A stretch of 64,000 bases of DNA from Halorubrum salinum (GTDB lineage Archaea > Halobacteriota > Halobacteria > Halobacteriales > Haloferacaceae), in NCBI RefSeq assembly GCF_024494575.1, contig NZ_JANHDO010000001.1:992001-1056000 (forward strand), in the 5' to 3' direction. This document shows positions 1-64,000 of this stretch, piece after piece. A model generated the notes under the pieces. It was not told where the DNA came from, ran no database searches, and saw nothing but the letters and a program-made list of their open reading frames with translations. Every line of letters begins with the position of its first letter. Positions within the stretch are counted from its first letter, which is position 1. The position numbers were made by a program, and so were the translations under genes.

Positions 1-66
1 TTCCGCTCCGGCAAGTGGAAGAAGATAAGCGAGGCGTACAGGCCCGACGCGCCTGCGGACGACTAG
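1..66 (+). CDS. C-terminal end of an unidentified protein (partial)
   Basis: An open frame runs from the window edge to a TAG at 64-66 and encodes the last 21 residues of a protein, ending in the acidic tail DAPADD. The gene's start lies outside the window. Codon use is haloarchaeal (G/C in the third position). The visible part contains SGKWKKISEAYRP, which I do not recognise. The gene is convergent with the small membrane protein that follows. Confidence 0.5.
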   Translation, partial: FRSGKWKKISEAYRPDAPADD

Positions 67-98
67 CAGAACCGGACGGTTACCCCGCGGAACCGCCG

Positions 99-284
99 TC
101 AGAGCCGCCGATAGAGCGTCCATCCGACCGCGAGGAGGGCAGCGGCGACGCCGAGGGCGAACGGTACGGAGCCGGTAGGTGCGCCGAACTGCCAGTCGAA
201 CTGGGCGGATCCGACGATCGCGACGATCGCGGCGATCACTCCGACGTACCGGAGGAGCGCGGACTGCGAGGACCGTCCGGGCAT
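99..284 (-). CDS. Small two-TM membrane protein, function unknown
   Basis: This 61-residue protein has a short basic N-terminus followed by two hydrophobic segments, at about residues 11-28 and 39-58, and ends WTLYRRL. The loop between them is short, so a helical hairpin in the membrane is expected. No catalytic motif is visible. It lies just upstream, in the direction of transcription, of nothing else on its strand and is convergent with the partial gene at the window edge. Haloarchaeal genomes carry many such small membrane proteins. The function is unknown. Confidence 0.5.
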   Translation of the reverse strand: MPGRSSQSALLRYVGVIAAIVAIVGSAQFDWQFGAPTGSVPFALGVAAALLAVGWTLYRRL

Positions 285-348
285 ACGTTCCCGTTCCGTT
301 GGGATCCAGTAAGTAGCTTGTCCCGCGCTACGCGGCTCGCGTCTCGCA

Positions 349-1566
349 TCACCACGCGGCGCGCAACACGTCCTCGACCTCCTCGGGCGTGGCGTCGAGG
401 CCGTCGGGGGCGCGGTCCATACACCAGTCGTCGACGACGTACTCGGCGACGGCCGGCAGGTCCGCCTCGCTCGTCTCCGGGAGGTCGCGAAGCCGCGAGG
501 GGACGGCGAGGTCGTCGCGGACCGCGGCGACCGCCTCGACGACGCCCTCGGCGACCGCCTCGTCGGACCGCCCCTGGGCGTCGACGTTCAGTCCGGCCGC
601 GAGCGCCCGTCGACTGCCGTCGACCTCCTCGAAGAGGTACGCGAGGACGTGGGGCGCGACGACGGCGTGGACGGCCCCCTGTTGGACGTCGTACCGGCGG
701 GCGAACCCGTGACCGACCGCGTGGATCACGCTTATCTTGCGGTCGATCTGGACGAGCAGCGCGCCGACCACGGCGCGGTCCATCGCGGCTTCGGGGTCGA
801 GATGAGCGCGATCGCCCGCGACGGCCGGCAGCGAGTCGGCGAGAAGCCGTAGGCCGTGGACCGCGGCCGCGTCGCTCACGGGCGTCGCGTCGGCGGCGTA
901 GGGCGTCTCGATACCCTTGTCGAAGCCGTTCATCGCCGACCCCGCGAGCACCGACTCGGGGCTGGTCTCGAACAGCGCCGGGTCCGCTAAGTCCGCGATC
1001 GGCATCGGGGCGTCGCCGCTGACGGTGATCGGCTGCCCGGTCGGCGAGGCGTCGGCGGAGCGCACAACGAGCGACCCGCCGGTCGAGAGGTCGGCCCCCG
1101 CGAACGTCGTCGGGATCACGACGACCGGGAACGCGGGATCGGCGTCGAGCGCGAGCGGGCCGAGGTCTCCCGGCGACTCCTCCGCGGCCGCACGGATCCG
1201 GTCGAGGTCGCGGCCGTCCGCGGCGAGCATCGGGGCCTGACGCGCCGTGTCGAGGCTGCTCCCGCCGCCGACGGCGACGAGGACGTCCGCGCCCGCGGCC
1301 GCCCGCTCGTCGAGGAGCGCGTACGCGTCCTCGATCCGCTTGTCGGGGGTCGTGCCGTCGAAGACGCCGGCGAACCGGTCGCCGAGTCCCTCGCGGATCG
1401 GCTCCATGAGGTCGTCGTTCGCGCCCACGTTCGAGCCGCAGACGACGAGCGCGTCGTCGAGTCCCCGGTCGCCGAGGAACGCGCCGAGGTCCGCGGCGCG
1501 CCCGCGGCCGTACAGGATCTCACAGCCGTGATACCCGTGCTCGAACGAGTCCGCGATCGGTAGCAT
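349..1566 (-). CDS. Iron-containing alcohol dehydrogenase family protein
   Basis: A 405-residue group III (iron-type) alcohol dehydrogenase, which interconverts alcohols and aldehydes/ketones with NAD(P). An N-terminal Rossmann-like half carries the dinucleotide-binding motif VAVGGGSSLDTAR. The C-terminal helical half carries the metal-site signature HAVGHGFARRY after AMNGFDKGIE. The frame stays open far upstream, but the first residues of the family's expected N-terminus (MLPIADSFEHGYHG) begin at the ATG at 1566; the extension is arginine- and valine-rich shadow sequence. The length is usual for the family. The substrate cannot be told from sequence. Confidence 0.85.
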   Translation of the reverse strand: MLPIADSFEHGYHGCEILYGRGRAADLGAFLGDRGLDDALVVCGSNVGANDDLMEPIREGLGDRFAGVFDGTTPDKRIEDAYALLDERAAAGADVLVAVGGGSSLDTARQAPMLAADGRDLDRIRAAAEESPGDLGPLALDADPAFPVVVIPTTFAGADLSTGGSLVVRSADASPTGQPITVSGDAPMPIADLADPALFETSPESVLAGSAMNGFDKGIETPYAADATPVSDAAAVHGLRLLADSLPAVAGDRAHLDPEAAMDRAVVGALLVQIDRKISVIHAVGHGFARRYDVQQGAVHAVVAPHVLAYLFEEVDGSRRALAAGLNVDAQGRSDEAVAEGVVEAVAAVRDDLAVPSRLRDLPETSEADLPAVAEYVVDDWCMDRAPDGLDATPEEVEDVLRAAW

Positions 1567-1749
1567 GGACGGTGGGTGGTCGGGCGTCGGCTTGTAGCTG
1601 TGGGAGTTCGATCGCCGGCGCGAGTCGGGGATCGGACGTGTCGGGAGCGGATCGGGCACCCCGGGACGGGCCCGCCGGTGGCGGTCGCGTCCGCCGCGTC
1701 CCAAAGAGCCAACCCGCTCGGGGCCGCACGCTTCGAGACAGCACCCCGC

Positions 1750-2616
1750 ATGCACTCGTTTCCCCCGCTTCCGGACCTCACGGGTCCGAACGCGCCCGAC
1801 GACCTCCTCGACGGCCACCTCTGGGTGCTCGAACTGATCGACGGGACGGGGCTCCGCTTCCGGATGGAGGAGTCGGGACTGCTCCGGTTCGGCGGTCCGG
1901 AGACGACGTACGCCGACGACGAGGACGTTCCGCTCGCGCTCCGCCCCGCGGTCCGTCACGTCCGCGAGGCGTTCGATCGGGAGGCGCTCCGGTCCGCGGC
2001 CGACGACCCCGCGAGCGTCACGTTCCTCGGCGTCGCGACCCACCGCCGCGGGACCGACTACGACTGGGGCCGCCTCCCGCCGTTCCTCGGGACCGACGTC
2101 CACTCGGCGGACGCGAACGCGTTCCGCCCCCCGGACGCCGTCGCGGCGATCTTCGACGGCGTGGGACTCACCGCCGTCAACGCCGTCGATCGCGAGGTTC
2201 GCGCCCGCGACTTCGACCCGACCGACTACCCGATCCCGCGATCGGCGTGGCGCGACGGTCGCGCGGCCGGCGTCGTGGTCCGAAACAAGCGCGGCGGGCG
2301 CGGGAAGCTCGCGAGCGTCGACCGTGACCACCGACCCGAGGAGACTCCCGCCGGTGACCTCGACGCCGACGCGCTCGCGGAGGCCCACGCGACGCCGGAC
2401 CGGTTCGACCGCGTCGTCGCCGCGCTCGACGGTCGCGGCGACTCCGTGACCGTCGCCGACCTCGCGGACCGAACCGTCGAGTCGATCGCCCGCGAGACCA
2501 CCGTCACCCTCGATGACGGGCGCAGCGCGGGCCCGGGGGCGTTTCGCGCCGCGGTCGTCGAGCGCGCGCGGGCGTACCTCGAGCGTCCCGACGGCAGACG
2601 AATCGACGGCGGCTGA
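1750..2616 (+). CDS. RNA ligase-like nucleotidyltransferase-fold protein lacking the nucleophilic lysine
   Basis: A 288-residue protein. The segment LWVLELIDGTGLRFRM (residues 24-39) resembles motif I of the covalent nucleotidyltransferases (RNA ligase type, normally EKxDG/EKxHG) but has Leu29 where the AMP-accepting lysine should be. A later segment, AAGVVVRNKRGGRGKL (from about 172), resembles motif IV/V (EGxVxR...K) but lacks the usual Glu. The fold assignment is an inference from these two motifs and their spacing. A degenerate, non-adenylylating member or a coincidental match are both possible. The ATG at 1750 was chosen because upstream codons are low-complexity shadow sequence. It lies upstream of gyrB on the same strand. 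Confidence 0.6.
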   Translation: MHSFPPLPDLTGPNAPDDLLDGHLWVLELIDGTGLRFRMEESGLLRFGGPETTYADDEDVPLALRPAVRHVREAFDREALRSAADDPASVTFLGVATHRRGTDYDWGRLPPFLGTDVHSADANAFRPPDAVAAIFDGVGLTAVNAVDREVRARDFDPTDYPIPRSAWRDGRAAGVVVRNKRGGRGKLASVDRDHRPEETPAGDLDADALAEAHATPDRFDRVVAALDGRGDSVTVADLADRTVESIARETTVTLDDGRSAGPGAFRAAVVERARAYLERPDGRRIDGG

Positions 2617-2666
2617 TCCGTCGCGAATCGACGGGGCGCTCTCACACGCCCGCGCGCGTGCGCCGG

Positions 2667-2676
2667 CTTTATAAGC
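2667..2676 (+). promoter_or_regulatory. TATA box of the gyrB-gyrA operon
   Basis: The sequence CTTTATAAGC lies about 30 nt before the gyrB ATG at 2704. This spacing puts the expected archaeal transcription start at or just before the ATG, consistent with a leaderless transcript, which is common in haloarchaea. Confidence 0.65.
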
Positions 2677-2685
2677 TACCACTGA

Positions 2686-7121
<4,436 letters not shown>

Positions 7122-7153
7122 CGACGCGAGGCGCTCGGTAGCGAGTGTGCCGT

Positions 7154-7621
7154 CTACGACGCCTCTTCGACCGCCTCCGCGACCGCGTCGTAGTCTGGCT
7201 CTTGCCCCGAGTGATCGGCGAGCCAACGGTAGGTCACGACGCCGTCGGTGTCGATCACGAAGATGGCCCGTCGTGCGACGGTGTCGACGCCGTAGCGCTC
7301 GAACTCCTCGATCGCGTCGTACGCCTCGATCGCGCGGTGGTCGGGGTCGCCGACGAGCGCGAACGGCAGGTCGTACTGCACCCGGTAGGCTTCGAGCGCG
7401 TGCGGGAGGTCGGTACTCACCCCGAGGAGCGTGCAGCCGTCGCGGTCGAACTCGTCGCGGAACGCCTCCATCTCGTCGGTACAGGTGTTCGAGAAGGCGG
7501 CCGGGAAGAAGGCCAAGACGACCGGTTCGTCACCGAGGCGGTCGGTCAGTTCGAACGGTTCGATGTCGCCGTCTACGATCGAGGCGTCGAAATTCGGCGC
7601 GTCGTCACCGACATCTGTCAT
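7154..7621 (-). CDS. Peroxiredoxin (AhpE/Bcp-like)
   Basis: A 155-residue thioredoxin-fold peroxidase that reduces hydroperoxides in the cytoplasm. The active-site stretch FFPAAFSNTCTDEM contains the peroxidatic cysteine in the family's PxxxT/SxxC setting. A second cysteine (DGCTLLGVS) lies at about residue 67, where a classical 2-Cys resolving residue is not expected, so a 1-Cys/AhpE-type mechanism or an atypical disulfide is possible. The RxxFVID segment (RRAIFVIDTDG) supplies the conserved Arg. The ATG at 7621 starts MTDVGDDAPNFD, the usual peroxiredoxin N-terminus; the longer open frame is not supported. Confidence 0.88.
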   Translation of the reverse strand: MTDVGDDAPNFDASIVDGDIEPFELTDRLGDEPVVLAFFPAAFSNTCTDEMEAFRDEFDRDGCTLLGVSTDLPHALEAYRVQYDLPFALVGDPDHRAIEAYDAIEEFERYGVDTVARRAIFVIDTDGVVTYRWLADHSGQEPDYDAVAEAVEEAS

Positions 7622-7776
7622 ACCCTCCGATCGGCGGCGGGGCGTATCACCGTTTCGGCGGCGGCGAGCCGCCAGTGGTGACCGCGTCGTCCCGCTCCCC
7701 ACGGATTCGCGTTTCGGGCCTCGGACCCATCGAGGCAAAAAGACTATAGTCGCCAGAGAGCTACGGCCGTGTAGAG

Positions 7777-8049
7777 ATGGCAAGCGCGATACCACTGATC
7801 GGCGGCATTCCGGCGGGGCCGGAGCTCCTCATCATCCTGCTCGTCTTGGTCCTTCTGTTCGGGGCGAACAAGATTCCGAAGCTGGCACGGTCCACCGGAC
7901 AGGCGATGGGCGAATTCAAGAAGGGGCGCGAAGAGGTCGAAGACGAACTGAAACAGATGCAGGGCGACGAGGAGGAGGCCGACTCGACTCTCGAAGACGA
8001 CGACGAGGAGTTCGAGGACCTCGAAACCGAGAAAGAAACGAGCGCGTAG
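7777..8049 (+). CDS. tatA: Sec-independent (Tat) translocase subunit TatA
   Basis: A 90-residue TatA/E-type protein that forms the pore-like element of twin-arginine transport, the main secretion route for folded proteins in haloarchaea. A short N-terminal membrane helix (PELLIILLVLVLLFGANKIP, about residues 14-33) leads into an amphipathic helix (KLARSTGQAMGEFKKG) and a strongly acidic tail (EEEAD, DDDEEFEDLE). An AT-rich patch (about 7737-7749, AAAAAGACTATAG) sits where a TATA box is expected for the ATG at 7777. It stands alone, divergent from the peroxiredoxin gene. Confidence 0.9.
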   Translation: MASAIPLIGGIPAGPELLIILLVLVLLFGANKIPKLARSTGQAMGEFKKGREEVEDELKQMQGDEEEADSTLEDDDEEFEDLETEKETSA

Positions 8050-8105
8050 TTCCCCGCTTTCGACGCCGACCGATTACCGAACGCGGCGTTTTCTCCATAC
8101 GATTC

Positions 8106-8178
8106 GGGCGCGTGGCCTAGCGGACAGGGCGAGAGGTTCCTAACCTCTCGATCGCGGGTTCGAATCCCGCCGTGCCCG
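8106..8178 (+). tRNA. tRNA-Arg (anticodon CCT)
   Basis: Seventy-three nucleotides fold as a full cloverleaf. The acceptor stem is GGGCGCG with CGTGCCC (one G-U), and the discriminator is G. The D arm begins GCCT with GG in the loop. The anticodon stem AGAGG/CCTCT carries loop TTCCTAA, giving anticodon CCT (reads AGG). The T arm is GCGGG TTCGAAT CCCGC. No intron and no encoded CCA are seen. Partial copies of its 3' end follow within 130 bp. Confidence 0.95.
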
Positions 8179-8307
8179 CTCTTTCGCTTCGCTCAGTCGC
8201 GCGCACGGCTGACCCCCGCTCGCTCACTCCGTTCGCTCGCGGGGATCCCGCCGTGCCCGCTATCTGCGAACAGCGTGAGCAGTAGCGGGTCGAGTAATTC
8301 GAATCCC
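8164..8307 (+). repeat. Partial duplications of the tRNA-Arg 3' end
   Basis: The last 17 nt of the tRNA plus two bases (8164-8180, ATCCCGCCGTGCCCGCT) recur exactly at 8245-8261, 81 bp downstream, preceded by CGCGGGG instead of CGCGGGTTCGA. A further T-loop-like TTCGAATCCC occurs at 8298-8307. Between the copies a GC stem CCCCGC/GCGGGG spans 8214-8244. The rest of the 184-bp gap before the acyl-CoA dehydrogenase gene holds no recognisable gene. Such 3'-end duplications are typical scars of integration at tRNA genes. Confidence 0.6.
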
Positions 8308-8362
8308 ATCGGTCGCGCGCAGCGAGCACCGCACGCGGTTGTCCCGCGCGGAGTTATCCCAC

Positions 8363-9508
8363 TCACAGACCGAGTTCGCGGCCGATCACGGCGCGTTGGA
8401 TCTCGCTCGTTCCCCCGTCGATCTCCATCAGCTTCGCGTCGCGGTAGAACCGCTGAGGCGCGAAGTCGGTGGTGTACCCGTAGCCCCCGAGCGTCTGGAC
8501 GGCCTCCTCTGCCACCTCTCGGGCGGCCTCGCTGGCGTCGAGCTTCGCGAGCGCCGATGCGCGAGTCACGTCGTCGGCGTCGTACCGCGTCGCCGCCCTG
8601 TGCGTGAGCAGCCGCGCGCGCTCCGTCTGTCGATGCATGTGGACCAGCTTGTCGCGGATCGCGTCGAACTTCGCGATCGGTTTTCCGAACTGCTCGCGCT
8701 CGCACGCGTATTCCTTCGCGGCCTCGTACGCCCCTTGCGCGAGACCCACGGAGAGCGCGGCGATAGAGATCCGGCCGCAGTCCATCGTTTTCATCGCCTG
8801 CGTCCGTCCCTCGCCCTCCTCGCCGAGCAGTCGGTCTGCGGGGAGGCGCACGTCGTCGAGGGTGACCTCACACGTCGGCGAGCAGTTGCACCCCATCTTC
8901 TCTACGGCCGCTGTCACTTCGAACCCGTCGTCGGAGTCGGGGTCGACGATGAACGTCGAGATGCCGTCGGAGCCGGCTTCGGGGTCCGTGACGGCCGTTA
9001 CCAGCACCGAGTCAGCGACGTTCGCGTTCGTGATGAACCGCTTGGTGCCGTTGAGTACGTACTCGTCAGCGTCGGCGTCGTACTCGGCGGTCGTCTCGAT
9101 ACTCGACGCGTCGAAGCCGCTTCCGGGGTCGGTGAGCGCCCACGCGCCGAGCGCCTCGCCCGCGGCGAGCGGGCGGAGCCACTCCTGTTTCTGTGCGTCG
9201 GTACCGAACAGCTCGATCGGTTTCGCGCCGAGCGACGTATGCGCGGCGAACGACAGACCGATGCCGCCGGAGACGCGACCCAGCTCCTCGGTGACAACGG
9301 CGTACATGAGCTGGTCGCCGCCGAGTCCTCCGTGCTCCTCCGAGATCGGGATTCCCATCATATCGAGTTCGGCGAGGGTGTCGAACACCTCGGCGGGAAA
9401 GCGGCGGTCGTCTTCGACCGCTTGGGCGATAGGGCGGATCTCGGACTCGCAGAACTCCCGGACCGTGTCACGGATCATCCGGTGTTCCGCCGGCAACTCG
9501 AAGTCCAT
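8363..9508 (-). CDS. Acyl-CoA dehydrogenase family protein with an altered catalytic motif
   Basis: A 381-residue flavoprotein of the acyl-CoA dehydrogenase fold, normally introducing a 2,3-double bond into acyl-CoA. The N-terminal helical domain, the middle beta domain (ALTDPGSGFDASS, FITNANVADSVLV) and the C-terminal helical domain (EREQFGKPIAKFDAIRDKL, QTLGGYGYT) are complete. In most family members the catalytic Glu lies in I-x-E-G-T; here the segment reads EIDGGTSEIQR, with Gly365 in that place. The isovaleryl-type alternative Glu position reads DCGRIS, also Gly. The enzyme may use another base or be specialised. It is full length and its start is canonical. Confidence 0.88.
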   Translation of the reverse strand: MDFELPAEHRMIRDTVREFCESEIRPIAQAVEDDRRFPAEVFDTLAELDMMGIPISEEHGGLGGDQLMYAVVTEELGRVSGGIGLSFAAHTSLGAKPIELFGTDAQKQEWLRPLAAGEALGAWALTDPGSGFDASSIETTAEYDADADEYVLNGTKRFITNANVADSVLVTAVTDPEAGSDGISTFIVDPDSDDGFEVTAAVEKMGCNCSPTCEVTLDDVRLPADRLLGEEGEGRTQAMKTMDCGRISIAALSVGLAQGAYEAAKEYACEREQFGKPIAKFDAIRDKLVHMHRQTERARLLTHRAATRYDADDVTRASALAKLDASEAAREVAEEAVQTLGGYGYTTDFAPQRFYRDAKLMEIDGGTSEIQRAVIGRELGL

Positions 9509-9689
9509 ACGTGCGAATTGCTGGCATGAGGCATAAACAACACGAACGACCGTACCCGATCTCGGTAGGGTCGGCCGGCCGTCGCGAACGCTCCACGCGA
9601 CGATGTTCGCGCGCGACGGTTAGTTTGCGTGTGACGACGCCCCCGCGTGACGACGCCACTTATCTGTCGTCGCCGCGTTCCGTTTCGGT

Positions 9690-10526
9690 ATGGAACTCCG
9701 GCAGCTCGTTCGCGGTCGCGTCGACTGGCCCGACATCGAACGGGTCGTCCGCGAACTGGCGGACCGGTACGACCGCGACGAGATGCGAGTGCGCTTTCTC
9801 GACGCCGACAACTGGCTGTCGACGCCCATGGTCGTCGACGACGACCTGTTCGTGAAGGTGATCACGCGGCAGAACACGCTGGTTCACGCGCTTTTCACCA
9901 CCGGACGGAACCTCGGGGCCTTCTCGGCGGGGACCGAGGGGTTCTTCGAGCGCCACGAGACTCCCTACGAGATGGCTCGCCACGAACTGGAGGCGACACG
10001 GAAGGTCCGCGACCTCGGCGTGAACGCCCCGGAACCCGTCGAAGCGTTCTCGGTGGGGGACCTCGGCGTGCTCGTGTTGGAGTACCTCCCCGAGTTTCGG
10101 CCCCTCGACGACCTCGGGAGCGAGACGGTCGCCGCGCTCGCGCCGGCGCTTTTCGACACCCTCCGAACGATCCACGACGCCGGGCTCGCACACGGTGACC
10201 TCCGTGCCGAGAACGTGCTCGTTCGCGACGGCGACCTCTACGTCATCGACGCGACGAACGTGAGCGGCGACGGCCGCGAGTCGGCGCGCTCGTACGACTT
10301 GGCCAGCGCGCTCGCCGCCCTCGAACCGCTCGTCGGTGCGTCCACGGCCGTTGACGCCGCGCTCACGAGGTACTCGACCGCGGAGCTGCTCGCCGCCCGA
10401 CAGTTCCTCGATTTCGTCGCCATCCGCCCCGATCACGACTTCGACGCCGCGGCGCTGAACGGGGAACTCGAAAAGCGGGCGACTGCGACCGGTCCAAGCG
10501 GCGACGCGGCCGCCACGGGAGAGTAG
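9690..10526 (+). CDS. RIO/Bud32-like atypical kinase domain protein
   Basis: A 278-residue protein with an abbreviated kinase fold. A beta-strand lysine lies in DDDLFVKVITRQ, a helix Glu in ARHELEATRKV, the catalytic loop is HGDLRAENVLV (HxDxxxxN pattern), and YVIDATNV stands in for the DFG segment with an Asp. This matches archaeal RIO1/Bud32-type or small-molecule kinases rather than typical Ser/Thr kinases. No partner lies next to it that would name a substrate. The ATG at 9690 is preceded by ACTTATC at about the distance of a TATA box. Confidence 0.7.
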   Translation: MELRQLVRGRVDWPDIERVVRELADRYDRDEMRVRFLDADNWLSTPMVVDDDLFVKVITRQNTLVHALFTTGRNLGAFSAGTEGFFERHETPYEMARHELEATRKVRDLGVNAPEPVEAFSVGDLGVLVLEYLPEFRPLDDLGSETVAALAPALFDTLRTIHDAGLAHGDLRAENVLVRDGDLYVIDATNVSGDGRESARSYDLASALAALEPLVGASTAVDAALTRYSTAELLAARQFLDFVAIRPDHDFDAAALNGELEKRATATGPSGDAAATGE

Positions 10527-10599
10527 TCCGACTTCGCGACGTCCAGTCGACACCCCACCGAGAGGTGAACTTTTACGCTCGCTCGCGAACGGTATACAC

Positions 10600-12120
10600 A
10601 TGGTAGACATCAACAAGCAGTACGTCGACGGCGAGTGGATCGCCGGCTCTGGCTCGCGGACCTTCGCGAGCGAGAACCCGGCGACCGGCGAGACGCTCGG
10701 CGAGTTCCGTCGGGGGACACCGGCCGACGTCGACCGCGCGGTCGAGGCGGCCGCCGACGCGTTCGGGCCGTGGCGTGAGCGCTCGCGGATCGACCGCGCC
10801 GAATACCTCTGGGACGTGTACCGCGAACTGCGCGAGCGGACGGACGAGCTCGGCGAGATCGTCACCAGAGAGTGCGGCAAGGAAATAAGCGAGGGGCGGG
10901 CCGACGTGGTCGAGGCCGCGCACATGGTCGAGTGGGCCGCGGGTGACGCCAGACACCCGAACGGCGACGTGGTCCCCTCCGAGATCGCTGCGAAGGACGC
11001 CTACATGCGGCGGAAGCCGCGCGGCGTCGTCGGCTGTATCACGCCGTGGAACTTCCCGGTCGCCATCCCCTTCTGGCACATGGCCGTCACGCTCGTCGAG
11101 GGCAACACGGTCGTGTTCAAGCCCGCCGAGCAGACGCCGCTGTGTGCCCAGATCATCGCGGAGATGTTCGAGGACGCCGGGCTCCCGGACGGCGTGTTCA
11201 ACATGGTCCAGGGGTTCGGCGACGCCGGTGAGGCGATCGTCGAACACGACGCCGTATCGACGGTGCTTTTCACCGGCTCCGCGGAGGTCGGCCAGCAGAT
11301 TCAAGACGCGCTCGGCGGCGTCCCCGGCAAGCGTGCCGCCTGCGAGATGGGCGGGAAGAACGCGGTCGTGATCACGGAGCACGCGGATCTCGACATCGCG
11401 GTCCACTCGGCGGTGATGTCGAGTTTCAAGACGACCGGCCAGCGCTGCGTCTCCGCGGAGCGGCTGATCGTCCACACCGACGTGTACGACGCGTTCAAAG
11501 AGCGGTTCATCGAGGTCGCGGAGTCGGTCGCCGTCGGTGACCCTCTCGATGAAGGGACGTTCATGGGGCCGCTCATCGAGCCCGAGCACCGCGAGACGGT
11601 CACCGCGTACAACGACCTCGCTCGCGAGGAGGGCGTGACCGTCCTCGTCGACCGGACCGACCTCGACGACGCGGCGATCCCCGAGGAGCACGAGGAGGGA
11701 CACTGGGTCGGGCCGTTCGTCTACGAGGCGGACCCGGACGCCGACCTCAGGTGTACGAGCGAAGAGGTGTTCGGCCCCCACGTCGCGCTCCTCGAATACG
11801 AGGGCGGGATCGAGCGGGCAGTCGAGATCCAGAACGACACCGACTACGGTCTCGCCGGAGCGGTCATTTCGGAGGACTACCGCCAGATCAACTACTACAG
11901 AGACCACGCTGAGCTGGGGCTCGCGTACGGGAACCTCCCGTGTATCGGTGCGGAGGTACAGCTCCCGTTCGGCGGCGTGAAAAAATCCGGCAACGGGAAC
12001 CCCTCCGCACGGGAGATAGTGGAGACGGTCACCGACCGGACCGCGTGGACGCTGAACAACGCGACGGATATCGAGATGGCACAGGGCCTCTCAGCGGACA
12101 TCGAGACGACAGACGAGTAG
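10600..12120 (+). CDS. NAD(P)-dependent aldehyde dehydrogenase
   Basis: A 506-residue ALDH-superfamily enzyme that oxidises an aldehyde to the acid in the cytoplasm. The signature segments are all present: ITPWNFPVAIPFWH and KPAEQTPL (cofactor site), FTGSAEVGQQI, the general-base Glu in CEMGGKNAVV, and the nucleophilic Cys in TTGQRCVSAERL; the C-terminal EEVFGPHVAL is also intact. Group-level similarity to semialdehyde dehydrogenases (for example 2-oxoglutarate semialdehyde) is suspected but the substrate is not determined. TTTTAC at 10571-10576 is a plausible TATA element for a leaderless transcript from 10600. A broken regulator gene follows. Confidence 0.9.
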   Translation: MVDINKQYVDGEWIAGSGSRTFASENPATGETLGEFRRGTPADVDRAVEAAADAFGPWRERSRIDRAEYLWDVYRELRERTDELGEIVTRECGKEISEGRADVVEAAHMVEWAAGDARHPNGDVVPSEIAAKDAYMRRKPRGVVGCITPWNFPVAIPFWHMAVTLVEGNTVVFKPAEQTPLCAQIIAEMFEDAGLPDGVFNMVQGFGDAGEAIVEHDAVSTVLFTGSAEVGQQIQDALGGVPGKRAACEMGGKNAVVITEHADLDIAVHSAVMSSFKTTGQRCVSAERLIVHTDVYDAFKERFIEVAESVAVGDPLDEGTFMGPLIEPEHRETVTAYNDLAREEGVTVLVDRTDLDDAAIPEEHEEGHWVGPFVYEADPDADLRCTSEEVFGPHVALLEYEGGIERAVEIQNDTDYGLAGAVISEDYRQINYYRDHAELGLAYGNLPCIGAEVQLPFGGVKKSGNGNPSAREIVETVTDRTAWTLNNATDIEMAQGLSADIETTDE

Positions 12121-12221
12121 GACGCTGCGACCGGCACCGCCCGGTCACGGACCGTCGCCGGCCGCGTGGCTCGGGGTCGCACGGAGGCGAACCCATTTCC
12201 GGCGGCCGTCGAACGGGCGGC

Positions 12222-12892
12222 ATGGCACAGGCGCGCCTCCGTGTCGATCTCCCCGACGGCCCGTGGATCGGCGAAGTCTCCCGGGAGTTTCCTGGGGCGC
12301 AGATACAGGTACTGACAGCCACGCCCGGCGACGGTGCCGGGTTCGCGCTCGTGAAGGTCACCGCCGACGACCTCGACGAGGTTCTTGCGGCGGTCGAGTC
12401 ACACGAGACGATCGAGGAGCTGTCGGTGATGTCGCGGAGCGACGGCGTCGCAACGGTGCAGATCGAAGCGCACGCGCCGCTCCTGATGGCCGCCGCGCGG
12501 CAGGCGGGCGTCCCGTCGAGATGCCGGTAGAGATAGCGAACGGGACGGCACGTATCGACGTCACCGCTCCCCACGAGCGCGTGGCCGAGTTCGGGCGTAT
12601 GCTCCGCGGAGTCGATGCGAACTTCGACGTGGAGTACGTCCAACAGCGGCTGAACCCCGACGAGTTGCTCACGGACCGACAGCGCGAGATACTGCTCGAA
12701 GCCGTCGATCTGGGATACTACGAGGTTCCGCGGACGTGTACGCTGACCGAGGTGGCCGACCACGTGGGTATCCCGAAGTCGACCTGTAGTGAAGTCCTCC
12801 AGCGGGTCGAACGGACGGTCGTGCGGGAGTTCGTCGACGGCCTCCCGCGGACGCCGATCTCGTTCGACGCCGAGACGGCGCGAGACTCTTGA
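12222..12892 (+). pseudogene. Bat-type HTH (HTH-10) transcriptional regulator with a -1 frameshift
   Basis: The ATG at 12222 opens a frame (MAQARLRVDLPDGPWIGEVS) typical of haloarchaeal bacterio-opsin-activator-like regulators, but it stops at 12528-12530. The rest of the protein continues in another frame to 12892: PVEIANGTARIDVTAP, then the HTH-10 segment LLTDRQREILLEAVDLGYYEVPR and LTEVADHVGIPKSTCSEVLQR. The switch lies near GTCCCGTCGAG at 12510-12520; one extra G would restore a continuous protein of about 223 residues reading GVPVEMPVEIANG. A true pseudogene, a sequencing error, or separate translation from the ATG at 12521 are the options. It follows the aldehyde dehydrogenase gene by about 100 nt. 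Confidence 0.8.
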
Positions 12893-12904
12893 TGCGGCTC
12901 GGTC

Positions 12905-12967
12905 CTCGTCTCCGACGATCCTCAGTCGTCGTTTGTCGCGATCCTCAGTCGTCGTCTCCGACGATCC
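12905..12967. repeat. Short imperfect duplication at the 3' end of norZ
   Basis: CGATCCTCAGTCGTCGT occurs at 12916-12932 and again at 12939-12955, and CGTCTCCGACGATCC occurs on either side (about 12907 and 12953). The inner copy contains the norZ stop codon, so the last codons of norZ have been duplicated into the space behind it. It looks like local slippage. Confidence 0.6.
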
Positions 12968-15236
12968 CCTCGGCGACGGCCATGTCTTCGACGCTCGGAT
13001 CGTCGGCGGACTGCCGGAGGACGAACCGCTTGCGGAGGAGGTCGGCGGCGTAGATCACCGTCCCGACGATGATCAGCGTGTCGCCGGGGAGCCGCGCCCA
13101 GAACAGCGTCTGAACGATCGACCGCTCGTAGAAGGCGAGGCTGCGGGCCGCCGCGTACCCCTCGGTGAACGCGACGTCGAGCTGGAGGAATCCGACGGGC
13201 AGCACCGAGACGAACACCATGAGCGCCAGCCCGACGTTCCAACACCAGAACGACGCGCGGAGCCACGAGCCGTCCCAGCGCTCGGGGTCGATCGACAGCT
13301 GGAGCATGTACGCGACCATCCCGAGCGCGAGGAATCCGAAGGCTCCGAACATCGCGGCGTGGGCGTGGCCCACCGTGAGGTAGGTGCCGTGCTCGTAGTA
13401 GTTGACGAGCGGGAGGTTGATGAAGAAGCCGAGGACGCCGGCACCGACGAAGTTCCAGACCCCGCTCGCGACGATGAACATGAACGGGAGCGTGTACGGG
13501 AATCCGTCGCCGGCGGTCATCGCCCGGTACTGGCCGATCGCCTCGTAGAGGATGAAGATCAGCGGGAGCAGCTCTAAGGTCGAAAAGACGCTCCCGATCG
13601 GCACCCAGTAGTCGGGCATCCCGATCCACCAGTAGTGGTGTGAGACGCCGATCACGCCGGTGCCCATCACGAGGAGCGCCTGCAGCATCACCGCCTTCTC
13701 GGCGCTGCGCCGCGTGAGGAGGTTCATCGACACCAAGGTGAGCCCGATGATCGCGACGATGAAGAACTCGAAGGCCCCCTCGACCCACATGTGGACCACC
13801 CACCATCGCCAGAACTCGGTGACGGCGATGTTGGTCGTGGGCGTGAACAGGAACCCGGCGAGGAAGAGCAGAGTGATGGATCCCCCGGCGTAGAGGATCA
13901 TGTGCGCGAGCCCGTAGACCGGCTCGCGGTCGAGAAGCGGCTTGAGTCCCCGAATCGCCAACACGGCCCACAACAGGAACCCGGCGAGCAGGCCGCCCTG
14001 CCACACCTTCCCGACCTCCAGGTATTCGAGCCCCTCGTTGCCGAGAAGCCACCAGAGCTGACCGTCGAAGTAGCCGTTCGCGCCGAGCCAGATCCCCCCC
14101 ATGCCGCCCCCGACGACCACGACGAGCGCGCCGAGCAGGACGTTCACGTACCGGCTCTGGTTGGTCGGCTCGTGGCCGGTCAAAAGCGGCGGGAGGAAGA
14201 GCCCAGCGCCGAGCCACGTCGACGCGATCCACAGGATTCCCAGGTCGATGTGCCACGTCTTCGCGATGGAGAAGGGGAGGAGCTGGAGGATGTGGACGCC
14301 GAACAGCTCTTCTATCCCGAAGAACCCGGCCCGTTCGATGTAGAAGTGCGCCAGTAAGCCGCCGAGTAACACCTGTGCGAGGAACAATCCGGCGGCGACC
14401 GGAACGAACCGGAGCGCCGCGCGCTGGCTCGGGAACACGCTCACGTCGCCCGGTTCCGGGACCGATATTCCCGCCGCCGACGGCTCCGGAAGCTTCACCG
14501 ACTTGTAAAGGAGGATGGCGGCCCCGGCCGCGCCGACGAGGAGCACCATCGCGACCACGCTCCAGATCATCGCGGCTCCCGTGGCGTCGTTGCCGGCGGG
14601 GGGCGAGTAGGGCCACTCGTTCGTGTAGGAGTTGTCGCTGCCGGGTCGGTCGGTGTGCGAGAACCACGCGGTCCACAGCGCGAAGTCGGCGAACTCCCGA
14701 GCCTCCTCCGGCGACTGTATCATGTCCTCGGGCACGCCCCGGGCGTGGTCACCCTCGTGGTACCGCTCGACGTACGTCTCGGTCACCCGCTCGTGGGCGT
14801 ACGCCTCGGCGGCGGAGTATTCGACGGTGTCGCTCCCGTCGTGCGCCTCGTCGAGGTCCTCGCGGACGGTCTGGGCCACCGCCGCTCGCTCGGCGGAGTC
14901 GAGGGCGTCGTAGGCGGCACCGTACTCCTCTCGCGCGTAGTAGTCGCGCATGTGCTGGGCTTTCAACTCCAGCGTCTCGGCGGTGTAGTCCTCGCCGTAG
15001 TACGCGCCGTTGCCGAGTATCGACCCGTGGTTCATCAGGCCGTACTGCTGGAACGCCGCCTTCCCGTCTCTGATCTCGCCATCGGTGACGATCGCCTCTC
15101 CGTCGGGCCCGACGACCTCCTCGGGGATCGGCGGGGCCTCTTGGTACGCGAGCCACGCGCCGGCACCCATGACGACCAGATTCAACAGGAACGCCGCGAC
15201 GATTACCTTCGCTATCGTCTTCCGTGTGAGTTGCAT
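12945..15236 (-). CDS. norZ: Single-subunit nitric oxide reductase (quinol-type)
   Basis: A 763-residue integral membrane enzyme that reduces two NO to N2O, taking electrons from quinol. The soluble N-terminal part (about residues 35-215, containing KAAFQQYGLMNHGSILG) precedes some 13 further membrane segments of the haem-copper oxidase fold. Metal ligands are visible: low-spin haem His329 (TWHID) and His626, FeB His482 with Glu486 (HMWVEGAFEF), His533-His534 (VSHHYWW), and haem b3 His624 (GHAHAAMFGAFG). The start at 15236 (MQLTRKTIAKV) leads directly into the first membrane helix; an in-frame codon further up is less likely. Standalone norZ without other denitrification genes here suggests NO detoxification or a split pathway. 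Confidence 0.93.
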   Translation of the reverse strand: MQLTRKTIAKVIVAAFLLNLVVMGAGAWLAYQEAPPIPEEVVGPDGEAIVTDGEIRDGKAAFQQYGLMNHGSILGNGAYYGEDYTAETLELKAQHMRDYYAREEYGAAYDALDSAERAAVAQTVREDLDEAHDGSDTVEYSAAEAYAHERVTETYVERYHEGDHARGVPEDMIQSPEEAREFADFALWTAWFSHTDRPGSDNSYTNEWPYSPPAGNDATGAAMIWSVVAMVLLVGAAGAAILLYKSVKLPEPSAAGISVPEPGDVSVFPSQRAALRFVPVAAGLFLAQVLLGGLLAHFYIERAGFFGIEELFGVHILQLLPFSIAKTWHIDLGILWIASTWLGAGLFLPPLLTGHEPTNQSRYVNVLLGALVVVVGGGMGGIWLGANGYFDGQLWWLLGNEGLEYLEVGKVWQGGLLAGFLLWAVLAIRGLKPLLDREPVYGLAHMILYAGGSITLLFLAGFLFTPTTNIAVTEFWRWWVVHMWVEGAFEFFIVAIIGLTLVSMNLLTRRSAEKAVMLQALLVMGTGVIGVSHHYWWIGMPDYWVPIGSVFSTLELLPLIFILYEAIGQYRAMTAGDGFPYTLPFMFIVASGVWNFVGAGVLGFFINLPLVNYYEHGTYLTVGHAHAAMFGAFGFLALGMVAYMLQLSIDPERWDGSWLRASFWCWNVGLALMVFVSVLPVGFLQLDVAFTEGYAAARSLAFYERSIVQTLFWARLPGDTLIIVGTVIYAADLLRKRFVLRQSADDPSVEDMAVAEGIVGDDD

Positions 15237-15337
15237 CGTCGGAGCGTTGTCGCCTGACGGACAACCGATTTCGTGCCAACATGTTCGGACGCCGCTCCCG
15301 GAAGCCGAGAGCGTCTTGGCGCCCGACCACCCCTTGA

Positions 15338-15350
15338 ACAATATAAGGTC
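15338..15350. promoter_or_regulatory. AT-rich promoter patch between norZ and the small divergent gene
   Basis: The sequence ACAATATAAGGTC is the only clear TATA-like patch in the 170-bp divergent space between norZ (start 15236) and the small gene (start 15407). It could serve either direction with a short 5' leader. No further operator is evident to me. Confidence 0.4.
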
Positions 15351-15406
15351 TCGTTATCACCCCGTGCGAAGCGTTAATGCGGCGTTCGCTGCAATCGGGC
15401 GTCAAC

Positions 15407-15532
15407 ATGAGTGACCGTGACACGATGAAAGACGTCTCGCACACAGCACCGAACGACACTTCGGCTCACACCGTCTGGGAGCGAGGGCGCGTCCCGGGGG
15501 AAGCGGAGGAAGCGGAAGAAGAGGAAGAATAG
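15407..15532 (+). CDS. Very small acidic protein (41 aa) divergent from norZ
   Basis: An ATG frame of 42 codons gives a 41-residue protein: a short mixed N-terminal part (MKDVSHTAPND), a central HTVWERGR, and a tail of almost only Glu and Ala (EAEEAEEEEE). The frame has haloarchaeal codon choice and a clear start after TCAAC. It is too short for most gene finders. I do not recognise a named family. The divergent position opposite norZ raises the possibility of a link with NO stress, which is inference only. Confidence 0.5.
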   Translation: MSDRDTMKDVSHTAPNDTSAHTVWERGRVPGEAEEAEEEEE

Positions 15533-15584
15533 CGGTCTCACCCGCCGGCTCCCGCGTTGCCTTCTTATCTCCTTCGAGCCGCGG

Positions 15585-16532
15585 TCAGTCGTCGCGATCC
15601 CCGTCACGCGGCGGTGCGTCCGGGTCTGGTGGGTCGGCGGGCGGCTCGCGCCCGATCATCGCGCGGAGCGACGACCACGCCTCGCTGCGGTCTGCTCCCT
15701 TCGAGATCTGCACGCCGTCGAACGTCGCCGTCGGGTGCCGGGTCTCGGGTCCGAGGTGGTCCATGTGCGCGGCGACCCACGTGAACCCGCCAGCGAACAC
15801 CGTCAAGACGGCGAACGTGGCCCACAGTTCCGTCGGAGAGAGCCCGACCGCGCCGGTCACCACCCCCGCGACGACGTAGACGAACGCGAGGAAGACCAAG
15901 AGGACGGTCACGGTCGCGAGCAGGTCGTTAACGGCCATGACGCGGGCGTTGTAGTCGATCCACTCGGCGTAGCTGCGCAGCAACCGCTCGTCGAAGCTGG
16001 CCGGCGTCTCGTCGCACCTGTCCGGCGTCTCGTCGTGCGGGTCGTCGTCCGTGACCGCGTCGGCCGACGACGCGTCGGTCACCGGTCCGTTCTCGCCGTC
16101 GGCGCGTGCGCGTTCCGCGGCGATCAGGGCGTCGACGTCGGCGATGGTGAGTCCGCCGCGGAGGTCGGAGGCGGTGTACGTGACGGCCGCCAGCCCGGTC
16201 GAGACGAGCAGGATCGCGCCCCCCGCGAGCGTGAATGGGTTGAGGAACCCGCCGAGGTCGAACTCGGTCTGCACGACGATCGACCCGCCCGTGACGACGA
16301 TCCCGATGAGAACCAGGTTCGCCTTGAGGATCTCGATGGCCTTGGTGTCGATCTCGCGGAGCCGCTCGACCTGATGGGAGAACGTCGTGCGCAGCTCCTC
16401 GCGGGCCGTCGCCGCGACCGCGGGATCGATGTCGGTTTCCCGCTCGGTGTCGCCCCCGCGTCCGGCGGTGCCGCGGCGGTCAGCGCCATCCCCGCCGTCA
16501 GCGGCTTCCACCGTCTCCCCGGCGTCGGTCAT
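15585..16532 (-). CDS. Four-TM membrane protein with a SLATT/PycTM-like helix arrangement
   Basis: A 315-residue protein. An acidic disordered N-terminus (1-40) precedes a cytoplasmic helix running into the first TM pair (SHQVERLREIDTKAIEILKANLVLIGIVVTGG). An acidic linker (about 145-185) is followed by a second TM pair (LLATVTVLLVFLAFVYVV and LWATFAVLTVFAGGFTWVA) and a polar tail. The D-x-K-A-x-x-I-L-x-x-N motif running into a membrane hairpin resembles the helical membrane effectors of the SLATT/PycTM type, but this is a weak resemblance. No nucleotide cyclase is next to it. Function unknown. Confidence 0.6.
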   Translation of the reverse strand: MTDAGETVEAADGGDGADRRGTAGRGGDTERETDIDPAVAATAREELRTTFSHQVERLREIDTKAIEILKANLVLIGIVVTGGSIVVQTEFDLGGFLNPFTLAGGAILLVSTGLAAVTYTASDLRGGLTIADVDALIAAERARADGENGPVTDASSADAVTDDDPHDETPDRCDETPASFDERLLRSYAEWIDYNARVMAVNDLLATVTVLLVFLAFVYVVAGVVTGAVGLSPTELWATFAVLTVFAGGFTWVAAHMDHLGPETRHPTATFDGVQISKGADRSEAWSSLRAMIGREPPADPPDPDAPPRDGDRDD

Positions 16533-16636
16533 TACCGTCGCGTTCGTCGACCGGTCCCCTAAGGATACCGGCGAGCGTTCTCGCCGGCGATAACCGCGGA
16601 GGTGGGTTTAACCCGACAGAGGGTCGATCGCGACGC

Positions 16637-17680
16637 ATGATCGAGGTGGCGGGCCTACGGAAGACGTACGGGGAGTTCGCCGCCGTCGTCGACAGCACGT
16701 TCTCCGTCGGAGAGGGAGAGGTCTTCGGCATCGTCGGCCCGAACGGAGCGGGGAAGACGACGACGCTCAAGGTGCTCTCCGGGCTCGTCGAGCCGACCGA
16801 CGGCGACGTGACGGTCGCCGGCTTCGACTCCGACGACCCCGAGATGCGGCGGCGGCTCGGCTTCCTCCCGGAGGAGTCGCCGCTGTACGAGGAGATGACG
16901 CCGCGGTCGTACCTCCGGTTTTTCGCCGACCTCTACGACGTGCCGGGGGACGTCGCGGACGAGCGGATCGAGTCCGCGCTCGACCGGCTCCAGCTCGACC
17001 ACCGCGAGCGCCGGCTCGGCGACATGTCGAAGGGGATGAAACGCAAGGTCGCCATCGCGCGGTCGCTCGTCAACGACCCGGACGTGCTCGTGTACGACGA
17101 GCCGGCCTCGGGGCTCGACCCGGTGACGACGGACTCCGTGCTGCAGTTCACCCGCGAGCTTCGCGAGGCCGGAAAGACGGTCGTGTTCTCCGCGCACAAC
17201 CTCTATCACGTCGAGTCCGTCTGCGACCGCGTCGTCGTGATGAACGAGGGGCGAATCGTCGCTCGCGGGAGCGTCGACGGGATCCGCGAGCGGCACGGAG
17301 AGACGACCTACCACGTGTTCTCCGACGTCGCGCCGAGCCGAACCGACGCGCTCGCCGACCTCGCGGACGGTGAAGCGAGCGGCCTCGCGGACGACGAGGC
17401 GGGCGAGTCGGACGCCTCGCCGGCGCTCACGGTCGAGGTCGGCGACCGGTTCCGGACCGCGGTGCCGACGATGGCGGCGGTCGAGGCGGTCCGCGACGCG
17501 GTGACGGCCGCGGGCGGCGAGGTGGTCGACATCCGCACGCGCGAGCCGAGCCTCGAAGACGTCTTCCTCGACATCGTCGGCCGCCCGATGCCGGGGCGGT
17601 ACACGGCCGGCACCGGCGACGGTTCCGCGGACGAAGAGACCGGCGGGCAGACGCCGAACGAACCGGAGGGGGCCGAGTGA
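16637..17680 (+). CDS. ABC transporter ATP-binding protein (ABC-2 exporter)
   Basis: A 347-residue ATPase that powers the two permeases encoded directly after it. Walker A is GPNGAGKTTTLK (about 36-47), the signature is DMSKGMKRKVAIAR (a common MSKG variant of LSGGQ), Walker B is LVYDEPASGLDP, and the H-loop is FSAHNLY. After the NBD (about 240 residues) there is a further domain of the NatA/CcmA type ending SLEDVFLDIVGRPM and an acidic tail. Its TGA overlaps the GTG of the next gene by 4 nt, so the three genes form one operon. Confidence 0.92.
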   Translation: MIEVAGLRKTYGEFAAVVDSTFSVGEGEVFGIVGPNGAGKTTTLKVLSGLVEPTDGDVTVAGFDSDDPEMRRRLGFLPEESPLYEEMTPRSYLRFFADLYDVPGDVADERIESALDRLQLDHRERRLGDMSKGMKRKVAIARSLVNDPDVLVYDEPASGLDPVTTDSVLQFTRELREAGKTVVFSAHNLYHVESVCDRVVVMNEGRIVARGSVDGIRERHGETTYHVFSDVAPSRTDALADLADGEASGLADDEAGESDASPALTVEVGDRFRTAVPTMAAVEAVRDAVTAAGGEVVDIRTREPSLEDVFLDIVGRPMPGRYTAGTGDGSADEETGGQTPNEPEGAE

Positions 17681-19638
17681 TCGACCGGCTCCGGAGGACG
17701 CTCCGGGTCGCCAGATGGGAGACCGCCCGCGCCGGCGGGGGCGTCGACCGCCGAACCCTGCTCGCGGCGCTCGCGCTCCTCCTCGTCGTGGGCGGCTTGG
17801 TCGGCGGCGGCCTCGCGGCCGGCGTCGTCGGGCTCGACGTCGACCGCGACGTCTACCGGGTCGCGGTCGACGACGGCTCGCCGTACGCCGACGCGGTCGA
17901 GTCTGCACCCGCGCTTACCGCAGTTCCCGTCGATGGCGCGTCGCTCGGCACCTCGGCGGATCTGATCGTCCGAGACGTCCGCGGCGTTCCGAGAGACGAC
18001 GGGACGATCGGGGGGACGGCCGGAGGCGATTCGACCGTCGTCGGCGTCGTGGTCAGCGCCAGCGACACGGAGAAGGGCGCGGCCGCTGCGGCCGAGTTTC
18101 GGGAGGCCGTCGAGGCGCACAACGAGCGGCTGATGGCCGACGAGGCGAACGAGACGGCGGCGTTCCCGATCGCGGTCACGCTCAGGTACGTGAGCCGAAC
18201 GAGCGGGGTCGACGGCGGAGCGACGCTCGGCGGAGGGGGATCGACGGACGGAACCGCGGGAGACGGAGCGACCGGCGGCGGTGGCACCTCCGACGGCGGG
18301 ACGGCTGGCGGAGACGGGTCCGACTCGACGGGTGCGGTCGCTGCCGGCGGCGACGGCGGTGACGGCGACGACGGCGGCCTCGCGGTCCCCTCGATCGGAG
18401 GCGGGACGTTCGGTGCCGCCACGGTCGGCTCGCCGGGATCGATCTCCCCGCCGTTCCCGTTCGTCTCCCTTCTGCTTGCCTTCGTCTTCCTCGTGCCGAT
18501 GAACTTCCTCATTCAGGCGTACGGATCCTCCATCCTCGACGAGCGGACGAACCGCCGCGGCGAGCCGCTCCTCGTCACGCCGCTGTCGCCGGTCGAAATC
18601 GTCGCCGGCAAGACCCTCCCGTACGTCGCGCTCGCGGCGGCGGTCACGACGCTCATCGCCCTCGCGGTCGGCGGCGGTCCGCTCTCCGTCGTCGCCGTGT
18701 TCCCGGTCGCACTGGCGTTCCTCGGGGCGACGTTCGTCGGCGCGATGTTCGCGCGGTCGTTCAAGGAGCTCACGTTCGTCACGGTCGGCGTGAGCGTCCT
18801 GCTCACGACCTACGCGTTCGTCCCCGCTATCTTCACCAACGTCACGCCGGTCGCGCTCGTCTCGCCGCTCACGCTCGTCGTCTTCGACCTGCAGGGCGAA
18901 GCCGTCTCCGCCGGCGACGTGCTATTCGCGACGACGCCGATGTCGATCGGGGCCGGGCTCCTGTTCGCGCTCGGGCTCGGCGTCTACCGCGAGGAGGACA
19001 TGTTCACGCAGAAGCCGGTCGGACGGAAGTTCCTCGACGCGCTGGCGGTGCGGCTCGCACCGGTCGGCGGCGACGCTCACCGGGGGCGCGGGGCGGGAGC
19101 GCGGGGCCGCCTCCGCGCGCTCGCTCCGGTGGCGCTTCTCACCGCCTGTGCGATACCCTTCGTGTTCGTCGCGGAACTCATGGCCGTCGCGCTGCTCTTC
19201 GCGCTGCCCGTTACCGTCTCGATCCCCGTCTTGCTCGTCACGATCGCCTTCATCGAGGAAGTCGCGAAGAGCGTCCACCTCTACGCCGGGTTCGAGCGCG
19301 GCGTCTTCGCCCGGACCGACCGGGTCGCCGTCGCGGTCGGCGCGGCCTCCGCCGTCGGCTTCTTCCTCGCCGAGAAGGCCACCGCGGTCGTGCAGGCCGT
19401 CGGACTCACGGAGCTGTACGTGGGCCGCGCCGCCTTCGGGAGCGTCGCCGGCGTCGGGGGACTGTCCGTTCCCGTGCTGGTCGCGCTGGCGTTCGCGCCG
19501 CTCGCGCTCCACGGCGTCACGACGGCCGTGACCGCGGTGGGAGCGAGCCGCGGCCGGACCCGGTACGTCCTGACGCTCGCGCTGGCGACGCTGCTTCACG
19601 CGGCGTACAACTTCGCGGTGGTGAGCGTCCATGGGTAG
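17677..19638 (+). CDS. ABC-2 type permease fused to a PrsW-like intramembrane protease domain
   Basis: A 653-residue two-part membrane protein. Residues 1-450 form an ABC-2 permease: TM1 (28-50), a large external domain containing a Gly/Ser/Asp-rich linker (about 176-240), then five or more TMs (260-435). Residues 480-653 form a second membrane domain with PrsW-family features: FIEEVAKSV (Glu527, Glu528, Lys531), FFLAEKA (Glu566), LHGV (His612) and LLHAAYN (His641), the set expected of this metallo-type intramembrane protease family. The GTG start at 17677 overlaps the previous stop; the stop overlaps the next ATG. The likely role is export coupled to membrane proteolysis; the substrate is unknown. 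Confidence 0.82.
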   Translation: MIDRLRRTLRVARWETARAGGGVDRRTLLAALALLLVVGGLVGGGLAAGVVGLDVDRDVYRVAVDDGSPYADAVESAPALTAVPVDGASLGTSADLIVRDVRGVPRDDGTIGGTAGGDSTVVGVVVSASDTEKGAAAAAEFREAVEAHNERLMADEANETAAFPIAVTLRYVSRTSGVDGGATLGGGGSTDGTAGDGATGGGGTSDGGTAGGDGSDSTGAVAAGGDGGDGDDGGLAVPSIGGGTFGAATVGSPGSISPPFPFVSLLLAFVFLVPMNFLIQAYGSSILDERTNRRGEPLLVTPLSPVEIVAGKTLPYVALAAAVTTLIALAVGGGPLSVVAVFPVALAFLGATFVGAMFARSFKELTFVTVGVSVLLTTYAFVPAIFTNVTPVALVSPLTLVVFDLQGEAVSAGDVLFATTPMSIGAGLLFALGLGVYREEDMFTQKPVGRKFLDALAVRLAPVGGDAHRGRGAGARGRLRALAPVALLTACAIPFVFVAELMAVALLFALPVTVSIPVLLVTIAFIEEVAKSVHLYAGFERGVFARTDRVAVAVGAASAVGFFLAEKATAVVQAVGLTELYVGRAAFGSVAGVGGLSVPVLVALAFAPLALHGVTTAVTAVGASRGRTRYVLTLALATLLHAAYNFAVVSVHG

Positions 19639-20692
19639 CCGCCTGACGGTCGCCGGCCGCGAGCTTGCGGGGCTGCGCGCGGAGAAGACGATCCTGCTCG
19701 CGATCGGCATCCAGCTGTTCATCGCGGCGTTCTCGTCGTTCCTCGTCGTCGGGCTGGTCTCCATGTACGACCCCGGCGCGCTCGACGCCGCGGAGATAGA
19801 GGTGGCCGCGAGCGGCGACGCGGTCGACGGGCTCGAACGGGCCGCCGCCGACGTCGAAGGCGTCGGCGTCACGACGTACGTGGACGCGGGTGCCGCCCGG
19901 GACGCGTTCGACCGCAACGCCGCCGACGCGGTGGCGGTCGCGAACCGGGTCGACGCGGGGGACGGCGGCGGCGACCGGATCGCGGTACGGGTCACCGCGC
20001 CGGACGCCACGGTCGAGACGACCGTCCTCGTCGTCCAGCTTCGCGAAGTGTTGCGCGCCTACGAGCTCGACGAGCGCAGGGACCGCGCCGCGTACCTCAC
20101 CGAGTCGCCGCTTCCACTGCCGGCGCAGAGCGGCTCAAGCCCGTACTTCACGTTCACGTACACCGTGTTGATCCCGGTGTTGGTGTTCCTGCCCGTGTTC
20201 ATCTCCGGGTCGCTCGTCGTCGACTCGATCACGGAGGAGATCGACGAGGGGACGCTCGAACTCCTCCGCGTCGCGCCCGTGACGCTCGGCGAGATCATCG
20301 ACGGGAAGGCGCTCGCGGCGGTCGCCATCGCCCCCGCACAGGCGCTGTTGTGGCTGCTGTTGCTCCGCGCGAACGACACGCCCGTCGCCAACGTTCCCAC
20401 GATACTCGTCTTGATGACCGCGCTCACGGCGCTCGTCGTCGCGCTGGCCGTCGCCATCTCGGCGCTCGCGCCCGACCGCCGCGCCGCGCAGTTCCTCTAC
20501 TCGATCGGCGTCCTCGCGCTCTTCGGCGGCGCGACGGCCATGGCCGGCGGCCCAGCGAACGCGGTCGCACGGCTCGCTATCGACAGCGCGGACGCGACGA
20601 CCACGGCGCTCGTCGTCGCGTACGCGGCCATCGCCGCGGTCGCCTACGTCGGGGTGAGGTGGATCGTCGCCGAGAACGGGTTCGACCGGTGA
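19631..20692 (+). CDS. ABC-2 type permease
   Basis: A 353-residue permease partner of the same exporter. TM1 (TILLAIGIQLFIAAFSSFLVVGL) is followed by an external domain of about 130 residues, then a block of five TMs (YFTFTYTVLIPVLVFLPVF onward), with the ABC-2 coupling segment DEGTLELLRVAPVTLGEIIDGKA. The ATG at 19631 lies 8 nt inside the previous gene. It ends 58 bp before the convergent threonine aldolase gene. The two permeases probably act as a heterodimer on the ATPase encoded at 16637. Confidence 0.88.
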   Translation: MGSRLTVAGRELAGLRAEKTILLAIGIQLFIAAFSSFLVVGLVSMYDPGALDAAEIEVAASGDAVDGLERAAADVEGVGVTTYVDAGAARDAFDRNAADAVAVANRVDAGDGGGDRIAVRVTAPDATVETTVLVVQLREVLRAYELDERRDRAAYLTESPLPLPAQSGSSPYFTFTYTVLIPVLVFLPVFISGSLVVDSITEEIDEGTLELLRVAPVTLGEIIDGKALAAVAIAPAQALLWLLLLRANDTPVANVPTILVLMTALTALVVALAVAISALAPDRRAAQFLYSIGVLALFGGATAMAGGPANAVARLAIDSADATTTALVVAYAAIAAVAYVGVRWIVAENGFDR

Positions 20693-20749
20693 ACCGCGGC
20701 GGGACGGCTACCGGTCACGATCCGCGGACTGCGCGTTGCGATCCGCGAC

Positions 20750-21796
20750 CTACGCGGTGAGATCTGCGATCACGTCGTCGACACGCTCGACCGCGATGTC
20801 GATGTCGTCCGCGTCCACGTCGCGGTGGGTGGTGAACCGCGCGGTGTGCGCGTCGAACTCGACGCACCCGACGCCGCGCTCCTCGCAGGCCGCGACGAGG
20901 TCGCTCGCCGCGACTCCGGCGCTCTCGGTGTCGGCGACGACGATGTTCGTGTCGGGCTCTGCGGCGTCGACGCCGTCGATGGCGTCTAACCCCGCGGCCA
21001 GCCGCTCAGCGTTGGCGTGGTCGTCGGCGAGGCGGTCGACGGTCTCTAACGCGAGCAGCCCCGGCGCGGCGATCATCCCGGCCTGCCGCATGCCGCCGCC
21101 GAACAGCTTCCGGACCCGTCTGGCCTCCTCGATGAACGCCGTCTCCCCCGCGAGTATCGATCCGACGGGCGCGCCGAGCCCCTTCGAGAGACAGAAGGTG
21201 ACGCTGTCGACGGGCGCGACGATCTCGCTCGCGTCGACGCCGAGCGCGACCGCGGCGTTGAACACGCGCGCGCCGTCGAGGTGGACGGGTACGCCACCTT
21301 CGTGTGCCGCCGCTGCCGCCGCGTCGATCCGGTCTACGGGGACCGCCAGCCCGCCGCGGTAGTTGTGCGTGTTTTCGAGCGCCAGCAGGCCGGTGCCGGG
21401 CCGGTGGAGGTCTTCTGTCACGGTCTCTGCGCGCACTCGCTCTGCGGTCGGGACGCAGCGCGCGCCGGCGTCGACCGGCCGCGTCTGGACCCCCGAGAGC
21501 GTCGCCGCGCCGCCGAGTTCCCACCGGTAGATGTGGGACTCCCGGTCGAGAAGCAGTTCCTGTCCGGGGTCCGTGTGGACGCGGACGGCGATCTGGTTGG
21601 CCATCGTCCCCGAGGGGACGTACAGCGCCGCTTCGGTGCCGACCGCCTCGGCGGCGCGCCGCTCCAGTTCGTTGACTGTGGGGTCGTCGCGGTACACGTC
21701 GTCGCCGACCTCGGCGGTCGCGGCCGCGTCGCGCATCGCGTCTGACGGACGCGTGACGGTGTCGGACCGGAGGTCGATGAAGTCGTCGTCGGTCAT
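20750..21796 (-). CDS. Low-specificity threonine aldolase
   Basis: A 348-residue PLP enzyme of fold type I that cleaves L-threonine/allo-threonine to glycine and acetaldehyde. It begins FIDLRSDTVTRPSDAMRDA, the family's hallmark N-terminus. It carries GDDVYRDDPT, the substrate/PLP segment LENTHNYRGG, HLDGARVFNAA and the PLP lysine in FCLSKGLGAPVGS. The ATG at 21796 fits this N-terminus; the longer open frame upstream is shadow sequence. It is convergent with the ABC operon and divergent from the carboxypeptidase gene. Confidence 0.93.
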   Translation of the reverse strand: MTDDDFIDLRSDTVTRPSDAMRDAAATAEVGDDVYRDDPTVNELERRAAEAVGTEAALYVPSGTMANQIAVRVHTDPGQELLLDRESHIYRWELGGAATLSGVQTRPVDAGARCVPTAERVRAETVTEDLHRPGTGLLALENTHNYRGGLAVPVDRIDAAAAAAHEGGVPVHLDGARVFNAAVALGVDASEIVAPVDSVTFCLSKGLGAPVGSILAGETAFIEEARRVRKLFGGGMRQAGMIAAPGLLALETVDRLADDHANAERLAAGLDAIDGVDAAEPDTNIVVADTESAGVAASDLVAACEERGVGCVEFDAHTARFTTHRDVDADDIDIAVERVDDVIADLTA

Positions 21797-21967
21797 TCGT
21801 TGTCGGTCGTTCGGCGGCCGGAGAGATATAGGTCGCGCTCGCGACGGGGCGGTCCGCCGGTCGGGCGGTGTCGCCGGCGGGATCGGCAGCGGCGCGGTCA
21901 CCTCCGTCCGCGGCGGGGCCGTTTCGTCGGCGGACACTTCTTATGGCACGCGGTCGATCCGTGTCGT

Positions 21968-23494
21968 ATGGCAACGGAAGCCGCCGCAGACGACGCGAGC
22001 GACGCGCCAGACGCGTACGACGCACTCCTGGACCGCGTTCGACGCTGGAACGCGGTCGGGAGCGCGGCCGGCGTGCTCGGCTGGGACCAGCAGGTGATGA
22101 TGCCCGAGGGCGGCACGCCCGCCCGGTCGAGACAGCTCTCGACGCTCTCGTCGGTCCGCCACGAGATGATAACGGACGCAGAGACCGGGGAGCTTCTGGA
22201 CCGGCTCGCCGACGCCGACCTCTCGGACGAGCGGGCGGCCGTCGTGCGCGAAGTCTCGCGCGAGTACGAGCGCGCCGACGCCGTCCCGCGCGAACTCGTC
22301 GAGGAGATCTCCGAGGCGAGCACCGAGGCGCTGCAGGCGTGGGAGGCGGCGAAAGCCGAGGACGACTTCGATCGGTTCGCACCGCATCTTGAGAGACACG
22401 TCGAGTTGAAACGCGAGTACGCCGAGCACATCGACCCCGACCGGGACCCCTACGCGGTGCTGTTCGAGGAGTACGAACCCTGTCTCTCGATGGAGCGCAC
22501 GGAGGCCATCTTGGAGGAACTCCGCGCGACGCTCGTGCCGCTCATCGACGCGATCCGAGAGTCGGACGCCGACCTCGCCGTCGACACCTTCGAAGGGCAG
22601 TTCCCCGAGGACGACCAGGAGGCGCTCGCGCGCGACGCGCTGGATCTGGTCGGCTACGACTTCGACCGAGGGCGGCTCGACGTCTCCTCGCACCCGTTCA
22701 CGTCGGGCAACCAGTTCGACTGTCGGATCACGACCCGGTTCGACGAGTCGGACCCGCTCGGTGCGATCGGGTCGACGATCCACGAGTACGGCCACGCGCA
22801 GTACGCGCTCGGCCTCCCGAAAGAGCAGTTCGGCACCCCGCTCGGCGACGACCGCGACCTCTCGGTCCACGAGTCGCAGTCGCGCCTCTGGGAGAACCAC
22901 GTCGGTCGGAGCCGCGCGTTCTGGGAGCGGTTCCTCCCGGTGTTCCAAGAGCGGTTCCCCGAGACCGCAGACGCGACCGTCGAAGACGCCTACGAGGCCG
23001 TCAACCAGGTGTACGAGGACAACCTGATCCGCGTCGAGGCCGACGAGCTGACCTACCACCTCCACATCGTCGTCCGCTTCGAGATAGAGCGTGACCTGGT
23101 CCGGGGCGACCTCGCGGTCGAGGATGTCCCCGAGGTGTGGAACGACAAGTACGAGGAGTACCTCGGGATCCGACCCGATACCGACAGCGAGGGCTGTCTC
23201 CAGGACATCCACTGGAGCCACGGCAACTTCGGCTACTTCCCGACGTACTCGCTCGGCTCCGTGATGGCCGCCCAGCTGTACGCGGCCGCAGAAAGCGAGA
23301 TCGACGACCTCGACGCGAAGACCGCGGACGGCGAGTTCGACGACCTCCAGGAGTGGCTCGCAGCGAACGTCCACCGACACGGCTCTCGCTACGAGACGAA
23401 CGAGCTCGTGGAGCGCGCGACCGGCGAGGGGCTGTCGGCGGACGCGTTCACCGACTACGTCGAGGAGAAGTACGGCGAGCTGTACGGGATCTGA
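21968..23494 (+). CDS. Carboxypeptidase M32 (Taq family)
   Basis: A 508-residue zinc metallocarboxypeptidase of family M32, removing C-terminal residues from peptides in the cytoplasm. The HExxH motif is TIHEYGHAQY (about residue 271), and the third ligand lies in SVHESQSRLWENHVGRS. The N-terminal AGVLGWDQQVMMPEGG and the DIHWSHGNFGYFPTYSLG segment near the C-terminus are characteristic. The start at 21968 follows an unrelated Arg-rich open stretch. The family's usual length is about 500 residues. Confidence 0.95.
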   Translation: MATEAAADDASDAPDAYDALLDRVRRWNAVGSAAGVLGWDQQVMMPEGGTPARSRQLSTLSSVRHEMITDAETGELLDRLADADLSDERAAVVREVSREYERADAVPRELVEEISEASTEALQAWEAAKAEDDFDRFAPHLERHVELKREYAEHIDPDRDPYAVLFEEYEPCLSMERTEAILEELRATLVPLIDAIRESDADLAVDTFEGQFPEDDQEALARDALDLVGYDFDRGRLDVSSHPFTSGNQFDCRITTRFDESDPLGAIGSTIHEYGHAQYALGLPKEQFGTPLGDDRDLSVHESQSRLWENHVGRSRAFWERFLPVFQERFPETADATVEDAYEAVNQVYEDNLIRVEADELTYHLHIVVRFEIERDLVRGDLAVEDVPEVWNDKYEEYLGIRPDTDSEGCLQDIHWSHGNFGYFPTYSLGSVMAAQLYAAAESEIDDLDAKTADGEFDDLQEWLAANVHRHGSRYETNELVERATGEGLSADAFTDYVEEKYGELYGI

Positions 23495-23590
23495 GCCAGT
23501 CGGGCTCACCCCCCAGTGAGCCGTCTGTTTCGGGCGAGGTTGCTGTCGAAACGTGTCCGATTCACAATACGGAAAGAGGCGATCGCTCGG

Positions 23591-24136
23591 ATGAACGGAG
23601 AACACGGAGACTCGACGATGGAGTTCCGCACGGACGCCCATATCGACGAGTACGTTCTCGGTAGAGAGGACGTGGGAACGTTCACGGCGTCTGGTGAGCG
23701 TCTCACGTACGCTCGTCCGGGCGATGCGTCTCCGACTGCCGTTCCGCTCACCGAGGTCGAGACGATCCGATTCGAACGGAACACCACCCTTCACCACATG
23801 CGGTTTCTCGGCGCGTGCACCGGACTTCTCGCCGTCGTTCTCACGGTCGTTCCGACCGCCGACGTGTACCTGAACGGTCTCCCCGCAACCCGACCCGAGG
23901 CGCTGCTTCTCGGATTCGTCTACGTGTTCGCTATTGGAGCGTGGCTCACGGCGTACGACTATCTCAACGTCGGGAACCACGACGTCATCGACCTGTACAT
24001 TCGCACCACCGATGAGACGCACGTCGTCTGTGGGGCGGTTGACGACGCCTCTTTCGTCCACGCGTGCGAGCAACTGATTGCGTCGGACATCCCAACAACG
24101 AATCGGAACTCGAAGCTCACATCCGAGTTTTCGTGA
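23591..24136 (+). CDS. Two-TM membrane protein, function unknown
   Basis: This frame gives 181 residues from the ATG at 23591, or 172 from the ATG at 23618. An N-terminal cytoplasmic domain (DEYVLGREDVGTFTASGERL, TEVETIRFERNTT) resembles a PH-like membrane protein module. It is followed by two TMs (FLGACTGLLAVVLTVVP and LLLGFVYVFAIGAWLTA) and a soluble C-terminal part. Base composition is less GC-rich than in the neighbours. CACAATAC at about 23563 could be the TATA element for the 23591 start. I do not recognise a named family. Confidence 0.6.
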   Translation: MNGEHGDSTMEFRTDAHIDEYVLGREDVGTFTASGERLTYARPGDASPTAVPLTEVETIRFERNTTLHHMRFLGACTGLLAVVLTVVPTADVYLNGLPATRPEALLLGFVYVFAIGAWLTAYDYLNVGNHDVIDLYIRTTDETHVVCGAVDDASFVHACEQLIASDIPTTNRNSKLTSEFS

Positions 24137-24286
24137 CCGAGTCCTGTTGAACTCCACCCGTTCGGCCGACGCCGAGCGCGGACGGCCGAGAGTTCGAGAC
24201 GAGCGTGTAATCGGCAAATAACTGCGTCATACCGCAAAAAGGCGCTCAATAACTAACTTCGGCTCCTCCCCACCTGCGTGTGCACT

Positions 24287-24535
24287 ATGCCACTCTATAT
24301 GGACGTTCACAGGGACGTTGACGCAAGCGTCGAGGATGTCGTGGAAGCGCACAGAAAGGACGTCGAAACGCAGGAAAAACACGGTGTGAAATACCTGAAC
24401 TACTGGGTTGACGCCGACGAGGGAGCCGTTTTTTGCCTCTTTGAGGGACCCAGCAAAGAGGCGGGTGAGGAAGTCCACAAGGAAGCCCACGGCCTCACCG
24501 CAGACGAGATATTCGAAGTCGAGCAGGGTGAGTGA
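24287..24535 (+). CDS. DUF4242 (SCO4226-like) small protein
   Basis: An 82-residue alpha/beta ferredoxin-like protein. MPLYMDVHRDVDASVEDVVEAH, the conserved KYLNYWVDADEGAVFCLFEGP and EEVHKEAHGLTADEI match the DUF4242 family, whose Streptomyces member SCO4226 binds nickel. The His in VHKEAHG and in the N-terminal YMDVH are likely metal ligands by analogy. The ATG at 24287 starts MPLYMD as in relatives; codons before it are unlikely. It is a single gene between unrelated neighbours. Confidence 0.8.
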   Translation: MPLYMDVHRDVDASVEDVVEAHRKDVETQEKHGVKYLNYWVDADEGAVFCLFEGPSKEAGEEVHKEAHGLTADEIFEVEQGE

Positions 24536-24615
24536 GTACGCCCGCCGAGACGCCTAGCGCTTTGCTCGCGCGGTCTGACGACCGCGTCTGACAGGCGGAA
24601 ACGTGTTCTCAGCCG

Positions 24616-25230
24616 TCATACTCCCAGCCGGAACCCGGTCATCATGGCGATGAGTCCGAGCATCACGGCCGCCTCGAACAGCCCGACGACGAGGTTCTTC
24701 TTCTCGATCGATTCGAGCCGGGCCGCGTCCGGGTTCGGCGACTGCGTCTCGTAGTACGCGCTGAGCTGGAGCCGGTGCGGGACCGCGAGCCCGAAGGCGA
24801 ACAGTCCCCATCCCACGCCGAGCGCGGCAGACGACCACGTGCCGGAGAAGCCGTAGCCGAGCCCGAGGCCGTCCGTCAGCAGCGCGGTCCCCGAAAGCAC
24901 CGTGGTGAAGGAGAACCCGACCAGAAAGAAGACCGCCTTGGGGACGAGCGTTCCCGTCACCGCGGCCGAGGCCTCCTCGCTCAGTCCACCGAGCGTCGGC
25001 CCGATGATCGCGGGGAAGATCAGCGCGAACCCGAACCACACCGCGCCGGCGGCGACGTGGGTGTAAAACAGCAGCGTGGTGCTCGACGCGAGCACGCTCA
25101 CCGCCAGGACCGCGAGCGGGACGAGGAGACACCCCGCGGCGAACGCGGGGTTCGCGGCGTCGGCGAGGTGACGGATGCGGTCGGCGAGCCCCTGCTCCGT
25201 GATCCGACGACGCTCGTTCGTGACTGCCAT
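24616..25230 (-). CDS. Five-TM membrane protein, function unknown
   Basis: A 204-residue integral membrane protein with about five TM segments: CLLVPLAVLAVSVLAS, LFYTHVAAGAVWFGFALIF, AVFFLVGFSFTTVLSGTALL, ALGVGWGLFAFGLAV and LVVGLFEAAVMLGLIAMM. The HVAAGAVWFGFALI segment resembles helices that carry a His in copper-resistance/haem-type membrane proteins (DUF2269-like), but only weakly. No soluble domain is present. It runs toward the DUF4242 gene, convergent with it. Function not assigned. Confidence 0.65.
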   Translation of the reverse strand: MAVTNERRRITEQGLADRIRHLADAANPAFAAGCLLVPLAVLAVSVLASSTTLLFYTHVAAGAVWFGFALIFPAIIGPTLGGLSEEASAAVTGTLVPKAVFFLVGFSFTTVLSGTALLTDGLGLGYGFSGTWSSAALGVGWGLFAFGLAVPHRLQLSAYYETQSPNPDAARLESIEKKNLVVGLFEAAVMLGLIAMMTGFRLGV

Positions 25231-25340
25231 GTCGGCAGATCACGAGAGCGAACAAAATTCGTTATGGTCGACACGATCGTTTCCGCGCGGCTCACCGCGG
25301 TGGCGGCGATGCCGGCGTGCCGCCGCATCGTCGCACCACC

Positions 25341-26513
25341 TCACTTCTCGATGATGCTCTCCTCGACGGCCTCGCCGAAGTGGCGCGCCACGTCCTCGTA
25401 GTAGACGAGCACCTCGTCGCCCGCTTCGAGGTCGGTTACCGCCGTCTTGCCCGCCGCGGTCGCGACCTTCACCGTCTCGGCGTTCTGGATGAGCGTCTCC
25501 ACGCGGTCGACGCCGTCATCGGTCTCGACTTCCGCCTGAAGCCGGAACATCGGCCGCTTCTCGATTTTGACGCGCCCGACGATCGCCTCGCGGGTGTGGC
25601 CGTCCGTATCGACGACCTGCACTTCGTCGCCGCTCGACAGCTCCGCGAGGTAGTTCGTGCCCCCCTCGGGGTTGCGCACGTACGCGTGAACCGCCCCGGC
25701 GTTCACGCGGAACGGCCGAGACTCGACGTACGGCGACTCCGCGGTCTCGGCGTGGACGAAGAAGAGCCCGCGCGACATCGACCCGATCAGCATTCCCTCG
25801 TCGTCGTCCATCAGCGAGCCGGTGTCGATGCAGACGCGGTCCGCCATCCCCGTCTGCTCCACCGCCGTCACCTCCGCGTGTCGGAGGTCGAGCGTCTCGC
25901 GGTCGGCGGCGTCGCGGGCGTCGACCGCGCCGCGGATCTCGTCCGGCGAGTCGGCGTCGAGGAGGACGCCGTCGGCACCGATCTCAAGCGTCTCGAAGGC
26001 GGTCTTCGCCTCGGCGGCGGTGGTCGCGCCCGCGACGAGGTGCGTCTCCTCGCCGACGCGGGCGATCAGGTTCTCCAGCGGGATGATAGACCAGTCCTCG
26101 CCGACGATCACGGTGAACTCCGCGTCCTCGGCGGCCGCCTCGGCGAACGCCTCGTACTCGGTGCCGAGCACGCGGACGTACGCGCCCTGCGCGCGGTCGT
26201 CGCGGCGGCGGAGCGTCGACAGGTCCGCCGACCCCGACAGGTCTCCCGGCATGTCGATCGTCCCGTCGCCCTCGCCGCCCTTACCGACGAAGTAGGCGTC
26301 CGCCTCCGCGTCGCTCTCGGCGTCGTCGATGACGTCCGCCTCCGAGCGGAACGCGGCGACGTTCACGTCGCCCAGTTCGCGGACGCGTCCGACGTCGCCC
26401 TCGTCGACGAGGACCCAGTCCGCGCCGGCCTCGATAGCGGCCGTGATTCGTCGCTTGCGCGCCTCCCAGTCGCCGACGCTTCCGTCGGCTTTCACCCAGA
26501 CCGTGCGTGTCAT
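25341..26513 (-). CDS. 3-dehydroquinate synthase II
   Basis: A 390-residue archaeal enzyme (AroB') that makes 3-dehydroquinate from 2-amino-3,7-dideoxy-D-threo-hept-6-ulosonate by oxidative deamination and cyclisation, replacing the bacterial DAHP route. Diagnostic segments are MTRTVWVKADGSVGDWEARK, the central TGMADRVCIDTGSLMDDDEGMLIGS, and PFRVNAGAVHAYVRNPEGGTNYLAELSSGD. Length and N-terminus are usual. It works directly after the ADH synthase encoded at 27481, from which it is separated by the divergently placed DICT gene. Confidence 0.93.
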   Translation of the reverse strand: MTRTVWVKADGSVGDWEARKRRITAAIEAGADWVLVDEGDVGRVRELGDVNVAAFRSEADVIDDAESDAEADAYFVGKGGEGDGTIDMPGDLSGSADLSTLRRRDDRAQGAYVRVLGTEYEAFAEAAAEDAEFTVIVGEDWSIIPLENLIARVGEETHLVAGATTAAEAKTAFETLEIGADGVLLDADSPDEIRGAVDARDAADRETLDLRHAEVTAVEQTGMADRVCIDTGSLMDDDEGMLIGSMSRGLFFVHAETAESPYVESRPFRVNAGAVHAYVRNPEGGTNYLAELSSGDEVQVVDTDGHTREAIVGRVKIEKRPMFRLQAEVETDDGVDRVETLIQNAETVKVATAAGKTAVTDLEAGDEVLVYYEDVARHFGEAVEESIIEK

Positions 26514-26660
26514 TGTCGAAACCTCACGGCGCGCGGGCTTGAAAACTGCGGAAGCCGCGACGCGGACGCGACGAACGCGTCTGCGGTCACTGGAACGGAC
26601 ACGGACGACGACGACGGCGGGTCAGCCTCAACGGCGTGGACGACGTACCTGCAAACATAC

Positions 26661-27473
26661 ATGTCGCTCCCAGCGGACTCTCATTTCGTCGACTTCGTCG
26701 ACATCGACCCGTCGAAGTCGCTATCGCTGGCCGTCGTCGGGAACACGCGACCGAAACCGACAGAGCGGATGGTTCGATCCCTGTTCGAGCGGCAGCCGGT
26801 CGAGGTGGTGACCGGCGAGGGAGACGGGGTTGGCGAACTCACCGACGGTGACCTCGAACTGTCCGGCTCTCCGGAATCTGCCGAGTGCGACCGCGTCGTG
26901 CTCTTCGATGACGGCGAGATCGTCGCCGAGTCGCCGCTGTCGGAACTGGAGGCCACGATCTTACACGTCAACTCCGACCTGTACATCACCGGGGCCGTCG
27001 ACGTGGATCAGATCGAACTGCCGGACGTCATTCGCGGGCTCGCGGACACGACGTTTCACGTCAGGGGCTTCCCCGAGTCGAACTCGGAGAAGCTCCCGCT
27101 CATTCTCATCTCGCGACACGTCGAGCGGCTCTCACACGAGCACGGCGGAACACACCGCGCGTCGTTCCAACGGCTCTCCCGGATTCACGACGAGCGCGGG
27201 ACCGCGAACGTCTACCGAAAGCTCGGGGAGTCGGCGGCCGATATCCACGTCTACGGCGTCCCGGACTGGGTGCCGCCGCGCGAGGCGGGGCTGAAGCTCC
27301 ACGGCGGGTACGAAGTCGACTACGAGCGCACGTGGTTCGTCGTTCACCGGTCGGAGGCCGAGGCGGCCGCGCTCGTCGCGATCGAGGTGGGAACGAACGA
27401 GTGGCTCGGCGAGTGGACGTTCGACCGCGACCGCGTCGAAGCGGTCGAGACGGCGATCAAAGAGAACCTGTAG
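26661..27473 (+). CDS. DICT sensory domain protein
   Basis: A 270-residue protein. Its second half matches the DICT-type sensory domain found with haloarchaeal signalling proteins: ISRHVERLSHEHGGTHRASF, RIHDERGTANVYRKLGES, IHVYGVPDW and FVVHRSEAEAAALVAIEVG. The first part (SLAVVGNTRPKPTERMVRSLF) is a smaller regulatory-looking domain. No DNA-binding or kinase domain is seen, so any output partner must be encoded elsewhere. The frame is open further upstream, but the ATG at 26661 is the last sensible start before DICT-like sequence. It sits between two shikimate genes, without an obvious functional link. Confidence 0.65.
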   Translation: MSLPADSHFVDFVDIDPSKSLSLAVVGNTRPKPTERMVRSLFERQPVEVVTGEGDGVGELTDGDLELSGSPESAECDRVVLFDDGEIVAESPLSELEATILHVNSDLYITGAVDVDQIELPDVIRGLADTTFHVRGFPESNSEKLPLILISRHVERLSHEHGGTHRASFQRLSRIHDERGTANVYRKLGESAADIHVYGVPDWVPPREAGLKLHGGYEVDYERTWFVVHRSEAEAAALVAIEVGTNEWLGEWTFDRDRVEAVETAIKENL

Positions 27474-27480
27474 CCGCCCG

Positions 27481-28272
27481 TTATACCTCGATGAACCCGC
27501 CCGCGGTGAGCGCCTCCTCGACCGTCGCGTCGTCGTGGACGACCGCCGAGACCGCCCGCGCGATACCTTCCGGATCGTCGTGCTGGAAGATCGACCGACC
27601 CATCGAGACGCCGGCGGCGTCGCCGTCCATCGCGCCGCGAACCATCTCGACCGTCTCGCGGTCCGTCCCCTTCGACCCGCCGGCGATGACGACCGGCAAC
27701 CGAGTCGACTCGGTGACGCGCTCGAAGGAGTCGCCGTCGCCGGAGTAACCGGTCTTCACCACGTCCGCGCCGAGTTCCTCGGCGAGCCGGACGGCGTGGC
27801 CGAGCGACTCGGGGTCGCTCTCGTCGACGCCGGGGCCCCGGGCGTACGCCATCGCGAGCACGGGCAGACCGAGCCGCTCGGCCTCGCTGGTGAGTTGGGA
27901 GAGGCCCTCGATCTGTGACGGCTCGTAATCGGAGCCGACGTTGATGTGGAAGGAAACGGCGTCCGCGCCGGCCCGGACGGCGTCCTCTACCGTACCGGTG
28001 ACGCGCTTGTCGTTCTCGTCGGGGCCGATCGTCGTCGAGCCGTTGAGGTGGACGATGTACCCCGCGTCGTTCTTGTTCGGGTGGACGCGCTCCGCGATGC
28101 CGCGCTGGGTCAACACCGCGTCCGCACCCCCCGCGGTCACGCCGTCGATGGTCGACTCGATGTCGACGAGCCCCTCGACCGCGCCCATCGTGATCCCGTG
28201 GTCCATCGGGACGATGAGGAACCGGTCGTTCGTGGAGATGCGCTGGAGTCGTGCTGTGAGTCCTGCTGTCAT
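27481..28272 (-). CDS. 2-amino-3,7-dideoxy-D-threo-hept-6-ulosonate synthase
   Basis: A 263-residue class I aldolase-like enzyme (AroA', ADH synthase), the first step of the archaeal shikimate pathway: a transaldolase reaction between a 6-deoxy-5-ketofructose phosphate and aspartate semialdehyde. It starts with the family's NDRFLIVPMDHGITMGAVEG. The Schiff-base lysine lies in GADVVKTGYSGD, followed by VVIAGGSKGTDRETV and the phosphate-binding GVSMGRSIFQHDDP. The start at 28272 gives MTAGLTARLQRI. It is transcribed in the same direction as trpCBA, 125 nt after trpA, so it may read through from the trp promoter. Confidence 0.92.
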   Translation of the reverse strand: MTAGLTARLQRISTNDRFLIVPMDHGITMGAVEGLVDIESTIDGVTAGGADAVLTQRGIAERVHPNKNDAGYIVHLNGSTTIGPDENDKRVTGTVEDAVRAGADAVSFHINVGSDYEPSQIEGLSQLTSEAERLGLPVLAMAYARGPGVDESDPESLGHAVRLAEELGADVVKTGYSGDGDSFERVTESTRLPVVIAGGSKGTDRETVEMVRGAMDGDAAGVSMGRSIFQHDDPEGIARAVSAVVHDDATVEEALTAGGFIEV

Positions 28273-28397
28273 TGTGAGGTGAGTCGTTGTGTGAACGTGT
28301 GGCAATCGGAGGTAAGTCGGTTTCGTTCGGGGACGTATTGGCTCGAACCGGTCTGCCGACCGGTGCGGCGGACGGGCACGGCGAGCGCTCGGCCGTC

Positions 28398-29288
28398 TCA
28401 GCTCGCGTCGGGGGCCTCGGCGCGGGCGGCGTGGCCCCGCTCGGCACCCTCTTTCAGCTCTCGCGAGAGCGACTCCAGCCGCTCTGCGACCGCCTCGGTC
28501 GACAGGTCGTTCTCGACGCCGTCGGCGACGATGTCCACGAGCGCCGAACCGACGATGATCCCGTCTGCGCCGCCGGCGACGATGCGCTCGGCGTGCTCGC
28601 CGGACGAGATGCCGAACCCGACGGCCTTGGGCACGTCGTAGTCGGCGAGGCGGTCGAGGCTCTCCGTGGTCTGATCCGAGACGTCGTCGCGCGCGCCGGT
28701 CGTCCCGAGCCGCGCCTGCACGTAGACGTACCCCGACACCCGGCTCATGATCCGGTCGAGCCGCTCGCCGACGGTGGTGGGCGCGACGATGAAGACGAGA
28801 TCCAGCCCGAACTCGTCGCACGCCTCGCGCAGCGGGTCCGCCTCTTCGGCGGGGAGGTCCGGGACGACGAGCCCCTCGATCCCCGCGGCGGCCGCGCGCT
28901 CGACGAAGGGGCGTGGCCCGGTTTCTTCATCATATTGATAAATGAGGTTGTAGTACGTCATGCAGACGAGCGGGGCGTCGACGTCGAGTCCCTCCGCGAA
29001 CTCGAAGAACCGATCCGGCGTCATCCCGGCGTCGAGCGCGCGCACGAGCGCGCCCTGAATGGTCGGGCCCTCCGCGATCGGCTCCGAGAAGGGGAGACCG
29101 AGTTCGATCACGTCCGCGCCGCCGCGGTCGAGGGCCTCGACGTACGCCTTCGAGGCCTCGTAGTCCGGGTCGCCGACCGCGAGGTACGGGACGTAGGCGG
29201 GTCCGTCGGCGAACGCGGCGGCGATGGCCGCGGAGTTGCCGGTCTCCGCTCCCGCGTCCGCGTCCGGCTTCGCGTGCTCTCCCGTCAT
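28398..29288 (-). CDS. trpA: Tryptophan synthase alpha subunit
   Basis: A 296-residue TIM-barrel subunit that cleaves indole-3-glycerol phosphate to indole and glyceraldehyde 3-phosphate. The first catalytic Glu lies in [20 protein letters not shown], the loop with catalytic Asp in [13 protein letters not shown], and the phosphate site in [13 protein letters not shown] and [11 protein letters not shown]. The N-terminus has a short acidic leader before [22 protein letters not shown]. The ATG shares one base with the trpB stop (TGATG), so it is coupled to trpB. Confidence 0.96.
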
Positions 29289-30601
29289 CAGATTCCCCCC
29301 GTGAACATCGACATGTCCGGTGCCTCGTCGATGTCGCGTTTGTCCGTCTCCTCGATGGCGGCGTCGAGGTCCTTGTCGCCGCGCCCGGAGACGTTGACGA
29401 CGACCCGCTCGCCCAACTCCTCGTGGTGCTCCTCCAAGAAGCCGAAGGCGTGTGCCGTCTCCAAGGCCGGGATGATCCCCTCGGTGCGCGAGAGGCGATG
29501 GAACCCTTCGAGGGCCGCGTCGTCGTCGACGGCGACGGGGTTCACGCGTCCCTCGTCGACGAGGTAGGCGAGTTCGGGGCCGACGCCGGCGTAGTCGAGC
29601 CCGGAGGAGATCGAGTGGCTCTCCATGATCTGGCCGTCGGAATCCTGCAAGAGCTTCGTGCGCGCACCGTGGAGTACGCCCTCCGCGCCCGTGTACAGCG
29701 ACGCGGAGTTCGGCGCGACGCCGGCCTCCTCGTCGACCTCCAGCGTGGAGCCGCCCGCCTCGACTGCGTGGAGCGCCACGTCCTCGTCGTCGACGAACGC
29801 CGCGAACGACCCCATCGTGTTGGAGCCGCCGCCCGCGCAGGCGACCACGTCGGTCGGGAGGCCGCCGGTCTTCTCGATCGACTGCTCGCGGGCCTCTTCG
29901 GAGATGACCGCCTGGAAGTCGCGGACCATCACCGGGAACGGGTGGGGACCGACCACGGAGCCGATCACGTAGTGGGTCGTCTCGACGGTCGTCGCCCAGT
30001 CGCGCATCGTCTCCGAGATGGCCTCCTTCAGGGTGCCGCGGCCGGCCGTGACCGGGTTCACTTCGCTCCCGTTGAGCTTCATCCGGAAGACGTTGGGGCG
30101 CTGGCGGTTGATGTCGCGCTCGCCCATGTATATCTCACAGGGCATATCGAGGTGGGCGGCCGCCATCGCCGTCGCGGTGCCGTGCTGGCCCGCGCCCGTC
30201 TCCGCGATGATCCGCTCTTTGCCCATGTACTTCGCGAGAAGCACCTGACCGAGCGCGTTGTTCAGCTTGTGTGCGCCGCCGTGGAGCAGGTCCTCGCGCT
30301 TGAGGTAGATCTCGCGGTCGTACCGCTCCGAGAGCCGGTCGGCCCGCTGGAGCGGGATCGGCCGCCCGCCGAAGTCCGCGAGCCGCTCGCGGAACTCGTC
30401 CATGAAGCCGTCCTCGTTGTTCAGGACGTAGCGCTCGTAGGCATCGGTCAGTTCCTCTATGGCCGGCATCAGCGCCTCGGGAACGTACTGGCCGCCGTAG
30501 CGGCCGAACTTCCCGTCGTCGCGGCCGCGCTCGCGACCGGGGCGTCGCGATGGCACCGCCGTGTCCGGTTCCTCAGCCGTTCGCGTGTCGGATTCGCTCA
30601 T
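29288..30601 (-). CDS. trpB: Tryptophan synthase beta subunit
   Basis: A 437-residue PLP subunit joining indole and L-serine to tryptophan. The PLP lysine lies in [20 protein letters not shown], the catalytic Glu in [13 protein letters not shown], and the phosphate-binding loop in [11 protein letters not shown]. The N-terminal 30 residues are a haloarchaeal acidic/basic extension before [17 protein letters not shown]. The gene overlaps the end of trpC by 4 nt (ATGA), the start being the ATG inside the trpC stop. Confidence 0.96.
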
Positions 30602-31455
30602 GTGGGTGTCTCCGTGTCCGCCGTCTCGTCTGCGTCCGGTTTCGTCTCCGCGCTCTCGTCCGCTGTCGCGTCCGCCTCCGTCTCTGCGCCCGCCTCCACG
30701 CGGGTCAGCGTTCGCGTGTTCGCCGTCACGTTCCCGTCCATGATCGCACTGCCGACGAGCAGCGCGTCGGCACCGGCCGCTCGCATCCGCCGGACGTCCG
30801 CCGGCGAGCCGATCCCGCTCTCGGCGACGAGCGTCACGTCGTCGGGAGCGTCGGGCGCGACCGACTCGAAGGTTTCGAGGTCGACCTCCAGTCTCGCGAG
30901 GTCGCGGTTGTTCACGCCGACGAACGTCGCGCCCGCGTCGACCGCGGCCGCTAGCTCCGCGGCGTCGTGAACCTCGACGAGCACCTGAAACCCGCGGTCG
31001 CGCGCGGCGGCGAGCAGGTCCGGGAGGTCGTCGCCGACGAACCGCGCGATGAGCAGGACCACGTCGCTCTCGACGGCGTCCAACTGCGACTCGGCGACGA
31101 CGAAATCCTTCCGGAGCACCGGCACGTCGACGGCCTCGCGGACGCGTTCGAGGGTGTCGACGCTCCCGCCGAAGTGCTCCGGCTCCGTGAGCACCGAGAG
31201 CGCCGCGGCCCCGCCCGCGACCATCCCCTCCGCGAGCGCGACGGGGTCGTCCTCACGGGTTCCCTCCGTCGTCGGGCTCGTCGGCTTCACCTCGGCTATC
31301 ACGGGCACGCGACCGTCGGCCTCGGCGCGGTCGAACGCGGCGCGCAGGTCTCGGGGAGCAACGTCTACGCGGTCAGTCCGTCCCTCGGCCGCTCGCTCCC
31401 GAGCAGTCGTCAGTATCGACTCGACCGCCGGGGCCAGCGCGGAATCATCCTCCAT
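30598..31455 (-). CDS. trpC: Indole-3-glycerol phosphate synthase
   Basis: A 285-residue TIM-barrel enzyme, first gene of the trpCBA operon, which closes the indole ring from carboxyphenylamino-deoxyribulose phosphate. Visible motifs are [15 protein letters not shown] (catalytic Lys), [50 protein letters not shown] and [11 protein letters not shown]. About 40 acidic, Glu/Thr/Asp-rich residues follow the barrel, an unusual tail. The start ATG at 31455 lies inside a perfect palindrome, described separately. trpD, trpE/G and trpF are not in this window. Confidence 0.95.
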
Positions 31456-31470
31456 TAGTGTACACTAATG
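31453..31470. promoter_or_regulatory. Perfect 18-bp palindrome on the trpC start: candidate trp operator
   Basis: CATTAGTGTACACTAATG reads identically on both strands and its minus-strand copy contains the trpC ATG. The core TGTACA is the recognition hexamer known for the archaeal tryptophan repressor TrpY in Methanothermobacter. A TATA-like CCTTATGC lies about 30 nt upstream on the minus strand (31482-31489), so the palindrome would cover the transcription start of a leaderless trpCBA mRNA. Operator function is inference from position and symmetry. Confidence 0.6.
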
Positions 31471-31593
31471 CACTCATCTGTGCATAAGGCTTGCGGGCGG
31501 CGGAGGAATATTCGGTACTGACGGAGCGCGTCGCGGATGCGGAGACGGCGGGTGACCCAGCGATTTAACCGTCGGGACCGCGGAGCCGGAGCC

Positions 31594-32124
31594 ATGCAAT
31601 CGACGGGCACGTCGGGCGTGTTCGCCCGACACTTCGAGGAGATCGGGCGCGCGGTCGAGGTCGGATTCGCCGGCGGCCGCGTGATCGCGGTCTCGTTTCC
31701 GGCCGAGACGCCGGCCGACGCCGAGGCGGACCACGGGCTGCTCGACCGGATCGGCGCGTACCTGCAGGGCGAACCGGCAGACGAGGGCGTCTCGACCGGA
31801 GATTCAGCCGGCGGCGGAGTCGGGCCCGCCACGCGCGGAGCCGACCCGTTCGACGACGTGCAGATCGGCCTCACGGTCCCGACCGACCAGCGGCGCGTCC
31901 TCGACGCGCTCCGATCGGTCCCGTCCGGCGAGTCCGTCTCGGTCAGTCGGCTCGCGCGGTCGGCCGGCTACGACGACAACGACGCCGACGACCTCGACAC
32001 CGTGACCCGCGCGCTCAGCGAGAACCCGATCCCGTTACTGCTCCCCGACCACCGGGTGCAGGGCGGGCCGCACGCCACGCCGGGCGAGGTCCGAGACGTG
32101 TTGCGGCGGGTCGAAGGAGTGTAA
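31594..32124 (+). CDS. MGMT-like DNA-binding domain protein lacking the alkyl-accepting cysteine
   Basis: A 176-residue protein whose C-terminal part follows the O6-alkylguanine-DNA alkyltransferase plan: a helix-turn-helix-like segment (PSGESVSVSRLARSAGY), the Asn-hinge region (TVTRALSENPIPLLL) and the active-site box. The box, normally PCHRV, reads PDHRV (Asp152), so the alkyl-accepting Cys is absent. This recalls alkyltransferase-like proteins, which recognise damage without repairing it (there a Trp replaces the Cys). The N-terminal domain (FARHFEEIGRAVEVGF) is present. CGATTTAACC at 31561 is a TATA candidate for the ATG at 31594. Confidence 0.72.
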   Translation: MQSTGTSGVFARHFEEIGRAVEVGFAGGRVIAVSFPAETPADAEADHGLLDRIGAYLQGEPADEGVSTGDSAGGGVGPATRGADPFDDVQIGLTVPTDQRRVLDALRSVPSGESVSVSRLARSAGYDDNDADDLDTVTRALSENPIPLLLPDHRVQGGPHATPGEVRDVLRRVEGV

Positions 32125-32188
32125 GTCGCCGCTCGCGCGACGGTAATGGGTGAGACGAGAAACCGCGAAAAAACGGCCTGAGAGTGGC

Positions 32189-32220
32189 CTGCGGGCGTCA
32201 TAGGGGGGCTGCGGGCGTCA
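32189..32220. repeat. Short direct repeat ahead of the GTPase stop codon
   Basis: CTGCGGGCGTCA occurs at 32189-32200 and 32209-32220; the second copy contains the GTPase gene's stop codon on the minus strand. The pattern is a 20-bp local duplication, probably by slippage. The rest of this 93-bp gap shows nothing more. Confidence 0.45.
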
Positions 32221-33420
32221 GGGGGCGGCCTGCTTCGTCGAGATCAGCTCGATCACGTCGCGGTGGGAGAGTTCGTGGTCGGCCCCGACCTGTCTGCCGC
32301 TCCGGCAGTCGGTCCCGTGAAGGAGCCCCTCACCGATGTCCGAGTGGATGTGGAACGCGAAGTCCTCCGTCGTCGAGTCTTCGGGGAGGAGAAAGCAGTC
32401 GCGGAAGACGCCCTTCTCGTCTTTCGACCCGTTCGCGGAGCCGGGAAAGACCGCGATACAGCCGAGGACGTCGAAGATCGCGGCTTCGAGCGCGCCCTGG
32501 ACGCCGGTCCCGTCGTACTCGTCGACGAACTCGGCGATCTGGTCGAGCCCGGCCGCCTGTTCGCCGGAGACGTCGCCGACGGTCTCGAACTGAGCGGAGC
32601 CGGGCGTGTAGTCGACGACGCCCGCCTCGTCCGCGTTCTTCAGCGCCTTCTCGGCGTGGGCGCTCGCGGGGACGAAAGATAGGTGGTCGTACTCGGGGTC
32701 GCTCGTGATTTCTTCCCAGTTCGCCTGCGCCGCCGGCGTGTCCATCTTGTTCGCGGCGACGACCATCGGCTTCGTGCGCTTTCGGATCTCGCGCGCGAGG
32801 TCGGCCCTGTCCTCGCCGTCCCACGTCTCGGGGTCGAGGTCGAGACCCTGCGCTAAGATCACCTGTTTCATCCGGTCCTTGTCGATGCCGAACGCCGACA
32901 TCTGCTCGGCCAGTTCCTCCTCGATCGCGGCGTCTGCGCCGTGGTACCGCGTCTCGAACTTCTCTAAGCCCTTCTCTAACACGTCGAGGTACCACTCGTC
33001 GAGTTCTTCCTCTAAGAAGTCGATGTCCTCGCGCGGGTCGTGGCCCTCGGTGGTCTCGCCTTCGATGTCCGTCTTCCCGGAGAAGTCGACGACGTGGATC
33101 AACACGTCGGTCTCGTTGAGATCGGTGAGGAACTGGTTGCCGAGTCCGCGCCCCTCGTGTGCGCCCGGGACGAGCCCGGCGACGTCGACGAGCTTGACCG
33201 GGACGAAGCGGGTCCCCTCGCGGCAGACGCCGACGCTCGGCGTGCAGGTCTCGTCGAACTCGGGGGCGGCGCAGTCGACGCGGACGTACGCCTCGCCGAC
33301 GGTCGGGTCGATCGTGGTGAACGGGTACGCGCCCTCGGGCACGTCGTTCATCGTCGCGGCGTTGAAAAAGGTCGACTTCCCCACGGAGGGCTTGCCGACG
33401 AGGCCGACGCGGTAACTCAT
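32218..33420 (-). CDS. YchF/Obg-family GTP-binding protein
   Basis: A 400-residue P-loop protein of the Obg/HflX-like group, probably the archaeal YchF-type member that associates with ribosomes. G1 is GLVGKPSVGKSTF (8-18), switch regions lie in PEGAYPFTTIDPTVGEAYV, G3 is VDVAGLVPGAHEGRGLGNQF, and G4 is VVAANKMDTP (Asn-Lys-x-Asp, the GTP-specific form). A coiled-coil helical insert (about 135-200) and a C-terminal TGS domain (FAFHIHSDIGEGLLHG, ELSHRDVIEL) follow. The ATG at 33420 gives MSYRVGLVGKPS as expected. Confidence 0.92.
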   Translation of the reverse strand: MSYRVGLVGKPSVGKSTFFNAATMNDVPEGAYPFTTIDPTVGEAYVRVDCAAPEFDETCTPSVGVCREGTRFVPVKLVDVAGLVPGAHEGRGLGNQFLTDLNETDVLIHVVDFSGKTDIEGETTEGHDPREDIDFLEEELDEWYLDVLEKGLEKFETRYHGADAAIEEELAEQMSAFGIDKDRMKQVILAQGLDLDPETWDGEDRADLAREIRKRTKPMVVAANKMDTPAAQANWEEITSDPEYDHLSFVPASAHAEKALKNADEAGVVDYTPGSAQFETVGDVSGEQAAGLDQIAEFVDEYDGTGVQGALEAAIFDVLGCIAVFPGSANGSKDEKGVFRDCFLLPEDSTTEDFAFHIHSDIGEGLLHGTDCRSGRQVGADHELSHRDVIELISTKQAAP

Positions 33421-33519
33421 TGGTCGCACTGCGCGAGCCACGGTAAAAAGCGATGCGAGACGCTCCGTGACGTGTGTACGGGTGACGAGGGGTGACCGCG
33501 AGCGACGGATCCGTCCGGG

Positions 33520-33777
33520 TCAGGCGTCCCCGTCGGACTGACCGGGCTCGCCCACCGCCTCGATGGGCAGGACGTTCTGAAGCGCGGCGAACGCGTCCTC
33601 GGCGCTCTCGAACTCGTGCTGATCGACGTCGGCGACGAGGTCGCCGAGATCGGCGTCTCCGTCGGCGAACAGCACGGTCGTCCCCGCGCACGATTCCACG
33701 AGGTCCGCGTGAGTCGCGGGGTAGGCGTAGTCTCGAAGCTCCTCTTCGACGCGAGAGAGCGTGATCTCGGTAGACAT
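33520..33777 (-). CDS. DUF5789-type small haloarchaeal protein
   Basis: An 85-residue acidic protein with the pattern LRDYAYPATHADLVESCAG, VLFADGDADLGDLV, FESAEDAFAALQNVLPIEAVGEPGQ, which I recognise as the haloarchaeal DUF5789 family (small helical, function unknown). The C-terminal VGEPGQSDGDA is typical. It stands divergent from the UspA gene, 140 bp away. It has no membrane segment or metal motif. Confidence 0.7.
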   Translation of the reverse strand: MSTEITLSRVEEELRDYAYPATHADLVESCAGTTVLFADGDADLGDLVADVDQHEFESAEDAFAALQNVLPIEAVGEPGQSDGDA

Positions 33778-33917
33778 ACTCGATACTGGTCGCCAGACGG
33801 CTTAACTGCGCGTGTCGGTGTGACCGTGGCGCGGCCGAGGTCTGCGATGAGTGAGCGAAGAACCGGCAACATTAGTGAAGAGTTATGCGTCATCGGAACC
33901 ATGTGGTATGTGATTAC

Positions 33918-34460
33918 ATGTCGTTATACGACCGAATTCTCGTCCCCACCGACGGCTCCGCCGAGGGAGAGCGCGCGGTCGCGCACGCGCTCGACCTCGC
34001 GGCGGTTCACGGCGCGGCGGTTCACGCGCTGTACGTGGTCGACACCGCGAGCTACGCCGGCATGCCGATGGAACACTCCTGGGAGGGGGTCGGCGATCTG
34101 CTCCGGGACGACGCGACTGCGGCGGTCGCCGCGGTCGAGGAGCTCGCGGCCGACGCCGACGTCGACGTCGAGACCGCGGTCGTCGAGGGGTCGCCGAGCC
34201 GCGAGATAATCCGGCACGCGGAGGAGGCCGACTGCGACCTCGTCGTGATGGGGACCCACGGCCGCGGCGGGATCGACAGACTGCTGCTCGGGAGCGTCGC
34301 GGAGAAGGTCGTCCGCGGCTCGTCGGTCCCGGTGTTGACGGTGCGGCTCGACGGGAGGGTCCCGGACGGTCCGGGAACGGTCGCGGGAACCGCCGATAGG
34401 ACGGAGTCCGAAACGGACGCCGACGGCGACGTCGCCGTCGACGGCGGTCCGACCGGCTAA
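33918..34460 (+). CDS. Universal stress protein (UspA family)
   Basis: A 180-residue single-domain Usp protein with MSLYDRILVPTDGSAEGERA at the start and the ATP-binding GTHGRGGIDRLLLGSVAEKV near the end (G-x2-G-x9-G-S pattern), so it should bind ATP. An acidic/Thr-rich tail of about 35 residues follows the domain. The ATG at 33918 is preferred over an in-frame start 33 nt earlier because MSLYDRILVP is the usual N-terminus. Its 3' end overlaps the convergent birA gene by 4 nt (CTAA). Confidence 0.9.
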   Translation: MSLYDRILVPTDGSAEGERAVAHALDLAAVHGAAVHALYVVDTASYAGMPMEHSWEGVGDLLRDDATAAVAAVEELAADADVDVETAVVEGSPSREIIRHAEEADCDLVVMGTHGRGGIDRLLLGSVAEKVVRGSSVPVLTVRLDGRVPDGPGTVAGTADRTESETDADGDVAVDGGPTG

Positions 34461-35440
34461 CGGTCCGCGTCCCTGAGGTGTTCGCAGTCGCCGGCGTGGA
34501 CGCGCCGGGTCCCCTCTTCCGTCTCGATCACGAGCGCGCCCGGCGGCTCCACGTCGACCGCGGTACCGACGACCGGGCCCCCGGCGGTGTCGACGCGAAC
34601 GCGCCGCCCGAGCGTGCTCGCGCGCTCGCGCCACGCCGGGAGGACGCGGTCCATCCGGTCGGACGTTCCCGCGAGCGCGTGGAACCGATCGAGGAGGGTC
34701 GTGGCGACTCGCTGTCTGCTGACGTTTCTCTCCGCCTCGGCGGCGAGCGAGGTCGCGTCCGGCGGTAGCGCCTCCGTGTCGACGTTGGCGTTGACGCCGA
34801 CCCCGACGACGAGCCACGACACCCGGTCGGCTTCGCCCTCCATCTCGGTGAGTATCCCGGCCAGTTTGCGTCCGCCGCGGCCCGTCGCCGCGGCCGAATC
34901 CCCCGCGTCGCCGTCGCGGCCCCCGACGAGCACGTCGTTCGGCCACTTGATGTGGGCGTCGACGCCGACGGCGCGGCAGGCGTCCACCGCCGCGACGGCG
35001 GCCGCGAGCGTGAAGAGCGGCGCGCGCGCGGCGGGGGCGTCGGGGCGGGTCACGAGCGAGACCCAGACGCCCCCGCTCGGCGCGATCCACTCGCGGTCGA
35101 GCCGTCCTCGCCCGCCGGTCTGTTCGTCGGCCGCGACCGCGACGCCGTCGGCTCCGTCGGCCGCCAGCTCTCGCGCGCGATCGTTCGTCGACGGGAGGCT
35201 GTCGTGGTACTCGACGGCGTACGGCGCGTCGAGGCCGAACTCGATCCCCGGCCCGCAGTAGCCGGGGTCGTCTGGTGCGACGTACCCGGCCGCGGTCGAT
35301 TCGACGGCGAAACCCGAGTCTCGGAGCCCCTCCACCGCCTTCCAGACCGCCGCCCGCGAGACCCCGAGGTCGTCGGCGAGCGCCGGGCCCGAGACCGGCC
35401 CGTCCGCGAGGGCGTCGAGGAGCGCGCGACGCGTGTCCAT
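34457..35440 (-). CDS. birA: Biotin-[acetyl-CoA-carboxylase] ligase
   Basis: A 327-residue bifunctional BirA-type protein that attaches biotin to the biotin carboxyl carrier domain. An N-terminal winged helix (LLDALADGPVSGPALADDLGVSRAAVWK) suggests that it may also regulate biotin uptake/synthesis. The ligase domain has HDSLPSTNDRARELA, the biotinyl-AMP loop EQTGGRGRLDREWIAP (GRGRxxR), KWPNDVLVGG and KLAGILTEMEGE. An insert (about 190-205, Gly/Asp-rich) separates the last two. The ATG at 35440 gives MDTRRALLDAL. Confidence 0.93.
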   Translation of the reverse strand: MDTRRALLDALADGPVSGPALADDLGVSRAAVWKAVEGLRDSGFAVESTAAGYVAPDDPGYCGPGIEFGLDAPYAVEYHDSLPSTNDRARELAADGADGVAVAADEQTGGRGRLDREWIAPSGGVWVSLVTRPDAPAARAPLFTLAAAVAAVDACRAVGVDAHIKWPNDVLVGGRDGDAGDSAAATGRGGRKLAGILTEMEGEADRVSWLVVGVGVNANVDTEALPPDATSLAAEAERNVSRQRVATTLLDRFHALAGTSDRMDRVLPAWRERASTLGRRVRVDTAGGPVVGTAVDVEPPGALVIETEEGTRRVHAGDCEHLRDADR

Positions 35441-35532
35441 GCCGTCGGGGTGGCCGCCGGGACCGAAAGCCGTTCCGGCTGACGGGCACACAGCTATCCC
35501 TCCGGGCCGCCACCGATCCGTCAGCGAGACCG

Positions 35533-35913
35533 ATGAGAAACCGAGAGGCGAGCGACCGAGACGCCGCGAGCAACCCAGAGGCGAGCGACACCGTCGATCT
35601 CGTCGTGCTCGACGGCGACGACCGCACTGAGATGTCCGTGGAGCGCGGCCGAAACCTGCGGCGCGTCCTGCTGGAGGCGGGGCTGTCGCCGTACGCCGAA
35701 GCGACGAGCCGGCTCAACTGCGGCGGACGCGGGATCTGTGCGACCTGCGGCGTCCGGATCCGGACGGGACCCGATCCCGAGCACTGGCACGACCGCCTCG
35801 CCGATCGGTTCGGGTACCCGCGACTCTCCTGTCAGGTGCGCGTCGACGCTCCGATGACCGTCGAACTGGTCGACAAGCGCGTGTGGGGCGGCCGGGAACC
35901 GAACGACGGGTGA
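35533..35913 (+). CDS. 2Fe-2S ferredoxin
   Basis: A 126-residue beta-grasp ferredoxin. The cluster ligands are in LNCGGRGICATCGV (C-x5-C-x2-C) and a fourth Cys lies in RLSCQV about 35 residues later, the adrenodoxin-like spacing. A 20-residue acidic leader precedes VDLVVLDGDDRTEMSV. Haloarchaea usually have several ferredoxins; this is not the main halobacterial type with the long N-terminal insert. It is divergent from birA. Electron partner unknown. Confidence 0.85.
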   Translation: MRNREASDRDAASNPEASDTVDLVVLDGDDRTEMSVERGRNLRRVLLEAGLSPYAEATSRLNCGGRGICATCGVRIRTGPDPEHWHDRLADRFGYPRLSCQVRVDAPMTVELVDKRVWGGREPNDG

Positions 35914-36081
35914 ATCGCGCCGCGAGACACCGGGTTTCCGGTGAAATGGCGGGCGGTAGCGATACACACGGACACCGCGCTTGACGGGGACAGCGATTCC
36001 GATCCGGCGCTCTCCGAATCGAACGCCGACGACGCGAGGCGTCGGCACAAGAGCCAAGGGCTCACGCCCGAACGCTCGGGT

Positions 36082-36657
36082 ATGCAACCCTCCAAGGAGT
36101 CCGAGTCGTCGGACGAGGATCCGATGGACGACCTCGACGACCTCCTCGACGACGATCTGGCCGAGGGGAACTCGGGAACGTCATCCGGCGGCGTCGCGGT
36201 CGGCGACGGCGCGACCGACAGCGACACGACCACTGCCGGAGACGCGGCGAGCGGCGAGGGTCGGATCGGCGTGAGCGGCCGGTGGTTCTCCGCGAAGGCG
36301 TTCGCGCTCGCGCTCGCCGTCGTCGCCGTCGCGACGTTCCTCGTCGGCGCGATTCCGCTCGTCGGCGGCGCGATCGGCTCCGTCGGCGGCGTCTTCGTCG
36401 CGGCGTTCGTGTTCGGGGCGATCTCGTCGTCGCGACGGTACGTCGAGACCGGGCTGGCGGGCGCGCTGGCCGGTGCCGGAACCGCCGTGACGAGCGTCCT
36501 CGGCGTCGGGTTCCTCCCGATCGGTCTCGACTACCTCGGGCAGTGGGGCCCCTCGCTGCTCGCGATCGGCGGCGGGCTCGGGCTCGCGGTCGCGCTCCTC
36601 GGTCACTACCTCGGACGCGACCTGCGAGCGGGGCTGACTGCCGACCTCGGCGCGTGA
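36082..36657 (+). CDS. DUF456-like membrane protein
   Basis: A 191-residue protein with an acidic, disordered N-terminal half (DDLDDLLDDDLAEG, Thr/Gly-rich up to about 70) and four hydrophobic segments in the second half (AFALALAVVAVATFLVGAIPL, GGVFVAAFVFGAIS, TGLAGALAGAGTAVTSVLGVGFL, SLLAIGGGLGLAVALLGHYLG). Gly-rich, Ser-poor TMs resemble the DUF456 group, but the assignment is weak. The ATG at 36082 begins the acidic domain; an upstream in-frame Met at 35941 is less likely. Confidence 0.6.
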   Translation: MQPSKESESSDEDPMDDLDDLLDDDLAEGNSGTSSGGVAVGDGATDSDTTTAGDAASGEGRIGVSGRWFSAKAFALALAVVAVATFLVGAIPLVGGAIGSVGGVFVAAFVFGAISSSRRYVETGLAGALAGAGTAVTSVLGVGFLPIGLDYLGQWGPSLLAIGGGLGLAVALLGHYLGRDLRAGLTADLGA

Positions 36658-36685
36658 TCGACCGGAGCGGCAGACCGCGGACCGA

Positions 36686-37633
36686 CTACCTGAGCAGGCT
36701 GTCCGCGTCTCCGCTGACTCCGACGTACGCGGCGATCTCGTGGCGTTCGAGCGCGAGGAAGCCCGCGAGGATCGCGACGAATCCCAACACGGCTTCGGCC
36801 TCGATCAGCTGTCCGAGGAGCGCCCAGCTTCCGACCGCCGCGACGACCGGCTCCGCGTAGCCGACCAGGTGCAACTGCGCCGGCCCTACCGTGTCGAGCA
36901 GCGCGAAGTAGATCAGGAAGGCGACGACCCCGGACAGCAGCGTGAGGTACGTCAACGACGCGACGGCGGTGGCGTTCCAGACGATCGCTCCCGGCGACTC
37001 GCCGAGCAGGCCCGCGCCGACGAACAGCTGCCCGGCCCCGAGCACCATCGCCCACCCCTGCAGCGCGGCGACCGGGAGGTCGGTGCGAAGCGGCCGGAGC
37101 AGCACCGCGCCGAGCGAGAACGCGACCGCACCGGCGAACGCGAGCGCGACGCCGAGGAGGGCGGAGCCTCCGAACCCGGACGCGACCGGGTCGGCGATCA
37201 CGACGACGCCGAGGATACCGAGCGCGAACCCGCCGACCTCGACCGGGCCGAGCCGCTCTCCCGGAAGCAGCGCGGCGGCGAACGTCGCGGTCAACACCGG
37301 CGAGAGGCTCACGATGACGGCCGCGACCGCGCCGGAGACGTACAGCTCGCCGACGTACAACAGCCCGTGATACGCCGCGATCACGAACGTGCCGGCCACG
37401 GCCACGCCGAGCCACTCGTCGCGGCCGCGGGGGACGAAGCGGTCGGAGACGAGGACCGCGAACCCAAGCACGACGGCCCCGGCGACGGCGTATCTGACGC
37501 CCGCGAACAGCAGCGGCGGGAAGTAGTGGAGGCCGGCCTCGATGGCGACGAACGAGGTCCCCCACAGCGTCGCGAGGAGGAGGAACGCCCCCACGATCGA
37601 TTCGGACGAAGAAATCGGTGATCGTAGACTCAT
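36686..37633 (-). CDS. EamA-family (DMT) transporter
   Basis: A 315-residue drug/metabolite-superfamily transporter with ten TMs built as two EamA repeats (ATLWGTSFVAIEAGL ... GVALAFAGAVAFSLGAVLLR). The inner Pro-containing ends of each repeat are visible (SLSPVLTATFAAALLPGERL, YAEPVVAAVGSWALLGQLI). It probably exports a small metabolite or amino acid. It is divergent from an Lrp-type regulator with a 183-bp gap that contains an inverted repeat, which makes this regulator its likely controller. Confidence 0.85.
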   Translation of the reverse strand: MSLRSPISSSESIVGAFLLLATLWGTSFVAIEAGLHYFPPLLFAGVRYAVAGAVVLGFAVLVSDRFVPRGRDEWLGVAVAGTFVIAAYHGLLYVGELYVSGAVAAVIVSLSPVLTATFAAALLPGERLGPVEVGGFALGILGVVVIADPVASGFGGSALLGVALAFAGAVAFSLGAVLLRPLRTDLPVAALQGWAMVLGAGQLFVGAGLLGESPGAIVWNATAVASLTYLTLLSGVVAFLIYFALLDTVGPAQLHLVGYAEPVVAAVGSWALLGQLIEAEAVLGFVAILAGFLALERHEIAAYVGVSGDADSLLR

Positions 37634-37743
37634 TGGTTGTCAGTTCGAAATACACAGAGATAGTTAAACTACACTCTCGAATACTGCTGATTTTAGGATG
37701 GACAATCACGCATTTGAATACAGTGCAACTGGCTCTCGAAATG

Positions 37744-37769
37744 TGGAGTCGTTTTCGTACTCGACTCCA
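37744..37769. promoter_or_regulatory. Inverted repeat upstream of the Lrp gene, candidate operator
   Basis: TGGAGTCG (37744-37751) and CGACTCCA (37762-37769) form 8-bp perfect arms with a 10-nt spacer, just upstream of the Lrp gene's TATA box. Lrp/AsnC dimers bind such symmetrical half-sites, so the repeat may serve autoregulation and control of the divergent EamA gene. This is inference from position. Confidence 0.5.
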
Positions 37770-37782
37770 AGTATGTCGGTCG

Positions 37783-37792
37783 AAATATATAC
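37783..37792 (+). promoter_or_regulatory. TATA box of the Lrp-family gene
   Basis: AAATATATAC lies about 29 nt before the ATG at 37817, giving a leaderless transcript. It is one of the clearest TATA elements in the window. Confidence 0.6.
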
Positions 37793-37816
37793 GGGTTCGT
37801 CACGCGAAGCGAGGGT

Positions 37817-38299
37817 ATGGACGAGCGCGACGTGCGGTTGGTGAAGGCCATCTCCGATCTGGGCACTGGGAGCCCGGAGCGGCTCCACGAGGAGACGGGC
37901 ATTCCGGTGTCGACGATCCACTACCGGCTGAACAACCTCCGGGAGGCCGGCGTGATAGAGAACGACCTGTACGACCTCGACCACGAGGCGCTGGGTCTCG
38001 GAGTGACCGTCATCGTCGAGGTGCTCGCGGACTACGACGGACCCTACGAGGAGTTCGCCGACGAACTGCTCGGGGTCGAGGGCGTCACGGAGGCGTTCTT
38101 CACGATGGGCGAGACGGACTTCGTCGTGCTCGCCCGGCTCTCCTCGTCTGACACCGTCGAACGGCTGATCAGCGACTTCGAGGCGATTCCCGAAGTCGAG
38201 CGGACGAACTCGACGTTCACTATCGCGACCCTGCGCGACGAGCCGCGCGCGCCGGCGACCTACGAGTTAGAGACGCTCGTGGACGAACTGACCGACTGA
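37817..38299 (+). CDS. Lrp/AsnC family transcriptional regulator
   Basis: A 160-residue regulator: an N-terminal winged HTH (DVRLVKAISDLGTGSPERLHEET, VSTIHYRLNNLREAGVIEN) and a C-terminal RAM ligand-binding domain (EFADELLGVEGVTEAFFTMGETDFVVLARLSS). Members sense amino acids or related metabolites and bind as dimers or higher oligomers. The divergent EamA transporter and the inverted repeat in the shared gap suggest local control. The C-terminal extension of about 20 residues (APATYELETLVDELTD) is ordinary for the haloarchaeal group. Confidence 0.92.
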   Translation: MDERDVRLVKAISDLGTGSPERLHEETGIPVSTIHYRLNNLREAGVIENDLYDLDHEALGLGVTVIVEVLADYDGPYEEFADELLGVEGVTEAFFTMGETDFVVLARLSSSDTVERLISDFEAIPEVERTNSTFTIATLRDEPRAPATYELETLVDELTD

Positions 38300-38313
38300 G
38301 GTTCCAGAAGCGG

Positions 38314-38775
38314 TCAGCTCTGCGTCTCGTCGAACTCGGACTCGCTCACCCGCACGACGAGCGTTCCGTCGGCGTCCCCGCGGTCGTGCGTTGGCGTCTC
38401 GCCCTGCGTCCGGCGCACGTACCGCGGGTCGACGGGCTCGCCGTCGACGAGATCGAACACCTTCAGTCGCTGGTCGGTCTCCTCCGGCGGCACCGCGCCG
38501 TCGCGTACCGCCCGCGCGAGGTCGCGAGAGAGCCACTCGTCGGTCGATATCGACGGCTCGCGGACGATCGCCTCGTCGGCGAAGCGCACGAGGTACCAGT
38601 TGAGGTCGTTCAGAAGCGAGACGGCCGCGCCGAGACTCACCGTATCGACCGCGAGGCTGTTCGCGAACGGCTCCTCGATGTCGTAGGTTGAGAGCGCGTC
38701 CCGCGCCGTCTCGCGGGACAGCAGCTCGTAGGTGAGATCGACCGCCGGATCGCCGAGGAGACACACCCGCGTCAC
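38314..38775 (-). CDS. DUF5804-type haloarchaeal protein
   Basis: A 153-residue soluble protein that starts VTRVCLLGDPAVDLTYELLSRETARDALSTYDI if the GTG at 38775 is used, matching the haloarchaeal DUF5804 pattern; a TTG further upstream is less likely. The middle contains TVSLGAAVSLLNDLNWYLVRF, and the end is acidic and Ser-rich. No catalytic motif is known. It is convergent with the Lrp gene. Confidence 0.65.
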   Translation of the reverse strand: MTRVCLLGDPAVDLTYELLSRETARDALSTYDIEEPFANSLAVDTVSLGAAVSLLNDLNWYLVRFADEAIVREPSISTDEWLSRDLARAVRDGAVPPEETDQRLKVFDLVDGEPVDPRYVRRTQGETPTHDRGDADGTLVVRVSESEFDETQS

Positions 38776-38847
38776 ACGTCGCCCGACTCGCTCGCTCGCC
38801 AAATCGGTTGCGGTCGGTCGGATGCGGTCGGTCGGGTGCGGATCGGT

Positions 38848-40050
38848 TCAGAACGTGGAGGCGTCGCCGTCGATGACGCTCCGCGTGACGTCCGTGACGT
38901 CGGCGAGCTCCCTGTCGACGATGGCGACGACGTCGTCTTCGATGTCCGCGAGGTCGACTCCCTCGGTGGTGACGATCTGCGCGTCGGCGACGTGCGGCTC
39001 GTCGATCGGTCGGCCGATCTGCGAGAGCAGCCGGACCTGCAGGTCGCGGATGCCGTCGACCTCGGCGGTGACCGACTCGGCGATCCGCGTCGACAGCAGG
39101 TTGTAGATCTTCCCGATGTGGTTGACGGGGTTCTTGCCCGAGGTCGCCTCCATCGACATCGGCCGGTTCGGCGTGATGAGCCCGTTCGCGCGGTTGCCGC
39201 GGCCGACGGAGCCGTCGTCGCCCTGTTCCGCGGAGGTGCCGGTGACGGTGAGGTACACGGAGCCCTCCTCGTAGTCGTCGGCGGTGTTGACGTCGACGCT
39301 GACCTCCCGGTCCGTGCGGTCTTCCGCCAGCTCCGTGACGAACTCCCGAACGTCGCTCACGGCGTCGTCGTAGTCGTCGAGCCCGTCGACGTACCGGTCG
39401 ACCATCGCGGCCGCGACCGTGATGTCGATCCGGTCGCCCTCCCGTTTTCCCATGATCTTCACGTCGGGGCCGAGTTCGGGGTGCTCGTCGTGGTACGTCG
39501 TGTTGAGTTCGCGCTCCGCCTCGTAAACTATCGTCTCCGTCTCGGTGAGGGGTGCGTGGCCGACGCCAAAGGACGTGTCGTTGGCCATCGGGACCTGTTG
39601 GGTCTCCTCGCCGAACACGTCTTGGAGGTCACCCGACCCCTCGCCGAGCTTCACGTCAACGACGACGTCGGTCCCGTACTCCAGCTCCGGGATCGCCTCG
39701 GCGAGGTACTCGCGGGCGGCCGCCAGCGCGGTCGAGTCGACCGGGAGCTGTTCGCCGTCGTACTCCTTCGTGGCTCGGCCGACGATGAGCAGGTAGATCG
39801 GCTCGACCACCTCGCCGCCGCCGTAGGCGGGCGCGGCGCGGCCGGCGACGAGCTGCGTCTCGTCCGTGTTGTAGTGGAGCACCTTTCCGACGCGGTCCAA
39901 GTAGAGCTGTGAGAGCGCCCGCGAGACCGACTCCGCGACGCCGTCGCAGATCGAGTCGGGATGACCGATCCCCTTTCGCTCGACGATCTCGACCTCCTGG
40001 TCCTCGACCGCCTGCCGGTCGAGGCGGCTGACCTGAATGTTCCGGTCCAT
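38848..40050 (-). CDS. mat: Methionine adenosyltransferase, archaeal type
   Basis: A 400-residue archaeal S-adenosylmethionine synthetase (distinct from MetK), making SAM from methionine and ATP. Diagnostic parts are [73 protein letters not shown] and [12 protein letters not shown]. The enzyme is full length with the start at 40050 ([11 protein letters not shown]). It supplies the methyl donor for TrmI and other methyltransferases encoded nearby, though no operon is implied. Confidence 0.96.
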
Positions 40051-40139
40051 TGGCGAGTCGTACTCCGTCGGCGGCAGTATAACTTGCGGAAACCTCCGAG
40101 CACTCGTAAATGCGTGTGGGGAATATTGCGGCCGCTCGT

Positions 40140-41261
40140 TCAGTTCACGGCCTCGTAGGCGTCGGCCATCAGGTCGAGCGCCTCGCGCAGTTCGGCCTCG
40201 TCGGTCGCGTACGAGATCCGCGCGTGGCCGGCCCCGCCCTCGCCGAACGCCTCGCCGGGAACCACGACCACGCCGCGGTCGAGACACTCGTCGACGAACC
40301 CCTCCGGGACGCGGGGCATCGCGTAGAACGCCCCCTGCGGCGTCGGACAGTCGAGTCCGATCTCAGCGAACCCGTCCAACACGAGGTCGCGCCGACGCTC
40401 GAAGGAGTCGGTCATCTCGTCGACGATCGCGCGGTCGCCCCGCAACGCGGCCTCTGCGGCGTACTGAGCCGGAGCCGACGCGCACGCCTGCGCGTACTGG
40501 TGGACGCGCAGCATGCGCTCGACACGCGCTTCCGACCCGTACACCCACCCGAGCCGCCAGCCCGTCATCGAGAACAGCTTCGAGGCGGAGTTGACGACGA
40601 CGACGTTGTCGCTCTCGGCGAACTCGATCGGCGAGCGGTGCTCGCCGTCGAACACCGTGTACTCGTACACCTCGTCGGAGACGCAGAGCACGTCGTGTTC
40701 GTCGGCGATCCGCGCGAACTCGCGGACGTCAGCCTCGGAGGAGACCGCACCGGTGGGGTTGCCGGGGGAGTTCACGACGAACGCCGCGGTGTCGTCCGTG
40801 ATCGCCGCCTCGATCGCCGCCGGGTCGATCGTGAGGTCGTCGCGGAGCGGGACGGGAACGGGGTCGCCGCCCGCGAGCTTCGTCAGCGCGTCGTAGGAGA
40901 CGAAGCCGGGGTCCGGGATCAACACCTCGTCGCCCTCGTCGACGTGCGCCTCTAAGGCGACGTGAAGCGCCTCGCTGCCGCCCGCGGTGGCGATCACGTC
41001 GTCCGGGTCGAGGTCGATCCCCTGGTCCGCACGGTGCTTCTCCGCGATCGCTTCGCGAAGCGACCGAGTTCCCTTGTTCTCGGTGTAGGCGTCGGCCTTC
41101 CCGGCCTCGATGGCGTCGACGGCGGCCCGCCGCGCGTGTTCCGGCGTCGGGAAGTCGGGCTGTCCGAGCCCGAGATTTATCGCGTCGTCGCCGGCCGCCT
41201 CGAACACCTCGCGGATCCCACTGATGGAGATCCGTTCGACTCGATCGGAGAACGTCGTCAT
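40140..41261 (-). CDS. Class I/II pyridoxal-phosphate aminotransferase
   Basis: A 373-residue fold-type I aminotransferase of the aspartate aminotransferase group (subgroup I-gamma in archaea). Motifs are GLGQPDFPTPEHARRA, IATAGGSEALHVAL, VNSPGNPTGAV, the PLP lysine in NSASKLFSMTGWRLGW, and the C-terminal substrate Arg in AGHARISYATDE. Substrate could be aspartate, an aromatic amino acid or the C4 amino acids; sequence does not settle it. The ATG at 41261 begins MTTFSDRVERISISGI. It starts 67 bp after the divergent-free gap to TrmI. Confidence 0.88.
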   Translation of the reverse strand: MTTFSDRVERISISGIREVFEAAGDDAINLGLGQPDFPTPEHARRAAVDAIEAGKADAYTENKGTRSLREAIAEKHRADQGIDLDPDDVIATAGGSEALHVALEAHVDEGDEVLIPDPGFVSYDALTKLAGGDPVPVPLRDDLTIDPAAIEAAITDDTAAFVVNSPGNPTGAVSSEADVREFARIADEHDVLCVSDEVYEYTVFDGEHRSPIEFAESDNVVVVNSASKLFSMTGWRLGWVYGSEARVERMLRVHQYAQACASAPAQYAAEAALRGDRAIVDEMTDSFERRRDLVLDGFAEIGLDCPTPQGAFYAMPRVPEGFVDECLDRGVVVVPGEAFGEGGAGHARISYATDEAELREALDLMADAYEAVN

Positions 41262-41328
41262 ACGCGTTCGGGGGCACCGCCGGCAGTTAGGTCTTGTTAC
41301 GTCGGTTCGACCGTCGCGCTGCAGCCGA

Positions 41329-42069
41329 TCACGGCGCGCGGCCGAACACCAGGTAGCCGGTGTGGCCCACGCCCGCGGTCGACGGGCGGGAGCCGCGGTC
41401 GGAGAAGTCCATCTCCCGCTGGATCGTTTCGAGCGTCTCGACGCCCTCGAACCCGGCCTCGCGGGCGGCGAGCGCGGCCTCGCGGGTCCCCTCGACGAAC
41501 GGCGAGTAGACGGCGAGGCGGCCGCCCGAGACGAGCAGGTCGGTCGCCCGTTCCACGACCGCCGGCGCGTCGCCGGTGTCGAGCGTGAGCGCGTCGAACG
41601 GCTCCCCGTCTGCGAGGTCGTCGAGCGCTTCGGTGAGGTCGCCGGCACGCACCTCGACGCGGTCGTCGACGCCCGCGGTCTCCATGTTCGCGCGGGCGAC
41701 CTCGGCGAAGTCGGGGTCGATCTCGTACGTGGTCACGTCCGCGCCTGCGCGGCCGAGGTAGGCGGAGAGAATGCCCGTTCCCGTCCCGGCGTCGAGGACG
41801 CGGTCGCCGTCCGAGATACCGGTGTGACCCATCACTAGTCCGACATCGCGGGGCATCATCGGTGCGCCCGTCCGTTCGAGGTGGTTGAAGAGATCCGGAC
41901 CGCGGAGCTCACGGACGTCGAAGACGGTCCCGAGGTGGGTCTCGACGGTGTCGCCGCCGGCGACGTCTTCGGGGACCTCGATCACGCCGAGGTCGGTTCC
42001 GAACTCCTCGCCCGGCTCCAAGAGGTACTCCCGGTCGTCGTGGACCAGCAGGTACGCGGCGTCGGTCAC
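41329..42069 (-). CDS. tRNA (adenine-N1)-methyltransferase (TrmI type)
   Basis: A 246-residue SAM-dependent methyltransferase that makes 1-methyladenosine in tRNA (positions 57/58 in archaea). The N-terminal beta part (DTVETHLGTVFDVRELRG) and the PQVxxxKD-like region precede the SAM site (RVLDAGTGTGILSAYLGRAG), the acidic loop YEIDPDFAEVARAN and LTLDTGDAPAVVERA. It follows the NAC gene by 10 nt, an arrangement that is conserved in archaea and links tRNA modification with the nascent-chain factor. Confidence 0.9.
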   Translation of the reverse strand: MTDAAYLLVHDDREYLLEPGEEFGTDLGVIEVPEDVAGGDTVETHLGTVFDVRELRGPDLFNHLERTGAPMMPRDVGLVMGHTGISDGDRVLDAGTGTGILSAYLGRAGADVTTYEIDPDFAEVARANMETAGVDDRVEVRAGDLTEALDDLADGEPFDALTLDTGDAPAVVERATDLLVSGGRLAVYSPFVEGTREAALAAREAGFEGVETLETIQREMDFSDRGSRPSTAGVGHTGYLVFGRAP

Positions 42070-42079
42070 GCCGAACCGA

Positions 42080-42499
42080 TCACTCCAGCTCCGCGATGGC
42101 GGTCGCGAGGTCGCCGTCGGCGTCCTCTAGAGCCTCGCGGGCCTTCGGCTCCGGAACGCCGGCGCGCTCGGCGACGAGCGCCACGTCTTCCTCCGGAATG
42201 GCGTCGACCACGCCCGCGTCGCGCGCGGTCGGGTCGGGGTCGTCGCCCTCGACCGCGGGCGCGTCTCCGCTCGCGCTTCCGCCCGCCCCGGCGTCCGCGA
42301 CCTCCTCGGGCGACCCCACGATCTGGTAGGTCTCCTGCCCCTGCGCGTCCATCTTGGTGACTTGGGCACCGTCGAAGACGAGGTCGCCGTCGGCCGTCTC
42401 GATGACGACCCGCTCGGCGTCGAGTTCCTCGACGTCGATCCCCATCTGTTTCATCATCTGTTTCATCTTCCGCGGGTTCATGCCGCCTCCTCCGAACAT
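42080..42499 (-). CDS. nac: Nascent polypeptide-associated complex protein
   Basis: A 139-residue archaeal NAC homodimer subunit that binds nascent chains at the ribosome exit. A Gly-rich start ([22 protein letters not shown]) is followed by the NAC domain ([34 protein letters not shown]), an acidic linker, and a C-terminal UBA domain ([35 protein letters not shown]). The length is typical of archaea. It is the first gene of the nac-trmI pair. Confidence 0.94.
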
Positions 42500-42634
42500 G
42501 GGTCCCGATTCGGCTGGACGACACAAAAAGGGTGACGACACGGGACGACGACGTGAGGCCGGCGTCGCTCTCTCGGTTCCGGTTCGCTCCGCCGGAGACG
42601 GCGGGTTGATACGTCCCGACCGCGACCCGTCGAT

Positions 42635-43408
42635 ATGTACATCGCCGACCAGACGTGGCCCGAGCTGCGCGAGTCGCTCTCCGAGGAGTCCGTCGCCCTC
42701 GTCCCGCTCGGGTCGACGGAACAGCACGGACCGCACCTGCCGCTCGCGACCGACCACCTGATCGCCGAGGCGCTCGCGACGGCCGCCGCCGAGGAGACCG
42801 GCGCGGTCCGCACGCCGACCGTGAACGTCGGCGTCAGCCCCCACCACCGCCAGTTCTCCGGGACGATGTGGGTCGACGCGCCGGAGTTCCGCGACTACGT
42901 CGAGAGCTTCACTCGCCACCTGACCTACCACGGGATCGACCGCGTCGTGTACGTGAACGCCCACGGCGGCAACGTCCAGCACCTCCGCGAGGTCGGTCGC
43001 CGGCTCCACGAGGACGGGGAGGCATACGCGATCGAGTGGATGTGGGACGAATCGATCCCGGAACTCGTCGACGACCTGTTCGAACACAACGGTCCCCACG
43101 CCGGCCCGAAGGAGACGGCGATGATCACGCACATCGCGCCGGACCTCGTCCGCGACGACCAGTTCGAGAACGCCCGCGACGACGGGCTCGTCGATCTCGA
43201 GGGATCGGACGCGCGAGTCCACGGCGCGCGGACGTTCTACGACTCGATCGACAACTCGGCGAACGGTGCCTTCGGCGACCCGACCGACGTGACGCCAGAG
43301 AAGGCCGAGCGGCTCTTCGAGGCCGCGGCCGACCAGCTCGTGCAGCTGACCGAGTGGCTCCGGGCTCGCGACCGCGACGAGCTGCTGCCGGAAGACCGGG
43401 TAGCGTGA
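42635..43408 (+). CDS. Creatininase-family amidohydrolase (possible ArfB-type)
   Basis: A 257-residue metal-dependent amidohydrolase of the creatininase family. Metal-site residues are in [18 protein letters not shown] (Glu, His, Asp), the second in [11 protein letters not shown] and [12 protein letters not shown]. Archaeal members include ArfB, which deformylates the GTP-derived pyrimidine of riboflavin/F420 synthesis; the neighbouring pterin genes make this plausible, but creatininase itself and other amidases share the fold. The ATG at 42635 is preceded by CGATATG. Confidence 0.85.
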
Positions 43409-43429
43409 CCCTACCGGCGGCGAAGGGCC

Positions 43430-44128
43430 CTACCGGTCGAGCCCGTCAAGCGCCGCGTCGAGCGCGCCTCGGTCCCGGCCGTCGAGGACCCCGAACCGCT
43501 CTCCTCGGCGGCGTTCGAGCCATCGCAACAGCCGCTCGGCCCAGCCGAGCTTCTTCGCCTTCATCGGCCCGACGCTCGGGTCGTCGAACTCCCACCCGGG
43601 GAAGACGAGCCGACCGGCCCCGACGTGGTCCGCGAGGAACGCCGCGCGGTCGCCGTCGGTGAACCCGCCGAGGTTCCGGACCGGACCGACCGGGGCGGCC
43701 TGCGTCGTCGACAGCGTCCACGCGGACTCGAACCGCGGGAGCCACTCGCGGACCGCGGGGACGTTGTCGCCGTGCGCGTGCGCCGCGACGGGTACCCCCT
43801 CGCGGGTCAGCCTCGCTGCAGTCTCCGGGTTCTTGTCGAGGTCGGTCACCATGCAGTCGACGGTCACGCCGCACGCGAGGAGGGTGTCGGCCGCGGTGGA
43901 GGCGGCGACGACGACGTCGGCCTCGCGCGCGGCGTCGACCTCGTCCGTGAGGCAGGGAGCGGCACCCGCGATCGCGACGGTCTCCCCTCGCCAGTCGTCG
44001 AACCGATCGAGCGGGAACGGCGTCGACCGTGCGGCGGCGACGTCGCGCGCGCGCTCGTCGGCCTCGCGCCCGAAGCCGAAGTCTGCGAGAATCGCCTCGT
44101 AAGCCGGCTCGAACGTCTCGAAGTTCAT
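43430..44128 (-). CDS. mptE: 6-hydroxymethyl-7,8-dihydropterin pyrophosphokinase, MptE type
   Basis: A 232-residue archaeal enzyme (DUF115 family, unrelated to bacterial FolK) transferring pyrophosphate to hydroxymethyl-dihydropterin in (tetrahydromethano)pterin/folate synthesis. Signature segments are RGETVAIAGAAPCLTDEVDAA, ASTAADTLLACGVTVDCMVTDLDKNPETAARL, AHAHGDNVPAVREWLP, and PGWEFDDPSVGPMKAKKLGWAE. The start at 44128 (MNFETFEPAYEAIL) is preferred over an in-frame upstream codon. It precedes the DHPS product in the pathway; DHPS lies immediately upstream on the same strand. Confidence 0.9.
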   Translation of the reverse strand: MNFETFEPAYEAILADFGFGREADERARDVAAARSTPFPLDRFDDWRGETVAIAGAAPCLTDEVDAAREADVVVAASTAADTLLACGVTVDCMVTDLDKNPETAARLTREGVPVAAHAHGDNVPAVREWLPRFESAWTLSTTQAAPVGPVRNLGGFTDGDRAAFLADHVGAGRLVFPGWEFDDPSVGPMKAKKLGWAERLLRWLERRRGERFGVLDGRDRGALDAALDGLDR

Positions 44129-44287
44129 CGTCTGTTCCCTCCACACGCGCGAGTCTGTGGCGACGCACAGCGCTGCCGCTCACGGGATCGAATATGGTAT
44201 GGACCGGAGTAGCACAGAGTACCCCTACCCACGTGCCCCTCCGGCGTCCAGTGGATGGGTTGTCTGCACGACGGCATAAACTTTCTC

Positions 44288-45619
44288 TTACCTTGAGCCC
44301 GCGTCTATCGATTCGAGTGCGGCGTCGAGCGAGGCAGAGACACCGGATACGGCCGTTTGGACCGCACCGATCGCCGTCGGAGTTCCGACGAGAACGCCGC
44401 CCATCGCTTCCTCCCCCCCGTCTCCGGCTGATCGGCCGATCGAACGCCGGCCGCTCTGGCTTCCGCCGTCGGCCGTAGACGGGGACACAGCGACCTCGCG
44501 CTCGACTCCGGCGAGCGCGAACGCCGCGCGGGTCGCGGCGGCGTCCGCACCCGACCGGCCGTCGGCGTCGGAGCGCCCGTTCGTCTCGTACTCCGCGGCG
44601 GGGGCGGTCGTCGCGGCTCGGAGCGCGCCGACGGCCTCGTCCGTCAGCCCGCCGAGTTCGTAGGTGTGTACGACGGCGTCGCCGGCGACGGACCGGTCGG
44701 CGGCGAGTCGGTCGAGGTGGCGTTCGGCCTCGCGGACGGTCGTCACGTTTAGTTCCTCGACGGTGACCGCGTCGTCTCCTCCCGTCCCGGCCCGGCCGGT
44801 CCGCGCGCGGTCCCGAGTGAACTCCGCACCGACGAGCGCCGCGTCGCTCGTCTCGGCCACGTCGTGGGTGCGGATCACGTGTGCGCCGCGCTCGACCGCC
44901 ATCGCGGTGGCCGCCAGCGAGACGGGAAGCGCCTCCTCGGTCGTCCGCCCCGCGATCGTCTTGAGGAAGCTCTTGCGGTTGATCGAGACGAGCAGGGGGC
45001 GACCGTAGCCGCGGAACTCCCGCAGCCTGTGGAACGTCTCGCGGTCGTCGGCGTGGGTCTTGGCCTCGGACCAGCCGCCGAAGGCGGGGTCGAGGATCGT
45101 CTTGTCGGTGAACCCGTTCCGCGAGAGCGCCTCGTAGATCTCGTCTACGTCCTCGATCGCGCCCGGTCGCTCCAGATCGGGCGGCGAGGCCATCTTCGAG
45201 ACGGCGGCGTCGTGCTCGCGACACACCCGCGGCATCTCCGGGTCGGCGAACCCGCAGATGTCGTTGACCATGTCGAAGCCGCGCGAGAGCGCCTCGTCTG
45301 CGACCTCGTGGTAGCGCGTCTCGATCGACCAGACGGCGTCGCCGGCGGTCGATTCCAGGGTCTCGACCGCGGTGTCGAGCCGCTCTAACTCCTGCTCGGC
45401 CGAGAGCACCTCGAGGTCCTTGTTCGCCGATTCGAGCCCCACGTCGACGATGTCCGCACCCTCGCCGATCAGTTCCTCGTCGACGTACTCGGCCGCCTCG
45501 CCGGGGTCGTCGTACACGCTCGGGTCGTACGGCGACTCCTCGGAGACGTTGAGCACGCCCATGATCCGCGGCGGGTGGTCGTCGCCGATCCCGAGCCCCG
45601 CGGCGTCCACGTTTCGCAT
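44288..45619 (-). CDS. folP: Dihydropteroate synthase with a C-terminal extension
   Basis: A 443-residue protein. The first 280 residues form the DHPS TIM barrel, coupling the pterin diphosphate with an aminobenzoate: IMGVLNVSEESPYD, ADIVDVGLESANKD, FDMVNDICGFADPEM, KTILDPAFGGW and the Lys/Arg of LLVSINRKSFLKTI and RTHDVAE. About 160 residues follow (TVEELNVTTVREAERHLDRL, VHTYELGGLTDEAVGAL, then a Gly/Ser/Asp-rich stretch and GGVLVGTPTAIGAVQTAV), which the usual DHPS lacks. Their role is unknown. CCGTTTATGTC (45639-45649, minus strand) is the likely TATA. Confidence 0.88.
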   Translation of the reverse strand: MRNVDAAGLGIGDDHPPRIMGVLNVSEESPYDPSVYDDPGEAAEYVDEELIGEGADIVDVGLESANKDLEVLSAEQELERLDTAVETLESTAGDAVWSIETRYHEVADEALSRGFDMVNDICGFADPEMPRVCREHDAAVSKMASPPDLERPGAIEDVDEIYEALSRNGFTDKTILDPAFGGWSEAKTHADDRETFHRLREFRGYGRPLLVSINRKSFLKTIAGRTTEEALPVSLAATAMAVERGAHVIRTHDVAETSDAALVGAEFTRDRARTGRAGTGGDDAVTVEELNVTTVREAERHLDRLAADRSVAGDAVVHTYELGGLTDEAVGALRAATTAPAAEYETNGRSDADGRSGADAAATRAAFALAGVEREVAVSPSTADGGSQSGRRSIGRSAGDGGEEAMGGVLVGTPTAIGAVQTAVSGVSASLDAALESIDAGSR

Positions 45620-45695
45620 ACCACAGCCACGGGCGCGAGCGACATAAACGGGGCGAGTACCCGACGCGCTCGCCGGGGATCGGCGACAGCGATTG

Positions 45696-45705
45696 TTTAT
45701 AAATA
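45696..45705 (+). promoter_or_regulatory. Strong TATA box in front of a repeat copy
   Basis: TTTATAAATA stands about 25-30 nt before the ATG at 45726 in a region without a recognised gene. It is AT-rich in a GC-rich surrounding and is the best TATA match in this gap. It points into the three-block repeat. Confidence 0.5.
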
Positions 45706-45722
45706 GCCGGCGGTGCGATCGG

Positions 45723-45899
45723 CGCATGTCTGCGGTCGGCGCGTGCCTGCGAGGCCGCTCCGCGGCCGAGCAGCACCGCGCGAGGGAGTCGGCCGCCCTC
45801 CGCGTCGCTCCGGGCGGCCGACGAGGCTGGGGAGGCGTGAGGTGCTGTGCGGAGCGGTGGGGCTTTGGAGGAACTCGCTACGCTGACAACCGCGTATAA
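45723..45899 (+). other. Three-block repeat element, copy A: candidate structured RNA or 57-aa protein
   Basis: This gap of about 320 bp holds no standard gene. Three conserved blocks, shared with copy B at 63.2-63.4 kb, lie in order: TGCGGTCGGCGCGTGCC (45731-45747), a 24-bp block starting CGAGGCTGGGG (45822-45845) and GGGGCTTTGGAGG (45859-45871). Between blocks 1 and 2 are two hairpins: GGCCG/CGGCC near 45752, and an 11-bp perfect stem 45788-45798/45812-45822 with a 13-nt loop. A frame 45726-45899 would encode 57 residues with RRGWGGVRC in it. Whether the product is RNA or protein is not decided. Confidence 0.45.
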
Positions 45900-45938
45900 C
45901 CAAACGAGGCGTTCGGCCCGCCCTCGACACGCCTCTGC

Positions 45939-46469
45939 TTATAACTCGAACGCCAACGAATCGCCGACGGTGACACCGTTGCGGTCGGTCCACTCGTAGG
46001 GGACCTCCAGCACGTACTGGCCCGATCCGGGGTACCGCTGGTCGTTCCCGTCCTCGTTCGGTCCCGGTTCCGGCGCGTGGTGGATCCGAGTGAGCTCCCG
46101 ATCGGCGTCGGCGTAGACGATGTCGATGCCGAAGCTCATCTCGCGCATGACGTACGTCAGGCTCTCGCGGGGCGCGTCGTAGACGAACAGCATCCCCGCG
46201 TCCTCGGGCAGCGACTCCGCGTCGCTGAGTCCGAGGTATCGCTTCTCGCTCGTGTCTGCGACCGCGGCCGTCACCGTCTCTCGGATCTCCCCGTCCGGCC
46301 CCTCGACCGCCACGCGCGTCGCCTCGTAGTCGGCGTACGGACCGACGGGCCAGTCGGGTGTCTCGTCGCTCTCGCCCGACTCGTCTTCCGTCGGACCGTC
46401 CCCGACGCACCCCGCGAGTCCGCAGAGTGCGACGGCACCGGTCGCGGTCAGGTATCCCCGGCGTCGCAT
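45939..46469 (-). CDS. DUF192 lipoprotein
   Basis: A 176-residue secreted lipoprotein. The twin-arginine/lipobox N-terminus MRRRGYLTATGAVALCGLAGC ends in LAGC (lipidated Cys21), followed by an acidic linker and a DUF192 domain (RVAVEGPDGEIRETVTAAVADTSEKRYLGLSDAESLPEDAGMLFVYD, MREMSFGIDIVYAD, QYVLEVP). DUF192 proteins are small beta-barrel-like domains of uncertain function, also found in bacteria. It is likely to be exported by the Tat route and anchored outside. Confidence 0.85.
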   Translation of the reverse strand: MRRRGYLTATGAVALCGLAGCVGDGPTEDESGESDETPDWPVGPYADYEATRVAVEGPDGEIRETVTAAVADTSEKRYLGLSDAESLPEDAGMLFVYDAPRESLTYVMREMSFGIDIVYADADRELTRIHHAPEPGPNEDGNDQRYPGSGQYVLEVPYEWTDRNGVTVGDSLAFEL

Positions 46470-46575
46470 CGATACGGTAGAGGCGACACGCGCGTAAATG
46501 TCTCACGAGGTCCCTCGCACACTCCACGCGGGCGCTCACACGCACGAGTCCGCCGTTCGTTCCCGGAAGGACGCG

Positions 46576-46584
46576 CTTTTATCG
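46576..46584 (+). promoter_or_regulatory. TATA box of the zinc protein-trmJ-azlCD run
   Basis: CTTTTATCG lies 25 nt before the ATG at 46606, in line with a leaderless start. Confidence 0.5.
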
Positions 46585-46605
46585 CCGCCTCGCGTACGTT
46601 CGCGC

Positions 46606-47193
46606 ATGGCGAAAGTGAGCATCGGCCTCCGCGGATGGCGGTTCGATGAAGACGAGATACTCTCCGACGACGAGGAGCTGAAGCCCCTCGACGAGATTCC
46701 CGAGGAGCCCCGCGAGCGACTCCTCAGGCTCGTCGCCCTCGTCGAGGAGCCGTGCGACGTCTGCTATCTCGACCACGGTGAAGAGGAGGTTCACCGGTGC
46801 AATCAGGCCGAGATCGTGTACGGCGAGCCGAACGGCGAGGTGCTGTTATGCCCCGAACACGAGCCGGAGTTCATCTACTGGTTCCGCGAGGAGGGAGGCA
46901 GCGAGCACGCCGGCGAACTGGAGTTCGGCGACCGGTTCCACGAGTGGGTCGCCGCGGGCAACGAGGCACCGGAGGGGTACGCCTCCGTCGAGCACGTCGA
47001 AGAGGACCCGGACGACCTCCCGGACCTGCCCGATCAACAGGACATCCAAGAGCGCGTCGAGCAGGACTTCGAGGGCGAGCGGATCGACATCCTCGAACTC
47101 GCCGGAGAAACCGACGACGAGGACGAACTGAGCGAAGACGACCTCACCGACTCGGACGTCGACCTCTCGACCGACTACCCGTCGAGCCGATGA
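46606..47193 (+). CDS. Conserved haloarchaeal protein with a CxxC...C/H metal-binding set
   Basis: A 195-residue acidic protein: [19 protein letters not shown], then [41 protein letters not shown], which supplies a CxxC pair, His, Cys, and Cys-x2-His likely to hold Zn. The rest is acidic helix ([20 protein letters not shown]). The role is unknown, but the gene overlaps trmJ by 4 nt (ATGA), so the two are co-translated and a role with tRNA modification is possible. The first Met in frame is later than the ORF's earliest codon. Confidence 0.72.
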
Positions 47194-48104
47194 GCGGGGC
47201 GGACGCAGACGAGACGATGACTTCGACGGACCGCGGGGGCGACGACGAGACAGACCGTTGTGAGAGCGACGACGAGACGGACCGAGATGGGACCGACGTC
47301 GACGCCGAGGCGACGGACCGCGACGGTGCGTCCGCACGCCGAAAGCCCGTCGTGGTCGTCGTCGAACCGGAGACCCCGGGCAACGTTGGGACGATCGCTC
47401 GGGCGATGAAGAACTTCGGACTCGACGACCTCAAGCTCGTGAACCCGCCCGAACTGGCGGAAGACGGCGAGGCCTACGGGTTCGCTGGCCACGCCCGCGA
47501 GGACGTGCTCCCGAACGCGGACGAGGTGACCTTCGAGGAGGTCGTCGCGAACTACCACACCGTCGGAACCACGGCGATCACCGGTGAGGACGACCAGAGC
47601 CACGAGCGGTTCCCGTTCAAGACGCCCGTCGAACTCAAGGAGTCGCTCGCGACCGTCGACGCGCCCACCGCGATCGTCTTCGGCCGGGAGGGTCGCGGAC
47701 TCAACAACGAGGAGCTGTCGCGACTCGACGAGGTGTGTTCGATCCCGGCGGACGACGACTACCCCGTCCTCAACCTCGGACAGGCCGCGACGGTGCTGTT
47801 GTACGAGCTTCGCGACCTGACCGTCGGGGAGACGCAGTTGCCGGACACGGCAGTGACGCGCGCGCCGGAGGCGGACGTGGAGCGCTTCCACGGCTTCTTC
47901 GAGGAGTTCCTCGCGTCGACCGGTCAGCGCGAGCACGTGCGCGAGAAGAACGCGCTCTTGATGCGTCGACTGCTCGGTCGGGCGCATCCCACGGAACGGG
48001 AGATACACTCGCTTCTGGGCACGTTCCGCAAGGCGAACACCAAGTTAGAGCACGCAGACCACCTCGCCGCGAAGTACGACGAACCGGTGTATCCGAGGGA
48101 GTGA
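47190..48104 (+). CDS. trmJ: tRNA 2'-O-methyltransferase, TrmJ type (SPOUT)
   Basis: A 304-residue SPOUT methyltransferase methylating position 32 of tRNA. After an acidic leader (about 50 residues), the Rossmann-like knot has [41 protein letters not shown] and [17 protein letters not shown], the three SPOUT motifs. The C-terminal helical domain ([32 protein letters not shown]) is characteristic of TrmJ. The ATG overlaps the preceding stop. It is followed by azlC after a 5-nt gap, though unrelated in function. Confidence 0.9.
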
Positions 48105-48109
48105 GACGG

Positions 48110-48793
48110 ATGGACCCGCTTCACGACGACCTCCTCGCCGGCGTGCGCGACGTCTCGCCGCTCATGCTCGGGATCGTTCCGTTCGCGCTCGTGGCCGGGA
48201 TCGCCGCCGTCGACGCGGGCCTCGGGCTCGCGGAAGCCGTGGGGCTGTCGGTGATCGTGTTCGCCGGCGCGTCACAGCTCGCCGCCCTCGATCTCATCGG
48301 ATCGGGCGCGCCGCTGGCGGTCGTCGTCGGGACTGCGGTCGTGATAAACCTCCGGATGGTGATGTACTCGGCGTCCATCGCCCCGCACTTCGCTCGATAC
48401 GCACGGGGGGTTCGAGCCGGGCTCGCGTACTTCCTCACCGATCAGGCGTACGCGCTCTCCGTCGCGGAGTTCGGCGCGAGCGACGACCGGAGCCGTGCGC
48501 TGTACTATCTCGGCGCGGCGGTGTCGCTGTGGATCGTCTGGCAGATCGGCACGGTCGCCGGCGTCGTGGTGGGCGCGGGCGTCCCGGACGCGTGGGGACT
48601 CACTTTCGCGGTCCCGCTCGTGTTCCTCGCGCTTCTCGTCCCGGCGATGAAGGACCGACCGACCACGGCCGCGGGCGTGACCGGCGGCGCGGTCGCCGTC
48701 GTCGCGGCCGGCCTTCCGCTCAACCTCGGACTGCTCGTTGGGGCGGTCACCGGTATCGTCGTCGGACTGCTGACGGAGGGGCGATCGCGATGA
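48110..48793 (+). CDS. azlC: Branched-chain amino acid exporter, large subunit (AzlC)
   Basis: A 227-residue membrane protein of the AzlC family with about six TMs. Typical parts are GIVPFALVAGIAAVDAGLG, SVIVFAGASQLAALDLIG, VVINLRMVMYSASIAPHF (the family's N-L-R-x-x-x-Y-S motif) and TDQAYALSVAEF. With AzlD it exports branched-chain amino acids. The stop overlaps the azlD start by 4 nt (ATGA). Confidence 0.9.
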   Translation: MDPLHDDLLAGVRDVSPLMLGIVPFALVAGIAAVDAGLGLAEAVGLSVIVFAGASQLAALDLIGSGAPLAVVVGTAVVINLRMVMYSASIAPHFARYARGVRAGLAYFLTDQAYALSVAEFGASDDRSRALYYLGAAVSLWIVWQIGTVAGVVVGAGVPDAWGLTFAVPLVFLALLVPAMKDRPTTAAGVTGGAVAVVAAGLPLNLGLLVGAVTGIVVGLLTEGRSR

Positions 48794-49197
48794 CGGGGGG
48801 CGGCTTCGCGCTCGTTGAGGGAGCCCTCACGCGTGGCGTTCTCGGTCAGTGGCAGGACGTGTTCGGGGGATCGTCGGACGTGTGGGCAGCGATCGTCGTC
48901 ATCGGCGTCGCGACGTACGGGTTCCGGCTCTCTTTCATCTACCTGTTCGGGCGGATCGACGAGGTTCCCCAGTCGGTGAAGCGCACGCTCCGCTACGTCC
49001 CGCCGGCGGTGCTCGCGGCGCTCGTGTTTCCCGATTTCGTAACACTGGAGTCGTCGCTGATCGCGACGCTCGCCGACGAGCGGCTGATCGCCGGCGCGGT
49101 CGCCGGCGCGGTCGCGTGGCGCACCGAGAACGTGTTCGCGACGATCACGGTCGGGATGGTCGCGCTGTGGCTGTTCCGCTTCGTGGTGTTCGCGTAG
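48790..49197 (+). CDS. azlD: Branched-chain amino acid exporter, small subunit (AzlD)
   Basis: A 135-residue protein with four TMs, including AIVVIGVATYGFRLSFIYLFG and RTLRYVPPAVLAALVFPDFV, the AzlD pattern (RxxxYVPPAVLAAL). The N-terminal 30 residues are longer than the usual AzlD. It begins inside the azlC stop codon and closes this run of four genes. Confidence 0.88.
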   Translation: MTGGGFALVEGALTRGVLGQWQDVFGGSSDVWAAIVVIGVATYGFRLSFIYLFGRIDEVPQSVKRTLRYVPPAVLAALVFPDFVTLESSLIATLADERLIAGAVAGAVAWRTENVFATITVGMVALWLFRFVVFA

Positions 49198-49225
49198 GCG
49201 CGGCCGCGGACGGATCGGAGGCCGC

Positions 49226-49594
49226 TCAGTCGATCCGATCCGCGTTCCGCGAGGCGACGGCGAACACGACGAGGCCACAGACCCCGGCGACAGCGAGTCC
49301 ACGCTCGACCGAGACGAATCCCCGGGCCGGTGGCACCGCGTACGACACCGCGGCCACACCGAGGACCGCGTAGCCGACGGTCGAGTATCCGAGCAGCGCA
49401 GGTCGAACTGACGGCGTGTTCCAGAGAACGACCCACGCGGTGACGCCGGCAGCGACGCCGACGGCGACGCCGACGGGGAGGCCGACGAGCGCGGAGAACT
49501 CGATTCGTGACGCGAGCGCGCCCGTGAGGACGGCGCTCACGAGGAGGATCGTCGTCAGTCCGGTTCCGATCGCGGCGACGGGGCGAGCGTTCAT
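49226..49594 (-). CDS. Four-TM membrane protein, function unknown
   Basis: A 122-residue hydrophobic protein with four likely TMs: IGTGLTTILLVSAVLTGALA, LVGLPVGVAVGVAAGVTAWVVLW, LLGYSTVGYAVLGVAAVSYA and GLAVAGVCGLVVFAVAS. The ATG at 49594 is used in place of a TTG 21 nt upstream. No motif identifies it. It is convergent with azlD. Confidence 0.6.
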   Translation of the reverse strand: MNARPVAAIGTGLTTILLVSAVLTGALASRIEFSALVGLPVGVAVGVAAGVTAWVVLWNTPSVRPALLGYSTVGYAVLGVAAVSYAVPPARGFVSVERGLAVAGVCGLVVFAVASRNADRID

Positions 49595-49710
49595 GTACGA
49601 CTCGTCGCCGGGCAACGAGATAAAGATCGAGCGCGCCGACGCGGGGAGCGGTTGTATCGCTAGGCGGCGACGTTCGTTCCCGATGCGCCGCTGGGAGAGT
49701 ACTCCGACAG

Positions 49711-50043
49711 CTATCTCTCGCGTTCGGTCGCGCGGTCCGACGACTGCTCCGATGCTCGGGGCGTCTCCCGATCGGCGTGACGGTCGAACCGCGACACTTC
49801 GTCGGCCTCGCGCTCCCGCACTTCGGCGATCCGTTGGGCGGCGTCGGCGACCGAGTCGAGCGCAGCGAGGAGCCGATAGCCGAGGTACGGGCCGACCGAA
49901 AGCAGCGCCACCGCGATGAGTCCGAGTAGGATCTGTGCGGCGATCACGACGGAGTACGCGAGCGCAAGCAGGCTCACCGCGCCAAGCGCCGCGCCGACAG
50001 GCGTGGAGAGGGCTTCGGAGGGAGACAGCGGGTCGTGTGGCAT
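49711..50043 (-). CDS. Small two-TM membrane protein with a charged tail
   Basis: A 110-residue protein with two TMs (VGAALGAVSLLALAYSVVIAAQILL and VALLSVGPYLGYRLLAAL), then a strongly charged coiled region (AQRIAEVREREADEVSRFDRHADRETPR). A TATA candidate CATTTTTAGG (minus strand, near 50068-50077) lies 28 nt before the ATG. It starts 65 bp from the aldehyde ferredoxin oxidoreductase gene. Function unknown. Confidence 0.55.
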   Translation of the reverse strand: MPHDPLSPSEALSTPVGAALGAVSLLALAYSVVIAAQILLGLIAVALLSVGPYLGYRLLAALDSVADAAQRIAEVREREADEVSRFDRHADRETPRASEQSSDRATERER

Positions 50044-50108
50044 ACGCGGCGCTATCGACGGAACGTACCTAAAAATGGTGGACGAACGGTTCGGCGCGGC
50101 GGAGCGGT

Positions 50109-52040
50109 TCAGTCGTCGGCGGGAGCCGCGGAGTCGCCGGCGGAGACGCCGGTGCCCGGCCCGACGTCGATGTCGAGGTCCGCGAGCTTCTCGTCGGGGA
50201 CGACGCCGTCGACCCAGCCGCGGGTCTCGTAGTACTCCGCTTTCATCTGGTCGAGTTCGACGAGTTCGCCCTCGCTCGCACCCGTGCCGGGGATGGCGTC
50301 CGGGTGCCCCTCGATGAAGCGGTTCGGCAGCGTGTCGTCGTCGCCGTCGAAGCCGGCGAGGTTGTTGAAGTACCGTTCGAGGTTGTAGACGCGTTCTCCG
50401 GCCTCGAACAGCTCGTCCTCGCTGATGTCGCGGCCGGTCATGCCGTTGTACTGGAGCACGTACTCTTCGATCCCCTCCGCGAACGCGCTGAACTTGCAGA
50501 TGTCGAAGGAGTCGGAGACGGCGTGCAGGTCCTGGAAGGTTGCGGTGAGCTCGCCTTTGCCCTCCCACTCGTACGGATCGACCTTCTCCGGAATGCCGAG
50601 TATCTCGGCCGCCGGCGTGTAGCCGCGCAGGTGGCACGCGCCGCGGTTGGAGGTCGCGTACGCGATCCCCATTCCCTTCATGCAGCGCGGGTCGTAGGCG
50701 GCGATCGTCTGACCCTTGACCGAGAGCTTGTTTCCGTGCGCGCCCTTCGCGTCGGCGACGCGCTCTGCGCCCTCCGCGAGGAGGTCGCCCAGGTCCGACG
50801 AGCGGTTGCCGATCTCGTCGAGCAGGTCTATCATCGCCTCGGAGTCGCCCCAGTCGATGTGACCGACGCCGTCGAGTTTGCCCTCCTCGCTCATCTCCAT
50901 CGCCATCGCCATCATGTTGCCCGACTCGATCGTGTCGATGCCCAGATCGTTACAGCGCTGGAGCATCAGCGCGATCTCGTCGCGGTCGGAGTGTCCGGAG
51001 TTCGGACCGAGCGCCCACGCGGACTCGTACTCGTACGACTCCGTGCGAACGTTCATGTCCTCGCCCTTGTGTGTGACGTCGACTTCGACCTCCTTCTTAC
51101 ACGCGACCGGACAGGAGTGACACGTCGGCTCGTCGACGAGGATGTTCTCGCGGACGTTCTCGCCGGAGACGCGCTCGGCGTCGATATCGGCCCCCTCGGC
51201 GTCGTGGTACTCGCCGGTCGAGGTGTACCGCGCGTTCTTCGTCGGGAGACCGTCCATCTCGTCGGTCGCGTTCATCAGGACGTTCGTCCCGTACATCGAG
51301 AGGCCGCCCTCGTTGGGCGCGGTCACGTCCGACTCGCGGATGACCTCCATCGCCTGCTGGTAGCCCTCCTGGAACGTCTCCGGATCGGCGGGCTTCGGCA
51401 TGTCGGTACCGCCCCTCACGACGACCGCCTTCACGTTCTTCGAGCCCATGACCGCACCCGTGCCGCCGCGGCCCGAAGCCCGGTCGTCCTCGTTCAGGAC
51501 GCAGGCGTAGCGAACGCCGTTCTCGCCGCCCTGCCCGATCGCCATCACGGAGAGGTTCTTGCCGACGGAGCCGTCGACCTCCTCACCGAGCGCGTCGATC
51601 GTGTCGTGGACGCCCTGTCCCCAGATGTGGGAGGCGTCGCGTACCTCGACCTCGCCGTCCTCGACGAGGAGGTAGACGGGGTCGTCGCTCGCGCCGTCCA
51701 GCAGGATCCCGTCGAGGCCGGCCCACTTGAGCCGCGCGCCCGACCAGCCGCCGTGGTGGGAGTCGGTGACGGTCCCCGTCAGCGGCGACTTCGTCACCAG
51801 GGCGATGCGGCCGCTCATCACGGTCTGGGTCCCCGTCAGCGGACCCGTCATGAACGCGAGCCGGTTGTCGGGACCCAGCGGGTCGACGTCCGGGCCCGCG
51901 TCGAAGACGTACTTCACGCCGAGCCCGCGCGCGCCGATGTACTTTTTCGCGTCCTCGTCGTCGATTCCCTGGTAGTTGACCTCGCCCGCACCGAGGTCGA
52001 CCTGTGCCACCCGGTCTCGGTATCCGCCCATTTCGGTCAT
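50109..52040 (-). CDS. Aldehyde ferredoxin oxidoreductase (tungsten-type)
   Basis: A 643-residue AOR-family enzyme, oxidising aldehydes to acids with a tungsto/molybdo-bispterin cofactor and reducing ferredoxin. The N-terminal beta domain has IGARGLGVKYVFD, GPLTGTQTVMSGR and GGWSGARLKWAGLDGILLDG; the [4Fe-4S] ligands are CHSCPVACK (C-x2-C-x3-C) plus Cys in SFDICKFSAF. The pterin-binding region DPRCMKGMGIAYATSNRGACH is intact. Start alternatives are Met at 52055, 52040 or 52031; the TATA position points to the last two. Confidence 0.92.
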   Translation of the reverse strand: MTEMGGYRDRVAQVDLGAGEVNYQGIDDEDAKKYIGARGLGVKYVFDAGPDVDPLGPDNRLAFMTGPLTGTQTVMSGRIALVTKSPLTGTVTDSHHGGWSGARLKWAGLDGILLDGASDDPVYLLVEDGEVEVRDASHIWGQGVHDTIDALGEEVDGSVGKNLSVMAIGQGGENGVRYACVLNEDDRASGRGGTGAVMGSKNVKAVVVRGGTDMPKPADPETFQEGYQQAMEVIRESDVTAPNEGGLSMYGTNVLMNATDEMDGLPTKNARYTSTGEYHDAEGADIDAERVSGENVRENILVDEPTCHSCPVACKKEVEVDVTHKGEDMNVRTESYEYESAWALGPNSGHSDRDEIALMLQRCNDLGIDTIESGNMMAMAMEMSEEGKLDGVGHIDWGDSEAMIDLLDEIGNRSSDLGDLLAEGAERVADAKGAHGNKLSVKGQTIAAYDPRCMKGMGIAYATSNRGACHLRGYTPAAEILGIPEKVDPYEWEGKGELTATFQDLHAVSDSFDICKFSAFAEGIEEYVLQYNGMTGRDISEDELFEAGERVYNLERYFNNLAGFDGDDDTLPNRFIEGHPDAIPGTGASEGELVELDQMKAEYYETRGWVDGVVPDEKLADLDIDVGPGTGVSAGDSAAPADD

Positions 52041-52055
52041 GTAATGTTCTACCAT

Positions 52056-52066
52056 TATATTAGGGC
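52056..52066 (-). promoter_or_regulatory. TATA-like element of the AOR gene
   Basis: On the minus strand CCTAATATAAT ends one base before the ATG at 52055. The usual 25-30 nt spacing would place the transcription start at about 52030-52036, so the initiator Met is more likely at 52040 or 52031 than at 52055. It supports a shorter AOR start than the longest open frame. Confidence 0.45.
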
Positions 52067-52246
52067 CGTATCGTGTTAGGTGTTGATTCGCAAATGTAAC
52101 CGGAACCTATTACGGAACGCGATCGCCGAGCGCGCCCGTTCGATCCGATCCGACCAGTCACGTCTGGCGATTTCGGCCGGCTCCCGCCCGCGCGTGAGCC
52201 GAAGTTCCCACGGGAAGTTAACTCGTCTCAGCCCGCACCGCGCTGT

Positions 52247-52777
52247 ATGTCGACGAACAGCCGTGGTCGGGGGACGAACAGTCACGATCCCTGGATCGTC
52301 GTCGCCGCGGCCGCGACGGCCGTCCTCGGCGCGTCGCTCCTCCCGATTCCGGACGTCGCGCTCGGGGGCGTTCCGCGCGGCGTCGGCGGTGCCGGCCCGC
52401 TCCCGGCGTGGGTGAGCTTCACCACGCCGTTCCATCTCGTGGGATACGCGGCCCTCGGCGCACTCGTCGCCCGGGCGACGCGCGTGTCACTGACTGTTCG
52501 TCGACGCAGCCGCGTTGACGGCGTCGCGACGGGCGGCGGACCCAGCCGTGTCGACAGCGACAGCGGCGGCGGACGCGTCGGCGGCGCGACCGGACTCGCC
52601 GTCGTCGCACTCGGGGTCACCGTCGCCGCCGCGGTCGGGTTCGGCGTGGAGCTCGCGCAGTCGACGATTCCGTGGCGATCGTTCGCGTGGATCGACGTCG
52701 GCGTCAACGTCGTCGGTGCGGTGGTCGGTGCAGGCGGCTACGCGATCCGCTGGACCGTGTCGGTCGCACCGCGGTAG
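52247..52777 (+). CDS. VanZ-like membrane protein
   Basis: A 176-residue protein with four TMs and a Gly/Ser/Asp-rich linker (about 85-105). The C-terminal half carries the VanZ-like motif VGFGVELAQSTIPWRSFAWIDVGVN(V)VGAVVG, which includes the conserved E-x-x-Q and D-x-x-x-N residues. VanZ-type proteins occur in teicoplanin resistance clusters and widely in archaea, where the role is unknown. It is divergent from AOR. Confidence 0.82.
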   Translation: MSTNSRGRGTNSHDPWIVVAAAATAVLGASLLPIPDVALGGVPRGVGGAGPLPAWVSFTTPFHLVGYAALGALVARATRVSLTVRRRSRVDGVATGGGPSRVDSDSGGGRVGGATGLAVVALGVTVAAAVGFGVELAQSTIPWRSFAWIDVGVNVVGAVVGAGGYAIRWTVSVAPR

Positions 52778-52871
52778 GAGGGCTCGAACGGTCTTTCGCG
52801 CGTCTCCATCGAGCCCGGCGTCGAGCCGTGATGACGACACGGCTTTACGCGCTCGTCCGCTCCCTCCGACA

Positions 52872-53966
52872 ATGAGCAAGCCGAGCCCCGACGCGTACGA
52901 GCAGGGGCGCGGGATGGACGCGCACAACGCCGTGATGCGCGACATCCGCGCCGAGCGCTCGGAGACGTACGACCCGACGGAGCCGACCCGCGTGTGGATC
53001 GACGAGGACAACACGCCCGACGGGGTCGTGAACTCCCTGACGATCATCTTGAACACCGGCGGCTGTCGGTGGGCCCGCGCCGGCGGCTGCACGATGTGCG
53101 GCTACGTCGCCGAGTCGGTCGAGGGCGGCAGCGTCGCCCACGAGGACCTCATGCGCCAGATCGAGGCCTGCCTCGACCACGAGGCGGAAAACGCCGAGAA
53201 GCCCGCCGAGCTGATCAAGATCTACACCTCGGGGTCGTTCCTCGACGAGCGCGAGGTGCCGGCAGAGACCCGTCGGGCGATCGCGGAGACGTTCGCCGAC
53301 CGCGACCGCATCGTCGTCGAGTCGCTTCCGGACTTCGTGAGCCGGGAGAAGATCGGCGACTTCGCCGACCGCGGCATCGCCACCGACGTGGCGGTCGGAC
53401 TGGAGACCGCGACCGACCGCGTCCGCCGCGACTGCGTGAACAAGTACTTCGACTTCGCCGACTTCGAGGACGCCTGCGCGGAGGCGGCCGCGGCCGACGC
53501 GGACTTTTCGGCGGACGTGGGGGTCAAGGCGTACCTCCTCATGAAGCCGCCGTTCCTCGCGGAGCCCGAGGCCGCCGCGGACATGGTCGACTCCATCCGC
53601 CGCTGCGCCGACGTGGAGGGCTGTCACACCGTCTCGATGAACCCGACCAACGTGCAGCGGTACACGATGGTCGACGAGCTGTTCTTCGAGGGCGGCTACC
53701 GCCCGCCGTGGCTCTGGTCGGTCGCGCACGTCCTCGACGAGACCGCCGACGTCGACGCGATCGTCGTCTCCGACCCGGTCGGGCACGGTTCCGACCGCGG
53801 CGCACACAACTGCGGCGAGTGCGACGACCGCGTCCAGACCGCGATCAAGGACTTCGACCGCAGACAGGACCCGAGCGTCTTCGAGCAGGTCTCCTGCGAG
53901 TGCGAGGCGACGTGGGATCGGGTGATGGACGAGGAGACCGCCTACAACATGCCGCTCGCGCGCTGA
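52872..53966 (+). CDS. Archaeosine biosynthesis radical SAM protein RaSEA
   Basis: A 364-residue radical-SAM enzyme that works with ArcS to turn the preQ0-lysine adduct on tRNA G15 into archaeosine. The 4Fe-4S motif is GCRWARAGGCTMCGY (C-x7-C-x2-C). Further signatures are IYTSGSFLDEREVP, RIVVESLPDFV, VGLETATDRVR, YLLMKPPFL and SMNPTNVQRYT. The C-terminal GAHNCGECDDRVQ and SCECEATW supply a likely second metal site. The ATG at 52872 (MSKPSPDAYEQGRGMDAHN) fits relatives; the overlapping upstream frame is shadow. Confidence 0.85.
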   Translation: MSKPSPDAYEQGRGMDAHNAVMRDIRAERSETYDPTEPTRVWIDEDNTPDGVVNSLTIILNTGGCRWARAGGCTMCGYVAESVEGGSVAHEDLMRQIEACLDHEAENAEKPAELIKIYTSGSFLDEREVPAETRRAIAETFADRDRIVVESLPDFVSREKIGDFADRGIATDVAVGLETATDRVRRDCVNKYFDFADFEDACAEAAAADADFSADVGVKAYLLMKPPFLAEPEAAADMVDSIRRCADVEGCHTVSMNPTNVQRYTMVDELFFEGGYRPPWLWSVAHVLDETADVDAIVVSDPVGHGSDRGAHNCGECDDRVQTAIKDFDRRQDPSVFEQVSCECEATWDRVMDEETAYNMPLAR

Positions 53967-54032
53967 GACGGCGACAGGACGGTCGACGAACCGGGCGGAC
54001 CCGTCCACGCCGTCCGGCCGCCGTGTCGTTTC

Positions 54033-54124
54033 ATAGTTGATCAACTATCTTCGCGTTCGGATCGTGTGTGATCTATATATACCGATATATACGGATCGAT
54101 CGGGTCGGACAAGACCCTTATACG
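54033..54124. promoter_or_regulatory. Palindromic promoter region of the zinc-ribbon gene
   Basis: ATAGTTGATCAACTAT (54033-54048) is a perfect 16-bp palindrome. It is followed by AT-rich near-palindromes (TATATACCGATATATA around 54075-54092) and a TATA box CTTATACG at 54117-54124, 25 nt before the ATG at 54145. The 178-bp gap contains no other gene. The palindrome may be an operator, or with the flanks a terminator of the RaSEA gene. Confidence 0.45.
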
Positions 54125-54144
54125 TCGGGATACTCGGTCTAAAC

Positions 54145-54348
54145 ATGAATGCAGTCGCCAGCGGTCACCGGTCGGCCCGCCGGAAGTCGGTCCTCTTCTG
54201 TGCGGAGTGCAGCTTCGAGAGCGCCCTGAACGAGGGGTGGCTCGTCGTCAGCGACGGCGACGAGCGGACGGTCGTCTGCCCCGAGTGCGGCCACGTCGCC
54301 GACCACCGGCCCGAGCCGTCCGCGCCGACCTCGCAGTGCGCGGACTGA
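54145..54348 (+). CDS. Small zinc-ribbon protein
   Basis: A 67-residue protein of a type common in haloarchaea: two CxxC knuckles (LFCAECSFES and VVCPECGHVAD) 26 residues apart, with a basic N-terminus (GHRSARRKS). It probably binds one zinc and could bind nucleic acid or a protein partner. The ATG at 54145 lies at leaderless distance from the TATA box; an upstream in-frame Met would need the promoter region to be coding. Confidence 0.75.
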   Translation: MNAVASGHRSARRKSVLFCAECSFESALNEGWLVVSDGDERTVVCPECGHVADHRPEPSAPTSQCAD

Positions 54349-54382
54349 ACGCGACGGGTCCCGAGTCGTCGGCCGTGTTTTT

Positions 54383-55255
54383 TCACTCGTCCGCGGGTGA
54401 CCGCGCCGCGAGCGCCGGTATCGCGTCGAGCCGCTCGTCGTCCAGTGCCTCCCAGTCGATCCCGAGCGGTCGCGCGTACGGCGTCTCCGTCCGAATCGTC
54501 CGCTCTGGCGTCGCGATCAGGTCGAGCGGAACGTCGTGTGCGTCCGGCTCCGGGAGCGTGTCGTTCGGGTCCGCGTCGTCGGCGGCGCTCCCCGTGCCGC
54601 CGCCCCCAGCACCGCCATCTCCAGCGACCGCCGACTCGGGACCGTCGAGAACCGACAGCTCGTGCGCCGTCGTCGCGACCGTCGTGTCGACGTCCACCGC
54701 GTCAAGTTCGCGAAGGAGTCCCCACTCCAGGTCGCTGTACCCCTCTCCCTTCCCGATCCGCGCGCCGTCGGTCGTGACGCCGACCGACCCCGAGACCACG
54801 AGGTCGACGCGGGGGACCGCCTCGGGCGCGACGGGCGTCCCGTGCGTCGAGATGCCGGAGACGGTCGTGGCGTCGTCGACGGTTGGAGCGTCGACGGTGG
54901 CGTCGTCGCTCTCGGCGGCCGACTCGCCGCCGCCCCCGTCGCTGGCGGCGTCCGCGACGGCGAGGTCGTCGGGGTCGATCCGGAGGAACGGATCCGGGTC
55001 ACGCAGCCGCGGCTGTGCGACGTAGAGCGTCTTTCCGGCCCGGAGCGCGGCCCGCCGAACCGGGAGTTGCGGCGCGTCGGGGTTACACTTCAGCGTGCGA
55101 GCGGCCGCCCACTCCGGCGTCGCAGTCAGCCGCTCGCACGCCGCATCCGCGCCCGCGAAGTTCGGAATCCGATCGTGCGGCGGAAACGGGAACCGGGCCT
55201 GGTCGCCCTCGTCGAACGCGTCCCAGACGGCCTCTCGGACGGCCTGCTTGTCCAT
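54383..55255 (-). CDS. 5-formyltetrahydrofolate cyclo-ligase-like protein
   Basis: A 290-residue protein of the MTHFS family, which uses ATP to close 5-formyl-THF to methenyl-THF. Parts that fit are EAVWDAFDEGDQARFPFPPHDRIPNF, the nucleotide-site segment GARIGKGEGYSDLEWGLL, and TTAHELSV. It has two unusual Gly/Asp/Ala-rich inserts (about 105-135 and 215-235). Archaeal members are often named MTHFS domain proteins without proof of activity. The ATG at 55255 begins MDKQAVREAVWDAF. Confidence 0.8.
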   Translation of the reverse strand: MDKQAVREAVWDAFDEGDQARFPFPPHDRIPNFAGADAACERLTATPEWAAARTLKCNPDAPQLPVRRAALRAGKTLYVAQPRLRDPDPFLRIDPDDLAVADAASDGGGGESAAESDDATVDAPTVDDATTVSGISTHGTPVAPEAVPRVDLVVSGSVGVTTDGARIGKGEGYSDLEWGLLRELDAVDVDTTVATTAHELSVLDGPESAVAGDGGAGGGGTGSAADDADPNDTLPEPDAHDVPLDLIATPERTIRTETPYARPLGIDWEALDDERLDAIPALAARSPADE

Positions 55256-55412
55256 ATCTGAGCGTACGCCGGGAGCGGCATATACGCGGCGCTGCCGAGC
55301 GTCGCTCTCGCGGCCGTCGCTTCGTCTCGTTCTGCATCGATTCTGTGTCTGTATTCTCACGACGTGAAACTCGGTTCGGCCCTATACCTCCTTGCGGCGT
55401 GAACGCACAGCC

Positions 55413-56012
55413 ATGACCACCGAATCCACCGACGCCGTCTGTGCGGGCTGGGACGGGAGCGAGTGCGAGGGGACGGTCCACTGTCCGCCGCGCTGTCCGC
55501 GGTTCGTGGACAAGCGGGGCGCGCGCTGGACGATCCGCCCGGCCGTCTCGGAAGACCTCGCACCGCTCGCCGAGATGTACGAGGGGTTCGGCCGCGAGGA
55601 CCGCGCGCAGGGGCTGCCGCCGGTGGTTCGACGCCAGCGCGCGGAGTGGATCGAGTCGATGCTCGCGGAGGGGAACAACGTCGTCGCCGAGCGCGGCGGC
55701 GAGGTGCTCGGCCATGCGATGTACACGCCGACCGACGCGGACGTGCCCGAACTCGCCGTCTTCGTCCACCCCACGGCGCAGGACCGCGGGATCGGGACGG
55801 AGCTCTGTCGGCACGTGATCGCGAACGCCGCGGCGGCCGACCGCGACGCCATCGAACTCCACGTCGAGGCCGGAAACCGGATCGCCCGTAGCGTCTACCG
55901 CTCCGTCGGGTTCCGGATCGCCGAGCGGCGCGGCGATCTGCGGATGGAACTCTCGCTCGACGACCCGGTGGCGACTGCGGTTCGGCTGCCGCCGATAGCG
56001 CGTGAGAGATAG
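55413..56012 (+). CDS. GNAT-family N-acetyltransferase
   Basis: A 199-residue acetyltransferase. The GNAT core has EDLAPLAEMYEGF, PELAVFVHPTAQDRGIGTELCRHVI (the acetyl-CoA binding Q/R-x-x-G-x-G/A in QDRGIGT) and HVEAGNRIARSVYRSVGFRIAER. A Cys-rich N-terminus (AGWDGSECEGTVHCPPRCPRF) suggests a small zinc site not found in most GNATs. The acceptor substrate is unknown. The ATG at 55413 is chosen over an in-frame GTG 21 nt earlier. Confidence 0.85.
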   Translation: MTTESTDAVCAGWDGSECEGTVHCPPRCPRFVDKRGARWTIRPAVSEDLAPLAEMYEGFGREDRAQGLPPVVRRQRAEWIESMLAEGNNVVAERGGEVLGHAMYTPTDADVPELAVFVHPTAQDRGIGTELCRHVIANAAAADRDAIELHVEAGNRIARSVYRSVGFRIAERRGDLRMELSLDDPVATAVRLPPIARER

Positions 56013-56151
56013 GCCGGCCAACGAGCCGGGAGCAGCGCCCGTACCGTGGATGGGGAACTATATTTAACATGTATTATTGTCTGGATTATCAATTAAATAG
56101 ACTGAATACTGTTATGTTAGGCGCTCTAGACGACTGTATCTGGAATGGTAG

Positions 56152-56159
56152 TGTATATT
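56152..56159 (+). promoter_or_regulatory. TATA box of the histidine kinase gene
   Basis: TGTATATT lies about 27 nt before the ATG at 56183, within an AT-rich 170-bp gap; another AT-rich patch (ACTATATTTAAC, 56058-56069) sits further up. The nearer element supports a start at 56183. Confidence 0.5.
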
Positions 56160-56182
56160 CGATCCGTCGCGCAATTCGTGTT

Positions 56183-57238
56183 ATGAGCCGTCCTACCAGC
56201 GTTCGTCTCCCCGAGATATTCGACGATCTGAACGTCGGTATCAATCTCCACGATACGGACGGCGGACGAATTCTCGACGCGAACACCCGACTCGCCGAGC
56301 TGTACGGGTACTCGGTGGCCGAACTCCGGTCGATGAGCGTCGGAGACTACACGGCACCGTCGACGCGATTCACACAGGAGGAGGCGTCTCGCAGGATCGC
56401 TCGCGCCGCGGCGGGCGATCCGCAGTCGTTCGCGTGGCAGATAGCGCGCTCGAACGGCGAACTGCGCTGGATCCACGTCAGCCTCAACGCGACCACAATC
56501 GACGGGGTTGCGTGCGTCCTCTCGGAGGTGCAAGACGTCACCGAGTATCGGGCTCGCGAGCGTCGACTGCGGCTTCTCAGTCGGATCGTTCGTCACAACC
56601 TCCGGAACAAGACAAATGTTCTCATGGGATACGCCGATCGGGTTCAACGAGCCGTCGAAGACGATACGCTCGAGAGAGAGGTTCAGACCATTCTGGACAT
56701 CAGTACCGAAGTAGGGGGACTGAGCGACTCTGTCAAGCAGATCGAACGGATCGCCGAACCGGACGCGACGGAGCGGTCTCCGACCGACCTTCGGAGCGTT
56801 TCCCGCTCAGTTATCGACGACGTGACCGCGGAGTATCCCGACGCCGACGTTTCACTCGAAGCACCGACGGAGATATGGGCCATCGCGGACGAGGGTATCC
56901 GCTACGCGCTGGAGCATGCCGTCCGGAACGCGATCAAGCACAACGACCGCGACGTGCCGACGGTGACGCTCTCGGTCGGCTCCTGTGACGAAACGGGCCA
57001 CGGGGTCGTTCGTGTCGCCGACGACGGGCCCGCGATCCCGGACGTGGAGATCGAGGTACTCAACGAGGACGTCGAGACCAGCAGCACGTACCACGGAGCA
57101 GGCGTGGGACTGTGGGTGATGCAGTGGTGCGTCGATTCGCTGGGCGGCGAACTCTCGTTCTCGGAGAACTCCCCGCGAGGCAACGTGGTCACTATCTCTC
57201 TTCCCAGGGGCGAAGTCCCAGACGACCGCAACGGTTAG
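56183..57238 (+). CDS. PAS-domain sensor histidine kinase
   Basis: A 351-residue soluble kinase. One PAS domain (about 8-125) has GINLHDTDGGRILDANTRLAELYGY and the PAC end (VSLNATTIDGVACVLSEVQDVTEY). The dimerisation/phosphoacceptor helix is LLSRIVRHNLRNKTNVLMGYADRV (His137), the haloarchaeal H-box. The ATPase domain has an N box (EHAVRNAIKHND), G1 (VRVADDGPAIP) and G2 (HGAGVGLWVMQWCV). No membrane segment is visible, so a cytoplasmic signal is sensed. No response regulator lies alongside. The frame extends to 56069, but the promoter favours 56183. Confidence 0.85.
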   Translation: MSRPTSVRLPEIFDDLNVGINLHDTDGGRILDANTRLAELYGYSVAELRSMSVGDYTAPSTRFTQEEASRRIARAAAGDPQSFAWQIARSNGELRWIHVSLNATTIDGVACVLSEVQDVTEYRARERRLRLLSRIVRHNLRNKTNVLMGYADRVQRAVEDDTLEREVQTILDISTEVGGLSDSVKQIERIAEPDATERSPTDLRSVSRSVIDDVTAEYPDADVSLEAPTEIWAIADEGIRYALEHAVRNAIKHNDRDVPTVTLSVGSCDETGHGVVRVADDGPAIPDVEIEVLNEDVETSSTYHGAGVGLWVMQWCVDSLGGELSFSENSPRGNVVTISLPRGEVPDDRNG

Positions 57239-57266
57239 GCGTTCCCGAACCGTTACTTCCGTAACC

Positions 57267-59675
57267 GTGGACGACGCCGTCGAGTGGCTGCGCGACCGCC
57301 CGTTCTACGAGGGACAGATAGCAGAGCACCGGCGACTGCCGGCGCGAGAGCCCGTCTTCCGGGACATCGACCTCGCGCCGCGGATGGCCGACGCGCTCTC
57401 GAAGGACGGAATCGACCGGCTCTACCGCCATCAGGCCGACGCGATAGCGGCCGTTCGCGACGGCGACGACGTCGTGCTCGCGACCGAGACGGCGAGCGGG
57501 AAGTCGCTCGCGTACACCGTCCCCGCCTTCGAGGCCGCGATGGATCACGGCGGCCGCACCCTCTATCTCGGCCCGCAGAACGCGCTGATCGCCGATCAAG
57601 AGGAGTCGCTCTCGGAGTTGGCTCGGGGGCTCGGCTTCGGCAGCCGGGTGTCCGTCGACTCCTACACCGGGCGGCTCTCTCGGAGCGAGAAGCGCGCGGT
57701 GCGCGACCGCGAGCCGACCGTTCTGCTGTCGAACCCCGACATGCTCCACTACGCGCTGTTGCCGCACGCGGGACGGCTCTGGGAGTGGTTTTTCGGCTCG
57801 CTGGAGTACGTCGTGATAGACGAGGTCCACAGCTACCGCGGCGTGTTCGGGTCGCAGGTAGCGCTGACTCTGCGCCGGCTCGCGCGGACCTGCGAGCGGT
57901 TCGGATCGAGCCCGCAGTTCGTCTGCTGTTCGGCGACGATCAACAACCCCGTCGAGCACGTCGCGACGGTGACGGGCCGTGACCCCGACGGGATCACGCT
58001 CGTCGACGAGGACGCGTCGGGACGCGGGCCGCGCGACTGGGTCCTGTGGAACCCGCCGGAGTACGACGGCGACTGGGCGGAACGGGGGAGCGGTCGACGC
58101 CGGTCGAGTCACACCGAGACCAAGCGGCTCTTCTGTGACCTCGTGACCGCGGGCGCGCAGACGCTGGCGTTCACCCGGGCGCGCCAGACGGCGGAGCAGT
58201 ACGCGACGGACAGCGCGAGCGACCTCCGCGAGCGGGGCGAGCGCGACCTCGCCGGACGCGTGGGGGCGTATCAGGCCGCCCTGCCGGACGACCGTCGCCG
58301 CGAGATCGAGGCGGACCTCCACGCGGGCGACCTCCGCGGCGTCTGGTCGACGAGCGCGCTGGAACTCGGCGTCGACGTGGGCGGGCTCGACGCCGTGCTC
58401 TTGGACGGCTACCCCGGAACGCGGATGTCGGCACACCAGCGCGCGGGACGGGCGGGTCGCGGAGACGACCCCGCCCTCGTCGTGATGGTCGGCGGCGAAG
58501 ACCAACTCGACCAGTACCTCATGACCCACCCGGCCGACTTCTTCGAAGCCCCGCCGGAAGACGCGATCTGCGACCCGGAGAACGACCAACTGCTCCCGAG
58601 ACACGTCGCCTGTGCGGCCGACGAACACTGGCTCTCGCCGGTCGACGAGCGCCTGTTCGGTGAGTCGTTCCCCCGCGTGGTCGGAGCGCTGACCGACGAC
58701 GGGACGCTCGATCGCCGGGAGACGGCACAGGGGCTCCGCTGGGTCCACGCCGGCTCGGCGAGCCCGCAGCAGTCCGTCAGTTTACGGACCGCAACGGAGC
58801 GAGAGATATCGCTCATCGACAAGTCGAGCGGCGAGACGATCGCGACGCTCGGCTTCGCCGACGCCCTGCGGGACGCACATCCCGGCGCGATCTATCACCA
58901 GCAGGGACGCACCTACGAGGTAGTCGACCTCGATTTGAACCGCGACGTCGCCGAGCTACGGCAGTCGTGGGCGGACTACTACACGCGAGTGCTCTCGGAG
59001 AAGGACATCGTCGTGAACGCGGATCGCACGGAGCGCGACCTCTCTGCCCGTCCCGACGTGCCCGTCCGGTTCGCGGACGTCACCGTCACGGAGCAGATTA
59101 CGGGATTCGTTCGGAAAGACGCCGCGACCGGAGACTCACTCGGCGAATCAGCCCTCGATCTCCCGGAGACGACGCTACGGACGAAGGGACTCTACTTTCC
59201 GGTTCCCGAGGACGTCGAGGCGGAAATGCGAGCGAGCGGCGGGTCGGCGGCGACCGACGGCGGGAGCGAGGCGGACGCCTCGGCGGATCGCGACGCCGCG
59301 TCGGGCGGCGAACACGCCTTCAACGGCGGGATTCACGCCGCCGAACACGGACTCATCTCGCTTTTCCCCTTTCACCTGCTGTGTGACCGCGCCGACGTGG
59401 GCGGGATCTCGACGCCGTACCACGCCCACACCGACGGGCCGGCGGTGTTCGTCTACGACGGGTATCCCGGCGGCGTCGGGCTCACGCGCCGGGGACACGA
59501 GCGGATCGAGGAGCTGATGGAGCGAACGGCGCGGCTGATCGCCGACTGCGACTGCGAGGACGGCTGTCCCGCCTGCGTGCAGTCGCCGCACTGCGGGAAC
59601 GCGAACGAGCCGCTGGCGAAGGTGCCGGCGGTCCGCCTGCTTGAGTCGCTCACGGGGATCGACGGCCCGGCGTAG
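57267..59675 (+). CDS. DEAH/DEVH-box helicase of the MrfA/Hrq1 group
   Basis: An 802-residue SF2 helicase likely to act in DNA repair. Walker A is ATETASGKSLAY (about 71-82), motif II is VIDEVHSYRG (about 180), motif III is CSATINNP, motif V is TSALELGVDVGGLD and motif VI is SAHQRAGRAGRG. The C-terminal DUF1998 domain ends with a four-Cys cluster CDCEDGCPACVQSPHCGN, the zinc site of bacterial MrfA (mitomycin repair) and fungal Hrq1. The start is a GTG at 57267. The DUF1998 part contains a Gly/Ser/Ala insert at about 650-685. Photolyase lies two genes downstream. Confidence 0.88.
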   Translation: MDDAVEWLRDRPFYEGQIAEHRRLPAREPVFRDIDLAPRMADALSKDGIDRLYRHQADAIAAVRDGDDVVLATETASGKSLAYTVPAFEAAMDHGGRTLYLGPQNALIADQEESLSELARGLGFGSRVSVDSYTGRLSRSEKRAVRDREPTVLLSNPDMLHYALLPHAGRLWEWFFGSLEYVVIDEVHSYRGVFGSQVALTLRRLARTCERFGSSPQFVCCSATINNPVEHVATVTGRDPDGITLVDEDASGRGPRDWVLWNPPEYDGDWAERGSGRRRSSHTETKRLFCDLVTAGAQTLAFTRARQTAEQYATDSASDLRERGERDLAGRVGAYQAALPDDRRREIEADLHAGDLRGVWSTSALELGVDVGGLDAVLLDGYPGTRMSAHQRAGRAGRGDDPALVVMVGGEDQLDQYLMTHPADFFEAPPEDAICDPENDQLLPRHVACAADEHWLSPVDERLFGESFPRVVGALTDDGTLDRRETAQGLRWVHAGSASPQQSVSLRTATEREISLIDKSSGETIATLGFADALRDAHPGAIYHQQGRTYEVVDLDLNRDVAELRQSWADYYTRVLSEKDIVVNADRTERDLSARPDVPVRFADVTVTEQITGFVRKDAATGDSLGESALDLPETTLRTKGLYFPVPEDVEAEMRASGGSAATDGGSEADASADRDAASGGEHAFNGGIHAAEHGLISLFPFHLLCDRADVGGISTPYHAHTDGPAVFVYDGYPGGVGLTRRGHERIEELMERTARLIADCDCEDGCPACVQSPHCGNANEPLAKVPAVRLLESLTGIDGPA

Positions 59676-59756
59676 TTCCGACCCCGCCCGCGGCGCAGTC
59701 AGTTTGCGGGCAGTGACACCCAAGAACCACCTGTCTCCGCCGCGTAGCACCCGGCG

Positions 59757-60203
59757 ATGGGACTCGACCTCGACGACGCCGCGGACCCGGCCGCGCGGGC
59801 GATGGAGTGGCTCGTGCTCGGCGCGGCGTACTTCCTCCTCATCCTGTTTCTCATCGGCGTGTTCGACCTGTTCGTCTCGCTCTACCGACTGCTCGTCGCG
59901 GGGACGTTCACGGACCCGGCGGAGGTCGTGGCGCTGCTCGACAGCGTCCTCCTGCTTCTCATCATCGTCGAGGTGCACCGGACGCTCGTGGCGTACGCCC
60001 GCGGGCAGCCCGTCCTCCGGATCGTCGTCAGCGCGGCGATCATCGCCATCTCGCGCCGCGTGATCAGCTTCCGGCTGGAGGACTACGGCTCCGGTCAAGA
60101 GGCGCTTCTCGCCGCGGCCGCGATCGCGGTGCTCGTCCTCGCGCTCTCGGTCGGCTATTCCCTGCTAGACCGGGTGAGCGTCCCCGGTCGGGTCGAACTC
60201 TGA
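59757..60203 (+). CDS. PsiE-family membrane protein
   Basis: A 148-residue protein with four TMs. VVALLDSVLLLLIIVEVHRTLVAY and RIVVSAAIIAISRRVISF are the conserved core of the PsiE family (phosphate-starvation-inducible protein E), whose function is unknown. An acidic leader (LDDAADP) precedes TM1. It sits between helicase and photolyase with its own ATG and a gap of about 80 nt. Confidence 0.82.
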   Translation: MGLDLDDAADPAARAMEWLVLGAAYFLLILFLIGVFDLFVSLYRLLVAGTFTDPAEVVALLDSVLLLLIIVEVHRTLVAYARGQPVLRIVVSAAIIAISRRVISFRLEDYGSGQEALLAAAAIAVLVLALSVGYSLLDRVSVPGRVEL

Positions 60204-60302
60204 CCGCGGACGCGCTCGGTTCGCACTCATCGCCGCCGACTCGGCCCCGGCTTCGCTCCGCGGTCCCGGTGGTTTCACGGTGGACGCGCCGCTGTAGATC
60301 GC

Positions 60303-61907
60303 ATGGAGCTGTTCTGGCACCGGCGTGACCTGCGGCTCGCCGACAACGTCGGGCTCGCGGCCGCGGCCGACCGCCGTGGAGCCGAGGGGAACGCGGACGG
60401 GGACGTCACCGAGACCGACGCGGTCGCGGGGATGTTCGTCTTCGACGACGACGTACTCGCCCACGCGAGCGACGTCCGCGTGCGACGACTCCTCGACGGA
60501 CTCGCGGCACTGCGGGCGAACTACCGCGACCGCGGCAGCGACCTCCTCGTCGCTCGCGGCGACCCGACCGACGTCCTGCCGGCGGTCGCCGACGCCCTCG
60601 ACGCCGAGCGCGTCGTCTGGAACCGAGACTACTCCGGGCTCGCGAGGGAGCGGGACGCGGCGGTCCGCAGAGCGCTCGCAGACGCCGATATAGACCGCGA
60701 AGCGCACCACGACGCGGTGTTGCACACGCCGGACTCGATCCGGACCAACGCCGGTGACCCGTACTCCGTGTACACCTACTACTGGAAGAAGTGGACCGAC
60801 CGCGAGGTCGACGATCCGGCGTCGACGCCGGGAGACGCGTGTCTCGTCGACCCGGAGCCGTTGCGGGCGGCTGTCGAGCGGCTCGGCGAGGGGGCGGTAA
60901 CGGACGGCGGCGTCGCGAGCGACCGCGTCGCCGTCGGCGACCTACCGTCTCTCACGGCCCTCGGATTCTCGGAGCCCGACGCGGAGATCGGTTCGGCCGG
61001 GACCGCGGCCGCCCGCGAACGGCTCGACGACTTCCTCGACGAGGCGGTGTTCGCTTACGGCGCGGAGCGCGACTACCCCGCCCGGGAGGCGACCTCGCGG
61101 CTGTCGACGTTCCTCAAGTACGGCGAGATCGGAGTACGAGAGGTGTACGCGGCGACGGAGGCGGCGATGGAGAGGGCCGAAGGGCGGGTCGGAGACGGCG
61201 CGGGCGGGGGAGACGAGGATGATGGAAACGGTGCAGCGAGTGAGGGGGACGCCGACGGCGACGAGGACCCGGTCGCCGCGGTCGAGGAGTACCAGCAGCA
61301 GCTCGCGTGGCGGGAGTTCTACACGCAGGTGCTCTTTCACAACCCCGAGGTGGTATCGTCGAACTACAAGACGTACGAGGAGGGGATCGACTGGCGCGAC
61401 GACCCCGAGGAGATCGCGGCGTGGAAGCGCGGCGAAACGGGGTATCCCATCGTCGACGCCGGGATGCGCCAGCTTCGCGCGGAGGCGTTCATGCACAACC
61501 GCGTGCGGATGATCGTCGCCTCGTTCCTGACGAAGGACCTGCTCGCGGACTGGCGGCACGGCTACGACCACTTCCGCGAGCGGCTCGCCGACCACGACAC
61601 CGCAAACGACAACGGCGGCTGGCAGTGGGCGGCCTCCACGGGCACCGACGCGCAGCCCTATTTCCGCATCTTCAATCCGATGACGCAGGGCGAGCGCTAC
61701 GACCCCGACGCGGAGTACATCAGAGAGTACGTGCCCGAGTTGCGGGGACTCGACCCCGATCTGATCCACGAGTGGCACGAGCTGTCGCCCACCCAGCGCG
61801 CGAACGCCGCGCCAGACTACCCGGCACCGATCGTCGACCACTCGGAGCGGCGCGAAAAGGCGCTGGCGATGTACAAGCGGGCGCGCGGCGAGGATCCGGA
61901 AGAATAA
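60303..61907 (+). CDS. Cryptochrome/photolyase family protein (CPD-type photolyase)
   Basis: A 534-residue flavoprotein that uses light to split pyrimidine dimers. The N-terminal antenna domain (MELFWHRRDLRLADNVGL, VWNRDYS) is followed by the FAD domain: TSRLSTFLKYGEIGVREV, QQQLAWREFY, GYPIVDAGMRQLRAEAFMHNRVRMIVASFLTKDL, DTANDNGGWQWAASTGTDAQPYFRIFNP. The last segment has the substrate- and flavin-binding Asn and Trp residues of class I CPD photolyases. A low-complexity Gly/Asp/Glu insert (about 298-322) interrupts the FAD domain in a surface position. Confidence 0.93.
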   Translation: MELFWHRRDLRLADNVGLAAAADRRGAEGNADGDVTETDAVAGMFVFDDDVLAHASDVRVRRLLDGLAALRANYRDRGSDLLVARGDPTDVLPAVADALDAERVVWNRDYSGLARERDAAVRRALADADIDREAHHDAVLHTPDSIRTNAGDPYSVYTYYWKKWTDREVDDPASTPGDACLVDPEPLRAAVERLGEGAVTDGGVASDRVAVGDLPSLTALGFSEPDAEIGSAGTAAARERLDDFLDEAVFAYGAERDYPAREATSRLSTFLKYGEIGVREVYAATEAAMERAEGRVGDGAGGGDEDDGNGAASEGDADGDEDPVAAVEEYQQQLAWREFYTQVLFHNPEVVSSNYKTYEEGIDWRDDPEEIAAWKRGETGYPIVDAGMRQLRAEAFMHNRVRMIVASFLTKDLLADWRHGYDHFRERLADHDTANDNGGWQWAASTGTDAQPYFRIFNPMTQGERYDPDAEYIREYVPELRGLDPDLIHEWHELSPTQRANAAPDYPAPIVDHSERREKALAMYKRARGEDPEE

Positions 61908-61954
61908 TTGGACGGTGTTGGGGAACACGTCGTCTCTTCGACGACGACCGCCCC

Positions 61955-61966
61955 CCAAAGCCCCAG
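61955..61966 (-). repeat. Third-block fragment of the dispersed repeat (copy C)
   Basis: CCAAAGCCCCAG followed by CCGCTCGCTC matches the block-3 end of copy B (CCAAAGCCCCAGTCGC at 63158-63173). Only this end is present; it lies 26 bp in front of the mobile element. Confidence 0.5.
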
Positions 61967-62182
61967 CCGCTCGCTCATAAATGACTGATCGGGCTCCGTT
62001 GAAATCCTATTCTTCAGACATATTCTCGCCTGAAACGTCTGGTCGCCGAAAAGTGCGTGTTGTTCGTAACGACGAACTGGTTCGCGTACACGTCCATCAA
62101 TAGAGCAGTCGGACCTGAGCACCCTGATTGGACTGGATTTAGGTTGTGTTTGATATAGCGTAACATATCGACTATGTCAATG

Positions 62183-62194
62183 TATCTATATATG
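62183..62194 (+). promoter_or_regulatory. TATA box of the CPBP protease gene
   Basis: TATCTATATATG lies about 26 nt before the ATG at 62216. It is inside the mobile element, so the cargo gene carries its own promoter. Confidence 0.6.
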
Positions 62195-62215
62195 CTCGCG
62201 TAGCGTACAGTGCAT

Positions 62216-63022
62216 ATGGTATCGATTGTCGAACGTCGTCCAGTCGGATTCACACTCGGGCTCACAGCCGGTCTTATCGTGTTAACACTACTTGCACGGG
62301 CTGTCCTTGAGGTTGCAATCCCACAGTTGACGCTACACGGGATCGGTCTCGTTCTCAATTGGACCATCGTTGCAGGGAGTATCGTGCTCGTCACTTGGCT
62401 CGGTTGGTGGGACAAGATCCGACTCACAGCACCAGTCAATCGACGTGCAGTTGTCTATCTGCTCCCCTTCGCAGCTGTGGTCTTGGTCCCAGCTATGTTC
62501 GGCCTCGCAATCCCCGAGATCTCGCTCATTCAAGACCAAACCCTGCCACCGTGGGCCGCACTCGCCGTGATCGTCGTCGGCGTGGCACTGGGTGCCGCCA
62601 TCTCCGAGGAATTGATTTACCGTGGGGTGTTGCTCCGGGCGCTGGAGCCTCGCAGCCGCCTGCTAGCTGTCGTACTGCCGGCCACGATGTTTGGTCTGGC
62701 TCATATCTCACAAGTCATCCTCGGGAATTCGCTGGCTGAGTGGCTTCCACAGATGCTACTGATCATTCCCTTGGGGATCGGCCTCGGCGCAATTGCCCTC
62801 CGACTAGAGAGCCTCTGGCCGCTCGTCGTCTGGCACTTCGCAGTTGACGTGACCGGGTCATTGGTAGCGACGACATCAGTGGTCTACGAACTGATCACAA
62901 TCGGATTCGTCCTGCTTGCCGGAGTGATTGGGGTGTGGCTGCTCTGGCAGGACCGGCGATCGAGACACGATATACACCGTCAGCTTAGCACGAATGTCGA
63001 CGAGATCGGTGCGCGAAAATAA
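62216..63022 (+). CDS. CPBP-family intramembrane metalloprotease (mobile-element cargo)
   Basis: A 268-residue protein with about eight TMs and the CPBP (Abi/CAAX protease) motifs: EELIYRG (Glu-Glu-x3-Arg), FGLAHI (His) and HFAVD (His-x3-Asp). Such proteases cleave prenylated or other membrane substrates and in bacteria are linked to bacteriocin self-immunity. Codon choice (many A/T-ending codons) is unlike the neighbours. It lies wholly between the ends of the IS6-like element. The TATA box favours the ATG at 62216 over the codon 6 nt earlier. Confidence 0.85.
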   Translation: MVSIVERRPVGFTLGLTAGLIVLTLLARAVLEVAIPQLTLHGIGLVLNWTIVAGSIVLVTWLGWWDKIRLTAPVNRRAVVYLLPFAAVVLVPAMFGLAIPEISLIQDQTLPPWAALAVIVVGVALGAAISEELIYRGVLLRALEPRSRLLAVVLPATMFGLAHISQVILGNSLAEWLPQMLLIIPLGIGLGAIALRLESLWPLVVWHFAVDVTGSLVATTSVVYELITIGFVLLAGVIGVWLLWQDRRSRHDIHRQLSTNVDEIGARK

Positions 63023-63154
63023 CAAGAGCATCTACAAGAGTTGACTCGAAACAAACGTGGGACGTGAGTCTCCTATATTGACCACAACTGATTCAAAATA
63101 TATCTTTTTCTGAGGATTTCAACAGAGCCATTGATCGGAGATCGACTGTGACTA

Positions 63155-63447
63155 CCTCCAAAGCCCCAGTCGCGACGGCTCGCGCGCCTTGCTGCGCGCC
63201 TCGCTCAGTCGCTGTCGCTCCTTCGCTGCGGTGCTTACTGCGGCGTGCTTCGCCCTCGCGACTGGGGCTTTGAGTCCCGCCCCGCACCGCACAGCACCGC
63301 ACCTCACGCCTCCCCAGCCTCGCGGCTCCCTTCGGTCGCCGCGTCCAGCGAGAATCAAAGGTTCTCTGGCAGCCGGCGCGTAGCGCCGGCAACCTCGCGC
63401 GTGCGGTTCGCGGCCTGTCGGCCGCTCACCGGCACGCGCCGACCGCA
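63155..63447 (-). repeat. Three-block repeat element, copy B, with a large inverted repeat
   Basis: The same three blocks as copy A occur here on the minus strand: block 1 at 63431-63447 (17 bp identical), block 2 at 63299-63322 (24 bp identical) and block 3 at 63155-63167 (13 bp identical). Between blocks 3 and 2 a 17-bp perfect inverted repeat CAAAGCCCCAGTCGCGA (63159-63175) / TCGCGACTGGGGCTTTG (63256-63272) encloses 80 bp. Open frames here are shadow-like. The gap from 63023 to 63460 holds no normal gene besides this. Confidence 0.6.
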
Positions 63448-63460
63448 CCGCGGTTTCTAT

Positions 63461-64000
63461 TCAAAACAGCGCCTCGCTCTCGTCGAGCAGGTGAGCCGGA
63501 CCGCCGACCTCCCAGACGTCGGTGTCGATCCCGATCTCCGCGATCCGGCTTTCGACCTCGTCGACGTGGTCGGCCAGCGTGTTCACGTACACCGAGGCTC
63601 CGGTGTCCGTCGAGAAGTAGACGGGAACGCCCTCCTCGCGAAGCTCGCGGACCGCGTTGAACACGGCGATCGTCTCGGGCTGCCAGTACACCCACCCCGC
63701 GGGACCGGTCATCGTGGTGGCCGTGAGAGAGAGCGAGTCGTGTTCCGCCGTCTCGAAGATCCGGTCGAACTCGCCGTCGCGCAGGGCGTCCGTCATCTCG
63801 ACGAGCTGGTCTTGCACGTGCGCGGTCCGCGCCTGCATCATGTGGCTCTCGGCCGCCTCGCGGTGGGCCTCCTCCGTCTCCTTGTACGCGGGGACGTGCG
63901 CGGCGACGATCCGGAGGTCCTCCTCGGGGTCGAAACCGTCCTCGCTCACGCCAACGTCGAGCCGGTGTGACCGGCAGTCGGCGTCGTTGAGGCCGGCGTC
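63461..64000 (-). CDS. mvaD: Mevalonate-pathway decarboxylase (diphospho-/phosphomevalonate decarboxylase), 3' part
   Basis: The C-terminal 179 residues of a GHMP-superfamily decarboxylase; the frame is open to the window edge, so the start lies outside. Visible parts are LNDADCRSHRLDVG, LRIVAAHVPAYKETEEAHREAAES, the conserved FETAEHDSLSLTATTMTG and GWVYWQPETIAVFNAVRELREEGVPVYFSTDTGASVYVNTL, which match the decarboxylases that make isopentenyl (di)phosphate for archaeal lipids. Haloarchaea are known to use the phosphomevalonate variant; sequence here does not separate them. An internal GTG at 63949 is not the start. Confidence 0.85.
   Translation of the reverse strand, partial: DAGLNDADCRSHRLDVGVSEDGFDPEEDLRIVAAHVPAYKETEEAHREAAESHMMQARTAHVQDQLVEMTDALRDGEFDRIFETAEHDSLSLTATTMTGPAGWVYWQPETIAVFNAVRELREEGVPVYFSTDTGASVYVNTLADHVDEVESRIAEIGIDTDVWEVGGPAHLLDESEALF

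Follow-up and report, generated by a model that had tools for sequence, protein, structure and literature searches.

The gene at 31594..32124 on the forward strand of the window (the whole 64,000-nucleotide stretch of Halorubrum salinum DNA analysed here) encodes an MGMT-fold protein in which aspartate stands at the alkyl-acceptor position. The explanation that best accounts for our results, to which we assign a probability of about 0.6, is that this protein is the Halobacteria-wide orthologue of a full-length archaeal MGMT, that it has lost alkyl transfer, and that it is now a non-catalytic binding protein built on the MGMT fold, having probably been put to new use. The protein descends from an MGMT and keeps its fold; it has lost the acceptor cysteine, the tyrosine and the active-site loop, its arginine finger is not conserved, its helix-turn-helix (HTH) segment is acidic, and the gene is under purifying selection.

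An MGMT fold with aspartate at the acceptor position

Translation of 31594..32124 gives 176 residues plus a stop codon and contains NPIPLLLPDHRVQGG. Residue 152 is aspartate (codon GAC, 32047-32049) and lies within a PDHRV motif (residues 151-155, 32044..32058, forward strand) whose MGMT counterpart is PCHRV. An alternative in-frame ATG is present upstream at 31537; the start at 31594 is likely because the aligned homologues begin near this position, which is no proof since their own starts were chosen by a script. The window contains the wider pattern NPxPxxxPDHR, in DNA form, a single time; none of 100 dinucleotide shuffles contains it.

A profile match to MGMT, which the preliminary description had set beforehand as a test, was found: Pfam identified PF01035 as the only domain, at residues 99-157 (35.7 bits against a cut-off of 27, E 7.9e-9), and the product is the sole PF01035 match in its own genome. 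The NCBIfam model TIGR00589 (ogt) matched under its cut-off (29.5 bits against 46.4). An AlphaFold2 model of the protein (mean pLDDT 88.4) has two domains and the MGMT fold. Its best match among solved structures is 4zyd, the MGMT of Sulfolobus solfataricus (Z 15.8, 139 residues, 2.2 Å); Foldseek returned 4wxd (E 4.7e-8) with full-length MGMTs as the top structures, and the S. pombe ATL 3gva aligned with the C-terminal domain only (Z 8.9). Residues 5-176 of the model align with full-length MGMT, so the AGT N-terminal domain is present, in agreement with the preliminary description, along with a 22-residue insert between the domains (residues 61-82, 31774..31839, forward strand) that was recognised as an alignment gap. 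The insert has low pLDDT (57 for residues 61-70 and 55 for 71-80) and is unique to this protein among the 41 rows aligned first; the Halorubrum laminariae locus (L072) also gave a longer match, of 519 nucleotides.

Translation and alignment confirmed that Asp152 takes the place of the alkyl-acceptor cysteine in an MGMT homologue. The accompanying claim of a preserved MGMT layout is true of the fold but not of the active site: in addition to the catalytic Cys, Tyr114 (replaced by Val), the arginine finger (replaced by Asp) and the active-site loop are missing from the aligned protein. The His-Glu relay and the Asn hinge of MGMT/AGT are retained. Glu174 (32113..32115, forward strand), the equivalent of human MGMT Glu172, shows no variation across the first alignment (41 rows), and the same is true of Asp152, His153, Arg154 and the NPxP hinge; an orthologue outside these rows (G288) has Cys at the Arg154 position. 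In the model, the D-H-R residues form a short helical turn (DSSP).

Distribution and descent within Halobacteria

A family profile of 21 members matched 390 of the 391 genomes of the class, and all 377 of those with at least 90% completeness and at most 5% contamination. Reading the acceptor site in 129 distinct orthologues (out of 166 rows) gave Asp in 122, Ser in five and Cys in two, with two of the Asp sites, GDHRV and PDHCV, being read by eye; conservation of the Asp among haloarchaeal homologues, a point raised in the preliminary description, is thus borne out. Of 137 rows, in which some genomes appear twice, 107 encode the Asp with GAC and 30 with GAT. Among the matches listed, the NPxPxxxPDHR DNA motif was found in 215 of 232 class genomes, an inexact figure as the one motif match of G199 is a different sequence, while the reversed motif was found in none of the 232. 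The 17 genomes lacking a motif match include one with Cys (G159), four with Ser (G188, G228, G285 and G149) and four with Asp accompanied by codon or neighbouring differences (G144, G165, G209 and G288); the remaining eight include three with no match in the stretch retrieved (G220, G230 and G293). Ser replaces Asp in one derived genome each of families f3, f9 and f10, and the Asp motif is present in further genomes of f9 and f10, which argues that no one side chain is required there. Named carriers are species of Halorubrum, Halobellus, Halococcus, Natrinema, Haladaptatus and Halobacterium. Our literature searches, judged by titles and the beginnings of abstracts, found no paper on the Asp form.

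The presence of Asp across distinct orthologues and class genomes rules out a strain-specific mutation or a sequencing error. Homologues with Cys, which the preliminary description would have taken as the sign of a strain mutation, do exist, and the two detected are distant, belonging to a sister clade rather than to the close relatives of the window protein. One genome of the window's genus (G105) contains an extra, truncated copy of the C-terminal part of the gene (L177) with the sequence LIADHRI. All 148 genomes of the window's family have a PF01035 match and 60 of them have more than one (counted by hand); the best 30 of the second matches are canonical Cys-MGMTs with PCHRV. Within the window's genus, a second PF01035 gene was found in none of 30 genomes.

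The tree, the landmark alignment and the dN/dS analysis draw on 144 loci, with some genomes represented twice. In the tree (68 rows, with the bootstrap unsettled and several phylum rows of unusual composition), the orthologues form one clade (100/99) that is separate both from 14 MGMTs of the phylum's other families and from the canonical haloarchaeal Cys-MGMT, which occupies its own branch (100/100). This topology rules out that the protein arose through decay of the canonical haloarchaeal Cys-MGMT. Within the orthologues, a basal clade composed of families f5 and f11 (98/84) is sister to a derived clade (100/96). The basal members keep the tyrosine and the loop, together with either Cys (G159, G337) or Ser (G412, G285), and each of these four genomes is without a further PF01035 match. 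The derived members in the tree have Asp, or Ser in single f9 and f10 genomes; the f3 Ser was read outside the tree, and L078 and L106 were left out of it but included in the landmark alignment. Because Cys and Ser rows of the sister clade keep the tyrosine and the loop, a Cys MGMT evidently decayed within the class Halobacteria.

In the landmark alignment, an equivalent of Tyr114 is present in 4/4 basal, 14/14 phylum and 8/8 canonical haloarchaeal rows, and in 0/42 derived rows. The active-site loop is likewise kept in the basal clade and deleted in the derived form, and Arg stands at the finger position in 10 of the 42 derived rows. The 14 aligned MGMTs from the phylum's other families, taken from a longer set of phylum matches, all have Cys, Tyr and Arg. 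The HTH segment (residues 112-144, 31927..32025, forward strand) is longer and more acidic than that of MGMT by alignment and charge count; its mean charge is -4.9 in derived rows (range -9 to 0, n=42) and -5.8 in basal rows (n=4), compared with +3.6 in phylum MGMTs (n=14) and -1.4 in canonical haloarchaeal MGMTs (n=8). Since the arginine finger and the positive HTH are already missing in the Cys rows, the landmark alignment suggests that they were lost first, to be followed by the cysteine, the tyrosine and the loop. The canonical haloarchaeal Cys-MGMT (L002-L031) has Val or Gln in place of the arginine finger in all eight rows aligned and keeps the Cys, Tyr and loop. Acidity is a general trait of haloarchaeal proteins, and taken together with the canonical Cys-MGMT lacking an Arg finger, this means that an acidic HTH and a missing finger alone are no proof of lost DNA binding.

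For the window protein together with 27 close named relatives, mostly Halorubrum, the median dN/dS was 0.30 (range 0.08-0.66; 367 pairs with dS 0.1-1.2), a value that rules out a pseudogene for the family. The reading frame is split in G114 and G418. Compared with 22 Halorubrum loci, the window protein is 56-78% identical (median 62), whereas identity at the same loci is 77-93% (83) for TrpC and 87-97% (93) for TrpB. Selection maintains the gene for its protein product, yet it is faster-changing than its neighbours.

The trp neighbourhood and TGTACA boxes

The gene is divergent from three conserved neighbouring ORFs on the reverse strand which we take to be trpC (indole-3-glycerol phosphate synthase, 30598..31455), trpB (29288..30601) and trpA (28398..29288). 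The trpC product ends in a long Asp/Glu/Thr-rich C-terminal tail (28 residues given). The three genes lie divergently upstream in 39 of 41 loci of the window's own family, with trpA falling past the end of the stretch in three. In 80 named loci, the far end of trpC is at most 2 kb away in 65, 2.2-2.4 kb away in six, 4.4 kb away in one and outside the stretch in eight. Among loci less than 75% identical, an upstream gene cluster is common to 43 of 53 and a downstream one to at most 27 of 54. A LonB-like gene is convergent downstream in 35 of the 80 named loci (by eye), 75 of which have at least 3 kb on that side; a LonB-like gene also lies near the basal orthologues in G412 and G337, where trpC is not nearby. 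The basal orthologues in G412, G337 and G285 have neighbours that we presume to be NMN adenylyltransferase-like, as well as presumed LonB and TATA-binding protein genes in two genomes each (by eye), and a YchF-like gene is found nearby in G159. Each of the four basal genomes has trpC on a contig other than that of the orthologue, so the trp linkage, though strong, is confined to the derived clade. Co-loss with trpC is uninformative, as 389 of the 391 genomes of the class possess trpC; of the two exceptions, both 88% complete, G377 is without either gene and G355 is missing only trpC.

The trpC promoter (31453..31494, reverse strand) comprises GCAAGCCTTATG and, between it and the trpC start codon, TGTACA-like boxes; this long pattern was found once in the own genome at up to three mismatches. 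We read 69 trpC promoters, of which four had no core; in 64 of the 65 scored, at least two TGTACA-like boxes (at most one mismatch) follow a TATA-like core, compared with 1.3% of shuffles. The trpC boxes were present in 6/6 derived-family genomes read beside the basal ones, four of them without adjacency of the gene and trpC. No box was detected near the trpC start in 4/4 basal genomes, for which start codons are approximate; G285 has one TGAACA at -122. Twelve trpD promoters were also read, two of which were mis-anchored (L220, L224) and not counted, and TGTACA boxes were found in all ten that were well anchored, including those of basal G412 and G159. In the own genome, the trpD promoter (L227, C3) resembles that of trpC in that a TATA-like core is followed, ahead of the start codon, by spaced TGTACA-like boxes. 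We propose the trpC and trpD boxes as a candidate haloarchaeal trp operator that at trpC is conserved over the class except in the basal lineages. TGTACA is the TRP box of Methanothermobacter TrpY.

This arrangement could indicate that the MGMT HTH was co-opted for controlling trpCBA, either by binding the trpC promoter itself or by aiding the protein that does so. The proximity of divergent trpC in most named and own-family loci fits such a role, as does the occurrence of the boxes in nearly all trpC promoters scored and in every derived-family genome read, compared with none near the start in the basal ones. On the broader version of this idea, an MGMT took over the control of tryptophan synthesis at the root of the main haloarchaeal clade, its retained HTH or pocket now serving trp regulation; this version derives from the degenerate site, the divergent trpCBA linkage and the trpC boxes, each of which occurs in the derived clade but is missing from its sister. 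However, the trpD boxes in basal G412 and G159 imply that trp genes were under the control of boxes and a box-binding regulator before the Asp form arose. Moreover, the trpC boxes and the derived site separate just one pair of sister clades, which makes the association in effect one event, the HTH is acidic, and synteny is partly conserved on the other side too, where the LonB-like gene lies. We therefore regard recruitment to the trp promoter as unlikely, and the broader conversion as equally doubtful. Because TGTACA is also present at trpD in sister-clade genomes, another protein probably binds the boxes. TrpY, which binds TRP boxes, has homologues in haloarchaea according to PMC6737238, and in Halobacterium, where trpCBA is induced without aromatic amino acids, LrpA2 has been suggested as a candidate regulator (PMC4162585).

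Function and relation to known systems

The preliminary description had assigned the protein to an ATL-like class, which would bind O6-alkylguanine without repairing it and hand the lesion over to nucleotide excision repair. The MGMT fold is compatible with this, 3gva is among the matches of the C-terminal domain, and a back-up would be useful in the window's genus, given that none of its 30 genomes has a second PF01035 gene; Halobacterium NRC-1 is also described as being without an MGT1 homologue (PMC2816208). However, ATLs as characterised in PMC10779285 keep the base-flipping tyrosine and the arginine finger and do not have the AGT N-terminal domain. Here 42/42 derived rows have another residue in place of Tyr114, only 10/42 have Arg at the finger position, the pocket loop is deleted, the HTH averages a negative charge and the N-terminal domain has been retained. 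Furthermore, the 60 of 148 family genomes with a second PF01035 match still retain the gene. Measured against the features given in PMC10779285, the protein appears to be neither a working AGT nor an ATL; the proposed class is not upheld, and service as a lesion flag is improbable. Far less credible still is a dealkylase in which Asp152 takes the alkyl group as a hydrolysable ester, which would make the enzyme capable of turnover, unlike the suicide MGMT: Asp152, His153 and Glu174 are invariant in 41/41 rows and the AGT nucleophile is activated by His and Glu (PMC10779285), but the substrate-holding tyrosine and the loop are missing, and the interchange of Ser and Asp in derived lineages argues against special Asp chemistry.

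We therefore favour a non-catalytic MGMT-fold binding protein. The derived protein would no longer flip or dealkylate bases, and its role would be to bind a partner, in all likelihood a protein, and not to perform chemistry on lesion DNA; the conserved trpCBA linkage is the main lead to that partner. Asp and Ser are both favoured at the start of a short helix. Asp152 (or Ser) may thus be kept as the polar residue that starts the D-H-R helical turn beside the His153-Glu174 pair, and conservation of His153, Glu174 and the NPxP hinge fits maintenance of the fold. Against this explanation, the invariance of Asp152, His153, Arg154, Glu174 and the hinge could mean that the pocket still binds something, and a purely structural role would not need the Asp to be so constant. 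In addition, some derived rows are neutral in the HTH, and the top fold matches are DNA-binding repair enzymes.

The gene appears to be a near-universal one of a whole archaeal class. Its Pfam match can earn it an MGMT name, yet its features make an MGMT unlikely, and haloarchaeal repair inventories that count the Asp protein as an alkyltransferase would be wrong. The absence of any other PF01035 gene from 30/30 genomes of the window's genus raises the question of how O6-alkylguanine is handled. For Halobacterium NRC-1, described as having no MGT1 homologue in work that left O6-methylguanine repair open (PMC2816208), the Asp protein is the obvious candidate to test, though its features argue against such a role. 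The orthologues with Cys, Ser and Asp provide a natural series for studying the retirement and reuse of a suicide repair enzyme.

In common with MGMT/AGT/Ogt proteins (PF01035, TIGR00589), the haloarchaeal protein has the two-domain fold, the Asn hinge of NPxP, the His-Arg of PxHRV and the C-terminal Glu. It differs from them in having Asp or Ser for the acceptor Cys, no Tyr114, an unconserved arginine finger, no active-site loop, an acidic HTH with a longer turn and a score under the TIGR00589 cut-off. With ATLs (S. pombe Atl1, E. coli ATL) it shares a PxHR lacking Cys and the fold of the C-terminal domain, but it has Asp where ATLs have Trp (or Ala, as the preliminary description adds), its Tyr is lost and its Arg finger unconserved, and it includes the N-terminal domain that is absent in ATLs. 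The Cys orthologues of G159 and G337 resemble it in their N-terminal sequence pattern, lack of an arginine finger and acidic HTH; unlike the derived form, they keep the Cys, Tyr114 and the loop and have trpC on another contig. The canonical haloarchaeal Cys-MGMT has the Pfam domain in common with it, but forms a separate branch of patchy distribution in which the Cys, Tyr and loop are all kept.

Follow-up and report, generated by a model that had tools for sequence, protein, structure and literature searches.

The window, that is, the whole stretch of Halorubrum salinum DNA that was analysed (64,000 nucleotides), contains a segment of 1138 bp measured end to end (61992-63129), located between a photolyase gene and an opposite-strand gene with a weak match to mevalonate diphosphate decarboxylase (mvaD). 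The segment is AT-richer than its surroundings (∼50-60% GC inside versus 67-72% outside), its 17-bp inverted ends are complementary at 16 positions, and it is flanked by an 8-bp direct repeat (ACTGATCG and ATTGATCG) identical at 7 of 8 positions. The only recognisable gene inside codes for a protein whose sole protein-family match is Rce1-like/CPBP PF02517 (E 6.7e-18; 65 bits against a cut-off of 22.4) and which has all three motifs EExxxR, FxxxH and HxxxD/N. The sequence TATATAT lies ∼26 bp before the ATG of this gene, a spacing which suggests a leaderless transcript. The inverted ends, the direct repeat, the AT-richer interior and the single CPBP gene with its own TATA box had been described in an earlier sequence-only reading of the window and were reproduced when measured. 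No transposase or transposase remnant was found inside the segment or within the window.

Table 1. Features of the 1138-bp segment and its neighbours (window positions)
Feature	Position	Strand	Basis
Photolyase gene, neighbour of the insert	60303-61907	+	
Left target-site duplication ACTGATCG	61984..61991	.	7/8 match to 63130-63137
A-type element end, ∼66 bp, starting with the 17-bp terminal inverted repeat 61992-62008	61992..62057	+	89% identity to the 66-bp family A end
TATA-like promoter element of the passenger gene, leaderless spacing	62187..62193	+	Sequence; conserved in the G030 copy
Passenger gene, CPBP (Rce1-like) intramembrane glutamic protease, 268 aa	62216..63022	+	PF02517; EELIYR, FGLAH, HFAVD
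B-type element end, ∼60 bp, finishing in the 17-bp terminal inverted repeat 63113-63129	63070..63129	-	B-end scaffold common with transposase-less members
Right target-site duplication ATTGATCG	63130..63137	.	Sequence
Opposite-strand neighbour, weak mvaD match below the curated cut-off	63461-63949	-	

With up to two mismatches, the 17-mer end occurs 20 times in the 2.73-Mb genome, versus none for a reversed-pattern control, and the 66-bp A end is also present at several other places in this genome. End matches were detected in 50 of the 52 congeneric genomes. Direct 8-bp repeats of at least 7/8 were found at 53 of 189 end pairs, versus a mean of 0.15 for displaced flanks. Since the genomic matches exceed the control and the duplications are far above the level of the displaced flanks, the ends are not a product of chance.

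Empty sites, which the sequence-only reading had proposed to look for, do exist, and the segment is not shared by all relatives at this locus. The photolyase/mvaD intergenic stretch lacks the insert in nine congeners, where the joined flanks used as a query align across the join with 73-79% identity (G047, G042, G016, G044, G010, G004, G002, G031, G050). In the uninterrupted site of G042 (L204) the octamer is present once (AGTTGATCG) and the join reads ATAAACAGTTGATCGCGGATCGG, while the window has two copies of the octamer with 1138 bp between them. The eight other congeners also lack the insert, and some of them diverge more at the site. The proposal that the segment is a transposase-less single-gene cargo unit which has been mobilised is thus upheld by a real target duplication and by empty sites in relatives.

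The cassette is adjoined by an intergenic repeat (63155-63450; CTCCAAAGCCCCAGTCGCGACGGC...) with inverted arms at 63159-63179 and 63252-63272. Matches to this repeat are found by the dozen in other Halorubrum genomes; its exact core occurs a single time in the window genome.

Elements sharing the terminal sequences

In many loci, identical 17-bp ends bound a 273-aa IS5-family transposase (NF033579, E 9e-64; PF01609), for which the RefSeq annotation reads 'IS5-like element ISHla2 family' (NC_012030.1). Exact 8-bp duplications flank such transposase-bearing elements as L108 (TCAGAATT), L109 (AGATATGT), L110 (GATTTTCT), L111 (AATCGTTT), L112 (GAAGAAGC) and L122 (ACTATTTC). On the basis of the RefSeq annotation and the shared ends, those of the window are assigned to an IS5-family, ISHla2-type element. 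The name ISHla2 was not found in the literature searched. The window element shares with the ISHla2-type IS5 elements of Halobacteria the 17-bp termini, related subterminal sequence and an 8-bp target duplication (7/8 in the window). These elements, however, encode a transposase of their own, whereas the CPBP gene is the only ORF inside the window element, which hence represents a non-autonomous derivative and not an IS.

A search of GTDB genomes with an exact 26-bp A end returned 73 stretches, distributed among Halorubrum, Haloferax, Natrinema, Natrialba, Halopenitus, Haloplanus, Halohasta, Halobellus, Halorussus and other genera; no exact A-end match was found in viral_contigs. When the count is limited to distinct interiors that have the two ends as well as an 8-bp repeat matching at 7 or more positions, 59 unique elements remain across Halobacteria, 49 of them with an 8/8 duplication. 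The conserved ends comprise ∼66 bp (A) and ∼35-60 bp (B). Twelve of the 59 elements combine the transposase with a further gene or ORF, and the other 47 (178-2466 bp) are devoid of transposase, most of them with one passenger. The passengers are nearly all different and include the CPBP protease, an SBF-type transporter, TnpB with a lipoprotein, VapBC, a uracil-DNA-glycosylase-like protein, DUF5518, lipoproteins, many small hydrophobic proteins and, together with a transposase, dihydroxy-acid dehydratase. The smallest elements contain no convincing ORF and have the appearance of ordinary MITEs. In the window genome itself, the A end is shared by a PQQ-repeat protein cassette (C1:232463-233983), for which no duplication was scored, by an SBF-family transporter cassette (C2:96163-97853) and by a cassette with TnpB and a lipoprotein (C5:75606-77901).

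One locus of the same genome (L062; G000:C1:785430-787607) holds a cassette within a cassette of the same family, at 2931-5108 and 3290-5045, with an inner duplication of 8/8 (TACGCGCT) and an outer one of 7/8.

Several members are composite. In L157 of Haloferax gibbonsii the first 177 bp equal a free-standing 178-bp MITE (L193) apart from one base, the difference being a single-base indel beside an N; next to this MITE part lie a 3-TM gene, the transposase and finally the distal end, and an 8/8 outer duplication encloses all 1595 bp. L155 starts with a complete transposase-less cassette and continues with a transposase and a second end. A complete 950-bp IS forms the right side of L112, the duplication of which belongs to the outer 1651 bp; its passenger recurs without transposase in L251. 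Internal A ends were also seen in L057 and L257, and the transposase is kept alongside passengers in L108-L112, L146 and L157. Internal ends combined with exact outer duplications fit a pairing of outer ends followed by loss of inner parts. Genes may accordingly have been captured by end-skipping, in which the transposase would bring together the outermost ends of two adjacent copies and mobilise the gene enclosed by them; subsequent loss of the inner ends and the transposase would leave one-gene cassettes such as that of the window.

The CPBP gene and its second cassette

Other copies of the segment had been suggested as a further check, and a second CPBP cassette was indeed detected in a second species (G030:C26), at an unrelated locus. 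The two CPBP proteins are 97% identical, and the DNA is 92% identical over 62054-63069. The second cassette is a 1253-bp element, likewise transposase-less, with a different A end and a different B-end subtype. Its duplication matches at 5 of 8 positions, all three differences being transitions, and is a decayed one. According to the translations, the G030 gene has HNH-type and pentapeptide-repeat-like ORFs on one side and a MazG-like ORF on the other.

The dN/dS ratio is 0.08 between the window and G030 cassette genes and 0.13 against a non-cassette homologue. The former value indicates that the CPBP gene has been kept functional by purifying selection. Close homologues are present in only 12 of 170 family genomes. 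Homologues in other genera, with amino acid identities from 85% down to 42%, are without cassette ends, so the gene was captured from an ordinary gene of a chromosome or plasmid, or is shared with one. A PADLOC search for a defence role of the cassette gave no match, no CPBP match was found in phage records, and no solved-structure relative of the protein was found by sequence. As to the benefit for the host, one can only guess at the processing of membrane or exported proteins, or at immunity against a toxin that acts on the envelope, for instance a halocin.

Proposed mobilisation in trans and alternative readings

Taken on its sequence, the window segment is very probably a non-autonomous mobile insertion cassette, in which IS5/ISHla2-type A and B ends enclose a CPBP gene with its own promoter and which would be mobilised in trans. 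Supplied from another place in the cell, an ISHla2-type transposase would recognise the 17-bp inverted repeat together with 40-60 bp of subterminal sequence and move the cassette, presumably by cut-and-paste chemistry, leaving an 8-bp target duplication from an 8-bp staggered target. The only recognised related transposase of the window genome (G000:C2:112099-112917) is 68% identical, and its one visible end has 3 mismatches to the 17-bp cassette end; hence a partner may exist, may have diverged or may have been lost. The divergence of this transposase and the imperfect duplications (7/8 in the window, 5/8 in G030) count against this explanation.

It is rather improbable that a complete ISHla2-type element with both transposase and CPBP gene was inserted here and that its transposase was later deleted in place, the element having never moved in transposase-less form. 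Such a course of events would agree with the existence of transposase-bearing elements with passengers. It would also agree with the look of the B end in transposase-less members, where, on inspection, the 3'-flank of the transposase seems to run directly into the terminal B core. For the family as a whole, this join probably reflects an early deletion of the transposase gene in a common scaffold. However, the B-end type of the window is common to transposase-less members across genera, which points to an old shared scaffold and not to a local deletion; the G030 copy, too, is transposase-less at another site, and the window retains no transposase remnant.

Much less tenable is the assignment made in the sequence-only reading, namely an IS6-like element, here moved by an IS6 transposase. 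Eight-bp duplications and a GG..CTGTT-like tip are also among the traits of IS6 (PMC7986276), and an IS6-type transposase gene occurs in the window genome. Nevertheless, the 8-bp duplication is not diagnostic, because the IS5/ISHla2-type relatives make 8 bp as well, and at the resolvable loci of IS6-type transposases in the genus the ends are different ones (GGCGGTGTTCAGATAAG, GGTCGTGTTTAGTTAAG, GGTCGCGTTAAGTTAGA, GGCACTGTCTAGTTAAG). Meanwhile, the exact cassette ends repeatedly flank the IS5 transposase with target duplications, and no DDE_Tnp_IS240-type transposase is found within the element or, among the resolvable loci of the genus, between such ends. The IS6 reading is already contradicted. 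Finally, the least credible reading of all is that of a normal gene of the chromosome which happens to lie between inverted repeats: CPBP genes are common in haloarchaea, but the ends are found again throughout the genome and the genus, accompanied by many more duplications than chance would give, close homologues are as rare as stated above, and relatives lack a CPBP gene between photolyase and mvaD, empty sites which already contradict this reading.

Transposase-less cargo cassettes have been named in Bacillus, where the ends of MIC231 are those of IS231 (IS4 family), and are rarely annotated. The mobile insertion cassette is a concept listed in ISsaga (PMC3129680). In agreement with it, the window element combines IS ends, a passenger and a target duplication with the absence of a transposase, and the same cassette is found at more than one site, with different end subtypes in the G030:C26 copy. 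MIC231 of Bacillus cereus, a mobile insertion cassette referred to in PMC6542083, resembles the window element in that its passenger gene(s) are enclosed by IS ends, a transposase is lacking and mobilisation in trans is presumed. Unlike MIC231, the window element is archaeal, has IS5/ISHla2-type ends and is one of dozens with nearly unique, mostly membrane-protein passengers. Transporter IS (tIS) also carry passenger genes (PMC3129680; for IS6 PMC7986276), unrelated to transposition and placed between IS ends; yet they keep their transposase, as do L108-L112, L146 and L157, while the window element has none. Haloarchaeal MITEs have been described in Haloquadratum (PMC3119063), and for those such as ISH2 the ISH8 transposase is reported to provide mobilisation in trans (PMC10264941). 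They are likewise transposase-free and dependent on a transposase in trans. MITEs, however, are short, non-coding and usually multicopy, whereas the window cassette contains a conserved gene of 268 codons under purifying selection and nearly every element of the family is unique. The kind of element is thus already known from mobile insertion cassettes, transporter IS and trans-mobilised haloarchaeal MITEs, but its archaeal scale and its envelope-protein bias appear to be undescribed: no account of archaea-wide one-gene cassettes based on IS5/ISHla2, or of such a bias, was found in the openly accessible literature searched.

Passenger genes of the cassettes

Membrane passengers are strongly over-represented in the cassettes. 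By a crude hydrophobicity rule, applied to a sample that ignores phylogeny, the longest ORF contains a strongly hydrophobic 19-residue segment in 32 of 54 passenger regions, versus a mean of 7.5 and a maximum of 16 in 200 draws of length-matched windows of flanking DNA. In an earlier set the count was 25 of 42, versus 1.3 in dinucleotide shuffles. The excess is kept within size classes when compared to size-matched flanking ORFs (55-100 aa, 72% versus 13%; 100-160 aa, 60% versus 29%), and a lipobox-like start was seen in four further passengers. An artefact of the ORF-choosing rule was considered and rejected, since the excess survives the use of the longest ORF only, shuffles, length-matched windows and size-matched ORFs.

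Transposase-less cassettes are apparently a common vehicle of single genes across haloarchaea. One may tentatively go further and suppose, at somewhat less than even chances, that a gene-cassette economy operates in Halobacteria, in which ISHla2-type IS5 ends repeatedly capture single genes, preferentially those of small membrane or exported proteins, and spread them with or without a transposase, so that an integron-like reservoir of envelope functions, the CPBP cassette included, is formed. Captured genes, composite intermediates and empty sites can all be read from sequence, which makes gene capture by archaeal IS ends directly testable, and the cassettes point to a pool of uncharacterised membrane proteins kept mobile by selection.

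Several other passengers deserve mention. At G000:C5:75606-77901 (L010 1107-3402) the same ends hold TnpB (OrfB_IS605), a relative of RNA-guided nucleases lying here inside an IS5-type cassette, together with a lipoprotein gene. VapBC-like toxin-antitoxin passengers with the same ends are found in two Halorubrum genomes (L057 1505-3056; L036 626-1568). A 3-kb element of Natrialba aegyptia (L192 660-3698), flanked by an 8/8 duplication, contains between the same ends a dihydroxy-acid dehydratase (IlvD) gene and also keeps remains of the IS5 transposase. Close relatives at other sites were found for further passengers as well (L140/L269 and L132/L196). Recurrent families of small (60-135 aa) membrane proteins, which bear no Pfam names, are carried by the cassettes of different species (L132, L196, L137, L158, L034, L040, L140, L269).
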